Shown here piece after piece: positions 1 to 64,000 of a stretch of 64,000 bases of DNA. The notes beneath the pieces were generated by a model, which was not told the DNA's origin, ran no database searches, and worked only from the letters and a program-made list of their open reading frames with translations. The stretch is taken from the NCBI GenBank assembly GCA_020746105.1, contig JAJGST010000022.1, positions 2,243,135 through 2,307,134 of the forward strand, in the 5' to 3' direction. Source of the stretch: Trogon surrucura (lineage: Eukaryota; Chordata; Aves; Trogoniformes; Trogonidae). The stretch's first letter is position 1. Every line of letters starts with the position of its first letter. Both the position numbers and the translations under genes were made by a program.

Positions 1-505
1 AACTTGCAAGGGAGGTCAAGGACAACAGAAAGGGCTTCTTCAAATACATTGCTGACAAAACTAACACTAGAGGCAATGTAGGCCCTCTTGTGAATGAGGT
101 GGGTGCCCTGGAGACAGAGGACAGAAAGAAGGCAGAGTTGCTGAATGCCTTCTTTGCCTCTGTCTACACTGTTGGAGACCGTCCTTAGGAGCCTCAGTCC
201 CCTGAGGCCCCAGAGGAAGTCATGATAAAGGAGGAGTCTGCCCTGATTGATGAGGATTGAGTTAAGGATCACTTTGAACACTTAAACATTCATAAATCCA
301 TGGGCCCTGATGGGATGCACCCACGGGTGCTGAGGGAGCTGGCGGGAGTCATTGCTAGGCCACTCTCCATCATCTTTGGTAAGTCGTGGGTAACAGGTGA
401 GGTGCCTGTGCACTCTACTGTAGGTGGTCCTGCTCTGGTGGGGGGGTTGGACTAGATGATCTTTGAGGTCCCTTCCAACCTCTAACATTCTGTGATTCTG
501 TGATT
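1..505 (+). mobile_element. CR1 LINE fragment, internally deleted
   Basis: The sequence reads as the endonuclease-to-RT linker of CR1 ORF2 (positions 1-240 parallel the minus-strand CR1 near 21.8 kb). It continues into the start of the RT, with a stop at about 188 and other breaks. At about 412 it jumps directly to the CR1 3' UTR, and it ends at about 505 in ATTCTGTG-type repeats. The RT palm is therefore missing. The 5' end is cut by the window edge. Family identification is firm; the element is dead. Confidence 0.9.
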
Positions 506-2345
506 GTGTGAACTTTAAGCCGGGAAGGGCCCAAGTGGATCACAACTGTGTGACTATTGTAGGTGACTGCTCCCTGATTGTTTGTGTGTGAATTGAGAGA
601 TACAGCCATGGTGGCCCGAGAAGTTCCCGTGCTTGACTGCTCTGCTATTGTTTGGACACTGAATGAATATAGGGGGTACTTGTCCCCACTGGGAATGATA
701 TGGACTCTGCTGTGTGGAATACTAGGAGCCGCCCTGATGGCAATGCAACAGAACAGAACAGTAAGGTCTCTTCAAGAGGAATTAAAAAATCATCCAATGA
801 AAGAATAGGCTGCAAGTGAAAAAGCAGAGATTTTGTTAGATAAGGAGTGCAGGATGACCTGTCAGCTCCATAAGAACCTATTTAAATTACAAGAGAAAGA
901 TAAGATGATGTGCGAGGTGCTTAAAACTCAGAGCGGAACCGGTAGCTCCGATTCCCAGAGTGAGGTCAGTTTTTCACCCTTAGAGAAGAAAGGAGGGCGG
1001 GAGTTCTGAAAATCCAAACCACATTATCCCTTAATGGACCTGGAAGATTGCAGGAAAGCGATATTGCGTCCTTTAATAAGAACGGAGATAAAAGGTGCCG
1101 GGGAAGCAAACAAAGAGGCTGTGGTAAAACGAATACTTTACTCAACCTCAGACTTATCTAAGTTCCAAGAAAAGTTTAGCCGCTAAGCGAGAAAAACCGA
1201 AACTGAATACGTGTGGAGGGTGTCGTTAACGGGAGGTGACTGAATTATGCTGTCAGAGGATGAAGCCCAGGGATACTGGGGACCGGGAGTTTTTCTGACG
1301 GTAGACGACCCTAGGGAACCGTGGTCACTAACCCAAAGGGCAGCTTATTGGGCAGGAGGTTTAGACCCCCTGGACCGGGGACATCCGGTTAGTATTGAGA
1401 CCCCTAACATGAACCTTTTAACAGAAAGCGTCCAAAAGTCTGCTTGTCTCCAGCTCATGCATGATAGGCGACTAATCCTGAAACGGCCATCCCCGATGTT
1501 ACTGATTGCAGATCCTGCCCGAACGACTCCGCTCATAAGGGGCTTGCCTGATTCCCTAAAATTATATGCAATTCTTTTGCAAGACCGATTAAGAGCTGCC
1601 CTGAGTCCACAATCAGGGAATCCTGCTAGGCGGGGGGAGGGCAAAGCCCTAACCTGGGGAGAAATCGCTCGAGAGTTAATTAATTATGAGAGAAGAATGG
1701 GAATAACGGGAGGAGTTAGTAAGCAAAGGAGTATGGTGCGGAGGATGGAACAAAAGGAACGGCCACCTTCTCCGAGAAATCGGGGCATGAAAAGAAATTT
1801 GCTGGGGGAGGAGTCAGAAGGGGGATTCCTCAAGATGTAATGGATGGGATGCCTACCGCGGTACTAGAGAAGTTTGTTTGTGCTTGGAGGAGCAAGCAGA
1901 AGGTACCCCCAAAGGCAGAACTATCTGTTCAAGATATTAAGGGGGTAAAACCTAAACCAGACTTGCAGGGAAACACCCCCGTGGCCACAGAAAAAGAACT
2001 AACCGACAAACAAGATGCACTGTTCCCAAACAGTGGGCCTGGGGACAGCGGATGTGTTTATTTAAGGAGGCTCAGGGAAAACAGCCAAGGGGACTTGCTG
2101 ACAACTTTCCCCCTCGGTGCCTTTAAAACATAAACGGGGGCCCAAATACCGGCAGTCCGAACTGGTGATGCCGATTGCAAAGGCGTTGTTGCCAATCATT
2201 CCTCAGCCTCAGGCAACCGCTCGAGCTAAGTGCTGGCTACCGGGAGGTGAAAGGGCCACAAATCGAAAAGGAAAGCAGGGGCTGTTCGGTCTCCTGGCTG
2301 CCTCTGTGAATCTGCTCCAACCTGTGCCAGAGCTACCTCCCTTTA
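506..2345 (+). pseudogene. gag: ERV-L-like gag relic up to the start of pol
   Basis: Open pieces at 578-808, 1247-1840, 1840-2133 and 2117-2353 form a gag with in-frame stops (for example near 807, 1008, 1184 and 1244). The 1247-1840 piece has the GYWGPGVFL and LTQRAAYWAGG motifs that I associate with avian ERV-L capsid regions. The last piece ends in LLQPVPELPP, the same junction that precedes RT in the ERV-L pol at about 61.3 kb (LLQPAPELPP). The fragment therefore stops exactly where RT should begin. A hydrophobic stretch at about 660-740 may be an N-terminal membrane segment. The ERV-L assignment rests on this junction and is inferred; there is no LTR here. Confidence 0.65.
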
Positions 2346-3978
2346 CTCCCTAACTTCTTTATTATTAATATTACTCTGTAACACAGCAATCTCAGCTCCA
2401 GTATCCACCAGAGCTAACACATGTGAAGTTCCTCCAGATTGCCACTGTATAGTTAAAGCAACACAAGGGTGTGTGTCCTCCTCATGATAAGAGGCTACAG
2501 CTGCTGCTATCTCAGAGGACCTGCCAGATTTCAGCTTTTGCTGTCTCAGCACTCCCCAGGCAGTGCCCTGCTCTGAGGCAGCAGGAGGGGTCTGGGCTGG
2601 TGGCGAGGCCGGATCCAGCCCTGCGCTGCCTGCTGTGCTGGCGGTGAGGTCTGTGACTGCCCGTTTGCTGTTAGGCTTTGTGACCTGCAATACTGGTGTT
2701 GCAGACATGGCATTACCCATGGTGTTGGTGAAAGCACCATGTATGCGCAACAGACTCTGTTGTATGAATTCAGCTGTGCTCTTTGCAGAGTCTTGTAATG
2801 GTAAAATAGCACGCTGGCAGTCAGCATTATCATGTTCATATGCTAATTGCATTAAAGGTGTTTGTAGCGCTTCCTCATTGTCTATCTGATGAGTTAAAGC
2901 AGTCTGCAGTCTATCAATAAACATAACATTACGTTCTTGCAGACCCTGCCGTATCACTTCAAATTATAATTGCCGTATCCGTACTTCAGGGACACGTCTC
3001 AAACTTTTCATTGCTGATGTAGTTACTTGTTGTAAGATCAGTTGTGCTAAATTTGCTTGAGCTTGCAGCATGGCAAATTGTCCTTCTCCTACATATTCTG
3101 CCATACCACCTGGAGTTAAGCTCGCAATATCATCCATAGTCTGAACCGTGGCAAATTCCCTATACTCTGCCCACCAAACAGTATATTGTGCTGCACTCAG
3201 AACCAATCTCATCAGAGATTTCCAATCATATGGTGTCATAGTATGAGATTCTCCAATTGTTTGCAACAAATTCATGGTATAATTATTCTGCAGCCCATAT
3301 TCTCGTATGGCCTTCCGTACTTCTTTAACAATCTCATATGTGAATTGCTGATATTCGGGAGGTCGGTTTGGCTGATACAGCACAGGACATGTCACCCACA
3401 TAGCGAAATCGCCTTTCTTAATAGCTTCCTCCTTTACTTTCTCAACAACAGGTTTATAGGGAGATGCCGACACAGACATCAAAGGACGCTCTAAAAATTC
3501 TTTCAAGAATGGCTCTGCCCCTGCATTTGGTGGTGCCTCTTCAGCAATTGTTGCAGGTGGAATTGAAATACTGATAAGAGAGGGCAGCTGTGATTTATTT
3601 TTCAGAATTTGTTCTGCTGTTAGAGATTCTGCTGCCACATTTTTAATAGACTTTATAGATGGGTATAAGCCTGACTCTTTTTCAGGATCAATAGTATCAG
3701 GGTCACATGAATCCACGGACACTTTATCACAAACATGCTCTGCCATGCCCTGATTGATGAAAATTAGGGGTTCAGCAGAAGCAGTGGTTCCTGCCGCTTG
3801 CAAGAGTTCCTCAGCAGGCTGTAATCCAGTTAAAGCAGTGTAAACTGTCTGCCACGTAACAACTAATTCATCTGGTATCTTAAACTGTGAATCTTTCTTA
3901 ATCTGTACTTCATCACCAACCTTTGCCCACAATTTTGTATCATAAAAGCCTGAATTAGGAAACCATTTACAATATTCC
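2343..3978 (-). pseudogene. gag: Class II (beta-like) gag-dut-pro, nucleocapsid deleted
   Basis: On the minus strand, a matrix-like region (YCKWFP, then LWAKVGDEV) is followed by a long capsid with the NTD motif YTVWWAEY. A stop lies near 2962. The capsid CTD follows, with a major-homology-like segment (IDRLQTAL, then ALQTPLMQLAYEHDNADC). The two CCHC zinc knuckles expected next are absent: the sequence passes directly to the start of dUTPase (STAGSAGLD) and to the protease active site (ALVDTGAE), then stops at 2343. The dUTPase-before-protease order is typical of betaretroviruses. Its 5' part is fused in frame to gamma-type env TM. It is related to the gag of provirus D (39.4-41.2 kb). It cannot encode a working Gag because NC is lost. 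Confidence 0.8.
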
Positions 3979-4953
3979 TTAACTATCCCACTTTGATCTA
4001 CATACATGCAACAGCTCGTGTTTGTTATTGTGCATACCCCTCCCTGGGAGGCCAATAAAAGATCCAGCACCTGCCAATTTTGCAACACAACCTTTGATAG
4101 GCTAGATACTTCCATCGGAATCGCCTGAATGGCATCTATGGTCTTATTTTCAATATTTTCTATCACAGCCGAAATGCCGAAATGTTCACTATGGCTTTTT
4201 CTAATTCTCTTACTCCTAGCCAAGGAAGAAACCATCGGGCAAAACTATGGAAAGCAGATGGCCTCCTTTCAAGGGGGTTATCCGGAACTGCGCGTGTCCG
4301 CCTCCACAGTGTTCGAACTGTCCCTGGGGGCGGATTGGTAAATACACTACTTCTAGGATGAAGGTAGCCCCCTATACAATGACCTTTCCAATTTAGAGGC
4401 AAACTTTTTCTGGCATAAACATCTCCACATAGACAATAGCTACCCTGCCCTAGTTGACATTCCGTTATAAGGGGGGGGTTAGACCAAATTCGCCCCGTTT
4501 GTCTGCACATAATGTGAAATTCCCACCTAAAGTAGTAAAGTTAAAAATACCTACAAATTCTGCCCCGGTACAATTAGGTTCTTTTGCTGTATAGGCAAGA
4601 GGACCAAAATTTGTGCATGGTCAAGTATCATTTAAACATCTAGAGTAAACTGTCATCCCTTCTCGAAGAAGCAAATCAAACCTTGATCCTGGCTGTGTGC
4701 TACTGTTTCCAAGGGGACATTGCCATGTTTTCTTTCTCCAGTCCATGCTGGGGATTCCCCATACTGGGGCTTCCTCATTATCTCTGGGTAACATTGTACA
4801 TATCCAACAATCAGAAAGATTAAAGCCATGACTCATTGCCTGTGTAAGCCTCACATAAACATTGTGTTCCCATTGCTCTGCTTTATCAACCAACAAACTT
4901 ATCAGGACCGTGTAAAACATAACCTTCCAGGTTGCACCTGGGTAACCTTCCAT
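3979..4953 (-). pseudogene. env: Gamma-type env, broken SU and truncated TM
   Basis: The 4953-4621 piece begins with a hydrophobic leader and carries the CWIC (CXXC) motif of gammaretroviral surface subunits. The 4510-4163 piece continues SU to a basic cleavage region and a hydrophobic fusion-peptide-like stretch. TM (4235 to about 3979, another frame) shows the immunosuppressive-domain-like LQNWQVLDLLLASQGG followed by a CX6CC cluster. It is cut immediately after SGIV, where class II matrix sequence begins. The start overlaps the integrase end at 4902, as in gammaretroviruses. At least two frameshifts and the missing membrane anchor make it non-functional. Confidence 0.8.
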
Positions 4954-5940
4954 GATGACTGGAGAGCCTTTTTCACCCTTGTATGATGAATCGAAGCACC
5001 TTGTTCTTTGATTCTAATCGCTGTAAATGAAGTGAGAAGCACTTGAAATGGTCCTTTCCATCTCGGTTCCAAGGCCTTTTCTGTAAGACACTTAATATAT
5101 ACATAATCTCCAGGCTGTATATTGTGTACAGGTCCGTCTAAACCTCTAACCCGAGCTCCCATTACACATTTTTCAATGCTTTTAAGCTGCTTGGCCAATG
5201 CCACCATATAAGAAGTCATATAAGGGCTTAACCCTTCCTTTGCTCTCGGCTTAGTCCTTATTCACAAGAGAGCCAGGGGTAGAGACTGGGGCCATGCTAA
5301 ATTAGCCCCTTGCCCCAACTTCACAATTTGCTGTTTAATTAAGTGATTCATCTTTTCTACTTGACCACTTGGGATGTGAAGTTGCCAGTCTATACCCAAA
5401 TATTGGCTAACTTGTTGTACCACCTGTGAGGTAAAATGAGGCCCTCTGTCTGAAGATATATTTGCTGGGACCCCAAAACGCAGTATTATTTCTCGTGTTA
5501 ATGCCTTAGTTACTTCCTGTGCCTTGGTTGTCCTGGTAGGAAATGCTTCTGGCCAACCTGAAAAGGTATCGGTTAACACCAATAAGTATCGATAACCCCC
5601 TTTTCTTGGGAGTTCCATAAAATCAATCTGCCATTGTTGCCGGGGCCCGTTACCTCTCCCAATTCGGCCGACCTCTGTTTTGGGGGTACTCTTGGGATTA
5701 GTCTGGAGGCATAGATCACATTGCTGAGTCACTTGCCTTACAGTTGTGTATAGATTCCTAGCAATGATTTCCTTATTTAAATGTTTATATAAGACTTCTG
5801 CTCCCCAGTGTCTTTTCTTATGCTCTTCCCTTATCCAATGCCAAGTTAAACAAGAGGGTATGATTAACTTCCCTTGGGGGGGTGTGAGCCCACCCCTCTT
5901 TATTATAAGATCCCTCCAAATCTGAAATAAGTTTTCGATC
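4902..5940 (-). pseudogene. pol: Gamma-like integrase
   Basis: The 5732-5262 segment contains the integrase core: first Asp in QIDFMELP, second in SSDRGPHF, Glu in GQVEKMNH. It is preceded by a degraded zinc-binding region that keeps CDLCLQTNP at its end. The C-terminal domain (5219-4902) has the RWKGPFQVLL GPF-type motif typical of gammaretroviral integrases. A stop near 5262 and a frame change separate the two pieces. It continues RNase H from the same provirus and overlaps the env start. Confidence 0.85.
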
Positions 5941-5949
5941 CTCCTTAGA

Positions 5950-6708
5950 CTACCTGGGCTTCTCTTCTAAAGAGATTTGTCCATCTGGGATCAAGGCTCC
6001 CTCCACTTTTATTTCTATTTTAGCTGCCTGTTTTGCCTCTCTATCCGCCAGCTCATTTCCTTTTTCTAATTCTGAGCTCACTTTTTGGTGTGCCTTAATG
6101 TGCATAATTGCCACCTTCTTGGGGAGTTGTACTGCCTCCAACAGCTGTAGGATTTCTTCTGCACGCTTAATGTTCTTTCCTTGAGAGTTCAATAGTCCTC
6201 TCTCTTTCCATATTGCTCCATGTGCATGTACAACCCCGAAAGCATATTTTGAGTCTGTATAAATATTGACAACTTTGTCTTGGGCTAATTCCAAAGCGTG
6301 GGTCAGGGCAATTATTTCTGCCTCCTGTCCAGAAGTGTTCATAGGCAATGTTCCCGATTCTATTATTTCTGAACTAGTGGTTATGGCATATCCCGCGTAT
6401 CTTTTACCACTCAGAACATAGCTGCTCCCATCTGTAAACCAGTTGGCCCCATCTTCCACTGGGCTGTCTTTTAAATCCAGACGACTTGCATACGTTGCTT
6501 CAATTGTTTCCAGACGGTCGTGGTGTACCGGCTCTCCAGTGTTCCCACTGAGGAAAGAGGCTGGGTTGACAATATTAGTGACTGTGATCTCTACATCATC
6601 TTGCTCTACTAGTATAGCCTGATACTTGGGAAACTGTTGTGGAGAAAGCCAATGCCCACCCTTTGCCTCTAGCATTGCTGATACCGTGTGGGACACCAAA
6701 ACAGTCAT
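5950..6708 (-). pseudogene. pol: Gamma-like RNase H and connection domain
   Basis: A 252-codon open stretch shows RNase H with its acidic residues in WFTDGSSY, QEAEIIAL, YTDSKYAF and GNELADREAK. The N-terminal part is the RT connection (LSPQQFPKYQ). It ends at a stop at 5950; downstream integrase N-terminal sequence is degraded. A homologous RNase H is at 47774-48220, so two copies of this gamma-like family are present. The domain itself looks complete, but its pol is interrupted on both sides. Confidence 0.88.
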
Positions 6709-6768
6709 CTTCTGTCCCAGGGTAAATTTTCGAGCTCCTCGTATGTTCCGTATTACAGCTGCGACTGC

Positions 6769-7603
6769 TCACAGACATCCAGGGCAGCCTTTCGCAGTTG
6801 CATCCAGCTGTTTAGAAAAGTAGGCAACTGCTCGTCGATATGGGTCCAGGTCTTGTGCTAGTATTCCCAAGGCAATCCCTTGTTTCTCATGAGAGAATAG
6901 AAAAAACGGCTTACTTACACCTGGAAGCCCCAGGGCAGGAGTGGACATTAGAGCTTTCTTCAGTTGTTCAAAGGCTTGTATAGCCTCTCCATTCCATTCA
7001 AGGTGTTGTCTGGGATCTCTGGGTCTGGCAGATTGCCTCCTTACGGGCCTGCCCCAGAGTTCTTTGTCCAGCACTGATCTAATAGCCCAAGTAGACCACT
7101 TGACGCTGTATTATTATTTGGGCCGTTTTCTTGGATACTCGATACCCCTGGAGCCCCAGAAAATTTAATAGACTCACCATCCAGGTCTTGCAATCATCTT
7201 CTGTCTTAGTGGCAATTAAAATGTCGTCCACATACTGCAGTATTCTTCCTTTCTCAGACGGGACTTCCCAAGATTCTAAGTCCTTTGCCAGTTGGTTGCT
7301 GAAAATGGTAGGGCTGTTTTTAAACCCTTGTGGTAACACAGTCCAAGTGAGCTGAGTTTTGCATCCGCTTTTGGGATTTTCCCATTCAAATGTGAACAAT
7401 TTTTGGCTGGCTTCCTGGAGGGGGAGGCAAAAGAAGGCATCCTTTAGATCTAAAACAGTAAACCAAGCTAATTCGGGTGTTAATACGGTAAGCAAAGTGT
7501 ACGGATTCGCTACCACTGGATGGAGGTCCTCAATTAGTTTGTTTATTGCACTCAAGTCCTGAACTACCAGATATGACTCGTCAGGTTTACGAACGGGCAA
7601 TAT
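6769..7603 (-). pseudogene. pol: Gamma-like reverse transcriptase, 5' truncated
   Basis: The palm and fingers lie at 7603-7079 with VQDLSAINK, TVLPQGFKNSP and an intact QYVDDILIA active site. The thumb and connection start (7074-6769) follows in a shifted frame. The protein is entered abruptly at ILPVRKP, with LTR-A sequence directly in front of it (junction about 7603), so gag, protease and the first part of RT are gone. LTR and pol share the same transcriptional sense. This may be a provirus that lost its gag-pro segment, or two elements joined by deletion. Confidence 0.85.
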
Positions 7604-8264
7604 AGAAATAATAGAAATAATGGTAAAAAGATAAAAGTAAAGAATTATATACAACTATAGAACTATAGATAGTAGCCCGATATCAAACCCGACTCCCTCT
7701 CCCGATAGAAATCACCACTGGTGCTGCAGAACAGGAGGCACTGGGGAAACCCCAGGCTCAGCGGCAGCGGGGAGCTGGATACAGGGAGCTGGATTCGGAA
7801 ACTCAGGATCCGGATCAAAATCAGGAGGTCAGATGGAGTCCTCTCTGGACACCGGCCATTGCAGAAAAGGCGAAACGAAGGGCGAAAAGGACGAAAAAGG
7901 GCCGAAACTCCCGTGATCACTCAATTTATACTAGATATGACGTATATGGGATGGAATACTCTCGTTGGTCACCTGCCCTGCCTATTACCCCCCGGAGGTG
8001 CAACCTTTTACTTCCTTGTGCCCCCCTCTTACTACCCGGCACCCCCAGAGTGGCACACAAGAGCCAGCAGTGGCCTTGGTCACTATAGGAATAAGTATAA
8101 GCAAGAGCCTTTCTGCATCCCAGTCCCAGGCAGTAACTGTAAACATCAGGTGTTATCACTGCCAGTAGCACACTCTGTCTGCAAAAACGTGCTGCTGACT
8201 TCAGAACGTGAAGCCCTTTTAGAAGACACTGAAATGGAAAGTAAAAATCACTAAACCCAGGACA
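7603..8264 (-). repeat. LTR-A, truncated copy (sense on minus strand)
   Basis: It matches the solo LTR-A at 33396-34236 in reverse orientation. Its sense-strand start (CAGGACA-type end on the plus strand) lies at 8264, and its R/U5 end is cut at the gamma pol junction. About 20 bp of the terminal hairpin seen in other copies is missing here. It contains the purine-rich GGCGAAA/GGGCGAAAAGG array. Confidence 0.8.
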
Positions 8265-8803
8265 GATGGACAGGGGAGAGGTAAGATGTAACAAGAGGCC
8301 CTTGGGTAAAGATAAAAAAGCAGTTTAATATAGCAATTGCAAGTGCCGCACGCGGAAGCAAAGCAAAACTGAACAAAGAATATTCTTTACTTCCCACCGG
8401 TGGGCGATGTCCGGCCGCTTTCCCAGGAAGCAGGGCTCCAACACGCGTAGCGGTTGCTCCAGAGGACAAACACAAACAGTGAATGCCCCCCCACTTCCCT
8501 CTGCCTTCTTGCTTTTATATCTGAGCTGATGTCATATGGTATGGAATACCCCTTTGGTCAATTTGGGTCAGTTGGCCCGGCTGTATCCCCTCCCAAGATG
8601 TTGCTCATGCCCAACCTACTGCTGGGAGAACGTTGGAAAAAAACCAAAAAACAAACCACCGCCTTGGTGCTGTGTGGGCACCGCTTAGCAGTAGCCAAAA
8701 CACTGGGGTGCTATCAACACCCTTCTAGCTACCGCTCCAAGAAACACAGCACGGAGAGAGCTGCTGTGGGAAGATTAACTCCACCTCAGTCTGACCCAAT
8801 ACA
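8265..8803 (-). repeat. 3' LTR of mini-provirus P
   Basis: It matches 10480-11004 closely. Its sense start is TGTATTGGGTCAG (minus strand, from 8803). A polypurine tract abuts it at 8804-8820. The far end is truncated at 8264, where LTR-A begins. Confidence 0.8.
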
Positions 8804-8821
8804 ATCTCCACCCCTTATTCC
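8804..8821 (-). other. Polypurine tract of provirus P
   Basis: On the minus strand, AATAAGGGGTGGAGAT lies directly before the TGTATTGGG LTR start, as a plus-strand primer site should. Confidence 0.7.
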
Positions 8822-9117
8822 ATACCATTTGAGTCATGCTCAGGTCTCACATGTTTAGATCATCTTAACATTTAACGTGCATATTTCTCCAGTCCCTCAA
8901 CAGAGAGATGCTTCTCTTCCACTCTATGTTTTTCTTTCACGGCTTCAGATGTTACTTGGGCCTCATCCATAGCATGCAGGGCAGGAGAAGCAGCACATCC
9001 AACCGTTGGGCACCAACACTGGTTTGGGTCGCCACTGCGTTCTTCTTGTTCCTTGTGAAACCTCCTCTTCATCAGTCCAGGTCGTCACTTCCTACAAGAC
9101 ACAACTCACATACCAGA

Positions 9118-9516
9118 TTACTTTTCCCCCAAGGTTAAATCACCTTGAGGCACATATCGGGTTTCCCCATCTTCCCGCATTACCCACCAAGTACACCCAG
9201 GTCCTTGAGCAAAGACAATCCCACAAATGGGTTTGCCTTTTCCCATGGGAGGAGCAACCCACACTGCCTTCCCCAGCCACCTTCCCATGTGCACTACAGG
9301 GACCTTATCTCCTCCTACAGTATGTAGAGGTTCTGTTTGGGCAGAACCTGGACGGTTAGCAGATCCTCTAGAGTTAACCAGCCAAGTGGCTTCTGCTAAA
9401 TTTGTATCCCAGTGCTTCCATGTCCCATGACCCAATGCCCTCAGCATAGTCTTTAACAGTCCATTGTATCTTTCAATCTTTCCAGAGGTTTCTGGATGAT
9501 AGGGGATGTGATACAC
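9118..9516 (-). pseudogene. pol: Integrase C-terminal remnant of provirus P
   Basis: A 132-codon frame begins just before HIPYHPETSGKIERYNG, which holds the third catalytic residue (Glu) of a retroviral integrase. It continues through the C-terminal domain (GKGKPICGIVFAQGPG, then RYVPQGDL). The first two catalytic Asp residues and all of RT and RNase H are absent: a few codons upstream the sequence becomes gag (see 9527-10376). This is therefore an integrase tail retained by a large internal deletion. No env is seen between it and the 3' LTR. About 300 bp (8822-9117) holds only short decayed frames. Confidence 0.75.
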
Positions 9517-9526
9517 CCACTTAATG

Positions 9527-10376
9527 TCATGTTTCTTGTTTGATTTCTTTCACTCTTCCCGATTCCGCAGTCAGAGGATTCATTTCTTGATCAGGCTCCT
9601 CCTCTTCTTCCTCCCTTACTAATCGACCGTATGGAGCTGTTGACTTTCTTTTCCACATTTTTGTCTTCACTACTGGGGCAATTACTGTAGTCGTTGTTTG
9701 AGTTCCTGTCTCAACCATGGTGTCTTCAGCTGAGGTTTGAGTGCCTGCCTCAACCACTGCCCTTTGAAAATACTGAACTGTGTGGCTCGATAGGCACAGG
9801 CTAAGCCCCACTACAACGCTAGGAGTTGCACCCTTCTATCAGGTGGCGTGTCAATTTAGTAGGGTCACTTGCCTGTTTGGGGGTGATATCCCAGGCTATG
9901 GGAGGTGATAACCATCCTAGGAATCTGCCCAAGTCCTTCCACACACCCTGCCACCCAGGGACTGGCCGTTTCAAGGCACACTTCAGTATGTCCTCACCCA
10001 AAGATTGACTCCTCTTATGCCAGGATGGAAACAGATTCCACAAAGCCCATAGTAGTTATTAGTAAATAACATTTACTAGTAATACCATAGAGCTTACGCA
10101 AGGGTGGACAAGGACCCTGGGAGCCTCCATAATAAAGCCGTTTACATCAATCTCATGTAGGCAGAGGGGGATATAGTCCTTTACTCTATCCAAAAGATAG
10201 CTCCAGCCTTGCAGCAGGGCTGTAACTACTAGAACAAAACACATATTCATTGTTTGTCTTAACATGTTCTTAAGCAAAGCTAAACCAAATGATAAGCAAG
10301 TGCTACAAGCAAACTCCGTGTCCCGCACAGGAGCTTGCCGCTTAATAACTACTCTAGCTATAGCAAGCTTGAGCAA
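9527..10376 (-). pseudogene. gag: gag N-terminal half of provirus P
   Basis: Open pieces 10376-10059, 10043-9819 and 9811-9527 follow the primer binding site in the sense direction and so are the gag leader region. The middle piece has a matrix-like WKDLGRFLGWLSPP. The last has imperfect internal repeats (VEAGTQTSAED and VETGTQTTTT) and an acidic run (REEEEEEPDQE). The first contains long hydrophobic stretches (for example MCFVLVVTALL). Frames change between pieces. The gag reading ends at KEIKQET and is joined at once to integrase sequence. No capsid or nucleocapsid is visible. Gag is assigned from position; I do not recognise a close family. Confidence 0.6.
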
Positions 10377-10391
10377 AACTGCTGTTATCCT

Positions 10392-10409
10392 GCCCCACGT
10401 TGGGCGCCA
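10392..10409 (-). other. Primer binding site, tRNA-Lys(1,2) type
   Basis: On the minus strand the 18 bases read TGGCGCCCAACGTGGGGC, the classical Lys1,2 primer site. It sits about 10 bases after the 5' LTR end. Confidence 0.9.
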
Positions 10410-10419
10410 AAAAGGACCG

Positions 10420-11004
10420 TGGTGGTTTGACCCTGGCTGGAGGCCAGGAGCTCACCCAAGCCGCTCTATCACTCCCCTTTTTTAGATAGACAGGGGAGAG
10501 GTAAGATGTAACAAGAGGCCCGTGGGTAAAGATAAAAAGCAGTTTAATATTGCAATTGCAAGTGCCGCGCACAGAAGCAAAGCAGAATAGAACAAAGATT
10601 ATTCTCTACTTCCCATCGGCGGGCGATGTCCGGCCGCTTTCCCAGGAAGCAGGGCTCCAATACGCGTGGCGGTTTCTCCAGAGGACAAACACAAACAGCG
10701 AATGCACCTCCACTTCCCTCTGCCTTCTCGCTTTTATATTTGAGCTGACATCATATGGTATGCAACACCCCTTTGGTCAATTTGGGTCAGCTGGCCCAGC
10801 TGTATCCCCTCCCAAGATGTTGCTCACGCCCAACCTACTGTTGGGAGAACGTCAAACCACATCCTTGGTGCTGTGTGGGCACCACTTAGCAGTAGCCAAA
10901 ACACTGGGGTGCTATCAACTCCCTTCTAGCTACCACTCCAAGAAACACGGCATGGAGAGAGCTGCTGTGGGAAGATTAACTCCACCTCAGTCTGACCCAA
11001 TACA
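10420..11004 (-). repeat. 5' LTR of mini-provirus P
   Basis: Its sense start TGTATTGGG is at 11004. It ends near 10420 with the GGGTCAAACCACCA motif shared with other avian ERV-L-type LTRs, about 10 bp before the PBS. It pairs with 8265-8803, so 8265-11004 is one provirus. The exact 3' boundary is uncertain by a few bases. Confidence 0.75.
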
Positions 11005-11257
11005 AGGAGTCATGCAAAGGACAAAGCGTTGATACTGCAGGACCTTGAAACTGCAAAATTATCAAGTTTAAGGAGGCAGTTGTACGAAACACAGAATATG
11101 CATGCTTGTTAGGCAGCTACCAATCAATGGAGTCAGAGTGGCACATGAATAGCTCCTGCTGGGCAGCCTGTAGCCAATCACAATATGCATGATGCGTGCT
11201 AAGGAAAGTAAGAACGGTATAAATGTGTGCTATTTTTGCAATAAAGCGGCGATTATT
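11005..11257 (+). repeat. Class II-like LTR fragment
   Basis: There is no ORF. A CCAAT element, GTATAAATG and GCAATAAAG occur in the compact order seen in the class II LTRs of this window. I infer a 5'-truncated LTR; it is not identical to LTR-D or to the provirus E LTR. Confidence 0.45.
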
Positions 11258-11453
11258 GTCTCTATGGTCATGGGTATCCGAAAGTCAGCAAGGTGTGGAT
11301 GGAGTGCTCTTGGTGCAGTGTCATGCTCCCCTTGGAATGCCTTGTCCAGCCCAAGAGTCTCTGCAGCTACAGGGTCTACGGATATGTGAATCCTAACCCT
11401 AATCAAGACACTGGAACTCAGAATTCAGCTTAATGTCTCTACGGCCTTGGCTG
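11258..11453 (-). repeat. 177-bp satellite, about one monomer
   Basis: It carries the reverse-complement core (CTCCCCTTGGAATGCCTTG) and the CCTAACCCTAA junction of the satellite described at 46276. Confidence 0.8.
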
Positions 11454-13158
11454 TACCAAGATCTACAGGGCACCTGGTCTACTGAAACCAGATGGGGTTC
11501 AGATGACACAAAGGGGAAAAAGGATCCTTGGTCATGAGCTGGTGGGAATCATAGAGCGTTCTTTAAACTAGATATGAAGGGGGAGGGGTTGGTAGCTGGA
11601 TCTTCTGGAAGTAGGCAGAGCTTTAAACTAGGTATGGAAGGGGGTGGGGGTAAAAGTGAAATCACTGAAAAGGAGCCAGTATGCAATATGCCGGTGCTTG
11701 TAGGGGAGGAAAGTAGTAGTAAGATCAAACAATCTTGTGAATTAGCTAACGATCAAAATGTCACATCAAGTTGCAGACAGATAACAAGGGTTGTCGAGAG
11801 GTCAGTTACTGTGGAAACATCTGAGTATCACCAGGAGATTATTAGGGCTTCTCCCTTATAAAAGGTGATCTGGCTGAGATGCATCTACACTAATGCACGC
11901 AGCGTGGGTAACAAACAGGAGGAACTGGAGGCCATTCTGCAGATGGAGAACTATGATGTAGTTGCCATAACAGAAACATGGTGGGAAGATTCACACAATT
12001 GGAGTACTGCAGTTGATGGATATCTGCTTTTCAGAAGAGATAGACGAGGTAGGAGAGGTGGTGGGGTGGCCCTTTATGTTAGGGAGGGATATGAATGCTT
12101 AGAAATTAATCAATGTGATGACAGGGTTGAGAGCTTATGGGTTAGAATCAAAGGAAATGCCAATAAGACTGACATCATCGTGGGAGTCTGCTACAGACTT
12201 CCCAACCAGGATCAAGAAATAGTTAAGGTACTTTATAGGCAATTGGGTGAAATTTGCACAGACTCTACCTCTTGTTCTCATGGGGGATTTTAACTTCCCA
12301 GACATCTGCTGGCAATGTAATACAGCAGAGAGGGAACAGTCCCGGAGCTTCCTGAAGTGTGTGGGAGATAACTTCCTGACACAGATGGTGACGGAGCCGA
12401 CGAGGGGAAGTGCACTCCTGGACTTGCTGCTTGTTAATAGAGAGGGTCTTGTGGGGGAGGTGACTGTTAGAGGCTGTCTTGGACAAAGTGATCATGTAAT
12501 GCTAGAGTTCTCCATTTTTGGCAGGTTAAGGAGAGGGGTCAGCAGAATTGCCACCTTGGACTTCCGGAGGGCTGACTTTGGTCTCTTCAGGTCCATGGTT
12601 AAGGGAGTTCCTTGGGAGGCTGTTCTGGAGGGCATGGGAGCCCAGGAAGGCTGGGCATACTTTAAGGAATTAGTTTTAAAGGTGCAGGAACTAACTATAC
12701 CCAAGTCACGAAAGATGAGCCGACAGGGAAGGAGACCAGCCTGGCTGAACAGAGCTTTGGCTGGAACTTAGGAACAAAAGGAGAGTTTATGGCCTATGGA
12801 AGAGGGGGCAGGCAAGCTATGAGGATTATAAACAAGAAGTGAAGCTGTGCAGGGAGAAAATTAGAAAGGCCAAAGCCCACCTAGAGCTAAACATGGCCAC
12901 TGTGGTGAAGAATAACAAGAGAAGTTTCTATAAATACATTGACAGTAAGAGGAGGTCTTGGGAGAATCTCCATCCTTTGTTGGATGCAGAGGGAAACACA
13001 GTGACCACGGATATGGAAAAAGCTGAGGTGCTTAATGCCTTCTTCGCCTCAGTCTTCAACAGTAAGATCAGCTGTTCTCTGGGCACACTGTGGCAGGTGC
13101 ATCCTTCCCCCATTGGTCGGAAGTGCCCCCCCCTCTTTGAGTCAGCAGTTACTAGGTA
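11454..13158 (+). mobile_element. CR1 LINE with partial ORF2, 3' truncated
   Basis: After a 5' region, the ORF2 endonuclease is readable in two frames: 11865-12293 (YTNARSVGNKQEEL, VAITETWWEDS) and 12247-12771 (MGDFNFPDICW, SDHVMLEF, LDFRRADF). It continues in 12839-13159 (NAFFASVF). The element stops at about 13158, before the RT domain, where the ERV-L leader begins. At least two frameshifts and the missing RT make it inactive. An upstream frame at 11574-11861 may be the ORF1/ORF2 spacer. Confidence 0.88.
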
Positions 13159-13572
13159 GATTTCAGAGAATTTTCTGGAAACCTGGGCTGGCTCGGAAAT
13201 GACCCATCACCCTGAGGGGCACTCCCAGGAAGTTGGCTGGCAGCCAATAAGAGGCCAATATGGCTTGATTGACCACAGTCAACTCGACTGAGACTTTAAA
13301 ATGGGGTGCCGGCAGCCCTCTTGGGGGAGTTCCCTCGTGGCAGCTGGCTCTGCAGGTAGGGGTACTCAGTCTCCCCCCCTTAGGTGGGACGCTGCCTAAG
13401 GACTTTTGTCCCTGGGGTTGAGACTCCTCATCTGTATAAGGTGAGCGTATTAGGATCCGGATCATTACTCTTTGGTGAGGGTGGGTGTAGTGTAGTTAAC
13501 TCTTTTCCAATTGATACCCGAACCTTTAATTTTGGAGGCGCTTCCATTTATTAATAAATCCAATTTAGGCAC
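13159..13572 (+). repeat. ERV-L LTR/leader (5' truncated)
   Basis: This non-coding stretch lies directly upstream of the gag start at 13573-13602. It contains an AATAAA near 13553. The left end is cut against CR1, and I could not define a convincing primer site. The assignment is from position only. Confidence 0.5.
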
Positions 13573-15651
13573 GTGCGTGAATTTATCATCTTTAGAAACA
13601 TGGGAGCGCTCTTCTCCACTGTCTCCATGACATTATTTGGTGTAGTGAGCATGGTATCAGACGAGAGAGGGCTGACTCACAGTTGCACCCAGAGCCCTGG
13701 TTTAGAAGGGGTAAAGAAAGCCCCGTTTACCCAGCCAAGTGGCTGTGAGCAAGCTGATAGCCCGGAAAAACTGCAAAGGCAGATTCTCCATTTAGAGTTA
13801 GAAAATAATAGTTTAAGAATGGAATTGAAACAAGAAAGGGAGCGATTTCTTTTGTTAGAAGAGAAAATCGAGTTAATGTTGGCACAAGCTGAGGGGAATT
13901 TGCGGTTCCTCCTTAAGACGAAGTTCCCCGGATCGCGGGGTGGCAGCGCCGGAGAAATTGAAAGTAAGAAATGGTGGCGTTTCACTTTCAGTGGCGGTGG
14001 TGAGAAAACGGCTTCTTTCTGTGCTCCTGGAGTTTATATTTCTGGCGGTTCCGCGGGTGATCAGTCAGTAATGTTCCGTGTGACGCTTTGTGCTGGGAGT
14101 TTTGGCCGTGGAGAGAGAGGGGAGCCTGTTATTAAGGGAAAGGAATTTTCTGATTTAAGTGGGGGTGTTCAAGAGGTGGTAGATTCTGTAAAGGCCCAGG
14201 TGCAGCAGAAAATGATCTGGACGGAGTGGTTGCGCAATCTTTTTACGTTCGGACGTGAGCTGGGGTGGGCGGACCCTGGGGGCGGAGGTAGCCGAGTCCT
14301 CCAGACCTGCCCACTGGGCAGGGTGAGCCCTGGAACCCCCGTCCCAGAACCCGGAACTCCCGTCCCGGTACCGCCACGGGGTGGACTGGATTGGCCCCGG
14401 GAGAGCAACAGGCTCTATGCCTGGAGAAAGATTCTAGCCCTGGGCATTCCCCAGACTTCACAGCACGGGCAATCTGTTAAGCATAGTCGGAGGCTGATAG
14501 AATTGCTGAAAGTAAATGCAATGAGTCACAATTCTAGGGCATCAGCTTCCCCCACGTTTGAGAATATAACTAAACCCATCTGGTTAGTAAATCAGTGGTC
14601 TGCTGATAAGATTTACTCATGGCAATTGCTGTGGGAATGGTCATTAGCCCTTTTAAGGTGGATACCTTTTGTTCTAATGGTGCTAACAGGCAGGCATTGG
14701 TTGTTGTCTGATAACAGGGTATGGACTTGTGGAAGTGAGGAGATGAAAGAGATGATTGTAAAAACTTGGGAAACCGCTTTAGCACAGATAGAGGTTTTGC
14801 AAATTGCTTCACCATTGCTTTATCCTGTTTGTCAGTGCCCGCTGCCTAGTGCGGCTACAGGGTTTGTCACTGAATTGCTTGGCGACCTTGAGAGAAGGCA
14901 GTCTGAATTACAAGCTGCTGCCCATTCCTGGACAGTTACCTTTGATGTGAAGGATATGTTTCTCATGGTCTCTCTAAGGGATGAGGACAAACGTCAGTTG
15001 GCTTTCACACTTGATATCTGTGTTTGGATCGCCACAGATGCAAATGCTAAAGAACATAAAATCGTTGACCCGATGGATAGTACTGTGCTAACTGAAAATG
15101 GGTTAGATGTTCCACCCAAATGCCAAGGTCCTGGACAGGAGATAAAATTTCTAGGTGCCTTATGGATAGCTGGTGCAATGGCTGTACCTGATGACACTTT
15201 GTCTGCCATAGAGAAAGGGCAAATCCCATGTAACAGGACAGAACTACAACAATTACTGGGCACACTAGGCTATTGGAGGAAACATGTACCAGGTTATTCA
15301 GTAATTGCCCACCCACTTTATAACCTGTTGAAGAAAAACAGAGTATGGGACTGGACTCCACAACATACAGAAGCACTCAATATCTTAAGGGATGAACTCA
15401 AGACTTACCAAAGATTAGGCCCTCTACACCCACAGGACCCACTGACGGTGGAGTGGGGATTTGCTGGTCATGCCTCCTACTGTAATGTGTTTCAAAAGGG
15501 ACCACAGGGTCCAGCTAGGCCATTACTGTTTTCCTCCACCGCATTCAAGGAGAAAGTGAGTTACGATACTCAGATTGGGGGAATGGGGTCCTTTCTCTCA
15601 CCAGAGCAATTAAAGAGGCAGAAAAGTTATGTACCACCCAGGAGGTTATAG
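13573..15651 (+). CDS. 692-codon chimeric Gag-RT ORF of an ERV-L-like element
   Basis: A Gag-like N-terminus (an internal Met begins MGALFSTVSM, residue 10) is followed by a strong coiled coil at about residues 64-115 (KLQRQILHLELENNSLRMEL). Next comes a Gly/Pro-rich middle and a hydrophobic segment near 360-375. At residue 458 RT motif A appears (FDVKDMFLMV). The palm with the YxDD motif is then missing. Residues about 480-500 (CVWIATDANAKEHKI) resemble the integrase C-terminal tail of the sister element at 58.6 kb (WMATDAHGKEHRI). From about 503 the RT thumb resumes (IKFLGALWIAG, YWRKHVPGYSV). The frame is open throughout, although downstream RNase H and integrase have stops. It cannot be an active polymerase. 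Whether it is a product or a chance survivor is unknown. Confidence 0.6.
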   Translation: MREFIIFRNMGALFSTVSMTLFGVVSMVSDERGLTHSCTQSPGLEGVKKAPFTQPSGCEQADSPEKLQRQILHLELENNSLRMELKQERERFLLLEEKIELMLAQAEGNLRFLLKTKFPGSRGGSAGEIESKKWWRFTFSGGGEKTASFCAPGVYISGGSAGDQSVMFRVTLCAGSFGRGERGEPVIKGKEFSDLSGGVQEVVDSVKAQVQQKMIWTEWLRNLFTFGRELGWADPGGGGSRVLQTCPLGRVSPGTPVPEPGTPVPVPPRGGLDWPRESNRLYAWRKILALGIPQTSQHGQSVKHSRRLIELLKVNAMSHNSRASASPTFENITKPIWLVNQWSADKIYSWQLLWEWSLALLRWIPFVLMVLTGRHWLLSDNRVWTCGSEEMKEMIVKTWETALAQIEVLQIASPLLYPVCQCPLPSAATGFVTELLGDLERRQSELQAAAHSWTVTFDVKDMFLMVSLRDEDKRQLAFTLDICVWIATDANAKEHKIVDPMDSTVLTENGLDVPPKCQGPGQEIKFLGALWIAGAMAVPDDTLSAIEKGQIPCNRTELQQLLGTLGYWRKHVPGYSVIAHPLYNLLKKNRVWDWTPQHTEALNILRDELKTYQRLGPLHPQDPLTVEWGFAGHASYCNVFQKGPQGPARPLLFSSTAFKEKVSYDTQIGGMGSFLSPEQLKRQKSYVPPRRL

Positions 15652-16789
15652 TGCAAGGTCCTTTTCCTCTGCTGAATTCAATCCTCAGTGGAACATCCCC
15701 TCCTGAGGGTATAGCACAGAAGGCCACTGTTAGAAAATGGTATGCATATATAGAGGGGACTAGCCAGCTACTACAGTTAAAGGAAGGCTCAACTAAAACA
15801 TCTAAACTACAGCAACCAGACCCAGCCATGCTAAGTCTGCCTTGTAAACCATCCCCCATCAAGAAGGCCCCTGAATTTAAGACTGACACAAACACACAGG
15901 GTGTGTGGTTTACTGATGCATCGGCCTGGTGGGAGGGGCTAAGATGGCAGTACAAAGCAGTACCACTGGAAATCAATACCGGGAGCACAGTCGAGGAGGT
16001 AGGAGAAGCAAGTGCACAAGTTGGAGAGCTGTGAGCCCTCTTACTAGCTGCTGAAAATGGTGCTACTGTCTTTTAGACTGACTCTTATGCGACCTTCATG
16101 GGTGCCACTGAGTGGGTATGCCACTGGGAATCCAACCAGTGGGAAATAGGCCACACCAAGGTATGGAGGGCAGAGGATTGGCAGCGCCTGCTGGAAATAG
16201 GGAGATCAGGACCCTTAAAGGTGGGATAGGTAAAAGGAGATACAAGGGGAAAAAAACCCACTTCCAAGTGGAACCAACAAGTGGACCACTTGACTCAAAT
16301 CAGAGCAACTTCTCGTGACTGGGATTGTCTAGCTGAATGGTTACATGTAAAGCGAGGCCATTCAGGTAAAGCAGACCTGTATTATGAATGTAGATCTCGA
16401 GGTTGGCCAATATCTATGAAGGTCTGTGAGGCAATTCTTACTGCTTGTCCACAATGCCAGATAAGACTTAAAGCCAACCACCCAAATCAAGCTCCCGCCC
16501 AACATATCAGATGGGGCAAGGCTCTTTGGAGTAGCTGGCAAGTGGATTATGTGGGACCATTAAAACCATCCCATGGAAAGAATTTCACCCTGGTAGGAGT
16601 GGAAGTAGTTTCAGGACTGACAAGAGCTACAGCTACCAGTGCTGCCACTGGGGACCAAACAGTGGGAGTGCTGAGCGAGTGGTTTAGTGCTTTACCTACT
16701 CCTGAAAGTATTCGAAGTGTCAATGGGTCAGATTTTACAACCACAGTAGTTCAAGACTGGGTCCGAGGGGAAGTTATTAAATGGATGTT
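15651..16789 (+). pseudogene. pol: ERV-L RNase H and integrase (first part)
   Basis: RNase H begins near 15900 (VWFTDASAWW) but has in-frame stops near 16033 and 16074. The integrase at 16281-16789 shows the HHCC domain (H and H in LHVKRGHSG, then CPQC), the core opening WQVDYVGPL with the first catalytic Asp, and a core in which the second Asp of the usual SDNG is Val (RSVNGSDF). The gene is then interrupted by a solo LTR-A and resumes at 17607. The core motifs fit class III ERV-L integrases. Nonsense changes, loss of a catalytic residue and the insertion all make it dead. Confidence 0.82.
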
Positions 16790-17606
16790 TGTCGCGGGTT
16801 AGGGCTAAGCCGGCCACTAACTCAGAGAGACACTCTCTAACCCCCACTTTCCCCCCCTAAACGGGAAAAGGGAACGAGGCAGAGAGACTTATGGGTTAGA
16901 GAAGAAAAAAAACTAGAACAGCTTTAATGAAAATAAAGGAAATAATAGTGAAAAGATAAAAGTAAAGAACTATATACAACTACAGATAGTAGCCTGATAT
17001 CAAACCTGACTCCCTCCCCCGATAGAAATCACCACTGGTGCTGCAGAACAGGAGGCACTGGGGAAACCCCAGGCTCAACGGTGGCGGGGAGGTGGATACA
17101 GGGAGCTGGATTCGGGAACTCAGGATCCGGATCAAAATCAGGAGGTCAGATGGAGTCCTCTCTGGACACCGGCCATTGAAGAAAAGAAGGGCGAAAAGGT
17201 TGAAAAGGGCTGAACAAAAAGGGGCGAAACTCTCCTGATCACTCAATTTATACTAAACATGACGTATATGGGATGGAATACTCTTGTTGGTCACCTGTCC
17301 TGTCTATTACCCCCCGGAGGTGCCACCTTTTACTTCCTTGTGCCCCCTCTTACTACCTGGCACCCCCAGAGTGGCACACAAGAGCCAGCAGTGGCCTTGG
17401 TCACTACAGGAATAAGTATAAGCAAGAGCCTTTCTGCATACCAGTCCCAGGCCGTAACTGTAAACATCAGGTGTTATCATTGCCAGTAGCACACACTGTC
17501 TGCAAAAACTTGCTGCTAACTTCAGAACGTGCACCCTTTTAGAAGACGCTAAACTGGAATGTAAAAATCACTAAACAGGACTGGGTTTTTAGCTAAATCC
17601 AGGATA
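16790..17606 (-). mobile_element. Solo LTR-A in integrase, with 5-bp target duplication
   Basis: The plus strand begins TGTCGCGGGTTAGGG at 16790 and ends AGCTAAATCCAGGATA at 17606, the reverse of the solo copy at 33396. Target duplications are ATGTT at 16785-16789 and GTGTT at 17607-17611, identical apart from one base. Integrase coding runs straight across the site (WM before, FHTPYY after). No internal viral sequence is present, so this is a solo LTR formed by LTR-LTR recombination. Confidence 0.9.
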
Positions 17607-17998
17607 GTGTTTCATACACCATATTACGCCCAGGCCAATGGGATCATAGAATGCACTAATGGATTGATTAAGCGGCATGCTGCTTTCTCACGATCTGAGA
17701 CACACGGTTGGCCCGAGCAGATTTCATCATCAATAACTGCTGGGGAAGTTTTGGAAGTCCAAAGATTCAAGTATTCTGTCTATCAGAACCACTCATGGGC
17801 GCTAGCCCTAGACTAAGAATGCATAATAACTCTGAACCAGAAAATACATCAAGCCATTTACCATCACAGATATCTGTGGGACAACCAGTCATGGTGAAGC
17901 TGCCCTCGACAGGCATTGTGCCCATGACTCTGGTGAAACCTAGAGGTTTATATGCTTGGGAGACCCTAGACAGAAATGGAAAAAAAGCATCGTATTAG
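17607..17998 (+). pseudogene. pol: ERV-L integrase (second part)
   Basis: It resumes at FHTPYYAQANGIIECTNGL, which includes the catalytic Glu. A frameshift near 17700 leads to the C-terminal domain in 17708-17998 (SVGQPVMVKLPSTG, LVKPRGLYAWETL). The order and motifs match the sister copy at 58600-59235 on the minus strand. Confidence 0.8.
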
Positions 17999-18681
17999 TG
18001 TCCGGTGGATAATCCCCGACTTCTAACCTGAAAGCCCAGTCCTGAGAGGCTGAGGTACACTTTTGTGTTCTCTCTTAGGACAATGAAGGAAGACCCCCTA
18101 CAATTGCCAGAAGAAGATGGATGTGAAGTGCTGGGGTGGTCAGCAGATGGATATAGTGCCTGTGTCCTGAATGCATATGTGGACTCGATAGACTAACATG
18201 GAAAGGACTCAGTGGCAATTGTTTCCACAATGAAAACTGTTTGGCTGAAGGGATTTCAATATATTTGGGTTTTCTGGGCCAGGTTATGTTATGACAGGGC
18301 ATTTTAAAGGTCTATAACTGAGGAGTTTGTGTCTCAGATCTTCAGGAGACGTGAAGATGAAGGAAGATACTACCGAATGGACTACTCTCCACCTTCTGGA
18401 GAGCCTCTGGGGACTGTCGGGGTGGGGAGAACAGCATACATTAATAACCTGTTGTTGTGATTTTGCACATTGTTAACCCCGTTAAATGTTCATATATGTT
18501 TGGTGTTTGGGAGGTGGTTTATTGTTATACCTCAACGTTTGAGGAATCTATCTTGCATATTGCTAATTCTGTTAAGTATTGATATGTTATACCTCAATGT
18601 TTCAGAAATCTATCTATCTTGCATTTTGTTAAGTATTGATATATGCTTAGTGCTACGTTTTATAGCACTTTGAAAATGTCT
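17999..18681 (+). repeat. ERV-L 3' region and possible LTR remnant
   Basis: There is no sizeable ORF. Positions about 18300-18440 match, on the opposite strand, the post-integrase region of the ERV-L at 57.9-58.4 kb (shared CTTCAGGAGA and ATGGACTACTC blocks). From about 18440 on the sequence is AT-rich, with short internal repeats around TTGCATATTG/TTAAGTATTGATA. I could not place LTR ends. Confidence 0.5.
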
Positions 18682-18890
18682 TATAGAATTGATTGGGTTG
18701 GAAAAGACCTCAGAAATCATCAAGTCCAACCCTTGGTCCAACTCCAGTCCGTTTACTAGATCATGGGACTAAGTGCCATGTCCAATCTCAGTTTAAAAAC
18801 CTCCAGGGACGGTGAATCCACCACCTCCCTGGGCAGGCCATTCCAATGCCTGATCACTCTCTCTGTAAAGAATTACGTTCTATTGTAAAC
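18682..18890 (-). mobile_element. CR1 3' fragment
   Basis: It starts on the plus strand with GGTTGGAAAAGACCTCAGAAATC and carries the antisense CR1 3' UTR (CTCCCTGGGCAGGCCATTCC). It is 5'-truncated and non-coding. Confidence 0.85.
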
Positions 18891-18924
18891 CAAGCCTTGT
18901 CTGGGGAATGATGAGCTGGAGTGA

Positions 18925-19313
18925 TCAATCCTTACCAAGACTCTTTTCTAAACAAGTACATAACTCTTGCGTGCTAATTATGAAAAGAGACCCTGACCAG
19001 CCAAGTATAGCTCATGTTGAGAGCTTGTCCCTGAGAATGAACAGATAAGGTGCTTCTTGTATACAAGTTGTGCATGGGAGTGAATGGGAGAGTATGATCA
19101 AAACAGACCTGGGAAAGTCTGTTTTCCCTGTGTGATAAGAGAGTGATTGAAGGAGTACCTGAGCTAATAACAAACCTGGCTGTATAGTCTGATCTAATGT
19201 TTGTAACCCAAAAATAGTGCTTCGTGCTAGTAAGCATAAATATGTGTGCCTGCTTGCAATAAAGTGAATTCCGTTTTCCACCATCTCGGAGTTCGAGTGT
19301 GCTTCTCAACAGT
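18925..19313 (+). repeat. LTR-D fragment
   Basis: It matches the 3' LTR of provirus D (44083-44525) from its TTTTCTAAACAAGTACATAA block to the end CTTCTCAACA, including GCATAAATATG and GCAATAAAG. The first ~75 bp of the LTR are missing. No provirus is attached. Confidence 0.85.
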
Positions 19314-19408
19314 CACCTTCACTGTGAAAATTTTTTTTCTCATATTTTTATGGAACCTCCTATGTTCCATTGCCCCTTGTCCTGTCAATGGACGCCGCTG
19401 AAAAGAGC
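19314..19408 (-). mobile_element. CR1 fragment (~95 bp)
   Basis: It is antisense CR1 sequence (CTCATATTTTTATGGAACCT, CCTTGTCCTGTCAATGG), also present at 20395-20480. It is truncated at both ends. Confidence 0.8.
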
Positions 19409-20034
19409 TACAGATAGCCGCCCGATATCAAACCCAACTCCCTCCCCCGAGAGCAATCACCACTGATACTGCAGAGCAGGAGGCACTGGGGAAAACCCAG
19501 GCTCAGTGGCGGCAGGGAGCTGGATACAGGGAGCTGGATTCGGGAACTCAGGATCTGGGTCAAAAGCAGGAGGCCAGATGGAGTCCTCTCTGGACACCGG
19601 CCATTGCAGAAAAAGGGCAAAAAGGGTTAAAAGGCCGAAAAGAGCAAAAAGGGGTGAAACCCTTGTGATCATTCAATTTATACTAAATATGACGTATATG
19701 GGATGGAATACTCTCGGTGGTCACCTGTCCTGTCTATTACCCCCCGGAGGTGCAACCTTTTACTTCCTTGTGCCCCCTCTTACTACCCGGCACCCCCAGC
19801 GTGGCACACAAGAGCCAGCAGTGGCCTTGGCCACTATAGGAATAGTATAAGCAAGAGCCTTTCTGCATCCCAGTCCCAGGCAGTAACTGTAAACATCAGG
19901 TGTTATCACTGCCAGTAGCACACACTGTCTGCAAAAATACGCCACTAACTTCAGAACGTGCACCCTTTTAAAAGACACTAAACCGGAAAGTAGAAATCAC
20001 TAAACATGACTGGGTTTTTAGCTAAACCCAGGAG
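19409..20034 (-). repeat. LTR-A, truncated copy
   Basis: This copy lacks the R/U5 end. Its U3 end retains the terminal hairpin (CTGGGTTTTTAGCTAAACCCAG) just before satellite sequence. The arrangement LTR-A / satellite / LTR-S is repeated at 44526-45330. Confidence 0.85.
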
Positions 20035-20035
20035 A

Positions 20036-20153
20036 GGTTCATAGATCCGTAGAACCTGGAGCTACAGAGACACTTGGGCTGGACAAGGCATTCCAAGGGG
20101 AGCACGGCACTGCAGCAACAGTGGTCCATCCACAACTTTCTGATTTTGGGACA
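20036..20153 (+). repeat. 177-bp satellite, partial monomer
   Basis: It runs from GATCCGTAGAACCTGGAG to TTTTGGGACAG and is then interrupted by an LTR-S fragment. Confidence 0.85.
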
Positions 20154-20199
20154 GTGTCAAATCCCAGGCACGAGAGGGGGACAAGTGACTTTTAGATTC
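20154..20199 (-). repeat. LTR-S terminal fragment
   Basis: About 46 bp beginning TGTCAAATCCCAGGCACGAG match the plus-strand start of LTR-S at 45274. The rest is replaced by CR1. The insertion position in the monomer (after GGGACAG) is the same as at 45274. Confidence 0.7.
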
Positions 20200-23070
20200 G
20201 CACAGAATCACAGAATGTTAGAGGTTGGAAGGGACCTCAAAGATCGTCTAGTCCAACCCCCTTGCCAGAGCAGGACCACCTACAACAGACCGCATAGGAA
20301 CGTGTCCAGGCGGGTTATGAATGTCTCCAGAAAAGGAGACTCCACAACCTCCCTGGGCAGTCTGTTCCAGTGCTCTGTCACCCTCATGGTGAAAAAGTTT
20401 TTCCTCATATTTTTATGGAACCTCCTATGTTCCAGCTTGCACCCATTGCCCCTTGTCCTGTCAATGGATGCCGCTGAAGAGAGCCTGGCTCCATCCTCCT
20501 GACACTCCCCCTTGACATATTTATAAACATTAATGAGGTCACCCCTCAGTCTCCTCTTCTCCAAGCTAAAGAGACCCATGCTCCTTCAGCCTTTCCTCAT
20601 AAGGGAGATGCTCCACTCCCTTAATCATCTTTGTGGCTCTGCGCTGGACTCTCTCAAGCAGCTCCCTGTCCTTCTTGAACTGAGGGGCCCAGAACTGGAC
20701 ACAATATTCCAGATGCGGCCTCACCAGGGCAGAGTAGAGGGGCAGGAGGACCTCTTTCGACCTACTAGCTACTCCCCTTCTAATACACCCCAGGATGCCA
20801 TTGGCCTTCTTGGCCACGAGGGCACATTGCTGGCTCATGGTCATCCTGCTGTCCACTAAAACCCCCAGGTCCCTTTCCCCTGTGCTGCTCTCCAGCAAGG
20901 CACTCAACAACCTATATTGGCACATGGGATTATTCTTTCCCAAGTGCAAAACTGTACACTTGCCCTTGTTGAACTTCATAAGATTTCTCCCCGCTCAGCC
21001 CTCCAGCCTGTCTAAGTCTCTCTGAATGGCAGCACAGCCTTCTGGTGTGTCAGCCATTCCTCCCAGTTTCGTGTCATCAGCAAACTTGGTGACAACATTC
21101 TCTAATCGCTCGTCCAGGTCATTGATGAATATATTGAAAAGCAATGGCCTGAGCACTGACCCCTGAGGGACCCCACTAGACACAAGCATCCAGCCAGACT
21201 CAGCCCCATTGACCACAACTCTCTGGCTTCTTCCCTCCAACCAGTTAGCAACCCACCTCACTACTCCATCATCCAGACCACACTTCCTCAGTTTACCTAT
21301 GAGGATGCTGTGGGAGACGGTGTCAAATGCCTTGCTGATGTCCAGATAGACCACATCCACTGCACGGCCACCATCCATCCACCTGGTTATGTCTTCATAA
21401 AAGGCTATCAGGTTGGTCAAACATGACTTCCCCTTGGCAAAACCATACTGACTGCTCCTAATAACCTTTTTATCCTTGATATGCCTAGAGACAGTATCAA
21501 GGATAAGATGTTCCATCACCTTTCCAGGGCTGGAGGTGAGGCTGACCGATCTGTAGTTACCCGGGTCATCCTTCCTGCCCTTCTCATAGACTGGAGTGAC
21601 ATTCGCTGTCCTCCAGTCTTCAGGCACCTCACCTGTTCCCCATGACTTACCAGGGCAAACTCCTCCTTTATCTTGACTTTGTCTGGGGCCTCAGGGGACT
21701 GAGGGTCTAGAGGACAGTATCCAGCGGTGTAGACAGAGGCAAAGAAGGCATTCAACAACTCTGCCTTCTTTCTGTCCTCTGTCTCCAGGGCACCCACCTC
21801 ATTCACAAGAGGGTCTACATTGCCTCTAGTGTTAGTTTTGTCAGCAATGTATTTGAAGAAGCCCTTTCTGTTGTCCTTGACCTCCCTTGCAAGTTTTAAC
21901 TCCAAGGAGGCCTTAGCGTTTCTAATTGCCTCCCTACATTCCCTGACAGCTGTCCTGTACTCCACTCAAGTGGCCAGCCCTTCCTTCCACAATTTATATA
22001 CCCTCCCTTTCCACCTGAGTCTTCCCAGCAGATCCCTGGTTAACCATGCAGGTCTCCTGGATCTCTTTCTTGATTTCCTACCTGATGGGATGCACTGATC
22101 CTGAGCCTCAAAGAAGTGGTCTTTGAATGCCAACCAACTCTCTTGGGCCCCTTTACCTTCCAGCTCCCTGTCCCAAGGGGTTTCCCCTAGCAATTGCTTG
22201 AAGAGGGCAAAGTTGGCCCTTCTGAAGTCCAGAGTTGAGATCCTGCTTGGTATTCTGTTTCTACCGCACAGGATCCTGAACTCCACTATCTCATGGTCGC
22301 TGCAGCCAAGATTGCCCTCAACCTTCATTGCTTCAACCAGACCTTCCTTGTTGGTGAACACAAGGTCCAGCAGCGCTCCTCTCCTGGTCAGCTCATCCAC
22401 CATTTGCATCAAAAAGTTATCATCGATGCACTGGAGGAACCTCCTGGACTGAGGATGGCTGGCTGTCTGGGACTTCCAGCAAACATCTGGGTAGTTGAAA
22501 TCCCCCATGAGAATCAGGGCCTGGGATTGAGAGGCTGCTGTCAGCTGCCTGTAAAAGGCCTCATCAACTTCCTCCTCCTGATCAGGTGGTCTGTAATAGA
22601 CACCCACCACAGTATCACCTAAGCTAGCCTGCCCCTTAATTCTTACCCACAAACTCTCTACTTGCTCCTCATCTGCTCCTGGATGGATCTCGATACACTC
22701 CAGTTGCTCACTCACGTAAAGAGCAACTCCCTCATCTCGCCTTATTGGCCTGTCGTTCCTAAAAAGGACATAGCCATCAAGGCCCACATTCCAGTTATGT
22801 GGGCTGTCCCACCACGTCTCTGTAATTGCGCTATGATCGTAGTTCTCCAGCTGCACATAGATTTCTAATTCTCCCTGCTTATTCCCCATACTTCTTGCTT
22901 TGTTATACAGACTTAAGAGATTTAATGGAGCATCGGTTACCATTGCTTGTGCCTTTTACACCTAACCCTGGGATACTCCCCCCCGGCTCATCTGTTTTGA
23001 GTCGGGTTTTATTCCCTTCCCCCTTCCAACCTAGTTTGAAGCCCTATCTCGACAGCTCTACACCATCTAT
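20199..23070 (-). mobile_element. CR1 LINE, about 2.9 kb
   Basis: This is the largest CR1 here. The 3' tail is at 20199 (antisense CACAGAATCACAGAATG) and the 5' side reaches about 23070 (CCTTCCAACCTAGTTTGAAG). ORF2 spans most of it but is broken (see 20566-22943). It is internally shortened relative to a full CR1. Confidence 0.9.
20566..22943 (-). pseudogene. CR1 ORF2 (endonuclease-reverse transcriptase), frameshifted
   Basis: The endonuclease is open at 22943-21966 (SLYNKARSMGNKQGEL, AITETWWDSPHNW, MGDFNYPDVCW, SDHEIVEF). A stop at 21966 separates the linker (21965-21516, NAFFASVYTAG). The RT at 21627-20995 shows [33 protein letters not shown] and the catalytic FADDTKLGG. The C-terminal piece is 20979-20566 ([24 protein letters not shown]). 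The catalytic motifs are intact, but three or more frame changes inactivate it. Confidence 0.9.
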
Positions 23071-23230
23071 ACAACAACTTAATAGCAATAACAAGGAATA
23101 ATAAAGGACATCTAAACACAATATTAAGTCAGACAATATCACACTTAACCATCACAAGAAAGAAATTTAGGCATAAAACCAAATAAACAGTATGATAGAC
23201 CTTGCATTCCTTAGTGAGGAAAAGGGAAAA

Positions 23231-23261
<31 letters not shown>

Positions 23262-23679
23262 TCGCCGGTCCAGGTTCCTGCAATGGTCCAGCCAAAGTAG
23301 AGTTCAGGATGCACCTGTCATTGTCTCCTTTCTTCTTTTTCTTCTTGTTGAAATCTTTCCTTTACCTTGCCTCAATTCATACACCATTTTCTATGTGCCG
23401 ACCTGCAGAATGCCAGGTAGGGGAGATTCTTTCCATTAATTCTCAATAACATGTGCGAATGCCCTACCTCCTAAAAAGAGGTGCAAATGCCCTATTTCCT
23501 TGAAAGATATGCTAGAGATAAGGCCATCCTGACTCCCCAAGATTTCCTAATCCCTACACAAATGGGCCCTCTACAACACTCTATAGGACCAAAAACTGGT
23601 TTTGTTTTCTGACCATGCTGGGGGGTTGTAAAAATAACAAGGAACTTTTAAGGCAAAATCCACCAATCAGTCCGCTAGA
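23071..23679 (-). repeat. LTR-S, partial, with (GA)n tract
   Basis: It is homologous to 63100-63702, and its boundary with satellite is followed by CATAG (23680). The first ~230 bp of the LTR (plus-strand left end) are missing. A GA microsatellite lies at about 23229-23262. The small frame at 23192-23449 crosses the GA tract and is not considered a gene. Confidence 0.8.
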
Positions 23680-24023
23680 CATAGAGCCTGGAGCTGCTGA
23701 GACACTTGGGCTGGACAAGGCATTCCAAGGTGACCACAGCACTGCACCAACAGTGCTCCATCTACACCTTTCTTATTTTCGGACAACCATAGCCATTACG
23801 ACGTCAGGATGAACCCAGAGGTGCAGGGTCCTGTTTAGGGTTAAGAGATCCATAGACACTGGAGCTGCAGAGACACTTGGTCTGGACAAGACGTTTGAAG
23901 GGGAGCACAGCACTGCGCCAACAGTGCTCCACCCACGTCTTTCCGATTTTGGGAAAGCCATAGCCATTACGACACCAGGCTGAACCCTGAGGTACAGGGT
24001 CCTGGTTAGGTTAGGGTTCAGAG
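23680..24023 (+). repeat. 177-bp satellite, two monomers
   Basis: Two head-to-tail units have the core GACACTTGG(G/T)CTGGACAAG and the junctions TGTTTAGGGTTAAG and GGTTAGGGTTCAGAG. It is interrupted at 24024 by the provirus C LTR. Confidence 0.9.
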
Positions 24024-24369
24024 TGTCATTGTAGAGACGGATAGGACACATCTGAGTGGTGATCGTAGTGACTCAAAAATGCCTCCTTTATTATACAAAG
24101 GGTGTGCCTTTAATACATAGTCAAAGGCAGTAGAAGAAGGTAGTGTGGCCTTTGCCGATAGGTTAAACACTTGCTGTTCGGGTTCTAACTGGTTAACACT
24201 GAGCAGCTTCCGACTGGGCTCATCCCTCCGGATCTTGTGGGAGAAGGTTGCGCAAAGATGTCCAAGCTCAGTACACACAACTTCCCATCTCAAGGGTACA
24301 CTGGGAATTTGTCAAGGTCAATGTCTTTAACCAATGCCAGGTTCTCAGCAGTCCAGCTGCCGTCCCCCA
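24024..24369 (-). repeat. 3' LTR of class II provirus C
   Basis: On the sense strand it begins TGGGGGACGGC right after a polypurine tract (24370-24385, AAAAAGGGGGAATTC). It ends CTACAATGACA at 24024 inside satellite. An AATAAAG lies near 24088 on the minus strand. The env frame runs 80 bases into it. Confidence 0.75.
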
Positions 24370-26075
24370 GAATTCCCCCTTTTTGTTTTTGAGCTACAAA
24401 CGCTGCCTCAAGAGTCTGATGCAGGGCCCTTCGCATCAGAGTGATCAGGTAGGGTAGCATTAAGAGCATGATTACAACCACAAGCACTATTAAAAATCCT
24501 GTTTTAACCAAAGACATTAAAGACCTTGACAAACCCCATTGCCCAAATGACTTTTCAATACCCCAAAACCCTGTGTCTTCTTGAATCTGACGAGTCATGA
24601 TTTGTAGATCTTGTATTTTCTTGTGGATGGATTCCGAATGATCTTCCAGATTCACGCAACACATTCCGTCAAACTCTTTGCATCCATGCCCATGTGCCAG
24701 AAACCAGAAAACTTCAGAGGTTAAATTAGTATTCTTTTCTATCCAGCAAGCCATTTTTTTAAGGTTGTTAGTGCCTTTGCAACTGCTACACCATAGGCAA
24801 AAATAGAAGCAAAAATACGTTCTGCAGCATTCCAAAGTTGCACATTGCTATCACAATTTTTTCAGCAGTATCACTGATATTTTCACACACCCTCAAGAAA
24901 AGGCATGCAAATCACTGTGATTTACTAGCATTTTCATAGGTGGTGTCATCATGGCCAAGCGACCAAAAGTACAAGGACCTTCTACAGCCCTGGTTGGTAT
25001 GCCAGCCCAGGCTCGCTCCCCACACAGTAAGAACAACCCTTTTGGCAGTCGTGATGCAGATCCGATTCCCGTTACTGAATGGCTCTTGTTTCCAGCAACA
25101 TGCTGACACCATTGAGAGGCATTCTGCCAAAAGGGGGACAAAGGTGTAACGTCAGATACTTCGGTATCACTGTTCACTGTCAGGGTGTACTGGATTCAGC
25201 TGGGATAGGGTTAATTTTCAGTCAAGAATTGAGCTAGCTGGGATGACTAGTCACTAGGCCAAAGGGATGGGATATTCGATACCATCGTGACATCATACTT
25301 GGGGTATATATAGGGAGCTGGTCGGGGTGGGGGTTGCTGTCTTTCCGGTTCTCGGTCCAGGTGCATCGCTGGGTTCCGGGTGGTGAGATCCGCGTTACAT
25401 GTTACTCGCGTTATATCTGGTTAAACGTTACTGTCACTTCACTATTATTGTTATCGTTACCTTTTATGTTCACTATTAAAAAAAACTGTTTTTATCTCAA
25501 CCCCACGAGCCTCCGCCTCCTGCTCTCTCCGGGCTCTTCCCCTCACTCCCGACAGGGGTGAGCGAGTGAGAGAGCGACCATGTGGTTCTTTGTCTCTCCT
25601 GGCCGGTCACTCGGCTTAAACCACGACACAGGGGTAACCCATTGGAGGCATGCCAACCAGTGCTATTAACATACAAGCATGATCGTGCAGTCAAGGTTCC
25701 CAAAATCTCTAATTCTTCCGGCTCCCTGCCTTCTGGTAATTTGGTGGCCCAGTCAAAAATCCCAAGGGTGCAATTTTGCATACTGCCAGTACATTTCCTT
25801 GTAACAGATAATCCTCCCATGCCACGCTGAGATACTAACAAATGCACTTCTGAATCATTCAACGGAACACCTATTAAGCAGGTATGAAAAGGCTGATAGG
25901 GCTGAGCAAGAGAAACACAAAAACTGCTCTGGTTAAGTTGGTGCATCAAAGTCACCCAAACATTGGTCCCATGCCAGGCCAGTGGGATATCATGAGGTCT
26001 TCTGGGAATCCAGAACAGGCTGCATGCAACGAACAGGACACCAATGAGGACCATTATCTGTAGAGACACAAGCAT
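24290..26075 (-). pseudogene. env: env of provirus C (alpha/gamma-type), split by a solo LTR
   Basis: The start (26075) has a hydrophobic leader (MVLIGVLFVACSLFW) and SU motifs SSFCVSLAQPYQPFHTCLIG, which match provirus E env (TDFCLSLTQANNPFRTCLIG). SU continues after the solo LTR at 25186-25628 (25177-24893, LLCGERAWAGIP). TM (24835-24290) has the CX6CC cluster GCKEFDGMCC, a membrane anchor (FLIVLVVVIMLLMLPYLI) and a cytoplasmic tail extending into the LTR. The fusion-peptide region near 24850 is disrupted by frame changes. The start overlaps the integrase end (25990-26292), so there is no room for the extra ORF seen in provirus E. Confidence 0.8.
25186..25628 (+). mobile_element. Solo ERV-L-type LTR with 5-bp target duplication
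   Basis: It begins TGTACTGGATTCAGCTGGG and ends GGCTTAAACCACGACA. CAGGG flanks both sides (25181-25185 and 25629-25633). The sequence has a TATATATAGGG box near 25306 and an ATTAAA near 25475. It lies in the SU gene of provirus C, in opposite sense, and must be younger than C. Confidence 0.92.
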
Positions 26076-26292
26076 AACCCCTTCCCCAGGTTATCAAATC
26101 AAATGGCCCCTGCCATTGGCCTGTGACTAAGTCCTTCATTTGGACTTTGGCACCTTTTTGAACTTGCGATTTCGAGAAAAGAGAAGAGAAATGTCGGAAG
26201 ATAGGAGAAGTATCAAAGTCATCACTGTGCTCTAAAAAGTTAAGAACATAAAGAACTTTGTCCAGACGTGCCTGTGGTGGTTCCCTCGCCAT
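25990..26292 (-). pseudogene. pol: Integrase C-terminal end of provirus C
   Basis: It includes the DNA-binding domain motif GQWQGPFDLITWGRGYACVS, shared with provirus E (GQWQGPVKVLVWGRGYLCVS). RNase H and the integrase core are missing between this piece and RT at 26323, so a deletion of more than 1 kb joins RT to the integrase tail. Confidence 0.85.
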
Positions 26293-26322
26293 TCCCCCTT
26301 TTTGTTTTTAGAAGCATGCGCT

Positions 26323-27267
26323 TCAGTGTGTCATGAGCACGTCTAACGTTACTGGCTGAGGCATAAGTAAAGTATTTGTAACAATCATGCCTAAGAACTT
26401 CCATGGTGCTACGGGTTGAATTTTTTCAGGTGCTATGACCAATCCAAACTCTTGCAAGCAGTGAGTGGCCATTTTTTCCATTTCACTTAATCGGCTTTTG
26501 TCAGAGGCAGCTAACAAGATATCCATATAATGGTAACAATAGTCTTCTGGAAATGCTTTCCGAACAGGTGACAATGCTTGTGCAACAAACCACTGACAAA
26601 TTGTTGGCGAATTTTTCATGCCTTGGGGCAGAACTTTCCACTGATATCTTTGTGAAGGTGCCTCATGATTGACAGAAGGCACAGAAAATGCAAATTTCTC
26701 TTTGTCTTGCTTTGCCAATGGTATTGTGAAAAACCAGTCTTTTAAGTCCATTACAATTATGTCCCCACTCCAAGGGGATCATGGCTGGAGAGGGAAGACC
26801 TGGCTGTAAGGCTCCCATGGTAGTCACTACAGCATTCACCTGCCTTAGGTGATGTAAAAGTCGCCACTTGCCAGATTTCTTTTTAATGACAAACACTGGA
26901 GTATTCCAAGGACTGTGAGAGGGTTCGATATGTATCGCAGATAATTGTTCTTGTACTAAATCCTGCAGGGTCTGTAATTTTTCGCAATTCAGGGGCCACT
27001 GATCCACCCACACAGGTTTGTCAGTGAGCCAAGTCAAGGCAAGGGTGGGCTGTTGAACGCCCTGCAACACAGTGACCCCTGTCAAAAATCCCTGGTAATT
27101 TTAACTCCCAACTGGGAAAGACAATCTCTGTCCCATAAGTTCAACGGGGCATATGTCGCATAAGGCCGAATTGTAGCCGTCTGGCCCTCTGGGTTAGTAA
27201 GAAGAACTGTATTAGCTGACATTACACTCTGAGCAGCACCACCCACGCCAACCACCCCCATTCCCAT
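26323..27267 (-). pseudogene. pol: Reverse transcriptase of provirus C, active-site codon lost
   Basis: The fingers are at 27085-26755 ([28 protein letters not shown]) and the palm at 26751-26323 ([28 protein letters not shown]). The active site reads YHYMDILLA instead of YMDDILLA: one Asp codon is deleted in frame. A frame change near 26755 separates the pieces, and a Gly-rich protease/pol junction lies at 27267-27082. The palm is followed by the thumb start (LGMIVTN) and then a deletion. It is related to provirus E RT. Confidence 0.88.
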
Positions 27268-27291
27268 GTTACCGACAGGCCAGGTGGATGG

Positions 27292-27411
27292 TCATGAGTG
27301 TTGAGATATAATAGTTACGTCCGCTCCGGTGTCCAACAGTCCTGACAGCTGCACCGATGACGGAGAATGTCCTTTCATTGTCACTGTACAAAACAGCTGT
27401 GGCCGTTGTGT
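27292..27411 (-). pseudogene. pro: Protease fragment of provirus C
   Basis: It retains the aspartic protease active site GLLDTGADVTIIS. Upstream sequence is replaced by CR1 at about 27412. Confidence 0.85.
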
Positions 27412-28209
27412 CACAAAATCACAGAATGTTAGGGATTGGAAGGGACCTCGAAACATCATCAAGTCCAATCCCCCTGCCAGAGCAGGAACGCCTAGATAAT
27501 GCTGCATAGGAACATGTCACAGAATCACAGAATCACAGAATGTTAGAGGTTGGAAGGGACCTTAAAGATCATCTAGTCCAACCCCCCTGCCGGAGCAGGA
27601 TCACCTACAGTAGAGCGCACAGGAACGCGTCCAGGCGGGTTTTGAATGTCTCCTGAGAAGGAGACTCCACAACCTCCCTGGGCAGCCTGTTCCAGTGTTC
27701 CGTCACCCTCACTGAGAACTTTCTTCTCGAGTTTAAACGGAACCTCTTATGTTCCAGTTTCAGCCCATTACCCCTTGTCCTATCAGTGGTTGTCACCGAG
27801 AAGACCCTGGCTCCATCCTCGTGACACTCCCCCTTGATATATTTGTAAAGATTAATGAGGTCACCCCTCAGTCTCCTCTGAACTAAAGAGCCCCAGCTGC
27901 CTCAGTCTTTCCTCATAAGGGAGATGCTCCACTCCCTTAATCATCCTAGTTGCCCTGTGCTGGACTCTCTCCAGCAGTTCCCTGTCTTTCTTGAACTGAG
28001 GGGCCCAGAACTGGACACAATATTCCAGATGGGGTCTCACCAGGGCAGAGTAGAGGGGAAGGAGAACCTCTCTTGACCTACTAACCACCCCCCTTCTAAT
28101 ACAACCCAGGATGCGATTGGCCTTCCTGGCCACAAGGGCACAGTGCTGACTCATGGTCATCCTGCTGTCCACTAGAACTCCCAGGTCCCTTTCCCCTGTG
28201 CTGCTCTCT
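27412..28209 (-). mobile_element. Two CR1 copies, head to tail
   Basis: A short CR1 3' end (27412-27515) is followed by a longer one (27517-28209) with its own CACAGAATC tail. The longer copy contains the C-terminal part of ORF2 (28172-27861, [16 protein letters not shown]) and the 3' UTR. Its 5' end is cut by the provirus B LTR at 28210. Confidence 0.88.
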
Positions 28210-28665
28210 TGCGGGGAGCCTCATGCTGGAGAAACAGGAACTGCAGGCAACGACTCAATATGAGCGCGAACAAACAGATCCAACTTTATTCTTTTCTACC
28301 AAACATTTATACTCTTTCAACTCTCAGTACATTACACTTTCTGTTATCTCATTGGTTATTACTACATTCTATCTACTACAACAGTTACTGATTGGTGCGG
28401 TTACATCTAATATGCCTACACTTAAACTGTCAGGACGTTGCATCTCCAGATGTCCAGTGTCTTTGTTCTCAATGACAAACAAGAAAGATTTGTAACCTTG
28501 TTTTGCTTCAAGGAAGCAAAACAAGGGCAGACTGACCTTAATGATCCGTGACTTGTTTGCTTCAGGGAGGCACATCATCAGAATGCTGACCTCGAGGATC
28601 AAAGAATCTAAGGTATTTTCCCAAGCGCAGGCTGCAATGTTATAGCGCCAGCAAGGCCAGCAACA
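28210..28665 (-). repeat. 3' LTR of class II provirus B
   Basis: On the sense strand it runs from TGTTGCTGGCC (28665), preceded by the polypurine tract TAAAAGAGGGGGAGA (28666-28680), to CTCCCCGCA at 28210. It is about 456 bp. No matching 5' LTR is present. Confidence 0.75.
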
Positions 28666-29844
28666 TCTCCCCCTCTTTTATCAAACACGGCATCAGCTAG
28701 CCTTCTGATCTGAGCAGAGAAGCATTGGATGATGCAAGGTCCCATACAAACTACAATCAATACAACAACAATAATAATTATAACCATCTTAATTCCATCT
28801 TTAAGCCAGGCAGGAATTCCAAAAGACAAAAGCCAGTCATCAAAAGGATTATGGCCTACAGTAATTTTTTGTGTATGTTGTTGAAACCAATATAGTTGTT
28901 TGTGAATCGAGTCACTATGATCCGACAGGTTAAAACAGCACATTCCTTGAATTTCCTCACACCCTTTACCTTGAGCTAGTAATAGAAAATCAATGGCAGC
29001 ACGATTTCGAAGGACTGCTTGACGCAGACTGCTCATATCGGGCTAATTGGGATATTACTTGAGTAGTGACATTAGCTTGTTTTGCTGTCCAACATGCCAG
29101 TTTTTGAATTTGTTGTAAAGCATGAGAAGTGCCAATGCCAGGAATTAAGGAAGCAAAAACCCTGGCTGTGGGACCCCATAGCTCTACATCGTCATTACAG
29201 TCAGGAGGCAATAGAGAAATACTTCTTTTGGTTCGGGTATGATGCAAGGTTGCAAAAAATTCTTTAGATGGAGCAAGTAAGGCTAAATGACCAAGGTAAC
29301 AAGGACCACCGTGAGCAAAGCTAGGAATTCCTTGCCAAGCACGGTCGCCACAGATCAAGTAAGTGTGGGGCGATAACGAAAGAGGAGAGGAGATTTTTAA
29401 ATATAAATGTCCAGGCCCCCAACCATAAGGGTGAGATCCACAATACTCAGAATGATTAAAATTTTTATGGGGAGTCAGCCAATTTTGTTTTGGAGATAGT
29501 GACAAATTCCAGGAACCAAAGTAAATACACCCATACCCATTTGGTTTTCGACTGTTTAGTAAATCCAGCTCTTGGGGATCCCAAGGAAATGGCACTGATA
29601 AATTCTTAACAATCATGGCAAGACAGTGGCTGCTATTACTTGCTTTTCTACAGTCACCCAATTGAAAAGGGGACACAGGTGTTCCAATTAAGCATGTCTT
29701 AAAGGGATCAGTTGCTGATGTTAAATGTAAGCAAAAGGCATCATTGCCAGTCTGACTTGCCCATCGTACCCAAAAATTCATCATAGGGAAGTCTGCTAAT
29801 GTCCAATTAATCCATAAACAGGTGAGGAACATCAGGCGGTTCAT
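28608..29844 (-). pseudogene. env: env of provirus B, one frameshift
   Basis: SU begins at 29844 with a leader and shares DAFCLHLTSATDPFKTCLIG, YLICGDRAWQGIP and GGPCYLGHLAL with provirus E env. A basic cleavage region (RTKR) precedes an internal fusion loop (PPDC onward). A frame change near 29000 leads to TM (29036-28608) with LRNRAAIDFLLLAQGKGC, the CX6CC cluster, a long membrane anchor and a tail that runs into the LTR. One visible frameshift separates otherwise well preserved halves. The internal fusion loop with CX6CC resembles alpharetroviral envelopes. Confidence 0.88.
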
Positions 29845-29946
29845 TATGAATTTTGCAATTCTTCAAATACTAAGACTGTACAATATCAGTATGTTTGACA
29901 ATAATTAATTAGTTTATAATAGAATTGATTTGTGTCTATAACAAGG

Positions 29947-30260
29947 CTAATTCCTTCTCTTAAGAACAACTCTGGATAGTTTAACTGAACACGAAGTTAT
30001 AACAGGGACAAACCTATACCTACAAACTAAACAACCTAAAAACCACTGTCTATTATTATAAGAAAAAAAAACAGTTTCCCACACCCTCCACAGTAAAAAT
30101 GTCCTTGGAGCCACACTGTGCAGCCACAAGGTGGCCAGTGTAGTCCACACACTTTAGTAATTGTAAGCTTCTCAACTTCTCTCCCAAATGCTACAGTATT
30201 AGGTACCAGTGGTAATGATATCCGTAGTTCTTGTTCCAGTATCGAGCGAAGAGGCCGTAG
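29947..30260 (-). pseudogene. Decayed homologue of the provirus E extra ORF
   Basis: Between the end of pol and env, one minus frame from about 30260 reads through CGLHWPPCGCTVW and HFYCGGCGKL, reaching a run of T at about 30062-30070. Beyond it, a neighbouring frame (to 29947) reads NRQWFLGCLVCRYRF and ends in a basic KRRN. The order CTxW, CGGCG(K/R), RQ and CxxCxYR(W/F) matches residues 76-110 of the extra ORF of provirus E. As in E, its upstream part overlaps the pol tail in another frame. It is shorter than in E and broken at the T-run. Homology is by eye. Confidence 0.65.
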
Positions 30261-32975
30261 ACGTAGTTCCCTGCGTCACCTCGTCCTGAATTGGGCTGCT
30301 ATGTTCTTCAGTATTTTTCGCTATCCACGGTTTCACCCACTTCGCGGGTACCCACGATGATTTGTCACCTAGAAAAACACAAGTATAACCCCGCCCCCAA
30401 GTTAATAATCTCACCGGTCCAAACCATTTTTGTGTAGCGGGGTCCCAAATTTGTACAGAAACATCGTGTGTTAATAAGGATCCTTTCCTTTGATGATGAA
30501 GTTGAATGGGCGTCAGTTGTTGTTTAGTATCTACCACATCGATGTATGTCTTCCAATTGTGAACATATACCGCTTTCATAACGATTTCCTGAGGTGTGAG
30601 GGTATGTTCTCCCTCTTTTCATAACGCTCGGAATAAGCGTTTAAGGTCCTGATGTTTTCGTTCGACAATGACTTGTCCAGTGCTGTTATAAGGGACACCC
30701 AATTGGTGTTGAACACCCCAGGCAGATAAAAAGGACTGAGCTACTCGGCTAATATAATTGGTACCATTATCTGTTTTGAGGATATCGGGTTTGCCTAAAA
30801 CAGCAAATGCTTCCAGCCAATGGCGACATGTCGTGCGGCCTTTGCTGTTTGTCATTGCGGAGGCCCACACAAGTTTACTGTAGGAATCAATAGTAACATG
30901 AACAAAACGCCACCGACCAAAAGCAGGATAAATTGTAACGTCAGATTGAAATAATTTACCAGCCTCCAATCCACGAGGGTTGGTACCAGTCTGTTGTAGA
31001 GGAGGTAATTTGGAACAGTCTGGACACATAGCGATAATGCCACGGGCCATAGGACGAGAAATATCAAACTCCTTTTGTAAACTGCGTGCTGATTGATGAA
31101 AAAACTGATGCGAAAGTTCAGCTTGGGCAAAAGGAGTCAGCCCTACTACTGGGGCTGCTACAGCCTGATCAATCACAGAGTTACCTGCACTGAGAAATCC
31201 AGGTAATTGGGTATGACTACGAATGTGAGTAGAGAAAAAAGGATAATGACGGCTATTAACTAAATTTAACAAATAAAGTATTTCTTTTTCAATAAGAGGG
31301 TTGGCAAACTTACCCAGTAGCGCATCAGTAATTCTATCAAGAATAGAGTTAACGTAAAGAGAATCTGAAATAAGATTAAACGGTGTAGAGTTAAAATGTT
31401 TAAATGCAAGTATAACTGCTTTCAATTCTAAAATTTGTACAGACACTCCGAGTGCAGTATACACAGTAGACTGCCATTTTCCCTCGACTTTCACAGAAAA
31501 ACCATATTTTGAAGTTTTACCACTGGCATCAGTAAATACAGTAGGACAGTCCTTGAGCGGGGAATCTGAACGAACACTGGCACTCCTGAAAGGAAGATTC
31601 ACAGAAAATATTGGGCTTTGTGGATAATGGTTATCAATAGTCAAACCTAACACAGCAGTAGCAAAAATAACAGAAGTCAATTGCCATTCTTCGATAAGAA
31701 GAGACATTTTAAATGGAAGTGTCACAGTAGTAGGTTCAGTACCGAAAACTTGTCGAACACGCTGCTTAGCTTTTAGAATAAGTTCACCCAAATTATCAAT
31801 GCGTCGAAGAACAGAGACAGTAGGTACACTTTTAGTAAAAACCCATTCCAAAGGAAAAAACTGTTTGCCATCAGAAGTGGTCTGGCCGATAAGGGCCATT
31901 TGCTCTGCTTTTAAATTAAAAACGTAGATGCCAATGGTGAGTTGTGGATCAAATCGATATACACAAATGTTATTTATTTTTCGAGAGATTATAGCAAGTG
32001 CTGTCTTACCTTCCTCGGTAAGCGTACGCTGGTCAGTAATACTTGTGGAACCTTCTAACAAAGAGCGAAGAGGGATTAAATCTGAATTAGTGATACCGGT
32101 CCATGCACGAACATATTGAATGTCACCTAACAGTTTTTGTACATCATTCACATTTTGAATTACTGCATGCATTGTTAATTTTTGAGGTTTAAATCGATTT
32201 CTGGTAACCTCGAAACCTAGGTATAACCAAGGTTCAGTTCGTTGGATTTTTTCTTCTGCAACACGTAACCCCCACTGCTCAAGATTGGACAAAAATTCTT
32301 TCTCCTTATCAATAGACAAAGGTTGTTTGCTTGCCACTAGAATGTCGTCCATGTAGTGATATGTGAGGAGATTAGGATTATTTTCCCTCCACTGATGTAA
32401 CGCTTGATCCACAAACCATTGACAAATAGTAGGACTATTACGCATACCCTGTGGGAGAACGACCCATTCATATCGTTTCATAGGAGCGTTATTGTTTATA
32501 GATGGTAAACTGAAGGCAAACCGCTTAGTATCCTCTGGATGTAAAGGAATACTAAAGAAACAATCTTTAACATCAATTACAAAGAGATGATACTCCTTTG
32601 GGAGTCCAGCAGGTGACGGAATACCCGGTTGAAGGGCCCCAAATGGCAGCATTTGTTCATTAACTGCTCGTAAATCATGCAATAAACGCCACTTTCCAGA
32701 CCTTTTTTGAATTACAAAAACAGGGGTATTCCAGGGGCTGTGAGATATTTTTAAATGTCCCAATTGTAATTGTTCATTTACTAATTCATGTAGATGCTCT
32801 AATTTTTCTGCTGAGATGGGTCACTGAGCAACCCGCACAGGCTCTTCCGTAATCCAGGACAGCTTAATTGTGGGTCGAGCATCCTTTTGCTCAGCGGCCG
32901 TCACTAAAAATGGTGGCTGGTAAGGACGACATTCCACTGACTTAACACATCGCGACCGATGATCCACAAGGGGGT
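30199..32975 (-). pseudogene. pol: pol of class II provirus B, nearly complete
   Basis: The main frame at 32763-30619 encodes RT (IDVKDCFFSIPL, LPQGMRNSPTICQWFV, intact YHYMDDILVAS) and RNase H (VFTDASGK, LELKAVILAF, ISDSLYVN, GNSVIDQAV). It continues into integrase with HHCC (HQFFHQSARSL, CPDC) and catalytic residues in FQSDVTIYP, KTDNGTNYIS and IVERKHQDLK. A single TGA at about 30620 interrupts the frame before the C-terminal domain (30579-30199, WGRGYTCVFLG). A second TGA (a Trp codon in relatives) lies at about 32821. Protease C-terminal sequence (IIGRDVLSQW) is at about 32900-32970. It is distinctly diverged from provirus E pol but collinear with it. Confidence 0.9.
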
Positions 32976-33121
32976 GCTCATGACATGTTGCTGCTACGCT
33001 GTTGGAGTAACAGGATGATGCACAGCCACATCATGCAGAATAGGAACCAAATCATGGTCATTAAATGGCTTAATTCGTTTTGCTGGTAGCCATTAAAGTC
33101 CTGTGGATAAAGAAACACAGC
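32976..33121 (-). pseudogene. Provirus D-like integrase tail/env start fragment
   Basis: It matches the reverse complement of 43159-43285 in provirus D. Its left junction lies in provirus B protease near a shared GTTGCTGCTACGCTGTTG block. It joins the F1 gag block at about 33119. Confidence 0.7.
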
Positions 33122-33395
33122 TGATCAGATGCCATGTGGGGTGACAGTCTGTTTTGCTTGTTGTTAGATCTTCCAGTCATGCAGTTCCCAGGTCCCTTGT
33201 CCGTTATTAATAATAACAGGACACACAATCGAACTGGCTGCTTCCCAGTCTCCCTCTATTATAACATCTCTGATGACATCGCTCCATCCCTGTTGCAAAG
33301 GATCCTTTATGGTTCGGGCTTGAAAGTCAGGCTTGAGTGAGGGAGCTGGTGGTAATGGGGGAGCTGAGGGTTCAACCGGTAGTACTATATGGGAT

Positions 33396-34236
33396 TGTCC
33401 TGGGTTTAGCTAAAAACCCAGTCCTGTTTAGTGATTTTTACTTTCCAGTTTAGTGTCTTCTAAAAGGTTGCACGTTCTGAAGTCAGCAGCATGTTTTTGC
33501 AGACAGTGTGTGCTACTGGCAGTGATAACACCTGATGTTTACAGTCACTGCCTGGGACTGGTATGTAGAAAGGCTCTTGCTTATACTTATTCCTATAGTG
33601 ACCAAGGCCACTGCTGGCTCTTGTGTGCCACGCTGGGGGTGCTGGGTAGTAAGAGGGGGGCACAAGGAAGTAAAAGGTGGCACCTCCGGGGGGTAACAGA
33701 CAGGACAGGTGACCAACGAGAGTATTCCATCCCATATACGTCATATTTAGTATAAATTGAGTGATCATGAGAGTTTCGGCCCTTTTTCGGCCCTTTTCGG
33801 CCCTTTTGCCCCTTTCGGCCTTTTCGCCCTTTTTTTCTGCAATGGCCGGTGTCCAGAGAGGACTCCATCTGACCTCCTGATTTTGATCCGGATCCTGAGT
33901 TCCCGAATCCAGCTCCCTGTATCCAGCTCCCGCCGCCGCTGAGCCTGGGGTTTCCCCAGTGCCTCCTGCTCTGCAGCACCAGTGGTGATTTCTATCGGGG
34001 GAGGGAGTCGGGTTTGATATCGGGCTATTATCTATAGTTGTATATAGTTCTTTACTTTTATCTTTTTACCATTATTCCTATTACTTTCATTAAAGCTGTT
34101 CTAGTTCGGTTTTTTTCTTCTCTCATCCGTAAGTCTCTCTGCCTCATTCCCTTTTCTCTTCCTGTTTGGGGGGGGGAAGAGGGGGTTAGAGAGCGTCTGT
34201 CCGCGTTAGTGGCCGGCCCAGCCCTAACCCGCGACA
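33396..34236 (+). mobile_element. Solo LTR-A with 5-bp target duplication
   Basis: It begins TGTCCTGGGTTTAGC and ends CCCTAACCCGCGACA (841 bp). GGGAT flanks both sides (33391-33395, 34237-34241). The duplicated block F2 has the empty site at about 37441-37452 (ATATGGGAGAATGG). It contains TATAAATT near 33751, ATTAAA near 34089 and an internal array of CGGCCCTTTT units at 33777-33835. Confidence 0.95.
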
Positions 34237-34554
34237 GGGATAATGGTTGAATCTCTCGCAGGACCTTAGATATGGTTTCTGGTTGTCTCCAAAGTGACGA
34301 TGAAACTGGTTTAAGGGTTTCTTCTATTTCTTGCTGTCTAATTGAGTCTAATTGATAATTCGGCGAGTTTATTCAGGATCTCTTTCATGGGTTCATTTTG
34401 ATCTTGCTTTTTTTTTTCTTTTTCTGTCTTTTTTTCTTTCTTTTTTATCTTTTTTCTTTTCTTTTTTTTTCTCTGCGACACGATTTTGTAACACAGCGTG
34501 TCGAATACTATCTACATCAGTCAATAGCTCAAAAATTACTTGCGAGGTAGCAGT

Positions 34555-34909
34555 ATTTATGGGTTACAAACTGAAGACCAGACTATGCGACCAGGCTTGT
34601 TATTCGCTCATGTACTCCTTCAATCACTCTGTCATCACACAGGGAGAACAGACTTTCCCAGGTCTGTTTTGATCATACTCTCCCATTCACTCCCATGCAC
34701 ATCTTTTGTACAAGAAGCATCTTATCTGACCATTCTCATGAGCAAATTCCCAACATGAGCTGTACTGGGCTGGTCACGGTCTCTTTTGATTATTAGCAAG
34801 CAAGAGTTATGTACTTGTTTAGAAAAGACCTCATCTCCCAAGGACAAAAGTCTTAATTCTGCAACGCAGTGTTACCAGCACGGCTAGCTGTAAAATGTAG
34901 GGTATTCAC
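34555..34909 (-). repeat. LTR-D-like fragment in F1
   Basis: The reverse complement matches LTR-D from its start (TGTGAATACCCTACATTTTA at 34909) to the block before its TATA region. The downstream end diverges. F2 lacks it. Confidence 0.75.
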
Positions 34910-35439
34910 AGTTCCCTTTTTTTTTTTTTCCTTCCTCCCAAGGCTTCAATCGCCGCTTCAGGTGACTTTCCTTTCCGCTTACATAATTTCTAAGGTGCGT
35001 ATTATGGTTTTCCAAAGCGTTCCTAGTTCTTTCGCTTCCTTTCCTTCTTTTCCTCCCTCCAGAGTACAGTCTCGCAAAAAGTTTCCTACTTCACGCCATT
35101 CCGTTGAGCTAAAGATTAAGGATGGGTCCTTCATTTTCTCCCGTTTCCGAGCCCATTGAATCAGGGCAAATACATCTCGCTCCTTTACTTTTTCTCCTCT
35201 CTTAGAGAGTACACCAACAAGGAGGTGAGTTGCCGCATCAATTTCCCTCGCGGTCTTACCTTGACAGGGGCTTGATCGGCCTCTCAAGCTCTGGTCTCCG
35301 ACGCCCTTTTGGTCAGACTCCAAATTCTCCTGCCTCCAGCTCTCCAGTTCCCAAATCGGCTCAGGTCTGATGCTTCGGAGTCTTTCCGCATTTAAGCAAT
35401 TCCACATTTAAGCGATCCGCATTTAAGCGTCCATAGAGG

Positions 35440-35457
35440 ATCCCTCTTTGGGTGCCA
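35440..35457 (-). other. Primer-binding-like site of F1
   Basis: On the minus strand, TGGCACCCAAAGAGGG follows the F1 LTR. It resembles a degraded Lys-type site. Confidence 0.45.
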
Positions 35458-35459
35458 GA

Positions 35460-35856
35460 ATAAGAGGGTGCCGTCGGAGAACCAGTCAAGTAACGACAAT
35501 CACACCAATGCTGCTACATGTCGTTCTCCCTTTATTGCTCTGAACAGCTCAATATATACAGTTAAGCAGTGTCCACGGGCCTGTTTCTTGACAGAGTTGG
35601 TCAGTTACAGGTTTACACGCGTAAGCGTTTTATTGGAGAGTGCCATTCAACTATGCAGGCAGCTCTCGCCCCCCCCTCCCCCCAGGGCCAACACATCCAG
35701 TCAAGCATCCACACGGATCTTACAAAACAGACAAACCTCCTTCTCCTCGTTTCCCAAGGCATGTCCACAGACAGAACCTTTATTTAGGCCCAAGCTGGGT
35801 TGTCCAAAACTTTTAAAGGGATACCACCCCTCTGATCCACAAGAAATTCCTCTACA
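35460..35856 (-). repeat. F1 5' LTR
   Basis: Its sense start TGTAGAGGAATTTC is at 35856. It is homologous to the F2 LTR at 38484-38858, with TTTATTG (antisense polyadenylation signal) near 35531. It abuts LTR-S sequence. Confidence 0.75.
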
Positions 35857-36262
35857 AACAAGGAATATTAAATGACATCTAAACACAATAATAAGTCACA
35901 CAGTATCACGCTTAACCATCACAAGAAAGAAATTTAGGCATAAAACCACATAAACAATATGATACACCATGCATTACTTAGTGAGGATCAGGTGCATTCT
36001 TTCCAGTAATTCTCATTAACATGTGCGAATGCCCTATCTCCTTGGAAGAGGTGCTACAGATAAGACCATCCTGCCTCCCCAAGATTCCCTAATCCCTACA
36101 CATATTTGTCCCAAGGGTTGTCTGAGGCATTTGTAGCCTTATGAGATTGCCCCTCTACAACTTTCCATAGAACCAAAAATTGGTTTTGTTTACTGACCAT
36201 GCAGGGAGGTTGTAAAAATGACAAGAAATGCTTAAGGCAAAATCCACGCATCAGTCCACTAC
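35857..36262 (-). repeat. LTR-S, internally deleted, cut by gap
   Basis: It matches LTR-S from AACAAGGAAT to CAGTCCACTAC, with a deletion at about 35987 that removes the GA tract and neighbours. The end lies at the N run. Confidence 0.8.
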
Positions 36263-36462
36263 NNNNNNNNNNNNNNNNNNNNNNNNNNNNNNNNNNNNNN
36301 NNNNNNNNNNNNNNNNNNNNNNNNNNNNNNNNNNNNNNNNNNNNNNNNNNNNNNNNNNNNNNNNNNNNNNNNNNNNNNNNNNNNNNNNNNNNNNNNNNNN
36401 NNNNNNNNNNNNNNNNNNNNNNNNNNNNNNNNNNNNNNNNNNNNNNNNNNNNNNNNNNNNNN
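36263..36462. other. Assembly gap, 200 N
   Basis: Exactly 200 undetermined bases. The round number suggests a placeholder of unknown true length. Confidence 0.99.
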
Positions 36463-36771
36463 TTTCATCCACTCCTGTGCCCTGTGGTAAGGTGGTCAAA
36501 ATGGTTTTAGTACTTGAATTGGAATTTTCAAAAGCAAGTGGACGAAACAAGTGTTCTTGCAGCGGCTCGGTTAACTCGGTAGCATCCTTTATGGCAGCAG
36601 ACAATCGATCAACAAATTGATTAAATGGCTCGGTCCTCCCTTGTCATACCGTTGCATACGGGGGTGTTTTTTTTTTTCTGGGACTGATAACAGCGCTCAA
36701 TGAGCCAGAGTCTGAGAAACTTGATGCATGATTGTCAGATACATCAGTTGGTTTGCAGTGGTGGCATAATT

Positions 36772-36957
36772 TCATAGAATCATAGAATGGCCTGGGTTGG
36801 AAGGGACTTTAGAGATCATTTTAATCCAACCTCCCTGTTGTGGGCAGGGACGCCACCTCTCGACTAGGTCAGGCAACACGTGAGAACCAAACGGGAATCG
36901 AACCCATGACCTTTGGTGTTTCAAGCACCACGCTCAATCTACTGAGCTAAACCGGTT
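36772..36957 (-). mobile_element. tRNA-derived SINE with CR1 tail
   Basis: On the minus strand, a tRNA-like head (36957-36882) is followed within a few bases by ~105 bp of CR1 3' UTR ending in CATAGAATCATAG-type repeats (plus strand, from 36772). The head has a good A box (TAGCTCAGTAGA) and a perfect B box (GGTTCGATTCC), and its GAGCGTGGTGCT block resembles tRNA-Ile. Head plus CR1 tail in one orientation is the architecture of the tRNA/CR1 SINE described in songbirds (TguSINE1), from memory. It is inserted in F2 gag. Confidence 0.75.
36882..36957 (-). tRNA. tRNA-Ile-like SINE head (pseudo-tRNA)
   Basis: D-stem GCTC/GAGC, anticodon stem TGGTG/CACCA with loop CTTGAAA (anticodon position TGA) and T-stem ATGGG/CCCGT all fold. 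The acceptor stem pairs poorly and the variable loop has 6 nt. Overall it is closest to tRNA-Ile but with a changed anticodon, so it is best read as a SINE head rather than a working tRNA gene. Confidence 0.55.
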
Positions 36958-38463
36958 GCTAATTTCTGCTACCAGTCAACATATCTGCTTGTAACCCAAA
37001 TAAAGGATTGTTAATTTCGTGGTGTTTGTTGGCCCCTTCCAGAGCCAAATTTTCCATTTTCTCTCCCACAGTAAATATTGTGACGGGTTTAATAATAACG
37101 AAGCAATATTAGTGCAGTCATTTGGGCACAATATGTCTGCTGTAAAAATGAAATGTATAATACTTTGTGCAGCTTCTGATCGGATGCCATGTGTGGTGAC
37201 AGTCTGTTTCGCTTGTTGTAAGATCTTCCAATCATGAGGTTCCCAGGCCCTTGTCCTTTTTTAATAATAAAGGGACACGCAATCAAACTGGCTGCTTCCC
37301 AATCTCCCTCTATTATAGCATCTCTGACGACATCGCTCCTTCACTATTGCAAAGGATCCTTTATGGTTCGAGCTTGAAAGTCAGGCTTGAGTGAGGGAGC
37401 TGGTGGTAATGGGGTAGCTGAGGGTTCAACCGGTGGTACTATATGGGAGAATGGTTGAATCTCTCACGGGACCTTAGATATGGTTTTTGGTTGTCTCCAA
37501 AGTGACGATGAAACTGGTTTAAGGGTTTCTTCCATTTCTTGCTGTCTAATTGATAATTCAGAGAGTTTGTTCAGGATCTCTTTCAGAGGTTCATTCGGAT
37601 CTTCCTCTTTCTTGGTCCGAGGCCTCTCCATTCACTGCATAACTTGATCATTACCTCTGACAGATTTGTCAGGACTCAGTTCTGATTCAGAATCCTTGTC
37701 GGAAAAGGGCATCAAAGGGTTAATTTTCGGGCGACAGTCGCCTCCGCCCTGTGCCTCCTCTTTCTGCTGGGTCACAGCGTTTCAGTCGAGTGGCAGCTCG
37801 GCTTCCTCCGTTGGCAGGGAAACATTCTCTTTTTTCACTTTTCTGTAACAAGTCCTTCAGAGAGGAGGACACTGGGGCCGCTGTACCTTTCATGGGGCGT
37901 GTCTGTCCTAGCCGAAAAAATGTCACGAGTTGGGACGGGTAGGGGGTTTCTTCCTTTGCCTTTTTCCTTTCCTCCCCCAAAAGCTTCAATCGCTGCCTCG
38001 GCAAATTTCTTTTCTGCTTGCATGGTTTCTAGAGTGCGTGTTATGGTTTTCCAAATCATTCCTAGTTCTTTCGCTTCTTTTCCTTCTTTTCCCCCCTCTA
38101 AAGTAAAGTCCCACAAAAAGTCTCCTATTTCACGCCATTCCGCTGAGCTAAAGCTTAATGACGGGTCCTTCATTTTCTCCCGCTTCCGAGCCCATTGAAT
38201 CAGGGCAAATACATCTCACTCCTGTACTTTTTCTCCTCTCTTAGAGATTATACCAATGAGGAGGCGAGTTGCCGCATCAGTTTCCATCGTGGTCTTACCC
38301 TGGCAGGGGCTTGATCGGCCATGCAAGCTCTGGCCTCCGGGGCCCTTTTGGTCACACCTGGAACTCTTCTGCCTCCGGCTCTCCGGCTACCAAATCGTCT
38401 CACGTCTGATGCTTCGGAGACTTTCCGTATTCAAGCAATCCGCATTTAAGCAATTCCCCATTT

Positions 38464-38481
38464 AAGCTTGTTCGGGTGCCA
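38464..38481 (-). other. Primer-binding-like site of F2
   Basis: On the minus strand, TGGCACCCGAACAAGC follows the LTR. It is close to the Lys3 site TGGCGCCCGAACAGGG. Confidence 0.6.
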
Positions 38482-38483
38482 GT

Positions 38484-38858
38484 TAAAGAGGGTCCCTTCG
38501 GAGAGCCGGTCAAGACAACGACAAATCCCACCAATATGGCTACAAGTCGTCCTCCCTTTATTGCTCCGGACAGCTCAATATATACAGTTAAACAGTGTCC
38601 ACGGGCCTGCCCCTTCACAGAGTTGGTCAGTTACAGGTTTACACGCGCCAGTGTTTTATTGGATAGTGCCATTCAACTATGCAGGCGGCTTTCGCCCCCC
38701 CTCTCCCCCCAGCAAGACTCTCACAAAAACAGGTACGTTTCCTCCTCTCCGTGCCCCCAGGTAGCTTCAAGGACAGAGTCTTTTTTCAGACCTAAGCTGG
38801 GTTGTCCAAAACCTCTAAAGGGATACTGTGCCCCTGCTCCACAAGAAATTCCTCTACA
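38484..38858 (-). repeat. F2 5' LTR
   Basis: Its sense start TGTAGAGGAATTTC is at 38858, abutting satellite. It ends near 38484 before the primer site. It is homologous to 35460-35856. Confidence 0.75.
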
Positions 38859-39203
38859 CCCTAACCCTAACTATGATCCTGTACCTCAGGGTTCAGCCTG
38901 AACTCATAATGGCCATGGCTGTCCCAAAATCAGAAAGTTGTGGATGGAACGCTGTTGATGCAGTCCCTTGCTCCCCTTGGAATGCCTTGTCCAGCCCAAG
39001 TGTCTCTACAGCTCAAGGCTCTATGGATCACTGAACCCTAGCCCTAAACAGGACCCTGCACCTCAGGGTTCAGCCTGATGTCTCTACGGCCATCAGTGTC
39101 CCAAAATCAGAAAGGTATGAATGGAGCATTGTTGGTGCAGTGTCGTGCTCCCCTTGGAATGCCTTGACAAGCCCAAGTGTCTCTACAGCTCCAGGCTCTA
39201 TGT
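38859..39203 (-). repeat. 177-bp satellite, two inverted monomers
   Basis: It starts CCCTAACCCTAAC and contains two cores in reverse orientation. It ends CTATG against an LTR-S start, the complement of the CATAG insertion site seen elsewhere. Confidence 0.9.
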
Positions 39204-39428
39204 GTGGTGGAGTGATTTGTGGATTTTGCCTTAAACATTTCTTGTTATTTTTACAAACCCCCAGCATGGTCAGAAAACAAAACCAGTTTTTGGTCCCATG
39301 GAATGTTGTAGAGGGACGATCTGATAAGGCTAACAAATGCCTCAAACATCCCTGGGGACAAATATGTGTAGGGATTAGGAAATCTTGGGGAGGCAGGATG
39401 GCTTTATCGCTAGCAACTTCATCATGAT
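39204..39428 (+). repeat. LTR-S fragment, plus orientation
   Basis: The sense start TGTGGTGGAGTGATTTGTGG is truncated at about 39428, where provirus D gag begins. Confidence 0.85.
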
Positions 39429-41193
39429 GTACTGATGTGTACTGCAAAGGAGCGAGAGTATAAGATTAGCCCACAGAAAGTGACTCTGTTACTTTTATGG
39501 ATCGGTTGTAATTGCCCCTGGTATCCTGAGACAGGATCTTATGAAATTAAGGATTGGAAACGTGTAGGCGAAGACCTAACAAAAGCACAACATGCTCGTC
39601 ATGACAGTTCGCCTGATAATATATCAACATGGAAAGCATTGTTTGCGGCATTGTGCTCACTGAAACTGCGCGGTGCTGATGCTAGCTCTTGAGAGCAGCG
39701 TGGTGAGCACCGCGGGTGATTTGGCAGATGGTGGTGAAAATGCTGTTGCTATTGAGCTCGCTGATGATTTAATTGACTTAGCACCTACGCTGCAGAAAGA
39801 GACTGCAAGTCAAATGAGTTGTGTAAACTTTTTGTCTTCTCAAACTGAACCTGCAGTACAGACTAGCCAGATTAACCTCACCAGTTTGCAAGAAGGATTG
39901 ATGAGTGGCTATGAGGGAATTGCACTGAGAACTGGGGATCCGGAGGAGGACGACAGTTCCTTTGATGTTGGTCCTGGCGACCTCGAGGCAGAACCCAACC
40001 TTTATCCTCCGCTCATGCCGATTAGAGCCATGGTGGCATCTGCATCTACTGCTCAGGACATTTTTTTGGGACTTAAGGAAAAAGGAAAGGGGCTGTCAAA
40101 ATATGGCTCGCAGCTGTGTCAAAATAAGGGTCAGATGAACTCTCTTGTTCCACTCAATTATCAACCCCCATCCTATGCACCCCCTCCCTTATCTTCTCCA
40201 CAGGTTTGTCCAGCGCTGTCTCCTATTACCAGGGTTCAGATTTCCCTGACAGATATTTTAACCGATCGTGATGAGAATGGTTTCCTTTACACTGACTTTT
40301 TTCCTCAGGTAGTTAAAGCTATGCCAGTAGTTATGCATACGCGGCCGGACGGGACTCAGGCACCAGAACATCAACAGATTTCTCATAGCACGCTGAAAGA
40401 GTTGCTGCGTACAGTTGCTGAATCGGGTATTCAATCATCCTATACTGAAAATTGAATAGAGACAATGAAAGAGGCTTTTCTTATGGTTCCTCATGATTGG
40501 AAGGTGATATTTAAATTGATTTTAACACCCAGCCAGTATACAATTTGGTATGCAGAATACAGAGAATTATGTATATCCCATGTTACAGTAGCTCAAAATA
40601 ATAATGCTCCAATTAACCCGGATCAGCTGTTGGGGGAGGGTCAGTTTGCGAATCCACAGCTTCAAGCTCATTTTACTACAGAACTTTTACAGCTCACTGC
40701 ACAATTAGCAACAAAAGCTTTTAAAAAGATTCCTGACATGAAAAAAACAAGCAAACCTTTTGGCACTATCAGACAAGCTAACGACGAACCCTACCTTCAA
40801 TTTATTGATAAATTACAACGAGCTATTGAAAGACAGGTAGATGTACCAGGGGCAGCAGATGCATTATTACTGCAACTTGCTGTGGAAAATGCTAACGCGG
40901 ACTGTAAAAGAATTCTGGAGATGCTGAGACCAACTAACAAAACAGCTACCGTTACAGACTTTATTAAGGTTTGCATGCATGTGGGATCGGATAGGTATAA
41001 GGCTGAGTTGATAGCATCTGCATTGGCTCAGCAGCTCACAGTAAATAAAGCAAGTGTTAAATGCTTTACATGTGGACAAGAAGGTCATGTAATGAAAAAT
41101 TGCCCTATGAAGGGGAGAGCAGGAACAATGAGAAAACCAGGTATAGTGTGCCCTAAATGCAAAAAGGGGTTTCATTGGGCTACTCAATGTTGA
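39429..41193 (+). pseudogene. gag: gag of class II provirus D
   Basis: Matrix (39435-39692, CNCPWYPETGSYEIKDWKRVGEDL) continues in a shifted frame (39673-40455). After an in-frame TGA at 40453 come capsid and NC (40465-41193). The capsid has YTIWYAEYREL and an MHR-like block (YLQFIDKLQRAI, LLLQLAVENANADC). One intact zinc knuckle (CFTCGQEGHVMKNC) and a second (CPKCKKGFHWATQC) follow. It is close to the class II gag at 2343-3978 but keeps NC. The 5' LTR and leader are absent. Confidence 0.88.
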
Positions 41194-41540
41194 TCTAAAT
41201 TTGATACTCACGGAAATACTTTGCCTCAGTCGGGAAATGGAAGGTGGGGCGTGAAACCCGGTGCCCCGAAATCCAACAGGGTTCTCACAGTAGAGACGAA
41301 AGAAGACTTACAGACTTTGCCTTCAGCCAAGCGACTGCAGGGAGCGCCGGCTTGGACATAGAAATGATTGAATCAGTTACCTTAGAGGATAATTCAGTTA
41401 CTTTAATATCCTCTAATTGCAATGGACCATTGGCATTTGAAATGCATGCTATATTGTTGGGAAGATCCTCAGCATCAAAAATGGGTCTTTTTCAACTACC
41501 AGGTCTAAGACTGCTTTTTTACAATTTTGTTACACAATGA
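41194..41540 (+). pseudogene. pro: dUTPase fragment of provirus D
   Basis: It contains ATAGSAGLDIEM and LLGRSSASKMGLFQLPG, a trimeric dUTPase motif block also seen in provirus E (LLGRSSASMLGLFIIPG). It stops at 41538. The protease is missing: the sequence passes to an RT scrap. Confidence 0.85.
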
Positions 41541-41827
41541 TGATTGCAAATATTTTGCATTTTCAGTCCCAAGTGTTAACAGTAGTGAGCCGATGGATAG
41601 GTATGAACGGATTGTATGAACACTGAATTAAGGGGATTTGTAATTAATACTCAATTCCAGCCCTATGCTATCTTGGGGCAATGGGATCTTGAAAAGTTTT
41701 AGATACTTGAATGGGGTTTTTTTGCCTCACATGTCTCCTAAATCAATTTGGAGCAGATTTGATATGATAGCAGAAATACTGTTTAAGTTGTGACATAGAA
41801 CGTCGTCCTGATATACTACATCTCACT
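41541..41827 (+). pseudogene. pol: RT scraps of provirus D
   Basis: A short RT segment ([16 protein letters not shown]) and connection-like sequence contain many stops. RT fingers, the palm active site and thumb are deleted. Confidence 0.6.
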
Positions 41828-43198
41828 GTGTCAAACTTATATTTTACAGCATTGCTGGAAATGTCCTTGAATTTGCAGATTGCGTTAGCTGACTTTCTAG
41901 GGCGGATGGAGTTTAATCTCCCCCCTCATAAAACATTGCAATCACTTTCAGTTATGCCTTTGCGTGCCACTCCTACAGCCAGCCCTGAACCGCTGCCTGG
42001 AGCACTGACTGTTTTTATAGATGGCTCCAGCAAATCGCATAAAGCAGTGGTGGTTTGGTGTGATACTGATATTCAAGACTGGAAAAATCACATTGTCCTG
42101 CAAGAAGGTTCTTCACAGATTGTTGAGCTGCGTGCTGCTGTGGAAGCATTGCAGCTCTTCTCATCTCAACCTGTAAATATTGTTGCTGAGTTGCACTATG
42201 TATATGGCCTTTTGTGCAGAACTGAGTTTGCCTTTTTAAAATATGTTTCTAATCGTGTTCTTTTTATGTTGTTTCAGAAATTATGCTTACTTTGTAGTAA
42301 TCGGATACACCAATACTTTGTGACACATATTCGTTCTCCTTCTAATCTGCCTGGCTCATTAGTCGAAGGTAATGCTCTGATCGATTCTCTGGCTGCTATG
42401 ACTGCTGTTCCTGATGTATTAGGACAGGTTAGACTTTCGCATGCTTTTTATCATCAAAATAGTAAGACTTTATCCAAAGAGTTTAACATAACATCTCGAC
42501 AAGCTCAAGATGTTATTTTGTCATGTCCAGATGGTCAAACGATCATGCCACTGAACTCTAATATAACAGCAGTCCCTCGTGGTCTTGCTCCCAATGACGT
42601 ATGGCAAATGGATGTTACACATATAGTTGAATTTGGTAAATTGAAATATGTGCGTGTTACTGTAGATACTTTCTCATCTTTTATTGTTGCCACAGCGCAT
42701 AGTGGTGAAAAGTTTAGAGATGTTTGACTGCATTCGCTACGTGCTATTGCCACATTAGGTGTGCCATCACATATAAAAAGGGATAATGGTCCAGCTGATG
42801 TTTCTAAGAAATTTAAAGTATTTTTACAGGAATGGGGAATATCCCATGTGACGGGGATACCTTATTCACCAATGGGACAGAGCATCGTGGAAAGAGCACA
42901 TCTCACGCCGAAAAGAATGTTACAGAAACAGAAAAGTACTGTTGTCAGAATGTCTCCACACGAGAAGTTGTCTAAAGCGACGTATGTGTTAAATCTTCTG
43001 AATATATTCAGTTTCGATATGTTAACTCCTCATCTGAGATTTCAGAAGGAAAAAGAGAAAGACTTGCCAAAGCCTAACATACTGTATAAGGACATTCATA
43101 CTAATGAATGGAAAGGTCCGGTACCTCTATTGACTTGGGGAAGAGGTTATGGCTGTGTTTCTTTATCCACAGGACCTTACTGGCTGCCAGCGAAATGA
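41828..43198 (+). pseudogene. pol: RNase H-integrase of provirus D
   Basis: RNase H at 42010-42400 has VFIDGSSK and ELRAAVEAL, but the third acidic residue is changed (VAELHYVYG for the usual TDSLYV). Integrase has HAFYHQNSKTL, but the final Cys of HHCC is replaced (SCPDGQ). The core has QMDVTHI, KRDNGPA and IVERAHLTPK. A TGA at 42725 splits the core. The C-terminal domain (WKGPVPLLTWGRGYGCVS) is intact to the stop at 43196. Confidence 0.88.
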
Positions 43199-43259
43199 AT
43201 TAAGCCATTTAATGACCATGATTTGGTTCCTATCCCACATGATGTGGCTGTGCAGCATC

Positions 43260-44070
43260 CTGTTATTTCAACAGCGTAGCAGCAACGTGACCATGTACTG
43301 GGCCCACCTGTTGAATCCCTTTGTTTCACCCAGTGACATGGTGGGACCCTGAGGTACCTATTACCAGCGATGACATGGATTGGACTGGCAGAAGATGGTT
43401 ATGGCTGATGGCAGAGCAATTATGGGAAAAAGTGACTGTTCTCAATGTTACCTATTGTACTGATATGTATCCTCATTGTGTGACTAACAATGAAGCTTAT
43501 ATTGGTTATGTAAGACTGTCTAATCAAAGCCACATAATAGGTGTTAAGGTTCGTGGTACTAACCAGCAGAGTGATCTTTCTTTAGTTAAAAGCAAGGCGG
43601 AGAAACCAGGTGCCTTTTGCTTTGTTAGAAGTATGCGACTAAGGACCAAAAGAGATAGGGAGACTCCCTTGTATTCTTCCTTTAGCCCTGGCCAAGCTGG
43701 GAGAAGAAATCAACGGAGCAAACACCACCAGATGTTCCCGCATTCAAAGTTATGTAAGGTTGTTTATTTAATAGTATAAATGCTGGACCCTCTTGCAGCG
43801 ACTTCGGAAACCTCACCTACGAGTGGACGCACTGCGTAGGACTTCCCAAGTGTTGGGAGGGTTCTCCAGAAATCTCGCTGCAACAGGGGCTCCCCAGCGC
43901 CTGCGAGTCTGGATGATGTTAAACTTATGTTTAATAGTATTTGTTGTTGTGGGGAGTGTTTTGTTCTGTTCTTTTTCATTATAGTTAACGATCTCACCTG
44001 AAGTGCTGCCTGAGGGGTCCAAAGAACTGAAAAATACATCTTATGACTTTGATGGTGATCCAAAAAACAA
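43260..44070 (+). pseudogene. env: env remnant of provirus D (betaretroviral type)
   Basis: A frame reading VTMYWAHLLNP shifts to PVTWWDPEVPI (43321-43779), which resembles the SU opening of beta/HML-type envelopes rather than the CX6CC envelopes of B, C and E. It continues to a basic RLRTKR near 43650. After a deletion only a terminal stretch remains (43793-43984) with an Arg-rich part and a hydrophobic segment (LCLIVFVVVGSVLF), before the polypurine tract AAAAGGGGGAAA at 44071-44082. Confidence 0.65.
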
Positions 44071-44082
44071 AAAAGGGGGAAA

Positions 44083-44525
44083 TGCGGATACCCTACATTT
44101 TAGTTAGTTGTGCTGGCAGCACTGCGTTGCAGAGTTAAGACTTCTGTCCTTGAGTTCTTTTCTAAACAAGTACATAAGTCTTGCTTGCTAATTATGAAAA
44201 GAGACCCTGACCAGCCAAGTACAGCTCATGTTGAGAGCTTGTCCGTGAGAATGAACAGATAAGGTGCTTCTTGTACACCAGATGTCCATGGGAGTGAACG
44301 GGAGAGTATGATCAAAACAGAACTGGGAAAGTCTGTTTTCCTTGTGTGATAAGAGAGTGATTGAAGGAATACATGAGCTAATAACAACCCTGGCTGTATA
44401 GTCTGTTCTCTTGTTTGTAACACAAAAATAGTGCTTCGTGCTAGTAAGCATAAATATGTGTGCCTGCTTGCAATAAAGTCAATTCCATTTTCCACCATCT
44501 CGGAGTTCGTGTGTGCTTCTCAACA
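44083..44525 (+). repeat. LTR-D: 3' LTR of provirus D
   Basis: It begins TGCGGATACCCTACA right after the polypurine tract and ends CTTCTCAACA. It has GCATAAATATG and GCAATAAAG in compact order. Related copies are at 18925-19313, 34555-34909 and 63797-64000. Confidence 0.9.
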
Positions 44526-45153
44526 TATAGATAGTAGCCCAATATCAAACACAACTCCCTCCCCTGAGAGCAATCCGCACTGATACTGCAGAGCAGGAAG
44601 CACTGGGGAAAACACCAGGCTCAGTGGTGGCAGGGAGTTGGATACAGGGAGCTGGATTTCGGGAACTCAGGATCCGGGTCAAAAGCAGGAGGTCAGATGG
44701 AGTCCTCTCTGGACACCGGCCATTGCAGAAAAAGGGCGAAAAGGGTTAAAAGGCCGAAAAGAGCAAAAAGGGGCGAAACCCTCGTGATCACTCAATTTAT
44801 GCTAAATATGACGTATATGAGGTGGAATACTCTCGTTGGTCACCTGTCCTGTCTATTACCCCCCAGAGGTGCAACCTTTTACTTCCTTGTGCCCCCTCTT
44901 ACTACCTGGCACCCCCAGCATGGCACACAAGAGTCAGCAGTGGCCTTGGTCACTATAGGAATAGTATAAGCAAGAGCCTTTCTGCATACCAGTCCCAGGC
45001 AGTAACTATAAACATCAGGTGTTATCACTGCCAGTAGCAGACACTGTCTGCAAAAACATGCCGCTAACTTCAGAACGTGTAGCCTTTTAGAAGACACTAA
45101 ACTGGAAAGTAGAAATCACCAAACATGACTGGGTGTTTAGCTAAACCCAGGAG
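44526..45153 (-). repeat. LTR-A, truncated copy
   Basis: It parallels 19409-20034 in extent, including the same U3-end neighbour (AGGAGAGGTTCAT then satellite). The R/U5 end is missing. Confidence 0.85.
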
Positions 45154-45154
45154 A

Positions 45155-45273
45155 GGTTCATCGATCCGTAGAGCCTGGAGCTGCAGAGACACTTGGGCTG
45201 GACAAGGCATTCCAAGGGGAGCACGGCACTCCACCAACAGTTCTCCATCCACTCCTTTCTGATTTTGGGACAG
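45155..45273 (+). repeat. 177-bp satellite, partial monomer
   Basis: It runs from GATCCGTAGAGCCTGGAG to GGGACAG, where LTR-S enters. Confidence 0.88.
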
Positions 45274-46275
45274 TGTCACATCCCACCCACGAGAGGGGCC
45301 AAGTAACTTTTCGGCGTGGGCAACAGTGAGACAGGTCTCAAGGCCCATACACAAACATTTATTAATTTATCACAACATATAGATCGGACTCACGACTATT
45401 GACTCTAATTGAAAAGCACGATAGGGCAGACAATATAACAAAAATCCAGGAAAAGACTAAATAAGCAATGATGTACAATAACTTAATAGTAATAACAAGG
45501 AATAATAAAGGACATGTAAACACAATATTAACCATCACAAGAAAGAAAAATAGGCATAAAACTAAATAAACAGTATGATAAGCCTTGCATTATTTACTGA
45601 GGAAAAGGGGAAAAGAGACAGAGAGAGAGAGGGACTTAACAAGGAAAAAAGACATAACTTTTAATAGGGAACATTACACTTCTGATTACAAAACAGAAAG
45701 TAAGTATAAACTAAGCAAGCAGTGTGATAGGCCTTGTATTATTTAGTGAGGAGAAAAGGAAAGAGAGAGGGGGGGAAGAGAGAGAGGTGTGGGGGGGGAG
45801 GAGACAGAGAGAGACAGAGATCACCAGTCCTGGTTCCTGCATTTACCACCAGCAAGGGTTCAAGGATGATGTCATCTTTTCTTCTTCTCCTGCACTTTTC
45901 TTCTTGGTGTCTTCAACTCCGGCTACATGCTTCTTCATTCTGCTTTCTTCTGTCTCTTGCTTCAACTTATACACCATTTTCTACCTGCGGACATGGAGAA
46001 TGCCAGGTAGGGGGCATTCTTTCCAGTAATTCTCATGAACATGTGCGAATGCCCTATCTCCTTGAAAGATATGCTAGAGATTAGGCCATCCTGCCTCCAC
46101 AAGATTTCCTAACCCTGTACAAATTCTGCCCCAAGGGCTGTTTGAGGCATTTGTAGCCTTATCAGATCGCCCCTCTACAATATTTCATAAACTGGTTTTG
46201 TTTTGTGACCATGCTGGAGGTTTGTAAAAATGACAAGAAATGTTTAAGGCAAAATCCATGGATCAGTCCGCAACA
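45274..46275 (-). mobile_element. Solo LTR-S in satellite with 5-bp target duplication
   Basis: The plus strand starts TGTCACATCCCACCC and ends CAGTCCGCAACA. GACAG flanks both sides (45269-45273, 46276-46280). It is longer than the 62874 copy because of an internal repeat (two versions of the GTATGATA(A/G)GCCTTG block) and GA-rich tracts at 45612-45638 and 45751-45826. Confidence 0.92.
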
Positions 46276-46886
46276 GACAGCCATGGCCATTATGATGTCA
46301 GGCTGATCCCAGAGGTACAGGATCCTACTTAGGGTTAGGTTTCAGCGATCCGTAGAGCCTGGAGCTGCAGAGACATGTGGTTTGGACAAGACATTCCCAG
46401 GGAGCACGGCACTCCACCAACAGTGCTCCATCCACCCCTTTCTGATTTTGGGACAGCCATGGCCGTAGAGACATCAGGATGAACACAGAGGTGCCAGCCC
46501 CTTTTTATATGATTTGACTTCTTCGATCCATAGAGCCTGGAGCTGCAGAAATACTTGGGCTAGACAAGGCATTCCAAGGGGAGCACGGCACTGCACCAAC
46601 AGTGCTCCATCCACCCCTCTCTGTTTTTGGGAGACCCATGTCCATAGAGACATCAGGCTGAACCTAGAGTTGCAAGATCCTAGTTAGGGTTAGTTTTCAA
46701 TGATCCATAGAACCTGGAGCTACAAAGACACTTGGGATGGACAAGGCATTCCAAGGGGAGCACGGCACTGCACCAAAATTGCTCCACCCATGCCTTTCTG
46801 ATTTTGGGACAACTATTGTCTTTGTGACATCAGGGTGAACCCTGAGGCTCAGGGTCCTGTTTAGGGTTAGGGTTTGGAGATCCAAA
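46276..46886 (+). repeat. 177-bp satellite, about 3.4 monomers
   Basis: Units start at GATCC at about 46347, 46525 and 46702, giving periods of 178 and 177 bp. Each has the core CTTGGGCTGGACAAGGCATTC, the block GTGCTCCATCCACCCCTTTC and a junction with TTAGGGTTAG; the last reads TTAGGGTTAGGGTTT. This is the reference array for the other satellite entries. Confidence 0.93.
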
Positions 46887-47125
46887 CTGTCACGTCCCAC
46901 CCAGGAGAGAGGGACATGTGACTTTCAGATTCTTAATACACCACCGGCGTGGACAACAGTGAGACAAGTCTCAAGGTCCATACACAAACATTTATTAATT
47001 TGTCGCAATCTATATATCGTACTCACGACTATTGATTCTAAAAGCAAGATAGGGCAGGCAATACAACAAAAATCCAGGAAAAGGCTAATTAAGCAATGAA
47101 CTTACAACAAAATTATAATAACAAG
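46887..47125 (-). repeat. LTR-S, truncated
   Basis: It starts TGTCACGTCCCACCC at 46887 against satellite and matches the first ~240 bp of the 62874 copy. It then ends in unrelated sequence. Confidence 0.8.
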
Positions 47126-47600
47126 TGACATGTGGAAGAAAGACTCTATAACCCAGAAAGCTATAAAATAGGTATGATTTAATCAGCGCTGGGTGCACAG
47201 GGGAATGATTTTCTCCCATAACGTGCACATCTGAACCATGCAACTACCTTGGTTATACGTGGCAAAAGTTACATATTCATTAGATGCCTATACATATTCA
47301 TAAACTATCCCAAAAAAGGCACTCAGTTATGGTGGTCAGCAGCTCCTCCTCTTGACGCTTATGCTGTGCCTCCTGGTGGTCTTGGGCAGGGATCTTCAGG
47401 GATGAAGACCGCATGTCTTCCTCACGATGAAGTTTTTACCCTCGTCCGAAAACTAGTTGTTCTCAGCACTTTTTCGCAAGAAGTTTTGTTATCAAATTAC
47501 ACAAGGGGGTTCGTCACCAGATGGTCCTTGTTAGTTGCCCTTATCACCAGTGTCCTTGCCAATTTGTGTTTATTTTATGTTTATGGGAATAATCACTCTC
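47126..47600. other. Unassigned 475 bp, possible gamma provirus end
   Basis: No ORF longer than about 130 codons and no recognised motif. It lies between LTR-S and a gamma pol fragment and may hold part of that provirus's 3' LTR. I cannot place LTR ends. Confidence 0.3.
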
Positions 47601-48720
47601 TTCCCTGGAGTAATGGCCCAACCCTTTTCGCTGAATGATCCTTCTAAGTCAGTAATGAGGTTCTTATCTTCTTTGGTATATTGGGGCTTACCTTCCACAG
47701 ATATCTGCCCATCAGGAACCAGGGCTCCTTCAATTTTTACCTGTCGTTTTGACTCTCCGTCAGCCAGCTCGTTTCACTTCTCTAATTCAGAACTCACTCT
47801 TTGGTGTGCCTTTATATGCATTATAGCTATCTTCTGAGGGAGTTGTACAGCTTTGAGTAGTTTCAAGATTTCTTCTGAATATTTGATGTTTTTCCCTTGT
47901 GAGGTTAATAACCCCCGCTCTTTCCAGATTGCCCCATGTGCGTGTACCACTCCAAAGGCATATTTAGAGTCCGTATAAATGTTAACAGTCTCTCCTTCAT
48001 CTAATTCTAGGGCTCTTGTTAGGGCAATTATCTCTGCCTTCTGCGCAGAGGTGCTGCTGGGCAAAGGTCCTGATTCTATAACTTTCTTGCTTGTAGTGAC
48101 AGCGTATCCGGATCGACGTACACCATTCTGCATGTAGCTGCTCCCATCAGTGAACCAGTTTTCAGCACCTTCTATGGGGTTGTCTCTCAGGTCCGAGCGG
48201 CTTGAGTAAAACTGCTTCAATGGTCTCCACGCAGTCGTGGATCACTGGTTCCCCTGTGTGGCCACCGAGGAAGGAAGTTGGGTTGATAATGTTAGTTACG
48301 ACTATTGCCATGTTGTCTTGCTCTACCAGGATCGCTTGGTATTTCAGAAACCTTTGTGGAGAGAGTCAATGCCCCCCTTTCGCTTCTAAAACTGCAGACA
48401 CACTATGCGAAACTAGCACAGGTATCTTCTGCCCTAGAGTAAATTTTCATGCTTCCTGGATGTTTAGAGTGACGGCGACTACAGCCCGCAAGCATCCTGG
48501 CCACCCTTTCGCAGTCACATCTAACTGCTTGGAGAAGTAAGCCACTGCTCGACGGTAGGGGCCTAGATTTTGAGCTAGTATCCCCGATGCGACTCCTTGC
48601 TTCTCATGTCAGAACAGGAAAAAATGGCTTACTTAAGTCTGGAAGCCCCAGGGCTGGGGCTGACATGAGGGCTTTCTTCAGCTGCTCAAAGGCCTCAGTG
48701 GCCTCAGCGTTCCACTGTAG
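47600..48720 (-). pseudogene. pol: Gamma-like RNase H (second copy)
   Basis: RNase H at 48220-47774 (WFTDGSSYMQNG, KAEIIALTRAL, YTDSKYAFGVV) ends at a stop before GNELAD. A degraded start of integrase (YTKEDKNLITDLEG) follows to about 47600. The connection domain at 48720-48230 is out of frame. It is homologous to 5950-7074. The integrase core and env are missing. Confidence 0.85.
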
Positions 48721-48726
48721 GTACTT

Positions 48727-49173
48727 TTAATCAGTTATCAATGCATATAGTGGTTTTACTAGGCGTCCATAAGGATAAATCCACAGTCTGCACCACCCCG
48801 TCATTCCCAGGAAGGTTCGTAACTCTTTTACTGTTTCTGGTTTTGGGGTCTGGCATATGGCCTCCTTTCGGGCCTGTCCCAGAACTCGTTGCCCCGCACT
48901 GATCTCGTACCCGAGGTACGTTACTTGTCGTTGCACCATCTGGGCTTTCTTCCAGGACACCCGATACCCCTGGAGCCCAAGAAAATTTAAAAGACTTACA
49001 GTCCATGTTATGCATGCTTCTTCAGTTTGAGTGGCTATTAAAAGGTCGTCTACATATTGCAGTAGTTTTCCTTCATCTGTTGGAGGTGTCCACGCTTTGA
49101 GGTCCTTTGCAAACTGGTTTCCGAATATAGTAGGACTATTCTTAAACCCTTGCGGCAACACCGTCCAAGTGAG
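48727..49173 (-). pseudogene. pol: Gamma-like RT palm (second copy)
   Basis: It begins LTWTVLPQGFKNSPTIF and has an intact QYVDDLLIA and thumb (LRTFLGMTGWCRLW). It is cut in front of LTW by an LTR end (49174), at a codon that is continuous in the sister copy (QLTWTVLPQG at about 7.35 kb). The ERV-L LTR therefore inserted within this RT. Confidence 0.88.
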
Positions 49174-49442
49174 TGTCACGTCCCGACCTCTCAGGACGTT
49201 GACCCAGGTTCGCTGATTCCCAGACCAGGATTAAGGTGACTTATACCAAGGATCCGAAACAGCAATTTTATTTTCCAAGCACCTGACACCGAGGTATTTC
49301 AAATGCCCACTCAGTGCGACCAACACGCTTCACAACAACTAGTTATTAATAAGCAAAAGAAACTGACCTTGCCATAGATAGTTCCCTGTTAAAGCAAGAA
49401 AGAGAGAGAAGGAAAGTGATAGAGAAAGGAAAGATCACCACC
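49174..49442 (-). repeat. ERV-L 3' LTR, distal part (split by provirus E)
   Basis: The plus strand starts TGTCACGTCCCGACC (sense end CGTGACA). It contains AATAAAAT on the minus strand near 49270. It continues at 57373 on the other side of provirus E, giving a ~588-bp LTR. 49437-49442 (ACCACC) is one copy of E's target duplication. Confidence 0.8.
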
Positions 49443-49841
49443 TGTGGAGAATATTGTGGAAACATGGTTAAAAGAGAAAGGCCATGAAGAAAGGCATCAG
49501 GAGGATACGATTAGATTAATGGACGTGTAGTACGTGCGGGACGTGGATGTGTAATACGTGAGGTATGTGGACGGGACAACATGCTTGTCCTTGAGCTAAA
49601 AAGGGTACGATAGCAGGTTGTTGAAGAAGAAAACAAGAACTGGGAAAAGTAACAAGTAAAAGCTACAAAAACTGCAAATACTGATATGATGCTAATAATA
49701 TGGTAGCCAATAAGGAGCTTAGCTTTTGCAATATGTATGAACCTAATTATGAGTACTATAAATGTATGAATTGCTGAACAATAAATTTGAGACTTGTTGA
49801 TCACTATAGAGTGTGCTCGTCTCCCGCTGAAATCTCCGACA
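49443..49841 (+). repeat. 5' LTR of provirus E
   Basis: It runs from TGTGGAGAATATTG to ATCTCCGACA. CCAAT is at 49707-49711, TATAAA at 49757-49762 and AATAAA at 49780-49785. The close TATA/AATAAA spacing implies a very short R region, as in avian sarcoma-leukosis viruses. Confidence 0.95.
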
Positions 49842-49843
49842 AA

Positions 49844-49861
49844 TGGTGACCCCGACGTGAT
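49844..49861 (+). other. Primer binding site, tRNA-Trp
   Basis: TGGTGACCCCGACGTGAT, two bases after the LTR, is the primer site used by avian sarcoma-leukosis viruses. Confidence 0.95.
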
Positions 49862-50035
49862 ACATCGAAAAGAAGAAGGGATTCAGCGAAGGAGTTCAGG
49901 TCCTATGCAGCGAGGACGGCGATAAGAGCAGCCCGAAGAAAAGGCGCTCCGAGCCCTGAGTGACCGCATCGGCGAGCTCAGCTGATACGTGCTGCCGAGA
50001 CCTTGGAAAGCTGCAACAGCGCTGACGTTTAAGGT

Positions 50036-51781
50036 ATGGAGAGGCAAGCAGCATATGATTTATTTACGACCTTTTTAGAAAAAAGGCAGATTAAGGGGTT
50101 AAATTTGCAGAAAGATTTACCAGGACTGTTAGCGTTTGGGTATGCGAAAGGATGTTTTACAAATCCCCATACAGTCCACGAGTTATCAGAGTGGAGGAAA
50201 TTTGGAGATATATTGTGGGAGTTGACTCTGCAGGATGATAAGATGGCGATTAAGTTTGGAAAGATGTGGCGGGTAGTGCAGAATGAGTTACTACAGTATC
50301 AAGCAGAAAAAACAGCGGCTCAAGAAGCGACTGCCGCACAACAAAAGAACAGGTCCTATGATAGAGAACTGACAGGGGGAATACCGTTACCACCTCGAAT
50401 TTCCAAGATAACTTTACCACCCCTACGGCCAGTAAATACGGAAACCGAGACAGAGACTAGTTGCTGTCCAAAACTCTCGGCCCTGCAACCTCCTCCTGGG
50501 CGGCCGCCTCCACCACCGCCTTCTCTGCTTGTGCAAGAGCCATCACCAGACAATTCCCAGAGCACCAGTGAGCCGATCCCTGGGGCAAAAGCTGACCCAG
50601 CGGGGGCCCTGGCGAGGGAACGTCGGGAGGCATGGGCTGCTCTAGCGAGAGATAGCATGAACAGGGGGGATGATTGGGCCATTCAGACAGCGACACAGTT
50701 GGCTTGTCCGGTTACGTTTCAGCAGGCTGAGGGGGGAGGATACGTAGCTGAAATTAACCCACTGGATTGGAAGTTGCTAGCGCAGCTGCGAGCTACTGTA
50801 AGTCAGTTTGGGGCAACGAGTGAGCCTGTAAAACAAATGTTGGATTACTTATGGAGCACACAGGTATTGTTACCATCAGATTGTAAAGGGATAGTAAAGC
50901 TGATATATACACAGCATCAACAGTTGATTTTTAACGCGCATTGGCAGGGGCTTGTTAATGAAGCTGTGGCAGTGCAGAGGCAGGCAGGTGATCCGTTGCA
51001 TGGAATAACCATAGATGAGCTTATGGGTTTGGGTCCTTACTTTAATACGGAAGCTCAGGCATTGCTGGGACCAGATAAGTGTAGGGAGGCTATGAGATTA
51101 GTGCGACTCGCTATGGATCGGGTTAAGGAGCCAGGAGGGATACCATTCTATATGGGGGTGAAACAAGGTAGAGAGGAGTCACTGGGAGCATTTGTCGATA
51201 AGATAGCAACCGCAATAGAAAAGGCAGGAGTGCCTGAATATATGAGGGGAGCCTTATTAAAACAATGTGCTCTCCAAAATGGAAATGCAACTACTAGAAG
51301 CATTATAAGTACACTGGGACCTCAGTGGAGTATAGAGGAAGCACTAGAAAAAGCAGCAACAATGCCCACAGGGCATCAGGCTTTCCTGGTAAATGCTATA
51401 AAAGAGCTAGGTGATGGGTTGAGAAAGCAAGCAGAGGCTTCACAGAATCAGGTGCTGGCAGCTCTTGCTCCTCTCCAAGCGTCCACAGTAATTAATCGGC
51501 AGTCACAAGGAAATCGACCTAAATGTTTTCGATGCGGGGGCTCCGGTCACATACGAAAGGATTGTACTGCTACACGCGTCTGGTGCCAAAAATGTCGGGC
51601 CAACACTCACAGCACTGGTGCATGCCGCGGAAAGTCGGGAAACTCCAGTACCAGCGCGAACCGCAGTGGCCGCGCAACGACACAAGTAGCAGCTGCAATC
51701 CAACAACCACCCAGTCTGCTGGACAACAGCTCCACCCAGCGACAAGAGGGAGCCTCGGCCTGGACTTGGCAGCCGCAGTAG
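50036..51781 (+). CDS. gag: Gag polyprotein of provirus E
   Basis: 581 codons. The matrix-like N-terminus begins with Glu after Met, so it is not an N-myristoylation signal, and includes ELSEWRKFGDILWE. A proline-rich linker follows (PPPGRPPPPPPSLL, about residues 154-168) with no PPxY or PTAP motif. The capsid starts near residue 220; its MHR-like segment is QGREESLGAFVDKIATAI (about 382-399). NC has two zinc knuckles, CFRCGGSGHIRKDC and CQKCRANTHSTGAC. The ATG at 50036 has G at +4 and is the first long frame after the leader. The end overlaps the pro frame, with a slippery site at 51637. Gag would assemble virus particles. Confidence 0.95.
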   Translation: MERQAAYDLFTTFLEKRQIKGLNLQKDLPGLLAFGYAKGCFTNPHTVHELSEWRKFGDILWELTLQDDKMAIKFGKMWRVVQNELLQYQAEKTAAQEATAAQQKNRSYDRELTGGIPLPPRISKITLPPLRPVNTETETETSCCPKLSALQPPPGRPPPPPPSLLVQEPSPDNSQSTSEPIPGAKADPAGALARERREAWAALARDSMNRGDDWAIQTATQLACPVTFQQAEGGGYVAEINPLDWKLLAQLRATVSQFGATSEPVKQMLDYLWSTQVLLPSDCKGIVKLIYTQHQQLIFNAHWQGLVNEAVAVQRQAGDPLHGITIDELMGLGPYFNTEAQALLGPDKCREAMRLVRLAMDRVKEPGGIPFYMGVKQGREESLGAFVDKIATAIEKAGVPEYMRGALLKQCALQNGNATTRSIISTLGPQWSIEEALEKAATMPTGHQAFLVNAIKELGDGLRKQAEASQNQVLAALAPLQASTVINRQSQGNRPKCFRCGGSGHIRKDCTATRVWCQKCRANTHSTGACRGKSGNSSTSANRSGRATTQVAAAIQQPPSLLDNSSTQRQEGASAWTWQPQ

Positions 51782-52458
51782 AAGTGGACTTGATAACTAC
51801 GTGCCCTCAAAAGATTGCTACAGGAGTTTATGGACCTGTACAAGTACAAGGACAAATAATGGGTGCATTACTTTTGGGACGATCATCTGCCTCTATGCTC
51901 GGATTATTTATAATTCCTGGCGTAATAGATGCGGACTATAAAGGAGAAATTATGATAATGGCCTATACCCTAAACCCACCTATAAGAATTCAAAAGGGTC
52001 AGAGGATTGCACAATTAGTGCCATTACCCCAACTGACTGCGGGAATGAAGTCCTGTATACAGGACGCAAGGGATCAAAAAGGTTTCGGATCAACAGGAGG
52101 TCTGACGCTGTTAACTCTGGACCTAAAAGATAGACCAAGAAAGAAAGTACTACTGACGTATCTGGGACAACAAAAGACTGTTATGGGACTGTTAGATACA
52201 GGAGCGGATTCCAGCATTGTTGCACCGTCATCCTGGCCTCAGGAATGGCCATTACAAGCATCCACTACTACTGTCACTGGGGTAGGAGGACTGACACTGG
52301 CAAGTCGCTCGCCAATTCTTCAAGTGACAATAGAACACAAAACAGTGACAGCAGCTTTTTGTATTACACAACTACCCCCCACAGTGGACTGTTTGATTGG
52401 TCGGGACATTTTATCTCAATTGGGTATGGTATTAACGAATGAGCACCCTTTGGCATGA
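51523..52458 (+). CDS. pro: Pro: dUTPase plus aspartic protease, -1 frame
   Basis: This frame is -1 to gag and is open from 51523. Translation would enter by frameshifting near 51643 rather than at a start codon. dUTPase motifs are LGLDLAAA, LLLGRSSASMLGL and GVIDADYKGE, with a C-terminal GFGSTGG. The protease follows with LLDTGADSSIVA and CLIGRDIL. The dUTPase-protease fusion between NC and RT is a betaretroviral arrangement. It ends in a TGA at 52456-52458, just after a second slippery site. All catalytic motifs are intact. Confidence 0.93.
   Translation: MFSMRGLRSHTKGLYCYTRLVPKMSGQHSQHWCMPRKVGKLQYQREPQWPRNDTSSSCNPTTTQSAGQQLHPATRGSLGLDLAAAVEVDLITTCPQKIATGVYGPVQVQGQIMGALLLGRSSASMLGLFIIPGVIDADYKGEIMIMAYTLNPPIRIQKGQRIAQLVPLPQLTAGMKSCIQDARDQKGFGSTGGLTLLTLDLKDRPRKKVLLTYLGQQKTVMGLLDTGADSSIVAPSSWPQEWPLQASTTTVTGVGGLTLASRSPILQVTIEHKTVTAAFCITQLPPTVDCLIGRDILSQLGMVLTNEHPLA
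51637..51643 (+). promoter_or_regulatory. gag-pro -1 frameshift site GGGAAAC
   Basis: It is read as G GGA AAC in the gag frame, a canonical X XXY YYZ heptamer. A GC-rich region with self-complementary GCGCG/CGCGC follows within 15-40 bases and could form the stimulatory structure. Confidence 0.85.
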
Positions 52459-55130
52459 CGGCTGCTGCCTGGACTTTCCCAATTCCCATTACCTGGAAAA
52501 CAGATTCTCCGGTGTGGGTTACGCAGTGGCCTTTAAAACGGGAAAGTCTTCACCATGCTCACGAACTAATTACTGAGCAATTACAACAAGGACATCTGAA
52601 GTTGTCTACTAGTCCATGGAACACCCCTATATTTATAATTAAAAAGAAATCTGGAAAATATCGACTGTTACATGATCTTCGTGCGGTCAATGAGCAGATG
52701 GAACCTATGGGTGCCCTACAACCTGGACTCCCTAATCCTGCCATGCTACCAGAAAAATGGCCTCTATTGATCATTGATCTTAAGGATTGTTTTTTTACAA
52801 TTGCGTTACACCCGAATGATACACGGCGTTTCGCCTTTACGTTACCCGCTATAAACCGTGAGGGCCCGGATAAGCGATTTGAATGGACAGTACTACCACA
52901 AGGGATGCGCAACAGCCCCACTTTGTGCCAGCTTTTTGTGGATGCTGCTTTACAGCCACTCAGGCGGCGATGGCCCACAACTGTCATTTACCATTATATG
53001 GATGACATTCTATTTGCTCAACAAGAAGCATTTTCTGAAGCACAGATACTACAGATTCAATCTACTCTAAAGGAGCATAATCTTGTTATCGCTCCAGAGA
53101 AAATTCAACGCACTGCTCCATGGAGATACTTGGGACTGGTATTAAAAAATCAATTAATAACTCCACAAAAATTGACCTTGCAGTTGGACATTAACACCCT
53201 TACGGATGCACAGAAGCTATTGGGAGACTTGCAGTGGTTAAAACCAATTGTGGGTATCCCCAACGAACTTCTTAGTCAGCTTCGACCACTCCTTAAAGGC
53301 ACAGATCCGACTCAGAGGGTTCTGCTTACCACGACACAACGCCAGATATTGCGACAAATTGCAGACTGTGTTGTCAATGGCCAAATCTGGCGCCTTGATC
53401 CTGAAGTGCCCATAGATCTGACTATCTGGTATGGACCTGCTCATTTATTAGGGGCACTGACACAAAACTTAAAGAAAACGGGGGAGTTACGGGTATTAGA
53501 ATGGCTAACCCCGCCACTACAACAAAGGACAACACTGTTGCAAAAAATCGAAGCACTGGCTGCATTAATTAAGAAAGGAAGAGAACGGGTAATGCAGGCC
53601 TCGGGCCAGGAACCAGAGACGATATACGTCCCAATGAAGAAGGACGCATTGCAATGGCATTTGAACAATAGTACGGACCTACAAGAGGCGTTATTGGGAG
53701 GAAGCAGTACTGTATCACCTGTAGCATCTCTAACGCCACCGTTACAATGGATTGGGCAACAAAGTTGGATCACAGAGCCGAAGCGTAAAGCCAGCCCCAT
53801 CCCGGACGGTCTGACAGTATATACCGATGCTGGAAGAAAATCAAGAACAGCCGCTATTACGTGGCAAAAAGGGGGACAATGGCAGCACAAGATTTTACCA
53901 GCGGAGGAGGGCGATACATTACAAACATTGGAGTTATTTGCAGTGGTTTGGGCAATAATAAGCTTTCGAGAGCCCTTAAACATAGTTACTGATTCTCTCT
54001 ATGTAGCTGGGGTAGTAACAAGGATAGAGGAAGCAGATATAAAAGAAGTAGGGAACAAGCGGTTATTTGAACTTTTTGTCCAATTACAAAAAACAATAAA
54101 AATAAGGGATCAGCCTTATGCTATTATTCACATTAGAAGTCATAAGTGGGATGTTGGTCTAGGAGAAGGCAATGCAAGAGCAGATAAACTGGTATCGGTA
54201 ACACAACAGACACCTTTATCGAAAGTTAGGCTAGCTAAAGAGGCTCATTCAGTTTTTCACCAAAATGCAAAGGGGCTACGACGGGAGTTTGACATTTCAT
54301 TGGCTGAAGCTACTGCAATAGTAAGAACGTGCCCTGTATGCAGCCATCACAATGGAGGATTGGGTATAGGTATAGGAGTTAACCCTCGTGGCATCACAGC
54401 AAATGAGACTTGGCAAATGGATGTTACTCATGTTAATAGTTTTGGGCGCTTAAAGTATGTCCATGTAACAATCGATACATATAGTAAGTTTATATGGGCA
54501 ACAGCTCAGGCTGGAGAAAAGGCTGTCCATGTAATTAGACATCTATCTAGCTGCTTTGCAATAATGGGGAGCCCGATGCAGATAAAGACAGACAACGGAC
54601 CTGCTTACATTAGTCAAAAAGTGAAGAAGTTTCTAGATTTTTGGGGGATAAAACATGTCACAGGAATACCATATTCCCCCACAGGACAAGCGATTGTGGA
54701 AAGGGCACATGGGACATTAAAGAGGTTCCTAGACAAATATCCGGAAGTAAAAGATCCCCAGGAAAAGCTGTTACGAGCTTTATTTGTAATCAACCACCTT
54801 TGCGTATTCGGGGAGGCAAAACTGCCCTCAGTTGTTATTCATTTTGGACGGAAACAGCAACCTACAGACAAAAGGGACATTTGGGTTATGTATCGTGATT
54901 TGAAGACAGGACAATGGCAAGGTCCAGTTAAAGTTCTAGTATGGGGTAGAGGTTATCTTTGTGTTTCTACTTCAACAGGTTCGGTGTGGGTACCAGCGCG
55001 ATGGACAAAACCCTATATAGGCAATGGACCTAGACCTGACGGCATTCACAGAGATAACCAAGTGGAGGATTCTACAGGCAACGAGACCAATCTTGAATCA
55101 GCTACTCGGGAAGGTTACCCCGAGGATTGA
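52443..55130 (+). CDS. pol: Pol: reverse transcriptase, RNase H, integrase
   Basis: 891 codons from the Met at 52455, entered by frameshift just upstream. RT: DLKD at residues 108-111, LPQGMRNSPTLC, YMDD at 181-184. RNase H: VYTDAGRKS, LELFAVVWAI, VTDSLYVAG, GNARADKL. Integrase: HHCC (HSVFHQNAKGL, CPVCSHH) and catalytic residues in WQMDVTHV, KTDNGPAYIS and IVERAHGTLKRF. The C-terminal domain has GQWQGPVKVLVWGRGY. All catalytic residues are present and uninterrupted. The last ~35 codons overlap the next ORF in another frame. Together with Gag and Pro it would carry out reverse transcription and integration. Confidence 0.95.
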   Translation, partial: APFGMTAAAWTFPIPITWKTDSPVWVTQWPLKRESLHHAHELITEQLQQGHLKLSTSPWNTPIFIIKKKSGKYRLLHDLRAVNEQMEPMGALQPGLPNPAMLPEKWPLLIIDLKDCFFTIALHPNDTRRFAFTLPAINREGPDKRFEWTVLPQGMRNSPTLCQLFVDAALQPLRRRWPTTVIYHYMDDILFAQQEAFSEAQILQIQSTLKEHNLVIAPEKIQRTAPWRYLGLVLKNQLITPQKLTLQLDINTLTDAQKLLGDLQWLKPIVGIPNELLSQLRPLLKGTDPTQRVLLTTTQRQILRQIADCVVNGQIWRLDPEVPIDLTIWYGPAHLLGALTQNLKKTGELRVLEWLTPPLQQRTTLLQKIEALAALIKKGRERVMQASGQEPETIYVPMKKDALQWHLNNSTDLQEALLGGSSTVSPVASLTPPLQWIGQQSWITEPKRKASPIPDGLTVYTDAGRKSRTAAITWQKGGQWQHKILPAEEGDTLQTLELFAVVWAIISFREPLNIVTDSLYVAGVVTRIEEADIKEVGNKRLFELFVQLQKTIKIRDQPYAIIHIRSHKWDVGLGEGNARADKLVSVTQQTPLSKVRLAKEAHSVFHQNAKGLRREFDISLAEATAIVRTCPVCSHHNGGLGIGIGVNPRGITANETWQMDVTHVNSFGRLKYVHVTIDTYSKFIWATAQAGEKAVHVIRHLSSCFAIMGSPMQIKTDNGPAYISQKVKKFLDFWGIKHVTGIPYSPTGQAIVERAHGTLKRFLDKYPEVKDPQEKLLRALFVINHLCVFGEAKLPSVVIHFGRKQQPTDKRDIWVMYRDLKTGQWQGPVKVLVWGRGYLCVSTSTGSVWVPARWTKPYIGNGPRPDGIHRDNQVEDSTGNETNLESATREGYPED
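52446..52452 (+). promoter_or_regulatory. pro-pol -1 frameshift site CCCTTTG
   Basis: It is read as C CCT TTG in the pro frame, four bases before the pro stop. The pol frame has a stop at 52440-52442, so the shift must occur between there and 52458, and this is the only fitting heptamer. Confidence 0.75.
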
Positions 55131-55662
55131 TCGGTATATCACACGATGCTCCACAGCGGACAGAGTGCTCTCAATAATATCAATATTGTCTAATATAACA
55201 TTTGAAAATTTGTCTCAACAGGCATGCAGAGGTTGTAATGACGAACATTGCACTGCTTGGGTAAAGATTTGTTGTGGAGGGTGTGGGCGCATTGTGTGGA
55301 TATATCAGAGACAGTTATATGTGCTAAGGTGTCAGCATTGCTACTATCGTTGGAATCGATTTAACGATTGGACTATAGCATTACAGGAGTTGACGGGGCT
55401 CCCAGGAATACAAGGGTTAACACTGCTGGAAAGCAAAGAACAGAGGGTCATTACGTTACTCCGCTGGCAAACCAGACAAGCTGTTCATCGTGTGCTGAGT
55501 GAGGTGCAGACGCAGATAATAACAACTCAGTGTCAGAGAACAATTAGGGTACCCAGACAGTGGATGGTTAGCCAAGATGAGTGGGACCGTTTATGCGTCA
55601 GGTTTGCTGCTATGGGTAATGGTAGGGGGAGTCGTCGTCGTTTTCGGAGACACAACAGGTGA
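55024..55662 (+). CDS. Extra ORF between pol and env: Cys-rich, Arg-rich tail
   Basis: 212 codons in a frame different from pol and env. It overlaps pol by 107 bases and env by 86; about 450 bases are covered by this frame alone. Residues 68-106 form a cysteine cluster: CxxC (68, 71), HC (75-76), CCxxC (83-87) and CxxC (103, 106), the last two being spaced like a zinc ribbon (CGGCGR and CQHCYYRW). The C-terminus is strongly basic (GRGSRRRFRRHNR), like nucleic-acid-binding or nuclear-targeting tails. The ATG has G at -3 and +4. There is no signal peptide or membrane segment. Position recalls accessory or regulatory genes of complex retroviruses. I know no family match. Function is unknown; RNA- or DNA-binding regulation is a guess. 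Confidence 0.8.
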   Translation: MDLDLTAFTEITKWRILQATRPILNQLLGKVTPRIDRYITRCSTADRVLSIISILSNITFENLSQQACRGCNDEHCTAWVKICCGGCGRIVWIYQRQLYVLRCQHCYYRWNRFNDWTIALQELTGLPGIQGLTLLESKEQRVITLLRWQTRQAVHRVLSEVQTQIITTQCQRTIRVPRQWMVSQDEWDRLCVRFAAMGNGRGSRRRFRRHNR

Positions 55663-57061
55663 ACATGTTCTAACTTTAGACTCTAGGGAAAATATATGGG
55701 TTACTTGGGCACAATCTACTAATCAAACTGATTTTTGCCTTTCTCTCACGCAAGCTAATAATCCATTTCGGACCTGCCTGATTGGATACCCTTACTTTAG
55801 ATGGAAGGATTGGACAAACCATACCAAAGTTAACGAAACAACGGTTTGGGACGACTCATTATTTCGGAGGCAAATTAACAATAACACCTGTGTTATGAAT
55901 GTATCCAGTGTAAGAAATGCTTTCGAATTGTTTCAGGTACTCAGTAATTTGACCTTTAATACCACAGTACCATTGCAAGAACTAGATTTGATGGGATCGT
56001 TTTCACCTTATGGTGAATTGGTCAATTTCACCGAAACAAGAAACTGTAGTACAGAACACTTTTTGAGCGCAGAAAATGGTACAGGAGCAGTTCTTTTTAA
56101 TATTCGGCATGCGTTTGACAATTCGGCATTTTGGACTCTTAAACAATCGGTTAGCTCATCACGTTTAGGTCAGTGGAAGAATACTTCGCTCACTCATGGT
56201 ACACTAGAAGTAACAACATTGGGAAATTATCGATTTCCTCCGGGGTACTTTTTAATTTGTGGAGATCGAGCTTGGCCAGGTATTCCTGAGAACCCATGGG
56301 GAGGGCCTTGCTACGTAGGGAAGCTTACCATGTTTACTCCTACTTATAGAAATCTACAGCTTAACGTATATAACCGCACTCGCAAAACACGAGACATCAA
56401 AGGCATTGGTCCAGACTGTGACTCTCGGGTACAGATATCTTCCTTAGGAGCTGCAGTTTCTATGACCTTTTTTGCCCCGGGCTTAATTGGTGCTGAAAAT
56501 TGGCGAAATATTAAGCATTTAGCCTGCTTTGCAGTTCAAGAATTTAACATTACTTCTAACATTTTGACAGATTTGATGCATGATGTGGATAGCATTAGAC
56601 ATGCCGTACTGCAAAATCGCGCTGCTATTGATTTTTTGTTGCTAGCCCAAGGCCATGGTTGTACTGAATTTGAAGGTATGTGTTGTTTAAATTTGTCTGA
56701 TCACAGCAATAGTATACATGCTCAAATTCAGAACTTACGCAGGAAGTTCAAGGAGATTACCGTTTCATCTAGTTGGCTTGATAACTGGCTGTCATCATGG
56801 GGAATTAGTGGTTGGCTTTTTGATCTTATCAAACATGGAATAATTATTGTGTTGGTGATTCTGCTTATATTAATGCTTTTGCCATGCTTGTTGCAATGTA
56901 TTCAATCCTTTATAACTAGGACAATGAATAGATTTACTGCTTCACTTATGGTTGTTAAAGAAAACGGGGGAAATGTGGAGAATATTGTGGAAACATGGTT
57001 AAAAGAGAAAGGCCATGAAGAAAGGCATCAGGAGGATACGATTAGATTAATGGACGTGTAG
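55577..57061 (+). CDS. env: Env glycoprotein of provirus E
   Basis: 494 codons. A hydrophobic leader (GLLLWVMVGGVVVVFG) is followed by an SU with many N-glycosylation sequons (for example NHTK, NETT, NMTF-like NLTF). The motifs FCLSLTQANNPFRTCLIG and FLICGDRAWPGIPENPWGGPC are shared with B and C. A basic cleavage region (NRTRKTR) precedes TM, which has an internal fusion loop after DC, LQNRAAIDFLLLAQGHGC with the CX6CC cluster, an anchor (IIIVLVILLILMLLPCLL) and a long tail. The reading frame ends 88 bases inside the 3' LTR. CX6CC and an internal fusion loop are alpha/gamma-type traits. Mediates entry in the family; intact here. Confidence 0.95.
   Translation: MSGTVYASGLLLWVMVGGVVVVFGDTTGEHVLTLDSRENIWVTWAQSTNQTDFCLSLTQANNPFRTCLIGYPYFRWKDWTNHTKVNETTVWDDSLFRRQINNNTCVMNVSSVRNAFELFQVLSNLTFNTTVPLQELDLMGSFSPYGELVNFTETRNCSTEHFLSAENGTGAVLFNIRHAFDNSAFWTLKQSVSSSRLGQWKNTSLTHGTLEVTTLGNYRFPPGYFLICGDRAWPGIPENPWGGPCYVGKLTMFTPTYRNLQLNVYNRTRKTRDIKGIGPDCDSRVQISSLGAAVSMTFFAPGLIGAENWRNIKHLACFAVQEFNITSNILTDLMHDVDSIRHAVLQNRAAIDFLLLAQGHGCTEFEGMCCLNLSDHSNSIHAQIQNLRRKFKEITVSSSWLDNWLSSWGISGWLFDLIKHGIIIVLVILLILMLLPCLLQCIQSFITRTMNRFTASLMVVKENGGNVENIVETWLKEKGHEERHQEDTIRLMDV
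56956..56973 (+). other. Polypurine tract of provirus E
   Basis: AAAGAAAACGGGGGAAA lies immediately before the 3' LTR TG, within the env reading frame. Confidence 0.9.
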
Positions 57062-57372
57062 TACGTGCGGGACGTGGATGTGTAATACGTGAGGTATGTG
57101 GACGGGACAACATGCTTGTCCTTGAGCTAAAAAGGGTACGATAGCAGGTTGTTGAAGAAGAAAACAAGAACTGGGAAAAGTAACAAGTAAAAGCTACAAA
57201 AACTGCAAATACTGATATGATGCTAATAATATGGTAGCCAATAAGGAGCTTAGCTTTTGCAATATGTATGAACCTAATTATGAGTACTATAAATGTATGA
57301 ATTGCTGAACAATAAATTTGAGACTTGTTGATCACTATAGAGTGTGCTCGTCTCCCGCTGAAATCTCCGACA
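56974..57372 (+). repeat. 3' LTR of provirus E
   Basis: Base-for-base identical to 49443-49841 by direct comparison. TATAAA is at 57288 and AATAAA at 57311. The first 88 bases also encode the env C-terminus. Confidence 0.95.
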
Positions 57373-57697
57373 ACCACCCCTGGATCCAGCGACGATCACA
57401 GCAATCCTCTAGTGGCGGGCGAAGAGCGCCCAACTGCCCGGGGTCATCACCTTTTGTACAGTCAAGTTCCTGCCACAGACCGGGAACCGGTTTGGGGGAT
57501 GGTGGGGGCTTCTGAGGGGGGATGTGTTACCCCTCCCTCTCCCGGTTTCTTGCAGCCACAGCTCCAAGCCCTATTCACCCCCACAGCTCCACCGGTGCAG
57601 GGCTGGGGCAGGGGGCTTGGCAAAGCGCTGAGTCATCCCCACACAAACACAGACAGGCGCAAGGCAGGCGGCTGTGGCTTGTTTACTGTTTGAGACA
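57373..57697 (-). repeat. ERV-L 3' LTR, proximal part
   Basis: Its sense start TGTCTCAAACAG is at 57697, preceded by a purine-rich tract (57698-57722). It is interrupted at 57378 by provirus E and continues at 49442. Plus-strand frames here are chance. Confidence 0.75.
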
Positions 57698-57722
57698 TCT
57701 ATCTAGTCCCTCACACCACCCC

Positions 57723-58599
57723 GTGGCTCAAACAGTCTATCAGGTATCTTCTTCTCCAAGGTCTTCTGGGGTGGTGATTTCACAGGAAAGGGGAGAGAAA
57801 AGAAGCATCAGAATCACAGGAACTATGGCAATTCCAGCAACTGAAATACAAAACCTGTTAACACCATCATTCTCATTTGTATGTACCACTCGCCCCACCC
57901 TGAGAGTCCTTAGAAGCTCTCCTGAAGATAGTGAGTAGTCCATTCAGTGGTAACTCCTTTGTCCTGTCTGCAGCTTCCTTCATCTTCATGTGTGCTTTCT
58001 CCATAAAGGCGGTGGCATTACGGGAAATGACGCAGCATCCTCCCTTCATTAGGTAGTCCTTATCCCTTTAGCATGACACGTCCAATGCCAATCAGTCTTG
58101 CACAATCATCTTGAAGACTTGCTGAACCTGCAGATTCAATTCTCCAAAAGCATCAAATGTATGGCACAGTATAGACAAATCTTCAGGACAAGGAGATGTT
58201 ATTTCAAACAGAGCTGCCTACATAGGCATGCTCCAGGCCCCATCTCAATTTTGATACTTGAACAGAGCTTATATTCTGTTCAAAGAGCAATCAGTGGTAC
58301 ATGTATTGCAATTTACTTCCCCACAATTTGGAGAGTCTAAACTTAGATGATCCACTAACTTCTCCTGAAGACCTGGGACACAAACTCCACGGTTATAGAC
58401 CCTTTAAAGTTCCCTGTTATAACGTGCAACACAGTCACATAAAATTAGACAGGTAATCATTAGCGGTACATATTTCCAACATACTATTATGATCTATACA
58501 AACAATACAATGATCAAACAAAGGGCACAGCAAATAGACAGCATTATACAATGATGAAAATATTTTAGACTTAAATCCCTGAAAAATACAAAGAGGACA
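57723..58599 (-). pseudogene. ERV-L post-integrase region with possible env-TM relic
   Basis: A minus frame at 57943-57740 has a hydrophobic anchor-like stretch (GIAIVPVILMLLFSPL) and an acidic tail. Upstream, near 57900-58030, NATAFMEKAHMKMKEAADRT can be read. The region is homologous to 18300-18440 of the other ERV-L copy. It could be a degraded envelope TM or a non-coding 3' segment. The rest shows no ORF. Confidence 0.4.
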
Positions 58600-59865
58600 T
58601 CAAAAGAAAGGTACTATCCCCTGGATATTGATGCGATGCTCCTTCCCATGTGCATCAGTAGCCATCCACAAGCTAGTATTGGTAGGGGTTTTTAAGACTA
58701 GGGGAACTTGTCCGACAGTGGGCAAGTCTACTAGAACAGACTGCCCCGGGCAGTAGAGGGGTCTCTCTGAATCTTTGTTTTCTCGTTTTCCAGGAATCAT
58801 AGATAGAGGTTTTGGACAGAAAGCTGTAAGTCACGGACAGCCGTTTATTCCCCATCTACTATTAACTTTCGTTACAGCATCACACACCCGCAGGGGCCAT
58901 TTCCATTCATAGGACCTGAGGGCCTGTTTTAGGAGTCCATTGGTGCTTTCCACAATTCCATTCGCCTGGGGGTAATATGGAGTGTGGAAAACCCACTGGA
59001 TTTCTTCATCCCGGGTCCACTCCTGGACCACCCCGGCAGTAAAGTGACTACCATTATCTGATTGGATTGATTTAGGTTTGGGCAGACAGCTAAACCATCT
59101 CTTCAGTCCCTTTACTGTATTTTCTCCTGTTGCTCGAGACACTGCTTCTGCTTGGGTTAAGCCTGACACTATTTCAACCCCTACCAATACATAGCGTTTA
59201 CCCTCAAAAACTTGGAAAGACCCAATATAATCCACCTACCAAGTGTCCCATAATCCTTTATTGTCTCGTCGGTGTAGGGGTTGGTCCTTAAGAGGGTTGC
59301 GTTCTCCTAGCCGAGTATGGCAAAGGCCACATGCTGACATAATGGTGTTGCAGAATTCCCTAGTTACGGACCACCCCCTACTCGCTGCCTCTTTAAATAA
59401 ATCTTTGCTCCCCGAGTGACCTCGCCCGACATGCAACCATTCTAGTAAGTGTTCCCATTTCTCTTCTTCACCCTCTGTAGCTAGTTTAGCTAGGTGGGTC
59501 ATTGAATCCACTTGGTTATTTAAAAGGTGAGCTGCATGATTTCCTGTTTGGTGAGCAACCACCCATCCTAGAAAAAAAGATTTTCGTTTGGCAATGTTTA
59601 AAATTTCTTCCCACTTTTCTCGCTGCCACACTGGTATCCGATTAACCTCCCATTGATTTTGTTCCCAAAACGAGAACAATTCAGTACACCCTTTAAAAAC
59701 AGCATATGAATCTGTGTAGATAAACACTGGCTCTTCGGCCTCAGACTCTTTAGTAAACACACTCCATATCGCAGTCAGTTCTCCTACTTGGGCGCTTCCT
59801 TCCCCTTCTGTTATGATCCAGTTCCCTGAATCAACATGCAGGGCTACTGCCCGGTATTTCCACAC
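58600..59865 (-). pseudogene. pol: ERV-L RNase H end and integrase
   Basis: The 59865-59236 frame holds the RNase H C-part (VFIYTDSYAVFKG) and the integrase zinc domain (LHVGRGHSG, CGLC). A TAG in the opening of the core (usual WQVDYIG) at about 59236 breaks it. The core continues at 59235-58831 with MDYIGSF in its alternative start, QSDNGSHFTAG and NGIVESTNGL, so the acidic triad is intact. After a frame change the C-terminal domain lies at 58800-58600 (SVLVDLPTVGQVPLVL, WMATDAHGKEHRI). Confidence 0.85.
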
Positions 59866-60024
59866 CTTTCCTTCCCTCTTAGAGGAAGCGTCAGTAAACC
59901 ATATGTTTTTAAAGTGGGGTTCAAATGGTGGAGTGAGCTTTATGCATGATGGAGGGGGCCCTGTACCTGGGTGGTCAGAGGGTGGATCTTGTATTTGGAG
60001 GACTTTAGGTGTCCCCTCCTCTAT

Positions 60025-61390
60025 TTACCGTGTATGGCAGTAATGGTCTAACTGTGCATACCATTTCCTCACCGTTTCTCCCTGTGCAACCCCTGCAGGA
60101 GGTGGGGTCCCGGCCAGCACTGGCTTCAAGACCTTGAAGGGTCCTCCTAGAATAATAGGTTGTCGCCGTATGATTCTCTCAACTCCTTGCAGAGCTAGGC
60201 TTACTACAAACAGGCCCTTTTCCCATACTGAATGTTGTTTTTCTGCATCTTTAAAGTTGTGTGAATAAAACCCAATAGGTCGAGTTGGACCCTCTGGTCC
60301 ACGCTGCCACATTTGTATAGACAGTCCATGAATCGCAAAACCCCACTCTATGTGGAGTGGATCTGTGGCATGTATGGGTACTGGGGCTTGGTACATCCCA
60401 GCCTCAAAAATTAACAGCTTTAAAGCCTCCTCATGCACAGGAGTCCAATCCCAAATCGCCCTTTTGCGTGTCAAATCATATAAAGGGCGAGCTATAATAG
60501 AGAAATCTGGAATGTGTTTCCTCCAAAATACCAGCAAACCCAAAACATGTTGCAACTCTTTTTTATTTCCAGGTATTTTCAATTGTTCAAGGGTAGTTAA
60601 GGTTTCAGGAGGAATGCACACTGCCCCTCCCCTCCACCAAATACCCAGGAACTTCACTGCAGAAGCAGGGAGCTGTATTTTTTTGTCTGGAATTTGAAGT
60701 CCTAAGTTTTCCAAATGGGTAATTAATTCATTTTAAGTTTGCCTCACTGCAGTGGCCTCAGGGCCGCCAATCAATATGTCATCAATATATTGATACACTT
60801 TAACTCCCTCCGGGGGAGTGATTTGGGCGATCTCCTGTGCTAAGGCATAATGTGCAATAGTTGGAGAGTAATGATATCCCTGAGGGAGGCGGGTAAAGGT
60901 AAGTTGCACCCCCTCCCAGGTAATAGCAAAACGGTCCCAGTCTGTTTCCTGCAAGGGAACCATAAAGAACATGTCTTTCACATCAATGGTCGCTAAAATC
61001 CGATGTGCTTTTCCTGTATGGTCGAAATCAGCTCAGCCATGTAAGGCACTGCAGCTGTTAATGGGCCTGTATTTGCATTCAAATACTGGTAATCAATAGT
61101 TAATCGCCACTTTCCATTCTGCTTTCTCAGGGGCCATACAGGAGAATTAAAAGGTGAGTGTGTCGGAATAATTATCCCTTTGTCTTTTCGTTCAGCTATC
61201 ACTGAACTAATTCCTTCCCTTGCTCCCAAGGGAAGGGAGTAAGGTTTCACATTTACAATTTTGGAGGGGGGTAGTTCTGGTGCGGGTTGGAGCAGACGCA
61301 CAGAGGCCGAGGGGAGACCGAACACCCACTCTGTTTTCCTTTCGAATCCACCCAGGACAGCCCTTTTAACAGATCTAGTCCCAAAAGCTG
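60025..61390 (-). pseudogene. pol: ERV-L reverse transcriptase
   Basis: RT begins near 61300 (LLQPAPELPP, HSPFNSPVWPLRKQNGKWRL). After a frameshift at about 60990 the palm follows (60981-60733: MKDMFFMVPL, RLPQGYHYSPTIAHY, and an intact QYIDDILIGG). A TAA-type break near 60735 precedes the thumb and connection (60714-60025: VKFLGIWWRGG, FWRKHIPDFSI, IWDWTP). The FNSPVWP and YIDDILIGG forms fit class III ERV-L pol. Direction is opposite to the LTR that follows at 61391. Confidence 0.85.
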
Positions 61391-62501
61391 CTAAAACTCC
61401 CAGAGTTTGATAGAGCCAATGCCAGCCGGCTCCAAAGAGGGACCCGCCACTGGCCAAGGCTGAGCCTATCAGTAAAGTGATAGGAGTGGAACGCCTCTGT
61501 GAAAACATATTTAAGAATGGGGAAAAAGAACTGCACCACAACAGCTGGCACAGAGATGGAGAAGTGAGAATCTGTGAAGACACCAAGGTCAGTGAAGAAG
61601 GAGGGAGGGGGAGGAATGAGCTCCAGAGAGCAGAGAGTCCCCCGGGTCCATGGCGAAGACCATGGTGAAGCGGCTTGTCCCCCTGAAGCCCATGGGTGGG
61701 GTGTAGATGTCCACCGTGAGGATCACCACGTAGATGTCCACCCCGTAGAGGACTCCACACCGTGTGGGTGGTTGCCTGAAGGGGGCTGTAGCCCGTGGGA
61801 AGCCTGCATCGGAGCAGTTCGCTGCCAGAACCTGTAGCCTGTCGAAGAGGGGAATGGCCACGCTGGTGGCTGGTGGGACTTTTGTGACGCTGCGGGAGAC
61901 TCACGCTGGAGCAGTTTCCCCTGAAGGACTGCGCCTCAGACTCACGAGGGTGGGCTGCCCCTCATGAGGTGTCTCACGTTGAGCTGTTTGTGATGAATTG
62001 CCCTTCGTGGGATGACTCACGCTGGAGAAGAGAGCATGAAGCTAGTCTCCCGTGAGAGGGACCCCACAATGGCCTGGGGAAGAGTGAAGAGTCCTCCCCC
62101 GGAGTGAAGAAGCGGTGAAACCAACGTCGGATGAACTGACCGTAACCCCCATTCCCTGTTCCCCTGCGCACCTCGGGGGGGAGGAGATGGAGAAACACGG
62201 ATTGATGTTAAGCACGGGACGAAGGGAGGGATGGGGGGAAGGTGTTCTGTTTTTTAAGATTTGTTTGCTTTTTTTTCCTCATTTCTCACTACTCCTCTCT
62301 GATTGGTTCTTTTAATAAATGTACCTAATTTCCCCAAAATCGAGTCAGTTTTGCCCAGGACCGTAAATGAGAGTGATCTCCCTGTCCATATCTCAAACAC
62401 CGAGCCCTTTGAAAATATTTTCTCCTCCTGTCTAGCAGTGAAGGGGGAGCGAGAGAGCGGCTGTGTGGGTACCTGGATGCTGGCCAGGGTCAAACAACGA
62501 C
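61391..62501 (+). repeat. ERV-L-type LTR, plus sense, 5' truncated
   Basis: It has AACATATTTAAG near 61503, degenerate CACGCTGGAG-type repeats at about 61890-62040 and AATAAA at about 62314. The 3' end is GGCCAGGGTCAAACAACGACA at 62501. No primer site follows, so it is a solo or 3' LTR. Its sense is opposite to the adjacent ERV-L pol, so it is a separate or inverted copy. Confidence 0.75.
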
Positions 62502-62873
62502 AGGTTCACAGATCCATAATGTCTGGAGCTGCAGAGACACTTGGGCTGGACAAGGCATTCCAAAGGGAGCACGGCACTACACCAACAGTGCTCCACCCAT
62601 ACCTCTGTGATTTTGTGAGAGCCATGGCCATAGAGAAAACAGACAGAACCCTGAGGTGCAGGGTCCAAGTTAGGGTTAGTGTTCAGAGATCCCTAGAGCC
62701 TGGAGATGCGGAGACACTTGCACCAGACAGGGCATTCCAAGGGGAGTACAGCACTGCACCAGCAGCGCCCCATTCACATCTTTCTGATTTTGTGACATCC
62801 ATACCCATAATGACATCAGGCTGAACCCAGAGGTGCAGGGTCCTGGTTAGGGTTAGATTTTGGAGATCCATAG
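62502..62873 (+). repeat. 177-bp satellite, two monomers
   Basis: Two units with junctions GTTAGGGTTAGTG and GGTTAGGGTTAGA, ending GATCCATAG where LTR-S enters. Confidence 0.92.
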
Positions 62874-63702
62874 TGTCACGTCCTACCCAGAAAGAGGGAC
62901 AACTGACTTTCAGATTCGTAATACACCACCGATGTGGACAACAGTGAGACAATCTCAATGCCTATACACAAAGATTTATTCAATTATCACAATCTATAGA
63001 TTGGTCTCACGACAGTTGACTCTAAAAGCAAGATAGGGCAGACAACAGAACAAAAATCCAGGAAAAGGCTAAATAAACAATGAACTTACAACAACTTATT
63101 AGTAACAACAAGGAATAAGAAAGGACATCTAAACACAATATTAAGTCAGACAATGTTACACTTAAGCATCACAGGAAAGAAATTGAAGCATAAAACCAAA
63201 TAAACAGTATGATAGATCTTGCATTACTTAGCGAGGAAAAGGGAAAAAGAGAGAGAAAGAGAGAGAGAGATCACCCGTCCAGGTTCCTGCAATGGTCCAG
63301 CCAAAGCAGGGTTCAGGATGCAACCATCATTGTCTTCTTTCTTCTTTTTCTTATTGTTGTAATCTTTGCTTTACCTTGCCTCAATTAACACACCCTGTTT
63401 TACATCCAGACCTGCAGAATGCCAGGTAGGGGGCATTCTTTCCAGTAACTCTCATTAACATGTGCGAATGCCCTATGTCCTTGAAAGAGGTGCTAGAGAT
63501 AAGGCCATCCTGACTCCCCAAGATTTCCTAATCCCTACACATATTTGTGCCCAGGGCTGCTTGAGGCATTTGTAGCCTTATCAGATCGTCCCTCTACAAC
63601 ATTCCATAGGACCAAAAACTGGTTTTGTTTTCTGACCATGCTGGGGGGTTATAAAAATAACAAGAAATGTTTAAGGCAAAATCCACAAATCACTCCACCA
63701 CA
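62874..63702 (-). mobile_element. Solo LTR-S in satellite with 5-bp target duplication
   Basis: The plus strand starts TGTCACGTCCTACCC and ends CACTCCACCACA (829 bp). CATAG flanks both sides (62869-62873, 63703-63707), and the satellite monomer continues in register after removal. A (GA)n tract lies at about 63246-63270. This is the cleanest LTR-S copy. Confidence 0.95.
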
Positions 63703-63796
63703 CATAGAACCTGGAGCTGTAGAGACACTTGGGCTTGTCAAGGCATTCCAAGGGGAGCACGGCACTGCACCAACAGCGCTCTATCCAGACCTTTCT
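63703..63796 (+). repeat. 177-bp satellite, continuation of split monomer
   Basis: It runs from CATAGAACCTGGAGCTG to CAGACCTTTCT, then is interrupted by LTR-D. Confidence 0.9.
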
Positions 63797-64000
63797 TGCA
63801 GATACCCTACATTTTACAGCTAGCTGTGTCGGCAGCACTGCGTTGCAGAATTAGGACTTTGGTCCTTGAGCTCTTTTCTAAACAAGTGCTCAACTCTTGC
63901 TTGCTAATAATCAAAAGAGACCGTGACCAACCAAGTACAGCTCATGTTGGGAGTTTGCTCGGGAGAATGGTCAGATAAGACGCTTCTTGTACAAAAGATG
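63797..64000 (+). repeat. LTR-D start, cut by window end
   Basis: It begins TGCAGATACCCTACATTTTA and matches 44083 onward. It may open another provirus beyond the window. Confidence 0.88.

What the first reader, a model, noticed from the sequence alone, without database searches (positions are those of the whole stretch)
55024..55662. Undescribed accessory-type gene in an intact avian retrovirus
A 212-codon ORF sits between pol and env in its own frame, overlapping both ends slightly, with about 450 bases that no other frame uses. It has four Cys motifs (68-71, 75-76, 83-87, 103-106) ending in a zinc-ribbon-like CGGCG/CxxC pair, and a C-terminal run of arginines. The provirus has identical LTRs, so the frame has had no time to survive by chance after decay, and simple avian retroviruses lack such a gene. 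Its position parallels accessory/regulatory genes of complex retroviruses; function is unknown.
Basis: partly seen in the sequence, partly recalled or inferred. Interest (0 to 1): 0.92.

Follow-up and report, generated by a model that had tools for sequence, protein, structure and literature searches.

The report
Accessory zinc-motif gene in bird retroviruses
A young provirus in what looks like a bird genome carries an extra gene between its polymerase and envelope genes; related, mostly broken versions in other virus lineages of the same genome show that it was kept as a protein, so these seemingly simple viruses had an accessory gene whose job is still unknown.

Summary
Confirmed. Frame 55024-55662 (212 codons, 446 bases of its own) lies in a provirus with open gag, pro, pol, env and identical 400-bp LTRs. 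Chance is unlikely: the unshared part stays open in 1 of 5000 shuffles. The host assembly holds three more full-length copies; two are intact separate insertions. Against the most diverged copy dN/dS is 0.35-0.42, and all 4 differences in the pol overlap are silent in this frame; but the three closest copies differ only by altering changes. Decisive: lineages R and C8 carry relatives at the same place (25-31% identity to ours), and R and C8 resemble each other far better in this frame than chance (0 of 2000). Six cysteines are shared, fitting a zinc ribbon. Lineage D has a similar Cys-rich frame, homology unproven. R and C8 have no AUG for the gene, and the leader before env is depleted of AUGs, with a well-placed CUG: a non-AUG start on the env mRNA is inferred. 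No database relative was found. Role is inferred: most likely an antagonist of a host factor (about 0.35).

The parts
55024..55662 (+). Gene X: 212-codon frame between pol and env (+1 relative to pol)
   Evidence: relatives
55131..55576 (+). part of X shared with no other gene of the provirus
   Evidence: from the coordinates; dN/dS
55225..55341 (+). codons 68-106: Cys region; six Cys (68, 76, 84, 87, 103, 106) shared with L035 and L041; C84-C87/C103-C106 fit a zinc ribbon
54961..54979 (+). predicted splice acceptor (first exon base 54979), at the same place in R, C8 and D
   Evidence: matrix score only
50031..50039 (+). predicted splice donor (exon ends at 50033), touching the gag ATG
   Evidence: matrix score only
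49443..49842 (+). 5' LTR
50036..51781 (+). gag
51523..52458 (+). pro with dUTPase
   Evidence: slippery GGGAAAC at 51637
52455..55130 (+). pol
   Evidence: slippery CCCTTTG at 52446
55577..57061 (+). env
56974..57373 (+). 3' LTR
29950..30275 (-). broken pieces of the lineage R relative of X, in another provirus of the window

Best explanation
X is a real accessory gene of a group of avian-type alpha/beta-intermediate retroviruses. Shown by sequence: a protein-coding frame between pol and env, with relatives in two other provirus lineages and six shared cysteines. Predicted: it is made from a spliced RNA joining the leader donor at 50033 to the acceptor at 54979, and folds in part as a C4 zinc ribbon. 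Inferred: in lineages R and C8, which have no AUG at the start of the frame, translation begins at a CUG in the context ATACTGG on the env mRNA, and ribosomes that pass it start Env; in lineage E the gene has its own well-placed AUG, so env needs another acceptor, for example near 55387 (a weak score, 0.2). Most likely role (inferred, about 0.35): a binding protein that blocks or redirects a host restriction factor, like Vif or Vpr in kind of role, not in descent.
For: Open frame beyond chance. Intact in 3 of 4 full-length copies, three of them young insertions; env is cut in copy 3 while X is whole. dN/dS 0.35-0.42 against copy 4; 4 of 4 differences in the pol overlap silent in X. Similarity of E to L035 (66 against shuffle mean 31.7) and to the longer L041 piece (88 against 29.4), each 0 of 1000 shuffles. 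L035-L041 likeness specific to this frame, 0 of 2000. Acceptor at the same place in E, R, C8. AUG depletion before env. For the role: patchy presence and loss in R while env stayed open at 412 codons in 14 of 39 copies.
Against: Copies 1 and 2 (and 1 and 3) differ in the unshared part by 6 changes, all altering the protein. The N-terminal L041 piece is not significantly like E (395 of 1000). Only L035 of 41 R/C8 loci has the whole frame open. In E a 10-codon frame at 55001 precedes and overlaps the X start. No transcript, protein or reliable structure was seen (model pLDDT 43). The role rests on pattern only.
Confidence: 0.55

Rival explanations
1. X is a regulator of viral expression (RNA export, transcription or translation), acting through a nucleic-acid-binding zinc ribbon, like Rev, Rex or Tat in role.
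For: Best profile matches are zinc ribbons of eIF2 beta and Shiftless, RNA- or ribosome-linked proteins, but at E 0.17 and 0.19. L035 also has a chance-level match to Rev (E 1.2).
Against: Lineage R multiplied with X broken and env open in 14 of 39 copies, unlike a required regulator. The Arg-rich end is not conserved.
Confidence: 0.25
2. X is a captured host gene that has diverged, as KIT-ligand was captured between pol and env by a crocodile ERV.
For: Same position in CrocERV29 (PMC4299795, passages).
Against: The L035 search of the host assembly at E up to 10 listed 114 matches; the best 113 are R or C8 provirus pieces by score and position and the last is E 9.3. The E-type search at E 0.001 listed only the four copies. 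No database relative. Old capture cannot be excluded; searching the host for the Shiftless family did not complete.
Confidence: 0.1
3. X is not translated: it is a relic or an RNA element in the env leader, and open by inheritance.
For: R and C8 have no AUG at the start of the frame and few AUGs before env; X is broken in 40 of 41 R/C8 loci; 6 of 6 differences between copies 1 and 2 alter the protein.
Against: Frame-specific conservation between R and C8, E-C8 similarity, silent-only change in the pol overlap, and an intact frame with a well-placed AUG in E.
Confidence: 0.05

Closest known systems
Lentiviral vif (recalled)
   Same: Position between pol and env, overlapping both; length about 200 aa; possibly a host-factor antagonist.
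   Different: No Pfam match at E up to 1 except an irrelevant one at 0.98; Cys layout is CXXC-15-CXXC, not the HCCH of Vif (recalled).
Shiftless (SHFL, C19orf66) zinc ribbon
   Same: CXXC-15/17-CXXC spacing (PMC9604422, passages); X has CXXC-15-CXXC.
   Different: Similarity not significant: E 0.19 to PDB 9kbo with profile A1; Pfam UPF0515 at E 0.54 for L035, under its cut-off (that UPF0515 is SHFL is recalled).
KIT-ligand gene captured by CrocERV29
   Same: An extra coding frame between pol and env of a reptile ERV (PMC4299795, passages).
   Different: There a recognisable host gene; here no host relative was found.
CUG-started frames in the MuLV env leader
   Same: CUG starts in good context upstream of the env AUG on the spliced RNA (PMC5778647, passages).
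   Different: In MuLV a 34-codon and a 91-codon uORF, the latter in frame with pol; here a conserved separate protein in the +1 frame, and the CUG use is inferred.
orf-x of JSRV and extra frames of bat betaretroviruses
   Same: Extra frames in beta-type retroviruses without Pfam match (PMC3621094, PMC8278194, passages).
   Different: orf-x lies inside pol; X lies beyond it and has its own 446 nt.
[quoted passage not shown]
   Same: dUTPase in pro, no G-patch, two -1 shifts (PMC1224870, passages); this provirus has dUTPase in pro, no G-patch match, and slippery sites in frame.
   Different: The passages read mention no accessory gene in that group; formal placement of this provirus with them was not done.

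Membership tests
Retroviral accessory gene | coding frame beyond gag, pro, pol, env | tested here: met
Retroviral accessory gene | kept as protein by selection | tested here: met
   against: 6 altering and 0 silent changes between copies 1 and 2
Retroviral accessory gene | expressed, usually from spliced RNA | not testable with these tools
   only site scores
Retroviral accessory gene | effect on infection or host | not testable with these tools
   none
Lentiviral Vif | match to a Vif family model | tested here: not met
   whole of Pfam-A scanned with X at E up to 1 and with L035 and an L041 piece at E up to 10; no Vif match
Lentiviral Vif | lies between pol and env | tested here: met
Shiftless (SHFL) | CXXC-15/17-CXXC zinc ribbon spacing | tested here: met
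   C84-C87, 15 residues, C103-C106; definition from passages of PMC9604422
Shiftless (SHFL) | significant family match | tested here: not met
   E 0.54 for L035, under the cut-off; not listed for X
Captured host gene | a host relative outside proviruses | tested here: not met
   host Shiftless search did not complete
Alpha-beta intermediate avian ERV (the provirus) | dUTPase in pro, no G-patch, slippery sites for two -1 shifts | tested here: met
X family: lineages R and C8 | significant sequence similarity to X of E | tested here: met
   0 of 1000 shuffles for L035 and for the longer L041 piece; not met for the shorter L041 piece
X family: lineage D (L091, L094) | significant sequence similarity to X of E, R or C8 | tested here: inconclusive
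   43, 19 and 540 of 1000 shuffles; hhalign E 0.0059 but probability 6%; profile E 0.28, fourth in the list, with at least 5 of 2000 shuffles higher

The most novel reading that the evidence does not exclude
An old family of zinc-ribbon accessory proteins belongs to a group of avian alpha/beta-type retroviruses. In some lineages it starts at a CUG in an AUG-poor leader of the env mRNA, so that one RNA makes both X and Env. It evolves fast and patchily because it antagonises a bird restriction factor, which would make it a Vif-like weapon of bird retroviruses.
Probability: 0.25. Interest if true: 0.88.

Novelty: new variant of a known kind. Interest (0 to 1): 0.72.

Why it matters
Bird retroviruses are usually taken as simple viruses (recalled). 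A conserved extra protein in several lineages of one genome means that some were complex, with three young copies among them. X would point to an unknown virus-host interaction in birds that can be studied with one small protein, and the AUG-poor env leader suggests a way to make two proteins from one RNA.

Tried and rejected
Chance frame: rejected. Access by a -1 frameshift from pol: rejected, X is +1 to pol in E and, from the printed frames, in R, C8 and D. Conserved Arg-rich domain: rejected. Database relatives: none in viral contigs with X or the integrase end; none in the protein collection at E <= 10 with X or at E <= 1 with alignment A1; PHROGs best E 0.061; NCBIfam one match at E 0.011, 15.6 bits against a cut-off of 199, set aside. 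Lineage D: homology left open. Three matches at E 1.1-2.4 (L045-L047) showed no pol or env match and were dropped as chance. Literature: ten searches listed no title or abstract start that describes this gene; passages only were seen in PMC2717909, PMC9604422, PMC9001828, PMC1224870, PMC5778647, PMC3621094, PMC8278194 and PMC4299795; no whole paper was read.

Full report
The frame. The window lies in a 1.17-Gb assembly (G000, contig C61), a size that fits a bird; the host was not identified. The provirus at 49443-57373 has gag, pro with dUTPase, pol, and an env with an Avian_gp85 match, all open. Its LTRs are identical over 400 nt, with CCACC on both sides. Between pol and env an open frame of 212 codons, here called X, runs from ATG 55024 to 55662. 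It shares 107 nt with pol and 86 nt with env; 446 nt are its own. Dinucleotide shuffles of the unshared part stayed open in frame in 1 of 5000 cases.

Copies in the genome. X has four full-length places: the window copy, two copies 96% identical and open, and one 93% identical with one in-frame TGA. Copies 2 and 3 are separate insertions with duplications CTAAC and TCAAG and LTR pairs that differ by 2 and 3 of 400; for copy 4 no 5' LTR was found in the stretch fetched. The LTRs of copies 2 and 3 differ from those of the window copy by 3.0-3.8%, so most of that divergence arose before these insertions. In copy 3 env stops after 245 codons but X is whole.

Selection. Against copy 4 the unshared part of X shows 10 silent and 10-12 altering differences, dN/dS 0.35-0.42. 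In the pol overlap copy 4 has 4 differences, all silent in X and all altering Pol. Pooled, 14 of 26 are silent where about 7 are expected (P 0.004). For the same pairs dN/dS is 0.25-0.41 in pol and 0.18-0.27 in env. Against this: copies 1 and 2 (and 1 and 3) differ in the unshared part by 6 changes, all altering the protein, where 4-7 silent ones would be expected from pol and env (P of none 0.001-0.015). Recombination or positive selection may explain it; numbers are small. In the env overlap dN/dS against copy 4 is about 1.1 on 4 differences.

Relatives. A minus-strand provirus in the window (lineage R, pol 41% identical) has broken pieces of an X-like frame between pol and env. One piece gave 55 matches in the assembly at E up to 10. 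Among them L035 has an open 183-aa frame, and L041 (contig C8, lineage C8) a more distant version broken by a stop. E against L035 scores 66 (shuffle mean 31.7, best 58) and E against the longer C8 piece 88 (mean 29.4, best 64), each 0 of 1000; E against the shorter, N-terminal C8 piece is at chance, 395 of 1000. L035 and the longer C8 piece were compared over 104 codons: BLOSUM sum 281 in this frame, against 94 (sd 25) when the same number of changes is scattered, 0 of 2000; the other two frames give 79 and 68. Codon-position differences over 154 codons are 61, 45 and 82 (P 0.004). Six cysteines (C68, C76, C84, C87, C103, C106 of E) align in all three lineages. The L035 frame found 114 matches in the assembly, E to 9.3.

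Wider distribution. The integrase end gave 150 scored matches of 1096 candidates. I looked at 12 further junctions (L088-L099). L091 and L094 (lineage D; integrase 49%, env 77% identical to E) have a 122-aa open frame with three CxxC motifs in the same place and frame relation; a search with it found only these two loci and one weak match at E 0.011. Its homology to X is not proven. In L088, L090, L092, L095, L097 and L099 pol and env overlap or nearly touch and no X fits; L089, L093, L096 and L098 gave no env match and say nothing. On a small integrase tree X-bearing lineages fall in two places: R with C8, and E and D, beside X-less L088. Loss or exchange is implied; the support for the E-D-L088 group is modest (0.70).

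Expression. With simple matrices the best acceptor in 54600-55700 is at 54979 (5.8; the highest of 344 AGs in 50100-54600 is 3.1) and the best donor in 49743-50400 is at 50033. The acceptor is at the same place in L035 (6.0, best), C8 (3.3, among the best three) and D (7.6, best). In E the first AUG after the acceptor opens a 10-codon frame (55001) that overlaps the X start. In the R and C8 loci printed, the X frame holds no AUG before its far end. Of 33 distinct R leaders whose env match began at residue 1, 21 have no AUG between acceptor and env and 12 have 1-4 (8 rows with other env starts, L041 among them, and 4 without the acceptor motif are not in this count). Shuffles give means of 7.6, 8.5, 10.6 and 13.1 for L007, L026, L035 and L041, observed 0, 0, 3 and 1; E has 7 against 15.1. 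The R-C8 similarity begins close to a CTG in the context ATACTGG (-3 A, +4 G); the pattern search required CTGGAA, and all 70 rows it found have ATA before it, some places being fetched twice. MuLV starts two frames at CUGs in its env leader (PMC5778647, passages). In D the three AUGs before env are all in the X-like frame and the first has a T at -3. I infer that one spliced RNA serves X and Env in R, C8 and D; E probably uses a second acceptor for env.

What it does. Nothing in Pfam, NCBIfam, PHROGs, the protein collection or solved structures matches significantly. The best profile matches are zinc ribbons of eIF2 beta and Shiftless at E 0.17 and 0.19, which fits a ribbon-like pattern and no more. 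The structure model was too poor to use. X is patchy, is less alike between lineages (25-31%) than integrase (39-43%), and in lineage R the frame is broken in all R loci examined except L035 (40 of the 41 R/C8 loci with a match are broken) while env reaches 412 codons in 14 of 39 copies (whether 412 is the full length was not tested). That is how host-directed accessory genes often behave, less so a required regulator; hence the antagonist at about 0.35 and the regulator at about 0.25.

Verdict. A real accessory-type gene, undescribed as far as the searches named here show. I put gene reality near 0.95, the zinc ribbon near 0.8, spliced expression near 0.75, a CUG start in R and C8 near 0.6, and the antagonist role near 0.35.

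Noticed in passing
window 2964-4235, minus strand: A 423-aa open frame matches an Env transmembrane stretch (TLV_coat, residues 32-87) followed by Gag p10 and p24: an env piece fused in frame ahead of gag.
   Followed up: no
window 49438-49442 and 57374-57378; loci L082-L085: All three E insertions whose two ends were seen have 5-bp target duplications (CCACC, CTAAC, TCAAG), where a paper gives 6 bp as usual for class II ERVs (PMC4299795, passage).
   Followed up: partly
window 56974-57061: The env frame ends 88 nt inside the 3' LTR.
   Followed up: no
L091 and L094 against window 54231-57061: Env is 77% identical to that of E but integrase only 49%, which suggests exchange of env between lineages.
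   Followed up: no
window 55131-55576, copies L001-L003: No silent but 6 altering differences in X between copy 1 and copies 2 and 3, although pol and env show many silent ones: recombination or positive selection.
   Followed up: partly
lineage R loci; window about 30060-30075, minus strand: In R copies the X frame is often broken near a run of T whose length varies, just after the CGGCG motif.
   Followed up: partly
window 49843-49861: The sequence after the 5' LTR looks like a primer site for tRNA-Trp, as in Rous sarcoma virus (recalled, not tested; sequence).
   Followed up: no
contigs C60-C64 of G000: Many provirus matches fall on these few contigs, as on a retrovirus-rich sex chromosome (the sex-chromosome reading is a guess).
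   Followed up: no
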